Assembly (NCBI GenBank): GCA_944390795.1
Contig: CALXRI010000027.1
Coordinates: 1 to 39,143 of the forward strand
Length of the DNA: 39,143 nucleotides
Direction of reading: 5' to 3'
From: an uncultured Victivallales bacterium
GTDB lineage: Bacteria > Verrucomicrobiota > Lentisphaeria > Victivallales > UBA1829
Below the pieces are notes generated by a model. The model saw only the letters and a list, made by a program, of their open reading frames with translations. It did not search any database and was not told the DNA's origin. Each line of letters opens with the position of its first letter. Within the stretch, counting starts at the first letter, position 1. Below are positions 1-39,143 of this stretch, in pieces. Made by a program: the position numbers and the translations under genes.

Positions 1-355
1 AATTTAAAAAAACAATCAACGCAAGCTCAAACAGGAGGACAAAAATGACAATTTCAAAGATGTATGGGACGGCAGTGCATCGCTATTTGATTATGGATCG
101 AGCTTATGAAGGAGATAAAACTCGTCTTTCGGCGATCAATCGTGGATATATTCCAGTTGTTCCTCCGAAGCGGAATAGAAAATCCACCTGGGAATATAAC
201 GGGGAACTCTATAGACGAAGAAATACGATCGAACGCTTTTTCCTGCGAATCAGGCTTTTTCGCAAAATTTTCACTCGCCATGACAAGTCAGATATTATAT
301 TTCCAGGATTCATTTTATCTGGCATGATCATAGATGCAATAGTGTGAACAGAATC
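1..355 (+). mobile_element. Right end of an IS5-family-like insertion sequence (left part outside the window)
   Basis: The stretch carries the C-terminal part of a DDE transposase. Its stop codon (345-347) lies within the sequence GTGTGAACAGAATCC (341-355). Reversed, this reads like the terminal inverted repeats of many IS5-family (IS427/IS1031-type) elements, which often contain CTGTTCACAC. The element boundary is therefore placed near 355, about 60 bp beyond the end of the neighbouring DUF4838 gene. The left inverted repeat and target duplication cannot be seen, so the exact end is inferred. Confidence 0.6.
3..347 (+). pseudogene. IS5-family transposase, C-terminal fragment, probably frameshifted
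   Basis: The visible C-terminal part contains the DRAYEGDKTR segment, the PVVPPKRNRK segment and the YRRRNTIERFFLRIRLFRKI block. These match the last DDE aspartate region and the Y-(2)-R-(3)-E signature of IS5-family transposases, where the final catalytic glutamate is the E of NTIERFF. The frame is open to the window edge. An AUG at 45 follows AGGAGG, but that purine run is probably coding: in the next frame ACA-GGA-GGA-CAA reads TGGQ, a motif that in IS5 transposases lies about 20 residues before the DRAYEGD-type segment, as it does here. This suggests a one-base loss in the A-tract at 40-44. The fragment is probably inactive. Confidence 0.7.
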
Positions 356-418
356 CAGGCATGGAATTCCGTTACTGGTTTTTATATGTCTGAGCAGTAA
401 GGCAATATGCATTTTCTG

Positions 419-3223
419 TTATCTTTTGATTGTTTTATTGTACTCCAGCAGGTTATTCAGGATCTCCACCGGAGTGAAGAGAAGAGAAACAACCAGAAGC
501 CCCTTGCCCCATGGACGTGCAATCAGGTAAGGGAGTTCCCTGCCATCCAGAAGTTTCTGACTGGCAAGAAATTCCCACTGAGAGGCATCGGCATTGAACA
601 CTCCCGGCGGAGTGTAGGTCTTCCATAGAAATTCGCGGATGTCATCCGGCTTTCTTGTGAAATCAGATTTCGAGATGGAGGATGTTCTGCGGCGGGGAGA
701 CAATTTGTACAGTTCAGCGCTGATTTTGAGTGCCGGATTGTCAAACCAGCGTGGAAGATCCGGTGCCCCGTAAGAAGTGATCACCAGTACGGCGCCATTC
801 ATCAATGCAGGGAGAAGCTTTTCCCGATAGAAAGACAGGGGAAGCCGGTTGCGGTCAGCCCATCGCATGGAAAGCAGAATCATTTTGGCTTTGGAAAAAT
901 CGATTTTTTCATGATCCTCATATTTGAAAAACTGATAATTCCAATGATTTTTCAGGAGAGACACTGTTTGATTCGGAACATTTCCCGAACCGTTTACCCA
1001 GATCATCGTTCGTTCCGCATCAGATTTGCCGGAAAAATAAAGAATGGCGCCGGCGCTTATGTCATGGTATGCCGGGAGCGGAAAACCGCATGCTTCGGGA
1101 CGACTGTTGCGGTTGACAATAAGCTGCCACTGATCCCCGGAAACCGGGACTGCTCCTAATTCTTTGAAGGGCAGAGAAACTTCCGCAATCCAGCAGTCCT
1201 TTTTCATATGGATAACCGGTTTCCAGGAGGGATTGTAAGAAGTGTCATGTCCGAATGCATCATAAGTTCCTCCTGCTGGAGTGAATGCAAAATGCAAGTA
1301 TCCCTGCTGGCAGTCAAGAAATATCTCAATATGATCCCCGTTGAAAACTGCCGAACTGTCATGCCCGGCAGTTCCTTTCCGGAGGTTCTGCATATCCTTT
1401 TCTGCGCAGGTGATTTGAAGATGCAGAGCATCCCGGGTGTAATAGATGCGCAGTTCAGTTTTCTGGTGCATTTGGTTGCGGCTGTTCATTTCAAAGACTG
1501 GAGCCTTGGAGAAACTGTCTGTCTGCGGCAGGCTGACAGTCACCGCTTTTTCGTGTGTTATCTGATAGAGTTTTTCCCACTGGCGGAATGCTGCAATATC
1601 AATTTCCAGATCGGAAAGACGACGGGTTTTTCCGGAATCATCGCCGGACAGCCGTTCAAGAATTGTTTTTGCTTCAGAAAATTTTTGTTTCGCGGTTTTT
1701 ATCAGTTCCGGATTGATGAAATGCAGCGAGGCCCCGTCCGGCTTGTGAAGGAAGTAGGAGTAATGCGCTTTCTGCAGATTCCATGCCTTTGCCATGGCAA
1801 GATGATATTCGGTCATCGGCTGTGCCGCGGGCCCGTATACCGTTGCACAGAAATCTGATACAAGTTCTTTTATGTTCACGTCCGGGTTCCAGACGAGTTG
1901 CGCATACATATAGTATGGAAGACGCTGCCGTTCCTGGATGCGTTCGCTGCGCGCTGTTTTCGGCCCGCTTACGGGAAATTCTGTTTTTATGTGAAGCAGA
2001 TTCATGTCACGATATGTCTTTACAGCATTGGCAAGCATGTCCCAGAAGGGAGTATAGGCTGCAGGATGGAAAAGAACAAACGCATAACCATAGATCCCCA
2101 TCGGACTCAATCTGCACCACTGCCGCAATTCCCGGATGGACTTTGCATTGATTCCGCATGCCGGATCATCAAGAGTGTGAACGTAACAGCGGTTGTATTG
2201 CGCATACTCCACAAATTCAAGTCCGGGCGGAAATTTCAACGGCGGCCTGCGGTATTCCTGATAGGCTAGTCCGGCAAAACGCAGACGCGGATACTTTTTA
2301 TGAAGTTCATCTCTTAATTTCTGATAGAACAGATACCATCGGGATGAGAGATCCTTGTTTTCCACACATTTCCTGCATTCACAGCGGCCTGTTACATCTG
2401 CAGGATAAGGATTGATGATTTCCAGTTGATATTTTTCTATGATTTCTGAAACACGTTCGGTCATCAGCTTGAGGAATCCCGGATTGCTCCAGCATCCCGC
2501 GGGACCGGTTCTCTCACCCTGCCGAAGTCCGCAGTAATCCGGATGAAGGAGCCTGTCCTGCTTTGTCAGTCCGATCATATGATTCCCATAAATCCGATGA
2601 AAACCCGCTTTGCTGCGAACCTTCAGATTGACGGATGATGCGTTCATGAAATTTCGTGCCGCCCAGATTTCGGCATCCTGATTTCCAAGTGTGTTCAGCA
2701 TGCTGCGGTAGCGGAAAGGGGGAGTGTAAGCATAAAACAGAACAGGAAGATTGTATCTGTTCTTTCTCGGTATGAATTCCCCTTCTTTCCCCGGCCAGAG
2801 CCAGCGAACGCCAAGTTCTCTGTTCAGGAAACAATAGACTGCATAAAGCGATCCCCGTACAACATTCCCGACGAGATAAAGCCGTCCATGCCATGTGATT
2901 ACATTCAGTGATTCGATTTCACTGCTGTTGAAACGGAGACGGGAGGATATCTCTCTGACTGCCGCGGAGGTTGCCGGAGTTCCAATGACAATTGTATTTT
3001 CCCGAGCCTCTGCATCGCTTTTTATGATTGGAAAAACCGCACCTGACATTTTCCCGAGAGCATCCCGCAGCTCTTCCGCAGCATATTCTTCAACAGGATC
3101 AGGTGCTGCGGGAACTTGAATTTTCCATTGGGTTTTCCCATTCTCAAAAAGAGGGGCTGCCCATGCACTGTACCAAAACAGCAAAGAACAGAAAGCTGAA
3201 ATAAATACAGGATTTTTCTTCAT
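419..3223 (-). CDS. Large secreted DUF4838 protein with CBM9-like domain
   Basis: A 934-residue protein with an N-terminal signal peptide (cleavage near residue 22, after a WAA sequence). Residues 30-160 form a GH20b/GH67N-like alpha/beta domain ending in the typical GSLYAVYCFL turn. The DUF4838 core follows, with its C-x-C-x2-C motif near residues 279-284. Residues about 590-740 resemble the CBM9-like carbohydrate-binding fold (GDHIEIFLD, then SYNPSW). The C-terminal 150 residues look like a glutamine-amidotransferase/ThuA-like fold ending in GKGLLVVSLLF. The likely role is binding or cleaving a complex glycan outside the cytoplasm; catalysis is not proven for this family. The start is set by AAGGAG 8 bp upstream. 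It is the last gene of a leftward three-gene operon, 14 bp after the pseudopilin gene. Base composition looks more AT-rich than the central part of the window. Confidence 0.8.
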   Translation of the reverse strand: MKKNPVFISAFCSLLFWYSAWAAPLFENGKTQWKIQVPAAPDPVEEYAAEELRDALGKMSGAVFPIIKSDAEARENTIVIGTPATSAAVREISSRLRFNSSEIESLNVITWHGRLYLVGNVVRGSLYAVYCFLNRELGVRWLWPGKEGEFIPRKNRYNLPVLFYAYTPPFRYRSMLNTLGNQDAEIWAARNFMNASSVNLKVRSKAGFHRIYGNHMIGLTKQDRLLHPDYCGLRQGERTGPAGCWSNPGFLKLMTERVSEIIEKYQLEIINPYPADVTGRCECRKCVENKDLSSRWYLFYQKLRDELHKKYPRLRFAGLAYQEYRRPPLKFPPGLEFVEYAQYNRCYVHTLDDPACGINAKSIRELRQWCRLSPMGIYGYAFVLFHPAAYTPFWDMLANAVKTYRDMNLLHIKTEFPVSGPKTARSERIQERQRLPYYMYAQLVWNPDVNIKELVSDFCATVYGPAAQPMTEYHLAMAKAWNLQKAHYSYFLHKPDGASLHFINPELIKTAKQKFSEAKTILERLSGDDSGKTRRLSDLEIDIAAFRQWEKLYQITHEKAVTVSLPQTDSFSKAPVFEMNSRNQMHQKTELRIYYTRDALHLQITCAEKDMQNLRKGTAGHDSSAVFNGDHIEIFLDCQQGYLHFAFTPAGGTYDAFGHDTSYNPSWKPVIHMKKDCWIAEVSLPFKELGAVPVSGDQWQLIVNRNSRPEACGFPLPAYHDISAGAILYFSGKSDAERTMIWVNGSGNVPNQTVSLLKNHWNYQFFKYEDHEKIDFSKAKMILLSMRWADRNRLPLSFYREKLLPALMNGAVLVITSYGAPDLPRWFDNPALKISAELYKLSPRRRTSSISKSDFTRKPDDIREFLWKTYTPPGVFNADASQWEFLASQKLLDGRELPYLIARPWGKGLLVVSLLFTPVEILNNLLEYNKTIKR

Positions 3224-3237
3224 GACAAGTTCTCCTT

Positions 3238-3990
3238 TTATTCTGTTATCGTTTTGGAGTCATATGAAATGCCGCGTATTCCTCTTCCGGGAATCGGCTT
3301 GTATGCTTTTACATGACCATCGACGAACAGGATGTTTGCACTCAGGGCGTTATGACGGTAATCGACACGGTTGTCGTTGCCGGTGCCGGGAAGCGTATAC
3401 CCCCAGCTGTTCAGTCCGTAAAGACCACGGCTGTCATAATACAGGAGAGTCAGACTCGGAAGTTTGATCTGATGTGTTTTAATGCCGCTTCTTTCAAAAA
3501 TAGGGGCGGCAGGCGTTCCTGCAAAACTGATCAGGATGCCGGTGTTGCAATGATAACTGCAGCCGTAGGAGGGAGAGAGAGCCCGGTTCCCTTCGGATGG
3601 TTCCGGACAGGCGAAAATCGTTCCGTCGAAACGGTAGGTGTTTTTTATTTTGATATGATTGAGGAGCGCCAGCGTCTTCCAGTAATACTGCATATTGCCT
3701 GGAATGGGGAACTTATGAGGAGGAAGATGTCCGAGGTAATCATTGGCGTAGCCTTGTGCAAGGCGGCCCTGCTGCATCAAATTGGCAATACAGCTGATCC
3801 CCCTTGCCGCTTTCTGCGATTTTGCGATTGCGGGAAGCAGTATGCTGACAAGAATTGTGATTATTGCAATTACAATCAGAAGTTCCATGAGTGAAAAACA
3901 GGCCGGCCTGTATGATTTCGCTTTCCCCCGTCCGGGAAGACTCTTCCTGTCTGTCGGTATTGTATCAAAATCAGATATGATCCGCAGCAT
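3238..3990 (-). CDS. Pseudopilin-like protein (prepilin N-terminal methylation motif)
   Basis: A 250-residue type II secretion/type IV pilin-like protein. The class III signal is CFSLMELLIVIA: cleavage would fall before F32, and the +5 glutamate is E36, followed by a 20-residue hydrophobic helix. The -1 residue is Cys rather than the usual Gly or Ala. The C-terminus has a relative of the H-X9-DG motif typical of planctomycete and lentisphaeral pseudopilins, here H213-X10-D224-G225. AAAGGA stands 9 bp upstream of the AUG at 3990, which is preferred over the in-frame AUG at 4065 inside the upstream gene. It lies 43 bp after the small DUF4838 gene and 14 bp before the large one, so all three are probably co-transcribed. 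No other secretion-machine gene is nearby. Its role at the cell surface is inferred. Confidence 0.8.
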   Translation of the reverse strand: MLRIISDFDTIPTDRKSLPGRGKAKSYRPACFSLMELLIVIAIITILVSILLPAIAKSQKAARGISCIANLMQQGRLAQGYANDYLGHLPPHKFPIPGNMQYYWKTLALLNHIKIKNTYRFDGTIFACPEPSEGNRALSPSYGCSYHCNTGILISFAGTPAAPIFERSGIKTHQIKLPSLTLLYYDSRGLYGLNSWGYTLPGTGNDNRVDYRHNALSANILFVDGHVKAYKPIPGRGIRGISYDSKTITE

Positions 3991-4033
3991 TCTTGTAATC
4001 CTTTCTGATTCCGGATTCAGCCCTCTGTTCCTT

Positions 4034-4984
4034 TCAGGAATCGAATTCACGGAGAACATCCGCATAAATGCAGAGCTCTTCCTCTCCGTTGCGTTTGAAG
4101 TATTCTCCGTCCATATAGACGGCGAAGGTGGAAAAACTGCGGATTCCCAGACTCATATAAGCCTCCATGTCGCAGCGCAGGATGTCACGGAAGAGGAGCG
4201 GTCTGACCGCCGACTTTCTATAATGACTGTAATAGGAGACATCCAGCCAGTATTCCAGAATGTGCGTTTCCGCCGGATCAAACAGCGTCAGATGGCGTTT
4301 GAGAGACTCCCAGTAGATGCGGTTGACAGCACATTTCCTGTCATTGATCGCATGCCGGCTGCACCGGGTCATGGGGGCGAATTCCAGGAAAACCCCCTCC
4401 GCGGGAGTCACTGATTCCGGAATTTCGTAATGATTCAGATAGGCGAGATAGGCCATTTTCGCCTCGGGATCCCTCCGGCGGACAGCTTCGGCCATGATGT
4501 TTACGGATGCCAGATTCTGATCCGATGCATTCATCTGCGCGCAGGTGGAGCAATGGCACCATCCGCCGGGGAAGTCGCAGCTCCAGAAATAATGTCGGTG
4601 AGTGGAAGGAATTAATTTTTCCGAGAGCGCGACCGCATTTTCCCCGAGCAGCTTTCCTGTTTCCGGATTCGAGATGCACCAGTTCCCGTTTTCCGTCCGT
4701 TTCCCCGCCATGCTGTTGTAAGGAAAAAGCGCGGGGTTCCGTTGAAAAAGCGAACGATCGAGAAGAGAATTTGCAGCATGGATTTCATATTCCAGATCAA
4801 GGCCGGCAAGCGCCGTCCGCTTCCGGAATTCTTCTCCGCCGAAATCGCCCAGAACTTGCAGGACATCATGACTGGCTCCTCCGCCGGAATGGATTCCGAG
4901 CGTGTTCAAATGCAGTTCCTTCATTTTTGCGAACCAGTCGACGCCGTTAAAATCCTCCGGAGTGATGACAATACCTTTTTTCAT
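4034..4984 (-). CDS. Small DUF4838-like protein, no signal peptide
   Basis: A 316-residue protein beginning MKKGIVITPEDF. It carries the C-H-C-x2-C motif (residues about 141-147, WCHCSTCA) that marks the DUF4838 core, followed by an AYLAYLNHYEIP segment and FLEFAPMTRC that parallel the large DUF4838 protein in the same operon. It lacks the N-terminal alpha/beta domain, the CBM9-like domain and any signal peptide, so it is probably cytoplasmic. The start at 4984 has AAGGA about 9 bp upstream; an in-frame AUG at 5080 would overlap the divergent regulator. It is the first gene of the leftward operon. A TIM-barrel enzyme acting on imported oligosaccharide is plausible but not shown. Confidence 0.7.
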   Translation of the reverse strand: MKKGIVITPEDFNGVDWFAKMKELHLNTLGIHSGGGASHDVLQVLGDFGGEEFRKRTALAGLDLEYEIHAANSLLDRSLFQRNPALFPYNSMAGKRTENGNWCISNPETGKLLGENAVALSEKLIPSTHRHYFWSCDFPGGWCHCSTCAQMNASDQNLASVNIMAEAVRRRDPEAKMAYLAYLNHYEIPESVTPAEGVFLEFAPMTRCSRHAINDRKCAVNRIYWESLKRHLTLFDPAETHILEYWLDVSYYSHYRKSAVRPLLFRDILRCDMEAYMSLGIRSFSTFAVYMDGEYFKRNGEEELCIYADVLREFDS

Positions 4985-5024
4985 GCGGACATTTCCTTTC
5001 CCGTTATTGATTTTTCCGGAAGAC

Positions 5025-5053
5025 ATTATACTGTAAAAAAAGAGTTCCGGGAA
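5025..5053 (-). promoter_or_regulatory. Putative promoter of the leftward DUF4838/pseudopilin operon
   Basis: The minus strand reads TATAAT at 5030-5025, with a poor -35 (TTCCCG, 5053-5048) at 17 bp. The plus strand has TATACT at 5027-5032, so the -10 elements of the two divergent genes would overlap. A weak -35, as here, is common at promoters that need an AraC-type activator. Confidence 0.4.
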
Positions 5054-5072
5054 TAGGGAAAATAAAAAAAAG

Positions 5073-5900
5073 ATGAGCATTATACGCAGATTCGATGACT
5101 TTAATGAAGAGTGTGTGGTCGCCTTTTCCTCCGAAGGCGATGAACGGATTTACATGCCGCTCTGCGGTGTTACACGCTGTTTGCCGGGATACCGCATCCG
5201 GCGGACGGTGTCAGCCGAATATGTCTTCGAATACATTGTCAGGGGGAAGGGGGGTTATCATACGGAAGGAAGGACTTTTCATCCGCAGGCCGACGACATT
5301 TATATTGCACATGCCGGGAGCACGCATGAATATCATACCGATGATGCCGACTGCTGGGAGAAAATCTGGTTCAATCTGAGAGGAAGCCTGGTGAAGGATC
5401 TGATGCGGCGCTATGGTCTGGAAAATGTGTATTATTTTCATGAAAGCGGACTGCATGATCTCTTTGCAGACTGCCTGATCCATATGCGGAAGAATCTGGA
5501 GAACGCACACGAGGCCGCGACGCTTACGGCACACCGTCTGATCTACCATATCAGCCGTCAGCTGCACTCCGGTGAAACGATGCGGAATCCGGCGGCGCTT
5601 GAAATGAAACGCTGGATGGATCAGAGAATCTGCTCTCCGGTGAATCTTGCGGAAATGGGACGCCAGTTCGGATTTTCCGTGTCGCAGACGATCCGCATCT
5701 TCCAGAGGGAATACGGGGAAACTCCATATTGCTATTTCCTGAAAAAGAAACTGGAACTTGCCATGCTGATGCTCCGCAACACCCGCAAGACGGTCAAGGA
5801 AATTGCATTTGAGCTGAACTTTTCCGATCCTTATTATTTCTCGAATCTGTTCAAGCGCAAATTTGGAAAATCACCGCGCCGGATACGGGAAGATTTGTGA
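5073..5900 (+). CDS. AraC-family transcriptional regulator
   Basis: A 275-residue regulator. The N-terminal ~150 residues form a cupin-like effector domain (AraC_binding type, with GKGGYHTEGRTFHPQADDIY). The C-terminal ~100 residues hold the two helix-turn-helix motifs of AraC/XylS proteins: first NLAEMGRQFGFSVSQTIRIF, then TVKEIAFELNFSDPYYFSNL, closing with FKRKFGKSPRRIRE. It is transcribed divergently from the DUF4838/pseudopilin operon across an 88-bp spacer, so that operon is its likely target and a glycan-derived sugar its likely signal (inference). The Shine-Dalgarno is weak (AGGGA about 12 bp before the AUG). Confidence 0.88.
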   Translation: MSIIRRFDDFNEECVVAFSSEGDERIYMPLCGVTRCLPGYRIRRTVSAEYVFEYIVRGKGGYHTEGRTFHPQADDIYIAHAGSTHEYHTDDADCWEKIWFNLRGSLVKDLMRRYGLENVYYFHESGLHDLFADCLIHMRKNLENAHEAATLTAHRLIYHISRQLHSGETMRNPAALEMKRWMDQRICSPVNLAEMGRQFGFSVSQTIRIFQREYGETPYCYFLKKKLELAMLMLRNTRKTVKEIAFELNFSDPYYFSNLFKRKFGKSPRRIREDL

Positions 5901-6209
5901 CTCTTCCATTATGGAAGGATGCCCCATGTGACAACCGTATTGATGGCAGATTCGTTCCATCCGGAAGCGGAGCTGAAATTTTTTCCCGGGATAGGTGCAT
6001 GCCGGCCGTGCATGGAAATCAATTCCGCAACCGGGCTCTCGCATTGCAATTTTTCATCAGTCAGCTGCAGTTCAGGGAATCGCCAGAAGAAGGGATGGAT
6101 TTTTCGAGGATCCGGCGGAGGCGGATTTTTCCGGATCCGCTGTGGCAGACTGCCTGAAGCGAAGTCGCGAAATGCAGAGATAAAACAGAAAAAATTTTTT
6201 ATTCGCATC
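5901..6209. other. Intergenic stretch with inverted repeats, no convincing gene
   Basis: Short open frames exist on both strands but none shows a recognisable domain or good ribosome binding site. A 6-bp hairpin (CTTCCA-TTA-TGGAAG, 5903-5917) directly follows the AraC stop codon. Two competing inverted repeats lie at 6108-6140: GGATCCGG (6108-6115) with CCGGATCC (6131-6138), and GCGGAT (6121-6126) with ATCCGC (6135-6140). They sit 70-100 bp upstream of the GntR-gene promoter and could be a regulatory site or a decayed terminator. Confidence 0.4.
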
Positions 6210-6238
6210 TTGACAATTTTCCGAAAATGGAGTATAAT
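6210..6238 (+). promoter_or_regulatory. Consensus sigma-70 promoter of the GntR regulator gene
   Basis: TTGACA (6210-6215), a 17-bp spacer and TATAAT (6233-6238) form an exact match to the housekeeping promoter consensus, 40 bp before the AUG. So strong a promoter in front of a regulator gene suggests it is held down by repression, probably by its own product. Confidence 0.88.
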
Positions 6239-6239
6239 T

Positions 6240-6255
6240 ACTTGTAACTACAGGT
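6240..6255 (+). promoter_or_regulatory. Candidate operator for the GntR-type regulator
   Basis: ACTTGT-AACT-ACAGGT is an inverted repeat with one mismatch, and its core TGTA-AC-TACA is fully symmetric. It lies immediately after the -10 element, covering the expected transcription start. GntR-family operators often have the GT-Nx-AC arrangement, so autorepression is a natural reading, though unproven. Confidence 0.5.
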
Positions 6256-6277
6256 TTGAGCTGCGCGGTGGCACTTC

Positions 6278-7354
6278 ATGACAACTGGAAAAAGAATAGA
6301 CTGCAAACTTCTCGCTCTGGGTGAAAATGCCGGGGATGCCCTCCATTCCCGCTTGAAGAGGCGGATTCTTGATCTGATTGCAGACGGCAAACTCCGGGTC
6401 GGAGACTTTCTGCCCTCCCGCAACCAGATTCAAACCTCGCTTGGAATCAGCAGCACTCCGTATCACAAGGCCGTCAACGAACTGATTCATGACGGCATTC
6501 TGTCCGCCTCCAAGGGGAAAGGCGTCTTTGTGCATTCCCTGCATGGACGACATGCTCCGGAACATGTCATTACACTTCTGGTTTCCGAGCCGGAAACGCT
6601 GGAGCATATCGCTTTTTCCGAGGTCATCAATGGAATTCTTGACGAGATTGTTCCGAGCGATTACAGTTTGAAATTCACTTTTTTCCGGCCGGCCGCTTCG
6701 AGCAGAGAGGAAATCACAGCGAAACTGCAGACTCTTCGCAGCGAAGGGGCAATCGTGCCATACTGTGCGGAAACGCATCAGGAGCAGCTGCTCGGGCTCC
6801 GCGAACTTCGGATTCCAGTCGTCTTTCTTGGGAAACGGATGCGGAAGATCAGTCCATTGACCGTTGTAACTGACAGCAGAAAGGCTCTTTCCGATTTCAT
6901 GGCCCACTTCGGAAAAAAGGACATTTCTCTTGCATACGTCGGACAGCCGTTGGAGATTTTTTATAGGAAACATTCTTCCTGGATTCGCAGGGCCTGTGAA
7001 GCCAATGGAGTTCGTCTCCGGACTCTCCGGCATTATCTCTGCAGCTTTTCGCAGGCAGGCGGTGCATCTGCCGCTGAACAGCTGTTGAAGGAGGGCTGTC
7101 TGCCGGATGTGATTGTGGCGGAGGATGACTATGTGGCATGCGGAATTCTCAGTGTTCTGGCACATCAGGCTGTGGCGTGTCCGCTTGTCACGATCGGGGG
7201 TTTTCTGAAGCATCTGTATCCATTGAACGAATATCCGGCGATTGATCTGAATTACCGGAAAACCGGACGCGCGGCGGCGCAGCTGCTGCTGAGCGCATTG
7301 AAGGGGACGGTAAAAGAAACCTCCATCGCCGTGGAATCGGAATTTTACAAATGA
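6278..7354 (+). CDS. GntR-family regulator with LacI-type sugar-binding domain
   Basis: A 358-residue regulator. Residues about 20-88 are a GntR winged helix ([20 protein letters not shown], then [18 protein letters not shown] and the GKGVFV wing). Residues about 98-350 form a periplasmic-binding-protein-like effector domain as in LacI/GalR, with [20 protein letters not shown] and the closing [15 protein letters not shown] segment. This architecture is shared with AraR-like sugar regulators. It is the first gene of the locus running to 14884 and the pseudopilin follows almost immediately, so it probably controls the glycan genes behind it as well as itself. Confidence 0.85.
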
Positions 7355-7416
7355 ACGCATTGCATTGGAAAAACTGTGACTTCCCCGAAGATATAAGCAG
7401 ATTGGAGAAAAAAGTT

Positions 7417-8088
7417 ATGAAACAGATGTCAGGATTTACATTGATTGAGCTGCTTGTCGTGATTTCGATTATTGCAGTTCTTGCCGCACTGCTTCTTCCT
7501 GCTTTGAACCGGGCGCGGGAAACGGCCAAAAGCGCCTCCTGTCTGAATAATCTCAAACAGCACGGGATCGCGACCTATTCCTATCTGAACGACTATTCCG
7601 ATATTTTCCCCGTCTGGAAACTGGGGGGAACGGGAGATATTGTAAACCGCGATCCGGACGGAGACAACATTCAGTATGGAATGTATCTGATTCCGCGTCT
7701 CTATCTGCCTCAGAACCGTTCCAACTGGTATATCCCCTCCTTCTCGGGGAAAAGGATCTCCCAGGCCCAGATTTGTCCCTCCGGAAAGATCGTCGTTGTC
7801 GGCGGCAACAGTGCGCTCGGGCGCGATTATCTGCCGAGCTACCGTTTCCAGGCGCCCGCAACCCCCGTCAAGGCGACTCGCCTGAAAAGTTCGAAAATTC
7901 TCTTTGCCGAGGGGAAACGCCTGAACGATTATTTCCGCGACTGGGTGATATCTCTCGGGTTTCCTGACGGCATCATCGGAAACCATGACGGGATCGCCAA
8001 TGCATTGTGGAGCGACGGCCATACGACGCGTTATCCGCGCGGCGGAATGCCGCCCGCCAGTTCCTCTTCCTATCTGACAACGGAATGA
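7417..8088 (+). CDS. Pseudopilin-like protein with H-X9-DG motif
   Basis: A 223-residue pseudopilin. A very short leader (MKQMSG) precedes [20 protein letters not shown]: cleavage after G6 gives F at +1 and Glu at +5, the prepilin peptidase signature. Near the C-terminus, [12 protein letters not shown] is an exact H-X9-DG motif. The AUG at 7417 has GGAG about 10 bp upstream; an alternative AUG at 7351 overlaps the regulator stop codon (ATGA) and would add 22 residues. Its place between a sugar regulator and secreted glycan proteins repeats the arrangement at 3238-5900. The product should be a membrane-anchored, periplasm- or surface-facing single-helix protein. Confidence 0.85.
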
Positions 8089-8101
8089 CGGGAGCTTGCA
8101 G

Positions 8102-10543
8102 ATGAAGCATACACTGAGCATTCTTTTGTTCTTTCTCATTTTCATCGCCTCAGCGGGGAATGCGCCGCAGTGCTGGATGCGTGTGACTCTTCTGGAAGCC
8201 TCACCGGAAACGGAGAGCGCTTTCACGGGAATGCTGGCATTCACCCTGCCGCATGTCTTTCTGAAGAAGGCTGCATGGGGCGCGGACGGGAAAATTGTCT
8301 CATTCCCAACTGATTTTCATGCTGTGATGAACTGGGATGCGCTTGAAAATGCCGGAGAACAGAAAATTGCCGTTCCGGGGCCCTGGATTGATTTGTCGGA
8401 AATTTTCCACATGCCGTCCGAAGGCGGCAACCGCTGGCTGAAAACAGAACGCCGCTGTCATGCCGTCAATCTCTGCATCAGCTTTTTTGCCCGCGGCAAT
8501 GACAGACGTACGGACCGCCGTCCGATTTTCAAACGTCTGGAAGCCGGAAATCTGGAGCGGATCCGCGTAAAGGCGGAGTTTGCTTCCGCTCCTGATGAAA
8601 GAGCCATTTTCCGTGTCATCACCGAACAAGTGACCGGAAGCTGTTTCCGCCTCATGATAGATCCGGAGATCCGGGATGTGAATCTGGCTTTCGCTTCTGT
8701 CACTGACATTCTGGCAAGGCGGATTTCCGCATTGGAAAAACAATTCGGCCAGGCTGTTCCGCCGCCGAAACGGATTTTGATTTCCCGGAGGGAAAATCCC
8801 GGTCATTTTTATCCGTTGCTCGGCGAGGAGGCCATCCGGAAGTTTCATGAACTCCACCGGTTGCTCGGAATCCGTTCCGTGCAGTATAATTCTGTGGAGA
8901 TGTCGCGAAAGCAGCGTGAACTTCTCTGGTCTCAGAGCGATCCCGTCTTTCTGGAAGGGACGCGACCCGAGTGGATTTCAAGCGAGCCGTCCGATCCGGA
9001 CCTGAAGAAAAAATGTATTGCCTCCGCCCGGCGTCTTCCGGTTGTCCCGGGCAAAGCGCTGCTTGTGAAATTCGGGGACGAAACCAGAGTCCTTTCGGGA
9101 GCGCTTCTGAAAAAGGCCGGTGTCCGGAAACAGTTTGCGGATTTTCTGAAGGCACGGAAAATCCTCCCGGACGAAGTCGGTTTCCCTTCCTACGGTGATA
9201 TCGAAATTCTTGACAATGTGAAGAAGGCCGTAACGCCGGCGTTCAGGCGTCTCTTCTATTACAGCAGCATCTTCCGCTCCGAAGCGCAGCTCGACTGGTA
9301 CCGCGCCATGGTGGACGGCATCCGCGCGGCATATCCGGGAAAGCTGATCTCCACAGGTGAGATCTGCTGGGAGAATTCACGTGTTTTTCCGGAAATCTTC
9401 CGCGCTTTTGAGAAAAACGTGTTTGACGTGGCGTCTCATGAATGTTCCGTTCTTCTCTGGCTGATGCCCCACAGCGCCATTTCCCGGCTTGCTGCGCAGC
9501 GAAGCGCCGCACGCTATTTCCGGACCCGCCCCGGTATTCTTTACGGCAGTTACCGCGGCGGAGAAAAATTGTATGACATCATTGAAGTGGACGGAACTTC
9601 CGCGCTCATGAATGGAATGGAGCATATTTACTGGTATTCGGACACATCTTTCGGTCCGAACGGGTTTCCGTCGGAGAAGTATCATGCGCAGATCATGAAG
9701 GTCAACCGGCGTGCGGCCCGTTTTGAAAACCTGATTCTCGACGGAGAAAGTCCGTCCCGTGCGCCTCTTGCTCTGCTTGTCAAATCCTATGCATCCGAAT
9801 TCTGGCAGGGCAGCAACGGTCTTCCGCATTATGCCGAATTCGATATGGCTGCGGCGGGACTGGCATGGAATCAGCTGCCGTTCGATATCCTTTCCGATGA
9901 ACTGGCGGTCCGGTTCCGGGACAATTACAGAATTATTTATCTTGCCTCGCGGATTCTGCCGTCCGGATCGCGTGAACCGTTGAAAAAATGGGTGGAGACC
10001 GGCGGGAGACTTGTATTCCTCGGAAGTTCCGCCGCAACGCGGAATGAGTTCAATGAAGAGGAATCATTTCTGGGCGGATGGATGCGCCGCGTTCCGTCAT
10101 CGGACGCGGTGATTCCCATTGGAAAGGGGAAGGTGTTTTTCTTTTCTGAGAGTCCGGCGCAGAAGCTGCGGAACAGTTTCCGGCCATTGGACAAGGCGCT
10201 GCCGGTCGCCAGCGTGTTTCACACTTTCGATCCGGCATTGCTGGCTCCGTATGCAGCTCCGTTTGATGCCGCTCCGGCGCTGCCCCGGGGTGTGCTATGT
10301 GACCGCCCCGGGGTGGAGGTCAATTATTTTGAATCCGCGGATCGGAAACGCAGTGCTGTATTTGCTGTAGACTACACTTCCGGCAAGGAAAAGAAAATCA
10401 CCTTGAAAATCATGCTGAAAGGAAATTATCATGCGGCTGAAGATGAAACTGGACGGCGTTATCCGCTCCGGCGCGGCGAGGACGGCAGAACGGTTCTTCC
10501 GGAACTTCCGCTTGGCGCCAGCGCGGTTTATTCGCTGGAATAG
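8102..10543 (+). CDS. Secreted GH42-like (clan GH-A-like) protein, first of two paralogues
   Basis: An 813-residue protein with a signal peptide (hydrophobic LSILLFFLIFIASAG). It has an N-terminal beta-rich domain, a central region that could be a TIM barrel, and at residues about 600-650 a segment like the beta-galactosidase trimerisation (GH42M, flavodoxin-like) domain: DNYRIIYLASRI followed by WVETGGRLVFLGSSAA. The C-terminal ~100 residues look like a small beta domain. It shares many blocks with the next gene. Candidate acidic residues (GEICWEN) are visible in the barrel part, but the catalytic pair cannot be assigned. GGGAG lies 7 bp before the AUG at 8102; a UUG at 8096 is less likely. 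I assign only a probable glycoside hydrolase-like role. Confidence 0.7.
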   Translation: MKHTLSILLFFLIFIASAGNAPQCWMRVTLLEASPETESAFTGMLAFTLPHVFLKKAAWGADGKIVSFPTDFHAVMNWDALENAGEQKIAVPGPWIDLSEIFHMPSEGGNRWLKTERRCHAVNLCISFFARGNDRRTDRRPIFKRLEAGNLERIRVKAEFASAPDERAIFRVITEQVTGSCFRLMIDPEIRDVNLAFASVTDILARRISALEKQFGQAVPPPKRILISRRENPGHFYPLLGEEAIRKFHELHRLLGIRSVQYNSVEMSRKQRELLWSQSDPVFLEGTRPEWISSEPSDPDLKKKCIASARRLPVVPGKALLVKFGDETRVLSGALLKKAGVRKQFADFLKARKILPDEVGFPSYGDIEILDNVKKAVTPAFRRLFYYSSIFRSEAQLDWYRAMVDGIRAAYPGKLISTGEICWENSRVFPEIFRAFEKNVFDVASHECSVLLWLMPHSAISRLAAQRSAARYFRTRPGILYGSYRGGEKLYDIIEVDGTSALMNGMEHIYWYSDTSFGPNGFPSEKYHAQIMKVNRRAARFENLILDGESPSRAPLALLVKSYASEFWQGSNGLPHYAEFDMAAAGLAWNQLPFDILSDELAVRFRDNYRIIYLASRILPSGSREPLKKWVETGGRLVFLGSSAATRNEFNEEESFLGGWMRRVPSSDAVIPIGKGKVFFFSESPAQKLRNSFRPLDKALPVASVFHTFDPALLAPYAAPFDAAPALPRGVLCDRPGVEVNYFESADRKRSAVFAVDYTSGKEKKITLKIMLKGNYHAAEDETGRRYPLRRGEDGRTVLPELPLGASAVYSLE

Positions 10544-13223
10544 GAAGTTCTCACTGATCCTGATTCTGCTTCTCGGAGGAGGCATTGCAATGGCGGAAAG
10601 TCCGAAGATCTACTTTCGTGTGCATCTGGAAAAGACATCTCCTGCCGGACATCCGGTCAGGATCGGCGTCAGCGTGTTTGAGTCCTTCCGCTTTTTTCCC
10701 TGGATCACCTTCGGCAAATTCGGAATCGGAAAGAAAAGCGGAAAAATCCCGTTCTCCACGGAATTTGCCGCAGTTCTTCCCTGGGATTCCATCGGAAAGG
10801 AGGACTGGTTCGCACCCGGCGAAACGACCCCGTGGGTGGAAATTTCCGCCGATCTTGCGGGCGCGAAAGGCGACTCCCCGGCGCGTCCTCCGTCCACCAA
10901 GACATTCTGCGTTGCTTTTCAGTCTCCTCTGCTGCCGTCCATGCCCGGGGCCGCTCCCTCTCCGCGGCCGATCCGTCGCGGCTTCAAGGGAGACGGCGGA
11001 AATCTGAAGGGAGTCGGCGCCATTCTCGAATTTGCCGACGCGCCGGATGAAAAAGCGCTTGTGAAATCCCTGCGGGTGACCACGGATCTGAGTGTGATTC
11101 CCGTTGTCCTTTCCGGTTTGCTGGACAGAAAACTGAAGCTGAAATCCCTGCGCGAATTCGAACAGATCCGCCATGTCAACGAAGTCCTGCAGGAGGAATA
11201 TGATTTTCTGAAACGGAACCTTCCGGGAGAGACGGCCCCTTTGAAGCGCTGCGTTTCCTCTTCATGGATTCACCACGGTTATCATTTCAATCTGTATGAT
11301 TCCGCCGCGGAGCGTATCCGCATGGAGTCGCTGAAGCTGATGGGGTTCAATTACATCAACTGGTATATCACGCCGCCCCGCACCCCGGCGCCGGACGGTA
11401 TCAGCTTTCAATTCATCGAATTTCCCACCGGACCCGAATGGCTCCTGAAGTCTCCGTTCGCCCCGATTGACGAAGAGAAAGCGGTTTCGAAGATTCGCGG
11501 AATCCTGGAAACCTGGAAGAAAGACTATCGGATTGATTCCTCGCGTGAGGTCTACTGCAGAGTCGGAGACGAAATCAAACTGCTTTCCGAGGATCTGCTC
11601 TATCCGGATCCCGCCTGCGCTCCCGTTTTCCGCAGATTTTTGAAAGACAGGGGAGTTGCGGTCAACGGCACGGAGACTCCCGTTCGTGGCTCCTCCATTC
11701 GCACTGCGGAGGATGCGCGCCTTTACTATTACAGCACGGAATTCCGCCATCAGCTGACGCTGGATTTCTGGAAAACCTATATGAGAATCTTCCGCAGGGC
11801 ATTCGGCAGGACTCCCGTCCGTTTCGGCATGGAATCCTGCGGCATTTCCCGCGACGCATGGCCGGACTACCATGAAATGAGCATGGCGCCCATTATGGAC
11901 TTTTTTATCCATGAATACACGACCAAAATGTGGATTCCGCATCATTACGGGATTGCAAAAGCGGCCCGGCTGGCAAGCGCGGCGAAATACGGCCGGGAGG
12001 AGGCGGGTGGACTTTTTGCCCCGGGACGCGTCGCAAGCGGAATCGGAAGCGATCTTCTCGGAATCAGCGCACTGGGGCGCGGTTTCCGTCACGCGTTTTT
12101 CTACTGTTTCTTTCCCGATGATCCGCAGGGGCGGGAAAATGTTCAGCTTTCCACGGCCCGTTTCAACCGGCGGTTTTCCCAGCTTGAGCATCTGATCCTG
12201 AACGGGGAGTCCACGGCAAATTCCGGCATTGTCGCGGTCGGCATTTCCGCGGCGTCCGATCTCTGGCGCGGCGCAAAGTGGCAGACCGGGGGGATTCCCT
12301 ATCTCGCACGCGGGGTATTGTGCGAACGCAATCTTCTGATGGGCGCATTGGGGATGAACCAGGTGCCGTTCGATTATTTCCCGGAAGAACTGATGAAACA
12401 GCATCTTGAAAATTACAGAATTCTGTTTCTGCCGGATCCGAATCTTCTGGAAAGTCTGCACGGGATTGTCGTTGACTGGGTGCGCCGGGGCGGACATCTT
12501 GTGACGATTGCCGGAAGCGCAGCGCAGAATGAATTCAACCTTCCCGCACCTCTCGGGGAAAAACTTGTCCCCGGCTATCTGGCGCGGCGCACAGGAGGAC
12601 GGGACAAATTTTATGGTGAATTCGCACCGGAACTGTACAACTTCAAACCCGTGGGAAACGTTTCCCTGAAAGGCCGGAAGACAGACTTCGTTCTGATCCG
12701 GGAAGAACTTGAACCGAAAAACGGAACCGTTCTTCTGGAATGGGAAAACCGCCGTCCGGCCGCAGTGGAATATCCCGTGGGGAAAGGGAAATGGACGCAT
12801 CTGGGATTTCTTCCCGGCGCGTCCATGGCAAGAAGCGCGCAGGACGCATTCCGTAAATCCATCCGGAATCTGCGCAGACCGGAGCTTCAGCATGACCAGT
12901 GCGCATTTGCTCCGGAACTGCTGACGCTGTATGCCAGCCTGATTCCGTCCGCACTGAGGGAACGGAAGGTGTGGATCGACCGCCCGGGCGTGGAAGCCGC
13001 TCTCTGGGAAGACAATGCGTCCGGAGCGCTTCTCCTTGCCGATTACACGGACAAAAAACCGAAACAGATTTGCGTCCGTCTGAAGAGCGGGGGAAAATGG
13101 GCTGTCTGCCGGAGGGAGGACGGCACGGAACTTGAAATCCGGAATGAAAACGGGATTCAGACAATCCGTCTTCCGTTTCTTTCCACAGAAGTTCTGACAC
13201 TGCGAAAAAAAGGAGAAAAATGA
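10512..13223 (+). CDS. Secreted GH42-like protein, second paralogue (start uncertain)
   Basis: About 903 residues, clearly paralogous to the preceding gene: similar N-terminal beta domain, a NGES block, an LGMNQVPFDYFPEELM block matching WNQLPFDILSDEL, and a GH42M-like segment (LENYRILFLPDP, then WVRRGGHLVTIAGSAA). The start is ambiguous. An AUG at 10590 has AGGAGG in front, but the codons just before it (RKFSLILILLLGGGIAMA) encode a good signal peptide. Translation therefore more likely begins at UUG 10512, or at AUG 10431, which has AAAGGA about 7 bp upstream; either overlaps the end of the previous gene. Its stop overlaps the next AUG (ATGA), indicating translational coupling. A secreted glycan-active enzyme is likely; substrate unknown. 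Confidence 0.68.
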   Translation: MAPARFIRWNRKFSLILILLLGGGIAMAESPKIYFRVHLEKTSPAGHPVRIGVSVFESFRFFPWITFGKFGIGKKSGKIPFSTEFAAVLPWDSIGKEDWFAPGETTPWVEISADLAGAKGDSPARPPSTKTFCVAFQSPLLPSMPGAAPSPRPIRRGFKGDGGNLKGVGAILEFADAPDEKALVKSLRVTTDLSVIPVVLSGLLDRKLKLKSLREFEQIRHVNEVLQEEYDFLKRNLPGETAPLKRCVSSSWIHHGYHFNLYDSAAERIRMESLKLMGFNYINWYITPPRTPAPDGISFQFIEFPTGPEWLLKSPFAPIDEEKAVSKIRGILETWKKDYRIDSSREVYCRVGDEIKLLSEDLLYPDPACAPVFRRFLKDRGVAVNGTETPVRGSSIRTAEDARLYYYSTEFRHQLTLDFWKTYMRIFRRAFGRTPVRFGMESCGISRDAWPDYHEMSMAPIMDFFIHEYTTKMWIPHHYGIAKAARLASAAKYGREEAGGLFAPGRVASGIGSDLLGISALGRGFRHAFFYCFFPDDPQGRENVQLSTARFNRRFSQLEHLILNGESTANSGIVAVGISAASDLWRGAKWQTGGIPYLARGVLCERNLLMGALGMNQVPFDYFPEELMKQHLENYRILFLPDPNLLESLHGIVVDWVRRGGHLVTIAGSAAQNEFNLPAPLGEKLVPGYLARRTGGRDKFYGEFAPELYNFKPVGNVSLKGRKTDFVLIREELEPKNGTVLLEWENRRPAAVEYPVGKGKWTHLGFLPGASMARSAQDAFRKSIRNLRRPELQHDQCAFAPELLTLYASLIPSALRERKVWIDRPGVEAALWEDNASGALLLADYTDKKPKQICVRLKSGGKWAVCRREDGTELEIRNENGIQTIRLPFLSTEVLTLRKKGEK

Positions 13224-14884
13224 ATTTGTTTCCGCCGCCACGCAGAATCCGTTTCTTCCCGGGAACAGTATCCCGTGCCGCGAGATGCCGCGAAATAACG
13301 GATCCTGCTCTTCCCCCGGATGGATTCCGTCTGCAAATTGCCCCGGATGAAATCAGAATCGCCGGGAGCTCGCCGTCGGGCGTGTTTTACGGAAAGCGCA
13401 TGCTGAACAAGATCTGCCGGCAGCATGCGGGAATGCTGCCGGCCATGGAAATTGAGGATCAGCCAGATTTCCCGTTGCGGGGACTGCTTCTGGCGGGAGC
13501 TGCCAACCCGGAAACGCTGCACGCGCTGATCCCGCGTCTTGCGGACGGAGGAATCAATCAGCTTCAGATAAAAATACGTGAAAATTTCCTCCTGAAGAAA
13601 CATGAGAGGATCTGCCGGAAAGCGGGAGTCGTATGGACTCCGGAGATTCTCCGGGATCTGGACCGCGCCTGCCGGGAACACTTCATCGAGCTCGTTCCCT
13701 TTCTGAATTCCTGCGGACACTTTGAACCTTTTCTTGAAGATCCCGCATACCGGGATCTTGCCCTGTATCCGGCAGGGGGATTCACATTCCCATGGGGAGA
13801 CACCGCAGAAACCGGGACCATGCTGAACATGAAACAGGAATCTCTGGATTTCCTGTTCGGAATCTATGAAGAGATTCTTCCCTGTTTCTCCTCCGGTCTT
13901 GTCAACATCGGCTGTGACGAGACATGGGAACTCGGCAGCGGATACGGAGAATACTGCATGTTCATCAACCGGATTGCGCGCTGGCTGAGGCAGAAGGGGA
14001 AACGCTGCCAGATATGGGGTGATATTCTGCTCCAGTCACCGGAACATATCAGGCTGCTGGATCCTGACATCACGGTTCTGGTCTGGGGATATAATGACGG
14101 TTACCCGTTTGAACGGAATCTCCGCTATTTTCATGATGCGGGGATCCGGACCGTCGCCTGTCCCGGAACAAGCGCCTATCTTTCCATTTGCGGCCGGACC
14201 GGAACCGCCCGGCGCAACATCGAGGATGCCGCTGCCGCGGCCCATGCGGCAGGTTCGGAAGGCATCTTGAACACCGACTGGCAATTTATGTTTCGCCCCT
14301 GGTGCACCGCTTATCTTCCGATTGCCCACGGCGCGGCGGCGGCATGGAATAGCGGAGGCGCCCTGCATGCGGAAAACATGGCGGGGGAAGCGGATGAACT
14401 CTTTTTTGACGGGCGCGAACCGGCGCTCTGCTGCTGGATCGAACGTTTCGGGCGCCTTTCCGATATTCTCGGCACGGAAATCGTCGTGGAGGACAGAAGC
14501 ACCCTCTTCTGTCTCTACGAGCACAGATTCACTCCGGAATCGCTCCGCAGTTACGGGATCGACCGGCAGGTGATGCGCCGTTTCCGTAAAGAACTGGAAC
14601 GACTGCGTTCGGACTTGAAGAGTCTTCCCGTCTCCTCCTCTGCCGGCGCCGATGCCAGACAGGAGCTGCGGCATGCGCTGGATCTGGCTGAACTCGGCGG
14701 CTGTTTCGCGGAGCGTCTTCTGGGGATGGAAACTCCTGCTTTCGACCGTCTTGCCGGGAAGGTCATTCATGACCATGCCGCGTCCTGGAATCGCTTCCAT
14801 CCTGAAATCCTTCTGCCCGGCGTTCTCCAGAACCTCAGGCGAATGATCAACGCATATCGTGATCCGGGCAGGGACGCTGTCTGA
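13220..14884 (+). CDS. GH20-like beta-N-acetylhexosaminidase family protein
   Basis: A 554-residue protein without a signal peptide. Residues 1-85 correspond to the small GH20b alpha/beta domain (GVFYGKRMLNKI). A TIM barrel follows, starting at the DFPLRGLLL strand. D233-E234 in GCDETWELG match the Asp-Glu pair used by GH20 enzymes for substrate-assisted catalysis, with E234 the expected acid/base. IWGDIL and VWGYNDGYPFERN are also GH20-like. The AAAGGAG site sits just before the AUG, which overlaps the upstream stop (ATGA). It ends the locus that began at 6278. A cytoplasmic enzyme trimming imported N-acetylhexosamine-containing oligosaccharides fits the context; specificity is inferred. Confidence 0.78.
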   Translation: MNLFPPPRRIRFFPGTVSRAARCREITDPALPPDGFRLQIAPDEIRIAGSSPSGVFYGKRMLNKICRQHAGMLPAMEIEDQPDFPLRGLLLAGAANPETLHALIPRLADGGINQLQIKIRENFLLKKHERICRKAGVVWTPEILRDLDRACREHFIELVPFLNSCGHFEPFLEDPAYRDLALYPAGGFTFPWGDTAETGTMLNMKQESLDFLFGIYEEILPCFSSGLVNIGCDETWELGSGYGEYCMFINRIARWLRQKGKRCQIWGDILLQSPEHIRLLDPDITVLVWGYNDGYPFERNLRYFHDAGIRTVACPGTSAYLSICGRTGTARRNIEDAAAAAHAAGSEGILNTDWQFMFRPWCTAYLPIAHGAAAAWNSGGALHAENMAGEADELFFDGREPALCCWIERFGRLSDILGTEIVVEDRSTLFCLYEHRFTPESLRSYGIDRQVMRRFRKELERLRSDLKSLPVSSSAGADARQELRHALDLAELGGCFAERLLGMETPAFDRLAGKVIHDHAASWNRFHPEILLPGVLQNLRRMINAYRDPGRDAV

Positions 14885-15148
14885 GATTTCATGGCGGCCG
14901 CGTATTTTGTCAGTCCGGATTTGAACGCGGCATAGCGCTTTTTGCGTATCCTTGTTCCGAGAAAGGCGTCACCCGTTCTTACAAGCTCTTCATACCACTT
15001 TTCCGCAGTCCGGCACAGGATTTCATCCGCTGCTGAAGGCGCGCCGGACGATGCCGCGAGGGAACCGTAGACACGCCCCGCTGGCAATCAGGCTGTCCGC
15101 TGTATTTCCGGGAGATTGAATTTACAGGGAAAAACATGCCTGCGCCTA
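14885..15148. other. Intergenic stretch, no supported gene
   Basis: A minus-strand open frame (14767-15087) overlaps the end of the GH20-like gene but has no domain I recognise and no convincing ribosome binding site. No tRNA cloverleaf or strong terminator is evident. The only clear signal is the promoter at its right end. Confidence 0.4.
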
Positions 15149-15176
15149 TTGCAAAATAAAACGAAATGTTTATAAT
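15149..15176 (+). promoter_or_regulatory. Sigma-70-like promoter of the zinc-finger membrane protein gene
   Basis: TTGCAA (15149-15154), a 16-bp spacer and a perfect TATAAT (15171-15176) lie about 60 bp before the chosen start codon. Confidence 0.6.
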
Positions 15177-15238
15177 AGAGAACAGAATGGCATCCCATGA
15201 AAACTGTCAAATCAAAACTAAGGAAAGGATTTACGGAA

Positions 15239-15685
15239 ATGGCTAAGATATCCGACAGCGTATGCCTGAATCACCCGGACACCCCGGCGGTCACCCGCTG
15301 CGCGACCTGCGGCAAACCCGTCTGCCAGATCTGCGTCGTAAGAAAAAACGGTTCCGACTACTGTTCCCAGGTCTGTGCCGCCAATGCGGAAAAGTCGGCG
15401 GGCCGTGTGAACACGGTCATGGAAAGCAAAAAAAGAGCCAGTTCCAGGAACGGGATCCGGACTCTGATCGTGCTGATTGTTCTGGCTGCGCTCGCTGCCG
15501 CCGCCTGGTATTTTTACAGCAGCAACAAGGACGATGTCGACAAATTTGTGAAAAAGACGGAAAAAGAGCTTGGAACCAAAATCCGGAAGAATGCGGCGGA
15601 AACCAGAAAAAGCATTGAGCAGGGAATTCCGACCGGCTCCAAATACAAGGCGAACCGCGAGGAGACGGTCAATTCCGGGATGTGA
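15239..15685 (+). CDS. Small B-box-like zinc-binding membrane protein
   Basis: A 148-residue protein. The N-terminal ~46 residues carry a Cys/His pattern (C9, H12, C21, C24, C29, C32, C42, C46) like the B-box zinc fingers of bacterial membrane proteins. One transmembrane helix follows at about 73-94, then a charged, Lys-rich tail of about 55 residues. The AUG at 15239 has AAAGGA about 9 bp upstream, better than the in-frame AUG at 15197. It has its own promoter and a strong terminator-like hairpin, so it is probably monocistronic. Function unknown: the fold suggests a protein-protein interaction module tethered to the inner membrane. Confidence 0.7.
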   Translation: MAKISDSVCLNHPDTPAVTRCATCGKPVCQICVVRKNGSDYCSQVCAANAEKSAGRVNTVMESKKRASSRNGIRTLIVLIVLAALAAAAWYFYSSNKDDVDKFVKKTEKELGTKIRKNAAETRKSIEQGIPTGSKYKANREETVNSGM

Positions 15686-15730
15686 CATCCGCATTGCGCT
15701 CTGCCCGCATTCCGCCGCAGTGCAGCCGGC

Positions 15731-15781
15731 GCTCTCATGGCGGATTGCAGTCCGCCACGAGAGCTGAATTGCAATTTTTTT
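15731..15781 (+). terminator. Rho-independent-like terminator after the zinc-binding protein gene
   Basis: A 14-bp stem with one mismatch (15731-15744 with 15751-15764) around a 6-nt loop lies 45 bp after the stop codon. A run of seven T follows at 15775-15781, ten bases from the stem base, so termination may be imperfect. Confidence 0.6.
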
Positions 15782-15898
15782 GGAAAACGGTGTATTTTTT
15801 TAGAAAAATCACTTTCTTTTTTTGTTTTTTATATTATTTTAAGACATTCTTTTGTATTTGAAACGAAAACAACAACACACAAGGGGAGAACTTCAAAC

Positions 15899-17380
15899 AT
15901 GGAAGAATTCTTCAAGGACATCTGGCAGGTAATTGTGGAGAGCAATATCCTTCAACTGATCGGCGCTCTGCTGCTTCTGCTGCTGGGCTGGCTGGTTGCC
16001 GTGCTGCTTTCCAACCGCACGGCGCTCCTGCTGAAAAAATTCAGCATCGGGAAGAAACTGTCCGGCTGCATTCCCGAAGAAGGCGACGAGACCGCCTCTA
16101 AGATTGAACTTGTCATCAGCAGGATTGTTTTTTTCATCATTCTGCTCATCGCCATTCTCGGCTGTTTCAGTGTTCTGAAGCTGAACGAGGCTGCACAGCC
16201 GATCAGCAGTTTCGTCGATAAGATCATCAATTATGCGGCGAACATCATCGGCGCCGCGCTGCTGGCATTCATCGCCTGGGTTGTGGCGACCGTAATCAAG
16301 TTCGCATCCCTGAGCGTCTTCAACACACTGAAGCTGGACGACAAACTTGCGCCGCACATGGAAAATACGAAATCCATCAGCCAGATCACGGCGTCGACCA
16401 TTTATTATGTCGTTTTTCTGCTGTTTCTTCCCGCGATTCTCCGCGCTCTCCGGATCGAGGGCATTACAGATTCCCTGGAAAAAATGATGACCAAGGTGCT
16501 GGAATTCATTCCGAACCTGATTGCCGCCGCTGTGATTCTGGTGCTTGGACTTTTCATTGCGAAGATCGTGCGCAAGGCTGTTTCCGGACTTTCCTTCGCC
16601 GCCCGGATTGATGAACTCGGTTCGCAGGCCGGCTGCGGCAAGGTCTTCGGCGAGAAATCGACTCTCTCCCAGCTTCTCGGACTGGTTTCCTATGTCCTGG
16701 TTGCGATTCCCGTCATCATTTCCTCGCTGACCGCGCTCAAAATTGATGCGCTGACCGATTCCGTTTCGGGATTTTTCAATCTGATTCTGAATGCGACGGG
16801 AAATGTGATCGGCGCGGCCGTTCTGCTGTTCGCCGCCTTCCTGGTCGGCGGAATCATCAGCGGAATCGTTGTGCAGCTCCTGGACGGATTCGGGTTCAAC
16901 CGGCTGATTGCCGCCATCGGCGTCTGCAAGGAGGATTCGGCCGTCACGCCCGCGCAGGTTGCCGGCAAGCTGACCATGCTGACGATCATGTTTCTTGCGG
17001 CGATTGCCGCCTGCAACATTCTTGAGTTCACGGAGCTTGCCGGTCTTCTGCGCCAGTTCCTGACATTCGGCGGAAACATCCTGCTCGGAGTTGTCGTCAT
17101 GCTGATCGGGATTTTCCTTGCGAACGTTGCTGCCGATGCAATCAGCAAGGGAGAGAACATCAAGGCACTCCCGCTTGCCGTGAAGGTGATCGTGCTGATC
17201 TTCACCGGCGCAATCGCCCTGAACACCATGCAGATCGGCGGCGCGATCGTCACGACGGCCTTTACCATGGTGCTCGGCACCTTCTGCGTTGCCGGCGCAA
17301 TCGCCTTCGGCATCGGCGGACGCGAACTTGCCGCGAAAAAACTGAACGAGTGGAACGAAAAGTTCTCGAAAAAGCAGTAA
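15899..17380 (+). CDS. Multi-TM mechanosensitive-channel-like protein with TM-helix repeats
   Basis: A 493-residue inner-membrane protein with about eleven hydrophobic segments. The unit with an Asn followed by an aliphatic/Gly-rich helix recurs (NIIGAALLAFIAWVVA, NLIAAAVILVLGLFIAKIV, NVIGAAVLLFAAFLVGG, NILLGVVVMLIGIFLA), matching the conserved TM-helix repeat (PF05552) found in MscS-related proteins. No MscS beta-domain follows the last helix; the protein ends soon after FGIGGRELAAKKL. The AUG at 15899 has AGGGGAG upstream; the longer open frame starting at 15737 runs back through the terminator and is rejected. A T-rich tract at 15775-15850 precedes it, with no promoter I can fix. A strong terminator follows. 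Channel activity is inferred from family only. Confidence 0.75.
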   Translation: MEEFFKDIWQVIVESNILQLIGALLLLLLGWLVAVLLSNRTALLLKKFSIGKKLSGCIPEEGDETASKIELVISRIVFFIILLIAILGCFSVLKLNEAAQPISSFVDKIINYAANIIGAALLAFIAWVVATVIKFASLSVFNTLKLDDKLAPHMENTKSISQITASTIYYVVFLLFLPAILRALRIEGITDSLEKMMTKVLEFIPNLIAAAVILVLGLFIAKIVRKAVSGLSFAARIDELGSQAGCGKVFGEKSTLSQLLGLVSYVLVAIPVIISSLTALKIDALTDSVSGFFNLILNATGNVIGAAVLLFAAFLVGGIISGIVVQLLDGFGFNRLIAAIGVCKEDSAVTPAQVAGKLTMLTIMFLAAIAACNILEFTELAGLLRQFLTFGGNILLGVVVMLIGIFLANVAADAISKGENIKALPLAVKVIVLIFTGAIALNTMQIGGAIVTTAFTMVLGTFCVAGAIAFGIGGRELAAKKLNEWNEKFSKKQ

Positions 17381-17460
17381 TGCGATGCCGTCCGCGGCAT
17401 TGCCCGATATCCCGCGCACCGGGAATTTCTCCAGCAGACGGATGCGCGGAAAGGAAAAAA

Positions 17461-17493
17461 ACTCCCCGGCGGAAAGTTCCGGGGAGTTTTTTT
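17461..17493 (+). terminator. Strong intrinsic terminator
   Basis: A perfect 9-bp GC-rich stem (ACTCCCCGG at 17461-17469 with CCGGGGAGT at 17479-17487) with a 9-nt loop is followed by seven T (17487-17493). It is preceded by an A-run, so it could act in both directions. It ends the channel-like gene. Confidence 0.92.
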
Positions 17494-17521
17494 GCGGACA
17501 TATTGCTGTTTATTCCGGTTC

Positions 17522-17541
17522 TTTCCCGATTTTTCGGGAAA
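17522..17541 (+). repeat. Second hairpin downstream of the terminator
   Basis: TTTCCCGA-TTTT-TCGGGAAA is a perfect 8-bp stem with a 4-nt loop, followed by a pyrimidine-rich stretch. It may be a backup terminator or a 5' structure upstream of cysS. Confidence 0.4.
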
Positions 17542-17565
17542 CTTCTCTTCCTTTTCGCCTTTCCA

Positions 17566-17595
17566 TTGGAAAAACAGACGTTCCGCATGTAAATT
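17566..17595 (+). promoter_or_regulatory. Putative promoter of cysS
   Basis: TTGGAA (17566-17571), an 18-bp spacer and TAAATT (17590-17595) lie about 35 bp before the cysS start. The match is moderate, but the site lies between the terminator and the gene where a promoter is required. Confidence 0.42.
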
Positions 17596-17630
17596 AGCCG
17601 GGATGAAAACAACAGGAAAGGATGTTCTGA

Positions 17631-19043
17631 ATGCGTTTCTATAACACTCTGGGACGTGCCGTGCAGGAATTTCGGCCGATCGAGGAAAAAACGGCCAAGA
17701 TGTACACCTGCGGCCCGACCGTCTACAACTATGCCCATATCGGAAATTTCCGCGCCTACCTGTTCGAGGATCTCCTCCGCAGGACGCTTGAATACCACGG
17801 TTATAAAGTCACGCAGGTAATGAATCTGACCGACGTGGATGACAAAACCATTCGTGATTCCCGTGCGGCGGGTCTGAAACTGCAGGATTTCACCCGCAAA
17901 TACAAGGACGCCTTTTTTGAAGATCTCGATACGCTCCGGATTGAGCGCGCCGAACACTATCCGGAGGCGACGACGCATATTCCGGAGATGATCGCGATGA
18001 TCCGTGTCCTGTTTGACAAGGGATACGCCTACCGGTCCGAGGACGGTTCCGTCTATTTCTCCATCGCGAAGTTCAGGGACTACGGCAAGCTGGCGCGGAT
18101 CGACATGGCTCAGCAGCGTTCCGGCGTCCGGATCAACAATGACGAGTATGACAAGGATTCCGTGGCGGACTTCGCTCTGTGGAAGGCATGGAGCGAAAGC
18201 GACGGCGACGTCAAATGGGACAGCCCCTGGGGGCCCGGCCGTCCCGGCTGGCATCTTGAGTGCAGCGCCATGAGCATGAAGTATCTCGGGAAGACATTCG
18301 ACATCCATACCGGCGGCATCGACAACATGTTCCCGCATCATGAGGACGAGATCGCGCAGAGCGAGGCGGCGAACTCCTGCCGGTTTGTGAACTACTGGCT
18401 CCACTGCGAACATCTGACCATCGATAAAAAGAAAATGTCGAAATCTCTCGGCAATTTCTACACTCTGCGCGATCTGCTCGGAAAGGGCTATGACGGAAAG
18501 GAAGTGCGCTGGGCGCTGCTCGGCACCCACTACCGCTCCAAACTGAATTTCAATCTCGCCCTCTGCGACCAGGCGCGCGCGACGCTGAAAAAGTTCACGG
18601 ATTTCTTCGGCCGCCTGAAGACCCTGCCGGAAGGCCCCGGCGGAGCGGAGGAGGCGCGGAAGCTGGCGGACGAGGCGGACCGGAAGTTTGCCGATGCGCT
18701 CGGGGACGATCTGAACATTGCCGAAGCGCTCTCCGCGGTATTCACACTGGAACGTGCCGTGAACTCCGCTCTGGCCGGAGGTTCCTGGCAGTCCGCAGCG
18801 GGAGAAGCGGTTCTTGCGTGCTTCCGGAAATTCGACCGCGTGCTTGCCGTGTTCGACGTGGATGCCGCCGCATCGCAAGGCGCGGCGGAGCTGCCGCCTG
18901 AAATCATGGCTCTCGCGGAGAGACGCGTCGAGGCGCGCAAGGCGAAGGATTTCAAGACCGCAGATGCGATCCGTGACGAGCTGAAGGCGCAGGGCTGGGT
19001 GATTGTCGACACGCCCCGCGGCCCGGAAGTCAGAAAAGCATAA
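17631..19043 (+). CDS. cysS: Cysteinyl-tRNA synthetase
   Basis: A 470-residue class I aminoacyl-tRNA synthetase that charges tRNA-Cys with cysteine in the cytoplasm. The ATP-binding HIGH motif is AHIGN (35-39), preceded by the zinc ligand C27 in CGPTVYNY. The other zinc ligands are in GWHLECS and the HHEDEIAQSE region, and the KMSKS loop is intact at 268-272. The C-terminus carries the helical DALR-like region and ends with AKDFKTADAIRDELKAQGW, typical of CysS. Length is normal for the family. AAAGGA stands about 9 bp before the AUG. Confidence 0.97.
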   Translation: MRFYNTLGRAVQEFRPIEEKTAKMYTCGPTVYNYAHIGNFRAYLFEDLLRRTLEYHGYKVTQVMNLTDVDDKTIRDSRAAGLKLQDFTRKYKDAFFEDLDTLRIERAEHYPEATTHIPEMIAMIRVLFDKGYAYRSEDGSVYFSIAKFRDYGKLARIDMAQQRSGVRINNDEYDKDSVADFALWKAWSESDGDVKWDSPWGPGRPGWHLECSAMSMKYLGKTFDIHTGGIDNMFPHHEDEIAQSEAANSCRFVNYWLHCEHLTIDKKKMSKSLGNFYTLRDLLGKGYDGKEVRWALLGTHYRSKLNFNLALCDQARATLKKFTDFFGRLKTLPEGPGGAEEARKLADEADRKFADALGDDLNIAEALSAVFTLERAVNSALAGGSWQSAAGEAVLACFRKFDRVLAVFDVDAAASQGAAELPPEIMALAERRVEARKAKDFKTADAIRDELKAQGWVIVDTPRGPEVRKA

Positions 19044-19166
19044 GGGACCAGGGAAATTTGTGCAATATTTTTCCGCCGGAATGTTTCCGGGAGGTTGAAT
19101 AATGCGCCTTGCGATATACATTATAAGGTTTTCCGTCGACCTGACAATAAAACACAAGGATCGGTT

Positions 19167-20807
19167 ATGGTTATAAGAAAAATGAATACAGTGCTGGTGA
19201 AGCACAACAAAATCCTGTTCGGAGCGTTTTCGATCATCATCATCATTTCCTTTGTCTGGTTCTTCACGCCGGGCGTGGACGGGTCGCTTCTTTTCGGAAA
19301 CAGAATGTCACCGAATTCCGCCGTCGGCAAGGTGTTCGGGGAAAAGGTGAAACTGAAGGACTATCAGAAGGCTGTGGAGAGCAAAAGCCTTCTGCTTTCG
19401 CTTTACAATCCTGCCGCGCCGTCTGAACTGCGCGACTATGTGGCGGCCAACATTTTTACCGACATCGCGCTTGAGGCCGCTGCGGAAAACGCCGGGATCA
19501 CGGTGCCGGACGAGGAAGTGATCGCGGAAATCAAGCGGATTCCCGTGTTCAATTCGGAAAAGGGATTCGACCATGCGCGTTACGAAGCCTTCATCAAGAG
19601 TTATGTCGAGCCTTCCGGACTGACCACGGCGGATTTTGAAGAGTCCATCCGCAGATTCATCGCGACGAGAAAACTTCTGCAGGGTGTCGGTCTCAACGTG
19701 ATCGTCGTTCCCGATGAGCTTGACCGCTTCATGAATTTCCGGCTGGAAAAAATCAAGGCCACTTCCGTTCTCTTCCCGTTTGCCGCCTACAGGCCGGAGA
19801 AACTCTCCGAACGGGAACTTGAGGATTTTTACAAGCAGAACACCAGGCTCTTCATGACCGCGCCGCAGCTGATGACCGAAATCGCGGAGTTCGACTATAA
19901 AAATTACATGAAGGGGATTGCTGTGACCGACAAGCAGGTCGAGGAGTATTACAAGGCTTCTGAAGAAAAGTTCAAAAAGAATGGAAAACTCCAGCCGCTT
20001 GCCGCCGTAAAGGCGCAGATTGTCGCGGAACTCAAACTCGAAGCGGCGAAAAGCAAGGCCATGGAAGCCGCGCGCGAATTCCGCAATGAACTCTACAATG
20101 CCACTTCGGAAGTATCCACCGGCGCCGGACAGATCGCCGTTTTCAACGAGCTTGCGAAGAAACACAAGTTCCAGCTGGTGAAACCGGTTTCCTGGCTGAC
20201 CGCGTCTTCGGAACTGATTGACAAGATCGGAAAGGAGCCGGCTCTCGTCGCCGCGCTGTTCCAGACAACGGAACGCTATCCGATTACCAAGAGCGTGGAG
20301 GGGAAGCGTGCGGCCTATGTCGCCGTCGCCGTGAAACGCCAGGCGTCCGTTCCCGCTCCCTTTGCCGAGGTGAAGGCGAAAGTCGAGGAGGTGCTTTCCC
20401 TCCAGCGTGCACGTGCCGCCGCGCAGGAAGCCGCTTCGAACTTCGCGGCGAAACTGGCGGCGGGCAGGAATCTCTCTGCTGAGCTTGCCGCGGCCGCGAA
20501 GAATCCCCGCATGAAGATCAAGGCGCTCAGGGATTTCTCCCGTCAGAACATCAGTTCCGCCGATTTGGAGGCGCGATATGCTCTGACGGCCAACTCCGAC
20601 ATCACTCCCGTGATTCCGACTCCGGAGGGCATGATGCTGGTTGTCATTGAAAAACGCACGCCGCCGACCGCCGCGGAAAAGAAGTCCCTCAAGGACACGC
20701 TCAGCGCCGAATTCCAATCGGAAAAGCGCGCGCTTGCGGAGAGCGCTTTCCTGAACTGGGTGCGTGCCAACACGGAAAGCTACATGTCCGGCGATCAGCA
20801 GCAGTAA
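19167..20807 (+). CDS. PpiD/SurA-like membrane-anchored periplasmic chaperone
   Basis: A 546-residue protein with one N-terminal membrane anchor (about residues 17-34) and a large periplasmic part. Residues about 50-200 resemble the SurA/PpiD N-terminal chaperone domain (VGKVFGEKVKLKDYQKAVE, later GITVPDEEVIAEIKRIPVF). The arrangement matches PpiD-type folding helpers that act on exported proteins at the Sec exit. I cannot identify an intact parvulin domain: instead there are helical segments, two copies of a K-A-x-I/V-x-x-E-L-like motif and a short C-terminal beta part. It may therefore be a chaperone without isomerase activity. The AUG at 19167 has AAGGA 7 bp upstream; a UUG at 19095 is less likely. 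Confidence 0.72.
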   Translation: MVIRKMNTVLVKHNKILFGAFSIIIIISFVWFFTPGVDGSLLFGNRMSPNSAVGKVFGEKVKLKDYQKAVESKSLLLSLYNPAAPSELRDYVAANIFTDIALEAAAENAGITVPDEEVIAEIKRIPVFNSEKGFDHARYEAFIKSYVEPSGLTTADFEESIRRFIATRKLLQGVGLNVIVVPDELDRFMNFRLEKIKATSVLFPFAAYRPEKLSERELEDFYKQNTRLFMTAPQLMTEIAEFDYKNYMKGIAVTDKQVEEYYKASEEKFKKNGKLQPLAAVKAQIVAELKLEAAKSKAMEAAREFRNELYNATSEVSTGAGQIAVFNELAKKHKFQLVKPVSWLTASSELIDKIGKEPALVAALFQTTERYPITKSVEGKRAAYVAVAVKRQASVPAPFAEVKAKVEEVLSLQRARAAAQEAASNFAAKLAAGRNLSAELAAAAKNPRMKIKALRDFSRQNISSADLEARYALTANSDITPVIPTPEGMMLVVIEKRTPPTAAEKKSLKDTLSAEFQSEKRALAESAFLNWVRANTESYMSGDQQQ

Positions 20808-20930
20808 TGCCGTTTTCCCTTTTTTCCGGAAAGAACATTTCCTTCCGTCCGCGTTTCTGAAACAATGCGGGCGGAGCTCTTCCCGTTCCAATCTGCTGCT
20901 TCATCAAAACATAAAACGGAATATCGCGGA

Positions 20931-21758
20931 ATGGACGATGCGGAAAAAATTCTGACGGAAACAGCAAAACTCTGCCGGCTTGGTTTTCTCTGGAAAGGCA
21001 TCGGAAGCCGCCGCGCCGCCTGCGGTTTTTCTCCGGAGCACACATTGCATTGCTGCCGTTTCTGCCGGGAAGTGAAGAAAAGCGGAACGCGTCTGGAACG
21101 CTGTATCCGGAATGACAATCAGCTTCTTCCTGAAAAGATCGGAACCGGCCGCACGCCTTTTCTCCACCGCTGTCACGCCGGGGTTTCGGAAATTGTCATT
21201 CCGCTGTTCAATGGAAAACAGGAGCATGAGGTTGTCCTGCTCGGCGTTTTCAGGGAGGAGGATACGCATTGTCCTTACCGGGGTCTGGAGGCGCTGTACC
21301 GGCGCCTTCCGCAGCGGAAGGACTGTGCCGTTTCCGCCGCAATGGAGATTTTCCCTCCGTTATGCCGGATTCTTCTGGAGCGGCGCGAGCTTCGGAACCT
21401 GCGGGATCTCGGAAACCGGATTTCCGACTCCCGCATCCGGCAGTCGGTCATGTATCTGGAGCGCTGCATGGGAAACCCGGTTTCCGCGGAGCGTGCCGCC
21501 GCGGAAGTCTTTCTGAGCAAATCGCGTTTTCTGCACCTGTTCAAGGCGGAGACCGGTTGTTCCTGGCAGGAATATCTGCTCCGGAAACGGATGGAAAAAG
21601 CCGCGGAGCTTCTCCGGGACACGGATCTTTCCATTTCTGCGGTTATGGAAAAATGCGGCATGCGCGATCAGAGTCATTTCGGCATGATGTTCCGGAGATG
21701 CAAGGGATATTCGCCTCTTGTCTACCGGAAAAAGTTCAGAACGAAAAGAAATGCCTGA
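20931..21758 (+). CDS. AraC-family regulator with PocR sensory domain
   Basis: A 275-residue regulator. The N-terminal ~150 residues match the PocR ligand-binding domain, a PAS-like fold with conserved cysteines (HCCRFCREV, then LERCIRNDN and HRCHAGVSEIVIPLF). The C-terminal ~100 residues are an AraC DNA-binding domain: helix-turn-helix 1 at AERAAAEVFLSKSRFLHLF, helix-turn-helix 2 at ISAVMEKCGMRDQSHFGMMF. The start is uncertain: neither AUG 20931 nor the upstream in-frame AUG 20865 has a strong Shine-Dalgarno, and 20931 fits the domain start better. It precedes two glycan-related genes on the same strand and probably controls them (inference). Confidence 0.82.
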   Translation: MDDAEKILTETAKLCRLGFLWKGIGSRRAACGFSPEHTLHCCRFCREVKKSGTRLERCIRNDNQLLPEKIGTGRTPFLHRCHAGVSEIVIPLFNGKQEHEVVLLGVFREEDTHCPYRGLEALYRRLPQRKDCAVSAAMEIFPPLCRILLERRELRNLRDLGNRISDSRIRQSVMYLERCMGNPVSAERAAAEVFLSKSRFLHLFKAETGCSWQEYLLRKRMEKAAELLRDTDLSISAVMEKCGMRDQSHFGMMFRRCKGYSPLVYRKKFRTKRNA

Positions 21759-21956
21759 CACAGAGCTTCCTTTTCCGGAGATTTCCTCTTTGCGGGAAGC
21801 CGGGGAAAAGATAATCCTAGCGCTATAGTTTATCAGAGAGCAAATCGTCTTTTCCTCTGCTGTTTCCCGGATTTTCTCCGTGTCCCGCCCTTGATTCCGC
21901 ACAGGAGGAATGATATTTTTCCGGAAAGCAAACCACCCCAAGCGAGGATGCGTTCT

Positions 21957-24098
21957 ATGAAAGAGGAAAAAAATTATGACTTTCTCCGCAGAATGCGCGA
22001 GATTCACAAGCCGGACCGCCGCAATCATGACTTGAAGCCGTGTGAAGGGGAAACCGTCATTGATTCCGCATGGACGATTGCAGTCAGGAAAGACGCACCG
22101 GAAATGATCCGGAAGGCGGCCTGCGATCTGCAGGATTATCTCTTTGTCAGCATGGGAGTTTCCGTCCGCATCGAAACGCCGCCGGTCATGGCGGAAAAAC
22201 CGAAATCCATTCTGCTGACGCTGAAGGACGATTTTCCCGGCGCGCCCGCGGATGTTCCCGTGAAACAAGGGTCCTTCTTCTTCGCCTGCGGGGAAGACAG
22301 CGTGCTGGTCTGCGCCGCCGGAGAGCGGGGAGTCCTTTACGGCGCGATACATATCGAGGACCGCATGAACCTGCGGGAAGCGCCTTATCTTGCGAAATGC
22401 GCATATGCCCGTACCCCTCTCGCCCGGATGCGGAGCGTTCACTCCGGCTCCGGGATCGACGATTTCCCGGACTGGCAGCTTGACGCGATTCTGCATGCCG
22501 GATTCAATGCCATCGATGTCTTTGTGAAGGACATTGACACCACGACACGCGGATACTGCAACATCAATGAACTCATCGACCGCGCCGCCGGATACGGGAT
22601 CGACGTTGTGCTCTACAATTACATCCGCTGCTACAAGCATCCCGACGATCCGGACGCGGAGGCGTTTTTCGATTCCATTTACGGCAATCTGGCCCGGTAT
22701 TACCCGAAGGCGCGTGCGATCAGTCTGGTCGGAGAGTCGCTGGAATTTCCCAGCAAGGATCCCGCGACCACGGGGAAACGTTGCCGGGACAGCGTCGTGG
22801 ACGGCATTCCGGACACACGTCCGAGTCCCGGCTGGTATCCCTGCTGCGATTATCCGGCGTTTCTCAATGCGATCAAGCGCGCCGTGCACAAGGTGAATCC
22901 TGATATGGAAATCATATTCAGCACCTACAACTGGGGCTGGGCTCCGCTGGATGTCCGCAGAAAATTCCTGGAAAATTTCCCGAAGGACATCACGCTCCAG
23001 ATCACGTTTGAAATCTTCAAGGCGAACGAACGCGGCGGACTCAAGACCCCCGTCATGGATTACACCATTTCCGCGACGGAACCCGGCTATTACTTCTCCA
23101 GCGAGGCGGAGATCGCGCACAGCCTCGGACTTCGCATCCGCGCCACCAGCAACCTTGCCGGAACGACATGGGACTTCGGCTGTGCGCCGTACGTTCCCGT
23201 GCCGCAGCGCTGGATCCGGAAGATGCTCAATTTGAAACGCTATCTCAAGGAGTGCGGCGTGGAGAGCTTCTATGAGAACCATCACTACGGCTGGTGGGAG
23301 AATCCGACGCTTGATCTTGCCAAGGAGATTTTCTTCACGCCCGAACATGACGACCTTGACGCGTTTCTTCTTCAGCTGGCGGCGCGCGACTATGGAGCGG
23401 AGGCTGCGGAAAAGGTCGTTGCCGCGTGGCAGTTCTGGAGCGACGCCATGGATTTCTATGTCGCCTCCAACGAGGACCAGTACGGTCCGTGGCGCGTCGG
23501 CCCCGCCTATCCGTTCATCTTCCAGCCGAATATTTCCCGGGTCATGGCAAACAAGGAGATTCAGTTCCCGACCGCCCCCCACGCTCATTTCGGTTACAAA
23601 ATCATTAAAACGCTTTACCAGCCATACGAAAACGAGAACCAGTCGCCCGGGCCGCTGCGCTATCCCGTCGAACTCCGGGACCTGGAGAAGATGCTTGCGC
23701 TCTGGGAACAGGGGCTTGCCTCGCTCGAACAGGCCCTCGCGCTGATGCCGGAAAGGAAGCGTGCCGCCGGGGAGCGTCTGTATGCGCTCGGGAAGTTCAT
23801 CCGCAACGCGGTGCGCACCGTGATCCACATGAAGAACTGGTGGACGCTCAACATCCGCCTTCAGAGCCTTTCAACCCGGGAGGAGATGCTGGCCGTGCTG
23901 GATCAAATCGAATCTCTTGCGGATGAGGAGATGCGGAATGTCCGGGATACGATTCCCTGTGTGGAGGCGGATTCCCGCATCGGCTGGGAGCCCAGTATGG
24001 AATATGTCTGCGACAGGTGGCATCTGGAGTGGAAGCTCCGCCAGATGGAAAGCATGAAGCGCGATATCGCAGCCTACCGCAGAATGATCCTGCTGTAA
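21957..24098 (+). CDS. Large cytoplasmic protein with GH20b/GH67N-like domain and TIM-barrel-like core
   Basis: A 713-residue protein with no signal peptide. Residues about 35-150 look like the small alpha/beta domain found before the barrels of GH20, GH67, GH84 and GH115 enzymes (SVLVCAAGERGVLYGAIHIE). The middle could be a TIM barrel: ARMRSVHSGSGIDDFPDWQL, then FNAIDVFVKDID, VVLYNYIRCYKHPDD, AISLVGESLEFPS and IFSTYNWGW. The last ~200 residues are helical, as in GH67/GH115-like C-terminal domains. The glutamate in LVGESLEF is a candidate catalytic residue, unproven. GAGGA lies 8 bp before the AUG at 21957. The protein is followed 36 bp later by a secreted partner. Confidence 0.65.
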   Translation: MKEEKNYDFLRRMREIHKPDRRNHDLKPCEGETVIDSAWTIAVRKDAPEMIRKAACDLQDYLFVSMGVSVRIETPPVMAEKPKSILLTLKDDFPGAPADVPVKQGSFFFACGEDSVLVCAAGERGVLYGAIHIEDRMNLREAPYLAKCAYARTPLARMRSVHSGSGIDDFPDWQLDAILHAGFNAIDVFVKDIDTTTRGYCNINELIDRAAGYGIDVVLYNYIRCYKHPDDPDAEAFFDSIYGNLARYYPKARAISLVGESLEFPSKDPATTGKRCRDSVVDGIPDTRPSPGWYPCCDYPAFLNAIKRAVHKVNPDMEIIFSTYNWGWAPLDVRRKFLENFPKDITLQITFEIFKANERGGLKTPVMDYTISATEPGYYFSSEAEIAHSLGLRIRATSNLAGTTWDFGCAPYVPVPQRWIRKMLNLKRYLKECGVESFYENHHYGWWENPTLDLAKEIFFTPEHDDLDAFLLQLAARDYGAEAAEKVVAAWQFWSDAMDFYVASNEDQYGPWRVGPAYPFIFQPNISRVMANKEIQFPTAPHAHFGYKIIKTLYQPYENENQSPGPLRYPVELRDLEKMLALWEQGLASLEQALALMPERKRAAGERLYALGKFIRNAVRTVIHMKNWWTLNIRLQSLSTREEMLAVLDQIESLADEEMRNVRDTIPCVEADSRIGWEPSMEYVCDRWHLEWKLRQMESMKRDIAAYRRMILL

Positions 24099-24134
24099 GA
24101 GAAAATTACGGAATCCCGGGAAGGAGGACCGCAC

Positions 24135-26306
24135 ATGAAATCCGGAATACTGCCGCTCGCCGCAGGAGTGTTTCTGTCCGTCATCTGTTTTGGAGAAGAG
24201 CTGCGTCTGCCGCTGCCGGGCGCGGAACGCACTGTGGGAGGATTTCTCACAAGCCGGGGAGAGATTCCTCCGCATGACCTGCGTGCGAAGGTCCGTTATG
24301 ACGAGGAAAATCTTTATGTGACGGTCTTCAGTGAACTGGAGCCGGGACGGCGTCCGAATGCGGCCGGCAGCCGGGATGACGATCTTTCCATGTTTGACGG
24401 CGACCTTGCCGAAGTCATCCTTGCGCCGGAACCGGAAAGCGGCGTCTACTACCACCTTGCGCTTAACCCGAACGGCGCACTCTACTCGGCCAGAAAGCGG
24501 GACACGAGCTGGAATCCGTCCGTCGGCAGGAAAACGGAAACCGGCGCCGACGCCTGGAGTGCGGAACTGACCATTCCTTTTTCCGCATTCGGGGGAAAGA
24601 CGCCCGGGCCGGGCACGGCATGGGGAATCAACTTCGCCTCCGGCAGAGGCGGACCGGGCCGCTATACCGCCAGCTGGTCCGGCGCCAGAAGTTATCATGA
24701 CGTGAAACAGCTTGGAAGACTGGTTTTCGGAACGGGGAAGACGGCGGATCAGGTTCCGCCTGTTCATGTGGAGCGTCTGCGCCTCCGGAACGGTGTTCTT
24801 TCCTGCGCGGTTTCCCTTCCGGAAGGCGGCTCTCCCTCCCGGTTCCGCGTTCAAATGATTCTGGACGGAAAGACGGAGAAGACCCTTTCGCCGGACAGCC
24901 GGGGAGAGATCTTTTCCTGGGAAGGGCGTTTATCCGGCGCCTATCTGCCGCTGAAAAGCAGCAGCGTTGTGGAACTGCGGGTGACAGGCGTTCCGGACGG
25001 CCGGATTCTTCTCCATAGAAAAGCGCTGGTGAATTCCGTGCAGACTTCCGCGCTCTGTCTTGACAAGTTCTATTATACGCCTGCCGACCGGGAAATCCGC
25101 TACTCCCATGATTTTCCGGAACCGGCGAAGATCACCGTCCGAGGAGACGGAAAAACCGTCCGTTCCATTCAAAATGCGCCAAAACAGGGCGTGATCTCCC
25201 TTGCCGCTCCGCCTCTGAAACCGGGCCGTTATGTCATGGAAATCTCCTCCGGCGCAATTCGGACCACCCGTCTCTTTTTCCACTGCGGCGAAACTCCTTC
25301 GCTTGCGCCGATTTCTCCCGATGCGGAGTTCCGGATCTCGGATGGAATTTTCCGGATCGCCGGAAGTCCCGTCTTTCTGCTCGGCGCCAGTCCGACCGGG
25401 AAATCGTTTCTGCATTTCGGAGACGCCTTCAATCTTCAGTACGGCAGATACGGCGTGCAGCCGAACGCGGCGGTCATTGCGGGAATGCCCGGGTATTTTT
25501 TGACCAGAAAACCGGCGACGGGGTATGTATTCCCTCCGGATGCCGTTCTGAAACGGACTCTTGACCACTTCCTTTCGAAAGGCGTCCCCGCGGACCGCAC
25601 CATCACCCGGATTGCCTATGAAGCCCAGATGAAAGTCTATGAAAAAGACGGGAAAGGAAACCTGACGGAAAAGGAGGCGCCCGGCTTTTATGCGGCTCTC
25701 TACCGGTATCTCAAGAAAAAAGCGCCGGACCGCCTGTTTTCCATTCACATCGACCATCACGACCATCTGCGGGAATTCGCCTCGAACTGCGATGTCTTTG
25801 AAACTTCCTACTGGAGTTCCAGCTTTTCCCCGAGCATGATTCCGAACCTCGACCGCGACATGGGCGAGGCGAAAAAAGCGGCGGGACGGAAACCGGTTGT
25901 CTTCTGGCTCGGCGGAACGATTCCGGATCCCTTCTGCCGGACAGCGGAAGAACTCCGCGCGGGTGTTTATCTTGCCGTCCTGCATGACATGGCTGGCGTT
26001 ATTTTTCATATGGGGCACGGCCATCTGCCGGAATCCCGCACCCGTCTCTGGTCCCTGATTTCCGGCATCAACGCGGAAATCCGGAGTTTCTATCCGGCTT
26101 TCCGCCGTGGAGAGGCGTTTCCGAATTTCGTTCTGGAATCCACGCCGGATCTTGCTTATGCGGCCAGAAGGGACGGTGACCGCGTGACCTTGATTGCCGT
26201 CAATCTTTCCGGTGCGGAAAACAGCTTTTCCCTGAAAACAAGAGGCGGCGCGGTCCGGGGCACCCTGACTCCGTATGAACCGCGGATCTGGCATTTGAAC
26301 TACTGA
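24135..26306 (+). CDS. Secreted CBM9-like domain protein with C-terminal barrel-like region
   Basis: A 723-residue protein with a signal peptide (PLAAGVFLSVICFG). Residues about 25-200 form a CBM9-like carbohydrate-binding domain with DGDLAEVILAPEPESG, TSWNPSV and AWSAELTIPFSAFG, closely parallel to the domain in the large DUF4838 protein at 419-3223. A beta-rich linker follows. The C-terminal ~330 residues look like a glycoside hydrolase clan A-like barrel (FLLGASPTGKSFLHFGDAF, FSIHIDHHDHLREF, VVFWLGGTIPD), but no catalytic pair can be assigned. AAGGAGG lies just upstream of the AUG. The region 36 bp upstream has no promoter signal, so co-transcription with 21957-24098 is likely. Confidence 0.68.
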   Translation: MKSGILPLAAGVFLSVICFGEELRLPLPGAERTVGGFLTSRGEIPPHDLRAKVRYDEENLYVTVFSELEPGRRPNAAGSRDDDLSMFDGDLAEVILAPEPESGVYYHLALNPNGALYSARKRDTSWNPSVGRKTETGADAWSAELTIPFSAFGGKTPGPGTAWGINFASGRGGPGRYTASWSGARSYHDVKQLGRLVFGTGKTADQVPPVHVERLRLRNGVLSCAVSLPEGGSPSRFRVQMILDGKTEKTLSPDSRGEIFSWEGRLSGAYLPLKSSSVVELRVTGVPDGRILLHRKALVNSVQTSALCLDKFYYTPADREIRYSHDFPEPAKITVRGDGKTVRSIQNAPKQGVISLAAPPLKPGRYVMEISSGAIRTTRLFFHCGETPSLAPISPDAEFRISDGIFRIAGSPVFLLGASPTGKSFLHFGDAFNLQYGRYGVQPNAAVIAGMPGYFLTRKPATGYVFPPDAVLKRTLDHFLSKGVPADRTITRIAYEAQMKVYEKDGKGNLTEKEAPGFYAALYRYLKKKAPDRLFSIHIDHHDHLREFASNCDVFETSYWSSSFSPSMIPNLDRDMGEAKKAAGRKPVVFWLGGTIPDPFCRTAEELRAGVYLAVLHDMAGVIFHMGHGHLPESRTRLWSLISGINAEIRSFYPAFRRGEAFPNFVLESTPDLAYAARRDGDRVTLIAVNLSGAENSFSLKTRGGAVRGTLTPYEPRIWHLNY

Positions 26307-26319
26307 GAAAAGCCGTCTT

Positions 26320-27144
26320 TCATTTTTTCACGGAGATCCTGGCAAGGGGGCGGATCGGGTCCGGCCAGAATGCGGCCGCGCCGATGTCGGGATATTTTTC
26401 CTTGCATTCCACCAGAGCCTCCGCGGGTGCGCGGGGCATGCGTCCGAGATAGGGTTCAACCCGGCGGTAGAGTTTCCGGTTGAGCAGCCGGTAGTCCGCC
26501 TGCGGCGCGGGATAGAGATGGATCAGTTCCGCTCCGGCAGGCAGCGCCGCCTTCGCCGCGCCTTTGACGAATTTGCGGTCGGACGGCGACATGGTGCAGA
26601 TCACGCCGTCTTTGCGGAATTCATACAGTTCACGCGGCGGGTCGCCGTTCAGGACACGTACCACAAAAACATCGAACCCTGAAAGCGCCGCACGGTCGAA
26701 GAGTCTGTCCGGTGCGGCCTTCTGCAATGCGGCAAGCGCTCCGTCAAGATCTTCTGTTTCCGCGGGAATCCGCGCCGCTTCCGCAAGCCAGGAGTTCCAG
26801 CGCCGGAAGTCCGCGTCTGTCCATGCCGAGTTCAGAACGGAGGGGTCCTGACCGCAGAGTTCGAAAAACTCGGCATAAACCGGATCCGGCGCATGGATCC
26901 CGCGATCCGGAACGATCTGCGAAGCGTAGAGGAAGGCGTTTTTCCGGTCTCCGTCCAGCACTGCGGTGCGCCATTTCTCGACAATGTCGCGGGAGACCTC
27001 TGCGGCGGCCTGTTCGTTCTCTCCGGAAAAAAGATCCGGATAATCCCGGAAAAAACCGAGGAATCCGGCGAATACGACCAGCAGCGCGGCCAGAAGCACC
27101 AGGAAGGCGGTCGTCCGCGTTTTCAGCTCCGGATCCGTGTTCAT
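26320..27144 (-). CDS. Membrane-anchored protein of unknown function
   Basis: A 274-residue protein with a short cytoplasmic N-terminus, one transmembrane helix (about residues 10-30) and an extracytoplasmic part containing AEVSRDIVEKWRTAVLDGD and several Trp/Tyr-rich helices. I recognise no family. Its AUG overlaps the stop codon of the NAD(P)HX repair gene (ATGA), so the two are translationally coupled. Convergent with the CBM9-like gene, 13 bp away. Confidence 0.65.
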   Translation of the reverse strand: MNTDPELKTRTTAFLVLLAALLVVFAGFLGFFRDYPDLFSGENEQAAAEVSRDIVEKWRTAVLDGDRKNAFLYASQIVPDRGIHAPDPVYAEFFELCGQDPSVLNSAWTDADFRRWNSWLAEAARIPAETEDLDGALAALQKAAPDRLFDRAALSGFDVFVVRVLNGDPPRELYEFRKDGVICTMSPSDRKFVKGAAKAALPAGAELIHLYPAPQADYRLLNRKLYRRVEPYLGRMPRAPAEALVECKEKYPDIGAAAFWPDPIRPLARISVKK

Positions 27145-28694
27145 GCTGTCACCGACACTTTCCGGACCGCCTGCGGAATATAGCAGATCAGATCATCCGC
27201 GATGAGTCCGCGCGACCCGATCGGGACAGCCAGTTCCGCCGTGAAGCCGTGGAGAAACACCGCCGCCCGCGCGCATTCAAAAGCGGAATACTGCCCGTTG
27301 GCAAGCAGCGCGCCGATGATTCCGGAGAGAATGTCGCCGCTTCCCGCTGTGGCGAGCGCGGGGCAGCCGCTCAGGTTGACCGCATATTCCCCATCTCTGC
27401 CGGCGACCACCGTATGTGCTCCCTTCAGAACCACCGTGGAACAGAGTTTCGAAGCCAGAGTCTTCGCCTGTTCAATCCGGGAGAGCGCCGCGTCGATTCC
27501 GAATGCGGCGGCAAGACGCCTCATTTCCCCCGGATGCGGCGTGAAGACGATGTCCGCACTGATCTTTTCCGCCAGGGACGGATTCTGCGCCAGGAGATTC
27601 AGGGCATCGGCGTCGACAAGCACTTTTTTCCCGGATACGAGCGCCTGTTCCAGCACGGAGAGCGAGTTCGGATCGGTTCCCATGCCGGGGCCGATCACGA
27701 CGGCGTCCGCCTTTTCCATCAGTTCCGCGATTCCGGGCTTCGAATCCTCGCAGAAGAATCCGAGGCACGAATCCGGGATTTTCCGGATCATCATGGCCTT
27801 GGGCGGATCGGCAAAGAGATGCGCGCTTTCCGGGATCGCCACTGTGACGAGTCCCGCAGAGGTGCGGAGCGCGGCCTCTCCGGCGAGCGCGGGCGCACCG
27901 GAATAGAGTCTGCTTCCGCCGATCACGAGAAGGTGTCCGCGCGAATTCTTGTGAATGTCGAAGGGTTCGCGCGGGAAATATTTCACAATGTCGGATGCCG
28001 TCGTGCATTCCGTGAATTCCGTCACCTCGTCCATAAAGCGCGCGGGGATGCCGATGTCGAGCACCTTGATCCGGCCGCAGCGGCGGATGCCCTCCTCCGA
28101 GAGCATGCCCTGTTTCGGAAGCGCCATCGTGAGCGTGAGGTCGGCGGTGATTGCGTCGGCGGCGACTTCTCCGGTGTCGGCGTCAAGTCCGGAGGGAATA
28201 TCGAGCGAAACGACCGGATGGCCGGATTCGTTCACGATCCGGATCCATGAAGCGAAGGGTTCGCGCAGCGGTCCGCGGCAGCCTGTTCCGAGCAGACCGT
28301 CCACAATCAGGACGTTCGGGATTTCCAGATCGGATTTCTGAAGCCCCCGGGTGATTCTGCCCTTGATCTTGTCCGGCAGTTCGCGGAACATCGTGAGAGC
28401 GTCGCCCTGCAGTTCCTCCTCCTTCGCCGCGCAGTGAAGAAACACGTTGTATTCGCCGAGATTCGCGAGCAGCTTCGCGACGACGAACGCGTCGCCGGCA
28501 TTGTTGCCTTTTCCGGCCAGAACGATGATGTTGCGCGGGAATACGTCGAATTTCATCAGCCGTGCAATGTACTCCATGACCGACGACGCGGCAAGCGCGC
28601 CCGCGATCCGCATCAGGCGTTCTCCGGGAATTCCCCCCTCCTCGACCGCGCGGCGGTCGAGATTGCGCATTTCAGTTCCGCTGACAGCTTTCAT
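27141..28694 (-). CDS. nnr: Bifunctional NAD(P)H-hydrate epimerase / ADP- or ATP-dependent NAD(P)H-hydrate dehydratase
   Basis: A 517-residue fusion that repairs hydrated NADH and NADPH in the cytoplasm. The N-terminal ~210 residues are the epimerase (NnrE/YjeF_N): GKGNNAGDAFVVAKLL and VDGLLGTGCRGP, then SLDIPSGLDADTG. The first motif has Ala where many homologues have Gly. The C-terminal half is the ribokinase-like dehydratase (NnrD): GHLLVIGGSRLYSGAP, VIGPGMGTD, VDADALNLLA, FTPHPGEMRRLA, VLKGAHTVVA and ATAGSGDILSGIIGALLA, with the catalytic Asp in GSGD. The AUG at 28694 has AAAGGA about 9 bp upstream; an upstream in-frame start at 28766 lies within the promoter. Fused as in E. coli YjeF. 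Confidence 0.95.
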   Translation of the reverse strand: MKAVSGTEMRNLDRRAVEEGGIPGERLMRIAGALAASSVMEYIARLMKFDVFPRNIIVLAGKGNNAGDAFVVAKLLANLGEYNVFLHCAAKEEELQGDALTMFRELPDKIKGRITRGLQKSDLEIPNVLIVDGLLGTGCRGPLREPFASWIRIVNESGHPVVSLDIPSGLDADTGEVAADAITADLTLTMALPKQGMLSEEGIRRCGRIKVLDIGIPARFMDEVTEFTECTTASDIVKYFPREPFDIHKNSRGHLLVIGGSRLYSGAPALAGEAALRTSAGLVTVAIPESAHLFADPPKAMMIRKIPDSCLGFFCEDSKPGIAELMEKADAVVIGPGMGTDPNSLSVLEQALVSGKKVLVDADALNLLAQNPSLAEKISADIVFTPHPGEMRRLAAAFGIDAALSRIEQAKTLASKLCSTVVLKGAHTVVAGRDGEYAVNLSGCPALATAGSGDILSGIIGALLANGQYSAFECARAAVFLHGFTAELAVPIGSRGLIADDLICYIPQAVRKVSVTA

Positions 28695-28738
28695 GCTTGT
28701 GAATCCTTTCTCTGGCAGATTGCATTGTTTCAAAGGGT

Positions 28739-28766
28739 AAGATAGACAGAAAAACCGTAAAATCAA
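28739..28766 (-). promoter_or_regulatory. Putative promoter of the nnr operon
   Basis: On the minus strand TTGATT (28766-28761), a 16-bp spacer and TATCTT (28744-28739) stand about 45 bp before the nnr start. Confidence 0.5.
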
Positions 28767-28788
28767 TCTCGCCCGCGCAGGAATTTAA

Positions 28789-28817
28789 TTGAAAAAGTCT
28801 TTTCCCCGTGGTATTTT
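28789..28817 (+). promoter_or_regulatory. Putative promoter of the RND efflux operon
   Basis: TTGAAA (28789-28794), a 17-bp spacer and TATTTT (28812-28817) lie about 62 bp before the adaptor start, back to back with the nnr promoter. No obvious repressor gene is adjacent. Confidence 0.6.
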
Positions 28818-28879
28818 ACCGTTTTCGGAAAGAACCGCGTGTTTCAAACGGATCAGTCAGCGAGAAAAGAGAACCTGTC

Positions 28880-30028
28880 ATGAAATCATCTTTTGCCTTT
28901 GCCGCTCTTGCCGGAGCCGTTCTCAGTGCGCTCGTGTCCGCCTGCCGGGACGAGGAGAGGAAAACGCCGCCTCCGCCGTCGGTTGTTGTCGAAGAAGTCG
29001 CCGAACTCAATTTTGCGGATTCCTGCGAAGAGGTCGGAAGTGTTGCCGCGTCCGAGACCGTGAATCTCGTCGCCAATGTTTCCGGATTCCTGACCGAGGT
29101 GAATTTCAAGGAAGGCACGCTGGTGAAGGAGGATACGAAACTCTTTCAGATCGATCCCTCCGTTTATGATGCCGCCGTGAAGAAGGCTTCCGCCGATCTT
29201 CAGAAGGCGAAGGCGGATCAGAAAAATGCACGTCTTGAATTCGAACGTCAGGAGAAACTGATCCGGAGCGACGCTACGGCAAGACGCAATTTCGACATCG
29301 CCGAGATGAATAAGATGAACGCGGACGCCGATGTTCTCGCCGCCGAGGCGGTTCTGGAGCAGGCGAAGGTCAATCTCTCCTATACACGTGTCCTTGCCCC
29401 GTTCGACGGCTGGATCAGCTTCAAGAAATACAGCAGCGGCAACATGGTCGGCCCTTCCTCGGGCGTTCTGGCCACCATTGTGAAAAACGGTGACGTCAAC
29501 GTGTATTTCTCCATCAGCGAAATGGACATGCTGCGTCTTCTCCGCGCGTATCCCGCGGCGAGCCGGAGTGAAAAGGCGAAAATGCCCGAAGTGGAAATTT
29601 ATTTTCAGGACGGCGTGAAATACGAGCACAACGGCACGATCAGCGCGTGGGACAACGCGATCGGCGAAGGGACGGGAACCTTCCGTCTCCAGGCACGGGT
29701 GAAGAACCCCGACCGCAAGCTTTTCCCCGGCATGTATGTCCGTGTGAAGCTCCGCGTGGAACCTTATTCGAAACAGATCATGCTCCGGAGCGAGGCGATC
29801 CTGCGGGAACAGCTCGGCGATTTTGTCTTCGTCGTGAACCGGGAAAACAAGGTGGAGCGCCGCAAAGTCTCCCTCGGCGGAAAGAACGGGGAGTTCTACG
29901 CGGTGAAGGAGGGATTGAAAAAAGGCGAGAAAGTCGTGATCTCCGGGCTCCAGAAGGCGCAGCAGGGAAGTGTCGTCACGCCGATTGAGAACAAGGACCA
30001 GCCGCCGTCCGCCGGAGCTTCAAAATGA
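28880..30028 (+). CDS. RND efflux periplasmic adaptor (membrane fusion protein), lipoprotein
   Basis: A 382-residue AcrA/MexA-type adaptor linking an inner-membrane RND pump to an outer-membrane channel. The N-terminus ends in a lipobox (LVSAC), so it is probably lipid-anchored. The lipoyl/barrel-sandwich half-motifs are visible (VNLVANVSGFLTEVNFKEGT and LSYTRVLAPFDGWISFKKYS), separated by the alpha-hairpin (about residues 95-150). Beta-barrel and membrane-proximal domains follow (LFPGMYVRVKL, then GLKKGEKVVISGLQKAQQG). The AUG at 28880 has only a weak Shine-Dalgarno. The pump gene follows 118 bp later. Confidence 0.93.
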   Translation: MKSSFAFAALAGAVLSALVSACRDEERKTPPPPSVVVEEVAELNFADSCEEVGSVAASETVNLVANVSGFLTEVNFKEGTLVKEDTKLFQIDPSVYDAAVKKASADLQKAKADQKNARLEFERQEKLIRSDATARRNFDIAEMNKMNADADVLAAEAVLEQAKVNLSYTRVLAPFDGWISFKKYSSGNMVGPSSGVLATIVKNGDVNVYFSISEMDMLRLLRAYPAASRSEKAKMPEVEIYFQDGVKYEHNGTISAWDNAIGEGTGTFRLQARVKNPDRKLFPGMYVRVKLRVEPYSKQIMLRSEAILREQLGDFVFVVNRENKVERRKVSLGGKNGEFYAVKEGLKKGEKVVISGLQKAQQGSVVTPIENKDQPPSAGASK

Positions 30029-30146
30029 GGAAAAACCGGGGTTTCGTGCTCCTCCGCGCGTCCGCCGGATCGCTGCAAGGGGCTGCCTTTGAATCTCCGG
30101 AAAAATGCGTCAGCTTCCGCTTTCCCAATGAGAAGGAACATTTCTT

Positions 30147-33100
30147 ATGATCAGTGAATTTTTCATCCGGCGGCCCCGCTTCGCCATTGTTCTGGCGATC
30201 CTCTTTCTGCTCAGCGGGCTGATCGCCGTCTTTACGCTTCCTGTCACGCTCTACCCGGACATCACGCCGTCGGTCATCACGGTTTCCGCGCATTACCCCG
30301 GCGCCGATGCGCAGACGGTGCTCGACACCGTGATCCAGCCGATCGAATCGCAGATCAACGGCGTCAAGAAAATGATCTACATGTCCTCGACGGCGACGGA
30401 CGATGGTTCCGCCTCGATCAAGGTGACGTTCGACATCGGCACCGACGGCGACACGAATACGGTCAACACGCAGAACCGCGTCAACTGGGCGTCCGCGCAG
30501 CTTCCGCAGGAGGTGCAGCGCCAGGGGGTGATCACCAAGGAGGCATCCAGCAACATTCTCGCCGTCATCACGCTCTATTCGCCGAAGGGGACCTATGACG
30601 AACTGGCGCTGAGCAATTTCATGTCGATTTCGATCAAGGACGAAATCGCGCGGATTCCGGGCGTCGGCGACGTGACGGCGTTCGGCGAGATGACCTACGC
30701 CATGCGCATCTGGCTGGACACGATGCGCATGGCCTCGCTGAAGGTCACGGTGGAGGATGTTGAAAATGCAATCACGGTGCAGAACGTGCAGGTCTCGGCG
30801 GGCGCGCTCGGCGACGCTCCTTCCGATCATGCGCAGACGGAGCGCCTTTCCATAGCCGCGCAGGGGCGTCTGGCGAATCCCGAAGAGTTCGGCGCCATTG
30901 TGATCCGCTCCAACCCGGACGGTTCGCAGCTCCGGCTCCGCGATGTCGCGCGCGTCGAAATGGGTGCGGAGACCTACAGCGGCGTGACAACCCTGAACGG
31001 GAAGCCCGCCGCGATGCTGGCCGTCTACCAGCTGAACGAGGCCAACGGCCTGGAAATCGCAAAAGAGATTCAGAACCGCCTGAAACGGCTCAAGGGAACC
31101 GTTTTTCCCGAGGATCTCGAATACGGCGTCCAGTATGACACGACCCGGTTCATCACATCGTCCATCAACGAGGTGAAGGACACGCTGTTCGAGGCGGTGC
31201 TTCTGGTTGTTCTCGTCACATTTCTCTTCCTTCAGGACTGGCGTTCGACCCTGGTGCCGACGATTGCCATTCCCGTCTCGCTGATCGGCACGTTCGCGGT
31301 CATGCTGGCGGCCGGATACAGCATCAACATGACGACGCTGTTCGGGCTGATTCTCGCAATCGGCATCGTGGTGGACGATGCCATCGTCGTCATTGAAAAC
31401 GTCAGCCGTCTGATGGAGGAGGAGCATCTTCCGCCGAAGGAGGCCGCGCTCAAGTCCATGCGCCAGGTGACCGCTCCGATCGTTGCGACGACATCGGTGC
31501 TGCTTGCGATGTTCGTTCCCGTCTGTTTTCTGCCGGGCATCACGGGAGAGATGTACCGCCAGTTCGGCATTACGATTTCCGTGGCGGTTTTTCTTTCCAT
31601 GATTAATGCCCTTACGCTCAGTCCGGCGCTTTGCGCGCTGCTTCTCAAGCCCGTGGATCCGAACCGGAGAAAGTTCTTCTTTTTCCGCTGGTTTGACGCG
31701 GGATTTGAAAAACTCGCGCGCGGCTATTCCGCGGTTGTGAAATCGCTTCTCCGGAAATCCGTCCTCGTGATTCTGCTGTATGCCGCGATGGGGGCGGGTG
31801 CGCTCAAGCTCTACACGATCCTTCCGACCGGTTTTGTCCCGAACGAGGATCAGGGCGCGTTTTTCGTGAGCGTCCAGCTGCCGGACGGCGCGTCGCTTGC
31901 GCGCACGTCGAAAGTGACGGAAAAGGTCGCGGCGCTGCTGCGCGGCATCCCTGAAGTGCAGGATTTCATCTTCGCTTCCGGGTTCAACATCCTGAACGGG
32001 ATCAATGCTTCCAACTGCGCGTTCGGCATCGTGATCCTGAAAGACTGGTCCGAGCGCGAAGAGTCCGGTCAGGGGCAGGATGCGGTTCTGGCGAAGTTTT
32101 ATGCGAAGGCCCGGCAGATTCCCGACGCTTCGGTCATTCCGTTCGGTGTGCCCGCAATTCCCGGGCTCGGCACGACAGGCGGCTTTTCGCTGATGCTTCA
32201 GGACACTTCGGGGAACTTGAAACCGCAGGCGTTCCAGAAGATTCTGAACAGGATTCTGGTGGAGGCCGGCAATTCCCCGGTTTTTTCGAACGTCTATTCG
32301 ACCTTCCGCGCCTCGTTCCCGCAGGTTTATCTCGACATCGACCGCGAAAAGGCGATCCGTCTCGGCGTGACGCCGGACAGCATCAACACCGCGCTCCAGG
32401 CAGTCTTCGGTTCCGCTTACGTGAACGACTTCAACAAATACGGAAAGTCCTACAAGGTCAAACTCCAGGGCGACAAGCTCTTCCGCGACGACGTCCGCGA
32501 TCTTTCCAAAGTCTATGTCCGCAATGACAGGGGGGAAATGGTGCCGCTCGGCACGCTGGTCGACATCCGTTACAATTTCGTCCCGCAGTATCTGACGCGC
32601 TACAACATGTTCCAGTCGGTTTTGATCAACGGCTCTGCCGCGCCCGGTTACAGTTCCGGGCAGGCGATGAATGAAATGGAGAGAATCGTGAAGACGGTCG
32701 ATCCGTCGCTCTCGTTCGAGTGGACGGACATGTCCTATCAGGAGAAGCTTGCGGGCAACCGGATCGTGATCGTTTTCGCCCTTGCGCTGCTGTTCATCTA
32801 CCTCTTCCTCGTGGCGCAGTACGAGAGCTGGATGATTCCCTTTTCGGTTCTGCTGTCGGTGCCGGTGGCGTTTCTCGGCGCGGTGCTGTCGCTTTATTTT
32901 CTCGGAATTGAGAACAACATCTACACGCAGGTCGGTTTTGTGCTTCTTTTCGGCATCGCCTGCAAGACGGCAATCCTGATCGTGGAGTTCGCCAAGGAGC
33001 AGCACGAGAAAGGCATGGGGATTCCGGAGGCGGCGGAATATGCCGCACGCCTGCGTTTCCGCGCGGTTCTGATGACGGCGGTCTCCTTCATCCTCGGCAC

Positions 33101-33269
33101 TTTCCCGCTGGTGGTGGCGATTGGGGCAGGGGCGGTCAGCCGCCGCTCGCTGGGCACCGCGGTATTCGGCGGAATGCTCCTTTCCGTTCTTGCCGGCACG
33201 CTTCTGATTCCTGTTTTTTATGCCGTGATCCAGCGTGTCACCGAGGCATGCCGCAGGAAAACGGAATAA
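30147..33269 (+). CDS. RND efflux transporter, HAE1 (AcrB-like) family
   Basis: A 1040-residue inner-membrane proton-driven pump, full length for AcrB-type proteins. TM1 starts at residue ~10 (FAIVLAILFLLSGLIAVFTL). The proton-relay aspartates are present in TM4 (IVVDDAIVVIENV, about residues 405-417) and the relay lysine in TM10 (CKTAILIVEF, about 939). Porter-domain signatures (SAHYPGADAQTVLDTVIQ, and FVPNEDQGAFFVSVQLP in the second half) are intact. Substrates such as drugs, bile salts or dyes are typical for the family but cannot be read from sequence. AAGGA stands about 9 bp before the AUG. No TolC-like outer-membrane factor lies in the window. Confidence 0.96.
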   Translation: MISEFFIRRPRFAIVLAILFLLSGLIAVFTLPVTLYPDITPSVITVSAHYPGADAQTVLDTVIQPIESQINGVKKMIYMSSTATDDGSASIKVTFDIGTDGDTNTVNTQNRVNWASAQLPQEVQRQGVITKEASSNILAVITLYSPKGTYDELALSNFMSISIKDEIARIPGVGDVTAFGEMTYAMRIWLDTMRMASLKVTVEDVENAITVQNVQVSAGALGDAPSDHAQTERLSIAAQGRLANPEEFGAIVIRSNPDGSQLRLRDVARVEMGAETYSGVTTLNGKPAAMLAVYQLNEANGLEIAKEIQNRLKRLKGTVFPEDLEYGVQYDTTRFITSSINEVKDTLFEAVLLVVLVTFLFLQDWRSTLVPTIAIPVSLIGTFAVMLAAGYSINMTTLFGLILAIGIVVDDAIVVIENVSRLMEEEHLPPKEAALKSMRQVTAPIVATTSVLLAMFVPVCFLPGITGEMYRQFGITISVAVFLSMINALTLSPALCALLLKPVDPNRRKFFFFRWFDAGFEKLARGYSAVVKSLLRKSVLVILLYAAMGAGALKLYTILPTGFVPNEDQGAFFVSVQLPDGASLARTSKVTEKVAALLRGIPEVQDFIFASGFNILNGINASNCAFGIVILKDWSEREESGQGQDAVLAKFYAKARQIPDASVIPFGVPAIPGLGTTGGFSLMLQDTSGNLKPQAFQKILNRILVEAGNSPVFSNVYSTFRASFPQVYLDIDREKAIRLGVTPDSINTALQAVFGSAYVNDFNKYGKSYKVKLQGDKLFRDDVRDLSKVYVRNDRGEMVPLGTLVDIRYNFVPQYLTRYNMFQSVLINGSAAPGYSSGQAMNEMERIVKTVDPSLSFEWTDMSYQEKLAGNRIVIVFALALLFIYLFLVAQYESWMIPFSVLLSVPVAFLGAVLSLYFLGIENNIYTQVGFVLLFGIACKTAILIVEFAKEQHEKGMGIPEAAEYAARLRFRAVLMTAVSFILGTFPLVVAIGAGAVSRRSLGTAVFGGMLLSVLAGTLLIPVFYAVIQRVTEACRRKTE

Positions 33270-33370
33270 TTCGGAAGGAAGACGCGCTTCGGGATTTGCC
33301 ATTTCCTTGAAATGTGCTAATGTATCGCATTGCTGTGTTCGGGATGACTTAAACAGGAAAAGAAAAATCT

Positions 33371-34450
33371 ATGACAGTTCGGTTCTCAGGACTTTTGTGC
33401 GCGCTTGCCGCCTGTATGCTTCTCTGCCTTCCCTGTCCGGCGGACGACGCGGAGGCGAATGCGCTGTTCACCGAAGGCCGCACCCTCGAAAAACAGGAGA
33501 AGTTCCGCCGCGCCGCCGGAAAATACATGGATGCGCGTCTGATGGCGGACGATTCCATTCTGAAGGGCAACGCCCTGATCGCCGCCGCCCGCGCCTACCG
33601 CAAGGCGAAGCTTTACGGCGATGAATTCGACTGTCTGGAAAAACTCATCAAAGAACATCTCGGCGGAATCGATTTCGCCATGGTCGTCGACCGCGAATAC
33701 AAGATTGCCGATGAATTTTTCAAGGGACACCGCGATGTAGCCGTCTCCTGGCTTCCCTTCATCAAGAAGGAGGACCGCACCATGGAGATCTACGAGGCGG
33801 CGCTGAAAAACGCCCCCTGTTCGGCGCAGGCGGGAGAATCGCGCCTCCGTCTTGCGCGGTTGTATATCGACGAGCAGAAGCCCGATGACGCGATCCGCCA
33901 TCTGAACGAGACCGCGAAACTGTTTCCCGGCAGCGAGGCCGCGCAGTACGCCTCGCTGGAACTGAGCAGTCTTCTGCTCCAGATGGCCGAACGCGGCGAC
34001 GGTGACAACTCCTACAGCAGACAGGCGATCGAGGCCTTTGACAATTACCTCAAGACCTATCCGGATTCCCCCGAGGTTCCCTGGGTGAAAAAAGCCCGTG
34101 AAAAAGTCCTGAACCTGATGGCGAAGCGCATTCATGCCGTCGGCGCCTATTATCACCGCACCGGGCAGAATGACATTGCCGAACGCTATCTCGCCGATGT
34201 GGTGAAGAATTATTCCAATACGGAACAGGCGAACAGATCCGAAGACCTTCTTGCGGAAATCGACAGGGAATACGAGATTCCGCCGAACCGCGACAGGCGT
34301 TTCACGCCTTACAAGGTGGATTATAAACGCGGGCCGACGCCCGAGGATGCCGCTCCGATCATGGTCGTGCCGGAAAACAGCGGCAACCGCTGGCTTCTGC
34401 CTGTGCGCGACCTGAAGAAGAGCGTTGTCCGCGAACCGGAAAGCAACTGA
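33371..34450 (+). CDS. BamD-like TPR protein, exported
   Basis: A 359-residue protein with a signal peptide (about 22-25 residues; Cys-containing LLCLPCPA, but no clean lipobox). Several tetratricopeptide-like helix pairs follow: ALFTEGRTLEKQEKFRRAAGKY, then ESRLRLARLYIDEQKPDDAI and YHRTGQNDIAERYLADVV with KNYSNTEQANRSEDLLAEID. The repeats resemble BamD/YfiO-like outer-membrane assembly proteins, and the neighbour is an LptE-like lipoprotein, which supports an envelope role. The C-terminal ~60 residues are Pro-rich and unstructured. Function in outer-membrane protein assembly is inferred. Confidence 0.72.
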   Translation: MTVRFSGLLCALAACMLLCLPCPADDAEANALFTEGRTLEKQEKFRRAAGKYMDARLMADDSILKGNALIAAARAYRKAKLYGDEFDCLEKLIKEHLGGIDFAMVVDREYKIADEFFKGHRDVAVSWLPFIKKEDRTMEIYEAALKNAPCSAQAGESRLRLARLYIDEQKPDDAIRHLNETAKLFPGSEAAQYASLELSSLLLQMAERGDGDNSYSRQAIEAFDNYLKTYPDSPEVPWVKKAREKVLNLMAKRIHAVGAYYHRTGQNDIAERYLADVVKNYSNTEQANRSEDLLAEIDREYEIPPNRDRRFTPYKVDYKRGPTPEDAAPIMVVPENSGNRWLLPVRDLKKSVVREPESN

Positions 34451-34469
34451 ATCAACGGAACGGATGCTG

Positions 34470-35006
34470 ATGACAATGACTGAAAAATGGAAAAAAGGTG
34501 TTCTGCCCGCTGCGGGGTTGATGCTGTTGATGCTGTTTCTGACCTCCTGCGGTTATCACATGGGATCGATGATGCATCCGCAGATCAAGACGGTGGCAAT
34601 CGCCGAGGTCCGGAATGAAACACGCGAGGTTCTGGCGTCGGCGATCATGCGCAAACAGATCGCGGAACGCTTTCAATTTGACAATACGCTGAAAATCACT
34701 TCTCCGGAAAAAGCGGACTGCATTGTCATGTGCCGCATCCTGAGTGTTAAAAATGCCGGCGTCGTCTGGAGAAGCACTGACGACGACATGACGTTCCGTC
34801 CGTCGGAATTCCGCATTACGGTCGACGCGGAATTTACCGTGACGATTCCCGGTTCCGCCGTGCCGCTGGTGCCGATGCGCAAGGTTTCCGGATCGGCCAC
34901 GTATCAGTTTACCGCCGACCCCGCCATCGGAAGGGAGAACGGCTTGACACAGGCCTGTTACAATATGGCCAATCTGATTGTGGAATACACGACCGAGGCC
35001 TGGTAA
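34470..35006 (+). CDS. LptE-like outer-membrane lipoprotein
   Basis: A 178-residue lipoprotein with lipobox LTSC (lipidated Cys ~27) followed by GYHMG, the start typical of LptE/RlpB proteins. These plug the LptD channel that inserts lipopolysaccharide into the outer membrane. The pattern continues with IKTVAIAEVRNET and later AEFTVTIPGSAVPL and the helix near the end, as in the LptE fold. Three nearby AUGs (34464, 34470, 34476) are possible; 34470 has ACGGA 5 bp upstream. It lies 19 bp after the TPR gene, so they probably form an operon. Presence of LptE implies a lipopolysaccharide-bearing outer membrane. Confidence 0.78.
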   Translation: MTMTEKWKKGVLPAAGLMLLMLFLTSCGYHMGSMMHPQIKTVAIAEVRNETREVLASAIMRKQIAERFQFDNTLKITSPEKADCIVMCRILSVKNAGVVWRSTDDDMTFRPSEFRITVDAEFTVTIPGSAVPLVPMRKVSGSATYQFTADPAIGRENGLTQACYNMANLIVEYTTEAW

Positions 35007-35011
35007 TCCGC

Positions 35012-35035
35012 CCGGCCGCCGCGCATGGCGGTCGG
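35012..35035. terminator. Probable bidirectional terminator between convergent genes
   Basis: CCGGCCGCC (35012-35020), a 6-nt loop and GGCGGTCGG (35027-35035) form a 9-bp stem with one G-U pair, filling the gap between the lptE-like and ybaK stop codons. The T-tract is poor on both sides. Confidence 0.55.
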
Positions 35036-35037
35036 AA

Positions 35038-35517
35038 TCATTCTTTCGCCAGATCGGCGAACTCCGCAGGAAGAAACGCCGCAAGCGTTTCCGGATTCAC
35101 CGCAAGATTGGTGCCGATTTTTCCGCCGCTCACGCAGATGGTGTCATACAGGATGGCCGTTTCGTCGATCCATGTCCGGAAGGGTTTCTTCATGCCGACC
35201 GGGGAACAGCCGCCGTGGACATAGCCGGTCAGCGGAAGCAGCTGTCTGGAGGGCAGCATCTCGATGCTTTTCTGACCGGAGGCTTTTGCGGCTTTCTTCA
35301 AATCCAGTTCCCCGTTGGCGGGAACGACAAACACGAAATGTTCGCCGGATGAGGAGACCGTCACGAGCGTTTTGAAGACCTCTTCGGCGTCCCGTCCGAT
35401 TTTGCGCGCAATGGAGACGGCGTCGATCAGCCCGTCATCCACCGGATATTCGAACATCTGATACTTGATCCCCGCATTGTCCAGCAGACGCATCACATTG
35501 GTTTTTCTGGCATTCAT
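35038..35517 (-). CDS. ybaK: YbaK/EbsC-type Cys-tRNA(Pro)/Cys-tRNA(Cys) deacylase
   Basis: A 159-residue cytoplasmic editing protein that hydrolyses cysteine from mischarged tRNA-Pro. The fold markers are present: IGRDAEEVFKTLV with the conserved catalytic-site lysine, FVFVVPANGELDLKKAAKA, the GYVHGGCSPVGMKK loop and ISGGKIG-like VSGGKIGTNLAVNP. Length is normal. The AUG at 35517 has GGAAG upstream; an upstream in-frame start at 35670 would invade the neighbouring gene. It stands alone between convergent and co-directional genes. Confidence 0.92.
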   Translation of the reverse strand: MNARKTNVMRLLDNAGIKYQMFEYPVDDGLIDAVSIARKIGRDAEEVFKTLVTVSSSGEHFVFVVPANGELDLKKAAKASGQKSIEMLPSRQLLPLTGYVHGGCSPVGMKKPFRTWIDETAILYDTICVSGGKIGTNLAVNPETLAAFLPAEFADLAKE

Positions 35518-35632
35518 TGTTTCTTCCGTTCTTTCCGATCCCGCCGGAGGCGCTCCGTAATGTTTCGGAGTTTTCCGGAAAATCTGTCCGTTTCTTGTTT
35601 TGAATTTAAGCGCACGTTTTCCCGTGCATATT

Positions 35633-38158
35633 TTACTTTCCTGATCCGCGTGGTGCTTTCCGCATGTCATGCAGAACCCCCAATGTCAGAGTGCGGTTAT
35701 GCATGTCCGGCAGAATGCGGATTTCAAAAGGGATTCCGTCGGAACTCATGCTCCGGGGAATTTCAAAGGGGTGTTCGGAAGATCCGCTTTGGCTCCATCC
35801 TTCGCGGAGAGAAAAAGGTTTTTCACTCCCGTGCTTCCATGCATTCCAGGTCTCATGAAAGAAGTAATGCACTTTCCCGTCTGCGTCCGTCAGAGTGGCA
35901 GTCCTGTTTCCGCTGCCGAAAATCTCCATTCCCGACGCATTGCGGAAAAAGCCGAATCCGTACCATAACGGCCTGTAATCCGGAGAATCAAAAACGAACT
36001 CAATCACTGTCGGCGATTTCATTTTTTCTTTCGGGAACGTCCGGACAATCCGCCCCGGCTGTTCCGGAATGACGATCCGGAGATACATTTCCCCGAGACG
36101 CTCAATGAGTTCCTTTCGCAGATCCGTTTTTCCCTCTTTCCCGCTGTATGTGACAAGCGTATTGACCCTCCGGAGGAAATGGGAACTCTCTTTCCGTGCG
36201 ATCGTCTGATCGGCACACATCCGGAACCAGCGATCCAGAAGAGCCTGGAATCCGGGGGATTGGAATTCGTGATCCCGCAGTCGATCCAGAATGCAGAGTT
36301 TGTGATCCGGTCCGAAGTCCGGCCGGTCCGAAAGCTCCTCCAGCAGATGCAGGCGCGCCTCCGGCGTCTTCAGGATCCGGATTCCGTCGGCGAGAGCAAA
36401 GGAAACGGGATCCTTTCTGCGGAACTCCTCCAGCGTCCGGGCGGAATAGATTTGTCTGTTGTGCGACATGGAAACCTGTCGGCAGACGAGAAGCCCGTAA
36501 CGGGAGGCCGCATTGATTCCTGATGCTTCATTTCCCCCGGACAGGAGAACGTCAATCATGCATGTCTGAAGTCCCCGGTGCCCCCGGGTTTGTAAAAAGG
36601 AAACGCCCCATGCGGCTTTTCTTTCCTCCATGGAATCCGCCAGCTGTTTCCGGATACAGGCGAGGTCCTGTTCCGGCGTGGATATTCTGAAACGGTAAAC
36701 GTCGAACGTCTGATATTCCAATGCATGGCAGCGGTTCATCAGCCGCAGACCGGCAAGACCGGAAAGTTCCGGCAGAGGAAATGGCTCCGGATCTGCCGGA
36801 TAGGGCGGAATCCGCATTGTCAGTCCGGAGGAGGATTTCAGAGTGTCTGTCAGCATCTTCCCGAGATGTTCCGCCGCCTTTTTCACAGCGGGTCGGACGC
36901 CGGTTCCGGAAAAGCCGCACAGGACTTTGCCTGTGAAGGAACGGTTTACAGAGGAAAAGAGCAAACCGTTGACGACAGATGAATAGGATTCGCGTCTGAG
37001 GGAGTGAAGATCAAATGACAGATGCTTTCGCCAATACTTGAAAATAAAACCGGCCGGAGATGAAATGTTCAGGGGAATGTTCTGTCCGATCCCGGGCATG
37101 TCCAGTTTCAGAACCGGATTCGGAAGCGGGTCTGTCCGGAGAATCACAAGCGGAAGCTGTCTGTTCAAGTCCAGTATGGAAGTCTGTGCATCAAATTTCT
37201 GCACATGGCAGGGGATATCCAGTTCCTTCCGGATTTTTTCCGCCAGACAATCCGCCATGAAAAGCGTTTCCTCTTCCGGTGTTCCCTGAATCAGCAGAAT
37301 TTCTTCCAGTGCGGCGCATACCGGCCCCGCGGAACTTGACGAGACTTCCGCCACAGTGCCATGTGCCGCGGCGGAAAAACAGGACTGGGTAAACTTTGCT
37401 CCCGCCCAGCCGCATGCAGTCACTGTTACAAGGAGCGAAAGCATCACAATTTTTTTTCTTCCCGTGAATTCCGGATGCTGGAGGGAGATCCGGCGCGCGG
37501 CATCTTTACGGAATGCCAGAACATACAGCGTGTAAATTCCGCAGCCCGCCATGAGCACTTGAAACAGAAGCGCATGCGCTTCAATGCGCAGTGGAAACAG
37601 TAAATCGAAAAGCCAGACGAAGATCAGGAAATTGCGCGCCGCGATTCCACCGCAACAGAGCTGTTTTGCCGCACGGAATTCCCATATGGAAAAAACGATG
37701 GTCAATCCCCAGATAAGCGCAGTGACGGTCCATCCGAAGGAGGAGTCCGGCCCATGGAGCGAGGAGGTGAGTTCCGGAGTTCTTCCTGCGAGAAAGCGGA
37801 GTCCGAGGATCCAGACAAGAGCCGAGGCAAAAAACAGGAGTTTCAGCAGGGCATGGATTCTGGCGAACGCGGAGACCAGTTTCAGGGCGAAATCGGGTTC
37901 CGGATACTTCTGTTCCGTTTCCGGCAGGGCATTGCAGTTTGCCAGAAGGCGTTCCGTTTCCGTGTCATTCAGTGTGCCGTTTGCCGCGAGACGCCGGATT
38001 TCCGCCTCTTCGCGGGAGATTTTCAGCGTCATATTGTACTGATGGCGTTCCCGGAATGCCAGAATCAGCGTGACCGCGCTCAGGAGGAGAAGCGCAATCA
38101 CGGGAAACTGATGGGTGATGAATGTTGACAGGGTGAGAAGGAATTCCAGCTTTTCCAT
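35633..38158 (-). CDS. Large unrecognised membrane protein coupled to a DUF2089 regulator
   Basis: An 841-residue protein I do not recognise. The N-terminal ~255 residues contain about six hydrophobic segments: around 17-35, 105-125, 143-162, 172-190, 195-215 and 236-253. The charged loop after the first includes a short acidic helix (TLNDTETERLLANC). The remaining ~590 residues are probably extracytoplasmic and mixed alpha/beta, with many Cys and Trp residues late in the sequence (LWYGFGFFRNASG) and a jelly-roll-like end. It starts 26 bp after the DUF2089 gene, so the regulator and this protein are almost certainly co-transcribed. A sensor/effector pair is one reading; another is a peptidase- or transglutaminase-like enzyme, for which I see no catalytic motif. 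Confidence 0.6.
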   Translation of the reverse strand: MEKLEFLLTLSTFITHQFPVIALLLLSAVTLILAFRERHQYNMTLKISREEAEIRRLAANGTLNDTETERLLANCNALPETEQKYPEPDFALKLVSAFARIHALLKLLFFASALVWILGLRFLAGRTPELTSSLHGPDSSFGWTVTALIWGLTIVFSIWEFRAAKQLCCGGIAARNFLIFVWLFDLLFPLRIEAHALLFQVLMAGCGIYTLYVLAFRKDAARRISLQHPEFTGRKKIVMLSLLVTVTACGWAGAKFTQSCFSAAAHGTVAEVSSSSAGPVCAALEEILLIQGTPEEETLFMADCLAEKIRKELDIPCHVQKFDAQTSILDLNRQLPLVILRTDPLPNPVLKLDMPGIGQNIPLNISSPAGFIFKYWRKHLSFDLHSLRRESYSSVVNGLLFSSVNRSFTGKVLCGFSGTGVRPAVKKAAEHLGKMLTDTLKSSSGLTMRIPPYPADPEPFPLPELSGLAGLRLMNRCHALEYQTFDVYRFRISTPEQDLACIRKQLADSMEERKAAWGVSFLQTRGHRGLQTCMIDVLLSGGNEASGINAASRYGLLVCRQVSMSHNRQIYSARTLEEFRRKDPVSFALADGIRILKTPEARLHLLEELSDRPDFGPDHKLCILDRLRDHEFQSPGFQALLDRWFRMCADQTIARKESSHFLRRVNTLVTYSGKEGKTDLRKELIERLGEMYLRIVIPEQPGRIVRTFPKEKMKSPTVIEFVFDSPDYRPLWYGFGFFRNASGMEIFGSGNRTATLTDADGKVHYFFHETWNAWKHGSEKPFSLREGWSQSGSSEHPFEIPRSMSSDGIPFEIRILPDMHNRTLTLGVLHDMRKAPRGSGK

Positions 38159-38184
38159 TTTTTCCGCCTTATGGGTTGAAGGAT

Positions 38185-38553
38185 TCAGGAGATTTCCGCA
38201 AGACGGCGCGCGGCCTCTTCGGCGGTTATTCCGCCGCCTTCCAGCTCATGGATGATCTTCAGACGTTCCGTCCGGCGGTCGAGGTCGAGGTCTCTGAGAT
38301 GCGCGATCACCCGGTCCAGACGGTTCCGGACGGTCGGATAGGAGAGTTCGAGAATTTTCCCGACCTCCTTCAGGGAACCGGCGGAAAGGAGAAAAAGTTC
38401 GATGAATTCGCGGTCCTCGGCGCTCAGGCGTGCCAGGCGCGGGAGTTTGAGATTTCCTTCGACGGCGAGTCCGCAGGCGCCGCATTCCATACGAGTAATG
38501 TGCAGTTCGCCGCCGCAGTTCTGACAGGTCTTCGAAAAATGATCTTTTGCCAT
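38185..38553 (-). CDS. DUF2089-family zinc-ribbon / helix-turn-helix regulator
   Basis: A 122-residue protein with an N-terminal zinc ribbon (C10-x2-C13 and C24-x2-C27), the LPRLARLSAEDREFIELFLL segment typical of DUF2089, and a sigma-like helix-turn-helix (GSLKEVGKILELSYPTVRNRLDRVI, about residues 58-86). A C-terminal helical segment (AEEAARRLAEIS) resembles the short SHOCT-like tail seen in this family. It probably binds DNA and controls its own operon. The AUG has a GGAG-containing site upstream, and the promoter lies in an AT-rich region. Confidence 0.85.
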   Translation of the reverse strand: MAKDHFSKTCQNCGGELHITRMECGACGLAVEGNLKLPRLARLSAEDREFIELFLLSAGSLKEVGKILELSYPTVRNRLDRVIAHLRDLDLDRRTERLKIIHELEGGGITAEEAARRLAEIS

Positions 38554-38585
38554 ACAGCTTTCTCCGCTTCCGGTATCCTTCCTTA

Positions 38586-38613
38586 ATTATAAATGATTCT
38601 TTAATAAAATCAA
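38586..38613 (-). promoter_or_regulatory. Promoter of the DUF2089 / membrane-protein operon
   Basis: On the minus strand TTGATT (38613-38608), a 16-bp spacer and perfect TATAAT (38591-38586) stand about 33 bp before the DUF2089 start. The flanking 38580-38660 is almost entirely A and T, resembling an UP-element-like or nucleoid-protein-binding region. Confidence 0.7.
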
Positions 38614-38671
38614 GATTATAATTAATAAAATTTAAAATAAAATTAATAAAGTTAATATTCTCCCTTGAACG

Positions 38672-38875
38672 GAAGAATGCGCGAGCATTCTTCTCGGGGT
38701 CAAGGGTCGTTGACCCTTGTCGTGATCCAGCGTCGAAACGCTGGTCGTGCGGAGCACGAAATTCCCGCCCGGAGCGGTTCAGACTGCTCATTGACGAGAA
38801 CTTTTCGTTAGAAAAGTTCGAGAGCTCCGGGCGTATTCATTGAGACGGAAGAATGTGGGCGCATTCTTCCGTCTC
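38672..38875. repeat. Cluster of perfect hairpins in non-coding DNA
   Basis: Six perfect stem-loops follow one another: 38672-38693 (9-bp stem), 38701-38719 (8 bp), 38727-38744 (7 bp, CGAA loop), 38745-38759 (6 bp), 38798-38819 (9 bp) and 38842-38875 (14 bp). The first and last share the 11-base word ACGGAAGAATG and its complement, so they are probably diverged copies of one element. No gene is visible in this interval. Confidence 0.8.
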
Positions 38876-38918
38876 TTTAATAGTAATGAACCACGAGAGC
38901 TTCGATTATATCCCCGAT

Positions 38919-39000
38919 GTTGTACACTGTGCCGGCGGCTCTCGAAGCTTCGCTTCTCGTCCTTTAGCGTATGGAACCGCCGCCGGAGGAGATTTCGCGC
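38919..39000. repeat. Direct repeat, copy 1 (82 bp, period 143 bp)
   Basis: This unit is repeated at 39062-39143 with a single difference (T at 38923, C at 39066). Within it CCGGCGG (38932-38938) can pair with CCGCCGG (38980-38986), enclosing an inner GAAGC-TTC-GCTTC hairpin. Its last bases (TCGCGC) pair with the GCGCGA that follows (39004-39009). Confidence 0.9.
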
Positions 39001-39032
39001 TTTGCGCGACCAACTTACGCAGCTGGAGCGCG

Positions 39033-39051
39033 GCAGGACTGAAAGTCCTGC
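39033..39051. repeat. Perfect hairpin in the spacer between the direct repeats
   Basis: GCAGGACT-GAA-AGTCCTGC is an 8-bp perfect stem with a 3-nt loop, lying between the two repeat copies. No T-run follows, so it is not an intrinsic terminator. Confidence 0.8.
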
Positions 39052-39061
39052 ACGAATCAAA

Positions 39062-39143
39062 GTTGCACACTGTGCCGGCGGCTCTCGAAGCTTCGCTTCT
39101 CGTCCTTTAGCGTATGGAACCGCCGCCGGAGGAGATTTCGCGC
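39062..39143. repeat. Direct repeat, copy 2 (runs into the window edge)
   Basis: Identical to 38919-39000 except for one base. Identity continues up to the last base of the window, so the true repeat is probably longer and the array may continue to the right. Confidence 0.9.

Follow-up and report, generated by a model that had tools for sequence, protein, structure and literature searches.

A hairpin array at a Victivallales contig edge is a mosaic copy of an order-specific palindromic repeat superfamily with probable IS200/IS605-type MITE members

The dense hairpin array at the right edge of the window (the whole stretch of 39,143 nucleotides analyzed here, contig C27 of a 3.44-Mb, 66-contig genome) is one mosaic copy of a dispersed repeat belonging to a Victivallales-specific superfamily of palindromic interspersed repeats. 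This superfamily is built from three DNA hairpins in a fixed arrangement (the triad), mostly with an end hairpin beside them. Taking the evidence together, we consider it likely that the array is a mosaic copy of approximately 395 bp, that the 144-bp members of the superfamily are IS200/IS605-type MITEs, and that recombination has shaped the composites.

Results

Layout of the hairpin array

Between positions 38672 and 39143 (472 bp), we counted eight non-overlapping perfect stem-loops with stems of 6 to 14 bp and loops of 3 to 6, in agreement with the original prediction of an unusually dense array. Dinucleotide shuffles of the region hold a mean of 0.83 and a maximum of 4 such hairpins (n = 300), and 472-bp windows over the whole 39 kb average 0.75. 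Compared with shuffles, the array folds with z-scores of −8.2 on the plus strand and −8.6 on the minus strand. Two further claims were reproduced: an 82-bp repeat with copies at 38919–39000 and 39062–39143 (99% identical, spacing 143), and a hairpin word, ACGGAAGAATG, that occurs twice, at 38669 and 38845. The true start of the element is 38669, and one full copy, the window copy of about 395 bp, finishes near 39066. Its interior comprises two larger stem domains (38766–38833 and 38931–38986) and a 14-bp perfect stem (38842–38875). We built a covariance model, R1, from 40 copies of the 98-nt unit at the left end. Because the right end is an inverted copy of this unit, matched by R1 on the minus strand, the element is bounded by inverted triads. 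The features are as follows.

38185..38553, minus strand: DUF2089 zinc-ribbon/HTH regulator gene (Pfam PF09862, E 9e-20)
38669..38766, plus strand: 98-nt hairpin unit, end hairpin plus inverted hairpin triad (R1, 117.8 bits, E 5e-27; this unit is itself in the training alignment, A1)
38672..38693, plus strand: hairpin a, GAAGAATGC-gcga-GCATTCTTC, 9-bp stem
38701..38719, plus strand: triad hairpin 3, CAAGGGTC-gtt-GACCCTTG, 8-bp stem
38727..38744, plus strand: triad hairpin 2, CCAGCGT-cgaa-ACGCTGG, its CCAGCG core kept across the order
38745..38759, plus strand: triad hairpin 1, TCGTGC-gga-GCACGA, abutting hairpin 2
38766..38833, plus strand: domain 2, a 10-bp outer stem of CGCCCGGAGC (38766–38775) and GCTCCGGGCG (38824–38833), conserved in 12 near-full copies and enclosing further hairpins, including 38798–38819
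38842..38875, plus strand: 14-bp perfect stem, GAGACGGAAGAATG/CATTCTTCCGTCTC, with the second copy of the end-hairpin word
38931..38986, plus strand: domain 3, stem CCGGCGGC...GCCGCCGG around GAAGC-ttc-GCTTC, conserved in copies
38988..39078, minus strand: right end, inverted 98-nt unit with the triad reversed (R1, 44.6 bits, E 2e-9), hairpins at 38995–39009 and 39033–39051
39062..39143, plus strand: partial second copy of domain 3 at 143-bp spacing, stopping at an assembly break

The model also gives weak minus-strand matches at 30037–30128, a decayed-looking triad in the gap upstream of an RND-transporter-like gene, and at 30309–30414, inside that same gene and probably due to chance.

Genomic context and the contig edge

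The array lies between the DUF2089 gene and a divergent MarR gene (PF01047, E 7e-13) on contig C46; both flanking genes are seen in L009, a near-identical locus in the uncultured Victivallales MAG BRZ_DM__bin34. The first 65 bases of C46 are the last 65 of the window, after which C46 runs collinear with L009 into the MarR gene. Rightward extension, advised at the outset, is thereby achieved, and the window edge is an assembly break. The intact ortholog L009 contains three tandem copies, two partial and one full, and lacks the 143-bp duplication. Since L009 is without this direct repeat and the second copy in the window is cut by the contig end, the duplication at 39062–39143 is uncertain and may be either real or a product of assembly. 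A similar 186-bp duplication is present at L013, and the contig of the G003 ortholog likewise stops just past its copy. The earlier worry about a contig-end artefact therefore applies to the 143-bp duplication and to nothing else in the array.

Among the 35 element sites at which both neighbors were called (simple coding-score gene calls), the flanking genes are co-directional at 21, convergent at 14 and divergent at none. The window site is an exception, being divergent (DUF2089/MarR); in L009, promoter-like sites flank it on either side.

A repeat superfamily of the order Victivallales

A BLAST search of the region against its own genome returned 73 matches, about a dozen of them nearly full length, so the repeat is plainly present elsewhere, its absence being one of the outcomes against which the original prediction had been set. 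R1 has 95 matches in the host genome at E ≤ 0.01 and, at E ≤ 0.001, hits in 47 of the 137 Victivallales genomes; when 388 genomes sampled from across the phylum were searched at E ≤ 1e-4, 24 carried a match, 23 of which fall inside the order. Full copies begin ACGGA(A/G)AATGC, and most finish in a terminator-like hairpin and T-run, for example AAAATTGC..GCAATTTTTTT. In distant relatives the layout of the triad is fixed: TCGYGC-n3-GCRCGA abuts CCAGCG-n6-CGCTGG, and a 7-nt linker leads to a third perfect hairpin whose sequence is free. Modules occur in both orientations and in several arrangements, copy number differs between sister genomes, and orthologous arrays frequently gain or lose units of roughly 90–190 bp. 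Our literature search on Victivallis and Lentisphaerae repeats found nothing describing these elements.

Two other features of these genomes were observed. A third repeat family of about 94 bp with three hairpins (GGCAAGCC.., GCAGGTG..CACCTGC and GTGAGGGC..GCCCTCAC) occurs at L026, L088 and L023, around AGACGGCAGGCTTGCC...CCCTCACGTTCT, in tandem copies whose number varies among sister genomes. Separately, L011 (G000:C24:37900-45000, in the host) and L079 (G002:C15:52000-60000) carry a segment of roughly 2.5 kb in opposite orientation, with a 570-aa gene that has no Pfam match and with inverted repeat copies at its flanks, as if flipped by recombination between them.

The 144-bp sister family is mobile

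In a sister family, 144 bp long, the triad of the window is flanked by two other hairpins; three sister genomes contain 49, 53 and 46 matches to this family. The element ends read TTTATT|CAAAAAAATTTAGGTTAATACC-GCGATGCtctGCATCGC hairpin on one side and RATACC-hairpin-GGTAA|TTTATT on the other; each end has a subterminal hairpin, and terminal inverted repeats are absent. A DDE-type MITE was considered and rejected, since the outermost sequences do not form inverted repeats. Nearly all copies have AATAAA (TTTATT) on both sides.

Five comparisons of filled and empty sites are available (L037/L070; L182/L199 and L200; L188/L197; L189/L209 and L210; L172/L208). Clean empty sites hold TTTATT/AATAAA once, and filled sites hold it on both sides. 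The 144-bp repeats thus move, by insertion next to TTTATT (AATAAA). The flanking TTTATT allows two readings, a 6-bp duplication or the target together with the end of the element; L189, with a TGATT target and TTCATT at the element end, fits insertion without target duplication. In two cases the inserted DNA is a tandem pair of different elements with a common AATAAA, which indicates how arrays grow. The proposal of an integration hot spot accordingly survives in one sense, in that insertion beside an existing copy yields tandem arrays, and in no other.

At L043 (G000:C7) and L044 (G000:C6), the 144-bp element lies immediately at the T-run of an intrinsic-terminator-like sequence, and the TTTATT target may favor such sites. 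Six host contigs (C3, C8, C15, C37, C38 and C47) and many G003 contigs end inside a 144-bp element, which makes this family one of the chief reasons why the assemblies of these MAGs break.

A likely Y1 transposase partner in relatives

At locus L113, the end hairpin of the MITE stands beside a Y1-transposase gene, and a search with the L113 C-terminus turned up relatives in 19 of the 137 genomes. Eight Y1 loci finish just past the transposase gene in RATACY-hairpin-GGTAG|TTCAT, where the MITE end is RATACC-hairpin-GGTAA|TTTAT. Nine of 13 Y1 loci have this end pattern, and a further 45 occurrences lie elsewhere, always at MITE-like ends; 13.7 Mb of shuffled sequence gave 2 hits. L213 displays the other end too, TTTATT|CTTTTGGGTTTAATACC-CCGACCCtctGGGTCGG, that is, TTTATT|C...TTTAATACC-hairpin, like the MITE. 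The enzymes of L230 and L212, which have such ends, are IS200/IS605 TnpA by both Pfam and NCBIfam, at over 118 bits. Because Y1 genes in relatives share the end hairpin and TTCATT/TTTATT with them, we assign the 144-bp repeats to IS200/IS605-type MITEs. The original prediction had offered a REP/MITE-like palindromic family and the secondary-structure signals of a mobile element as two of its options, and both are borne out by the dispersed copies, the insertion polymorphism and the IS200/IS605-like ends.

Y1 TnpA of the L113 subgroup was not found in the host genome (G000) or in its two closest relatives (G002 and G003), which suggests either action in trans followed by loss or a copy that was not assembled. 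The host does have an IS200 remnant, L049 (G000:C3:75106-78246), of another subgroup, with a TnpA C-terminus like those of L111 and L112; this decayed copy was considered as partner enzyme and rejected, the locus having no MITE ends.

These arrays are organized like those of REP/BIME/REPIN elements, in which REP-like palindromes are spread by a dedicated RAYT (TnpA_REP) (PMC2817692, PMC3733652, PMC3116915). Both consist of high-copy intergenic palindromes in mosaic alternating arrays with inverted triads here, and the orientation tally above shows the bias toward gene 3′ ends known for BIMEs. Membership in the RAYT/REP class nonetheless failed: no RAYT was found, the host has only the IS200 remnant, and the intact Y1 proteins tested from relatives score 27–32 bits against REP_Tyr_transpos, whose cut-off is 80. 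Moreover, G003, G019 and G026 are rich in copies yet give no Y1_Tnp hit, and the unit consists of three to four different hairpins at fixed spacing. Inspection by eye of both strands of 38669–38766 revealed no GTAG/CGTC foot tag, CGTC occurring only within stem or loop. We therefore regard a REP/BIME system as unlikely.

Relation of the window copy to the MITEs

The insert at L188, absent at L197, combines the first end of the MITE with a right end of the 395-bp type (...GCACGAATCAAAACTGCTATCGCAATTTTTTTTAATTTTTTTG|AATAAA), and contig C46 closes its copy in nearly the same letters as this hybrid. The left boundary of 395-bp copies (ACGGAAGAATG) has no constant target flank and differs from the left end of the MITE. 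None of the orthologs compared provides a clean empty site for a 395-bp copy, L012 and L080 differing by unrelated sequence. The window element is best read as a mosaic of the same parts as the mobile hybrid, and it may have been mobilized in the same way.

Stem pairing appears to be maintained in DNA

Covariation, which we had been advised to look for, is abundant: compensatory stem changes are frequent among copies and relatives. In the 40-copy alignment, double-sided changes fill 45 cells compared with 12.8 in shuffles, and order-wide they fill 217 compared with 57, in an alignment that, having been fitted to the model, is biased toward it. At one pair of hairpin a, for instance, 10 of the 40 copies show G-C/A-T double changes. 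Double-sided changes occur almost without one-sided intermediates; among the one-sided states, G-U and A-C number 6 versus 10 in one count and 17 versus 10 in another. An Rfam scan of the window gave no match above the gathering score. With no clear excess of G-U over A-C and no Rfam family, the pairing is probably kept at the DNA level.

These data bear on the idea that the array is a gene for a structured non-coding RNA, or a regulatory RNA, that has multiplied within the genome. This idea would account for the very stable folds (z about −8), the compensatory changes and the terminator-like hairpin with T-run that closes full copies on the right. It is highly improbable, however, given the lack of an RNA signature in the Rfam scan and the one-sided states, the equal folding of both strands, the presence of modules in both orientations and several arrangements, and copies that are highly variable and mosaic and differ in number between sister genomes.

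Inert repeats are another explanation, with unselected hairpins whose palindromes are kept by template-switch (quasi-palindrome) correction and which spread by recombination only. The scarcity of one-sided intermediates and the absence of strand asymmetry fit this idea, and such correction could still be the source of stem perfection. As an account of the whole family it is very unlikely, since it leaves unexplained both why elements insert cleanly at a fixed target in unrelated places and why their ends are shared with Y1 elements.

Discussion

We favor a mosaic repeat with IS200/IS605-type MITE members, apparently spread through Victivallales, which are gut bacteria, by single-strand transposition as in IS200/IS605 elements. 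In this scheme, a Y1 (HUH) TnpA would bind single-stranded DNA at the subterminal hairpins. It would cleave at the TTTATT/TTCATT signals and insert the element on the 3′ side of a TTNATT-type site, which for most copies is TTTATT. Insertion would regenerate the target and so permit tandem arrays, and homologous recombination between copies would add, remove and shuffle modules, giving composites like the array in the window. The enzyme presumably acted in trans and is now lost from the host genome, and the 395-bp copy may have arisen by the same transposition route together with recombination.

Like IS200/IS605 elements, the 144-bp repeats lack terminal inverted repeats, have a subterminal hairpin at each end, insert on the 3′ side of a short fixed target, and share their ends with Y1 TnpA genes, here in relatives. 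They differ in that the enzyme is missing from the host genome, the target is TTTATT/TTNATT, and the MITE holds a three-hairpin cargo that also exists alone. IS608 and ISDra2 target TTAC and TTGAT, respectively. The comparison is with IS200/IS605 elements and TnpA-only MITE derivatives, including IS608 and ISDra2 (PMC6006769, PMC2806898). Class 3 TnpA-associated repeats with a CnGA foot stand between IS and REP (PMC6006769); they too are high-copy hairpins, and some hairpins of the window family follow CCGA, but CnGA fits only some of the feet here.

The triad, which exists both alone and inside MITEs, is not part of the ends of transposase-bearing elements. Conceivably, though we are doubtful, it is a separate DNA-level repeat class with its own recognition protein or a host function, such as termination or chromosome organization at gene 3′ ends.

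What is new is the order-specific family; its broad kind, IS200/IS605-related palindromic repeats in BIME-like mosaic arrays, is known. In practical terms, the repeats break MAG assemblies, and many contigs in these genomes finish in them. They also offer a natural test of how REP-like repeats could arise from IS200/IS605 elements without a RAYT. A poorly studied order thereby gains its own hairpin-repeat family, currently or recently active, with a traceable single-strand transposase partner.
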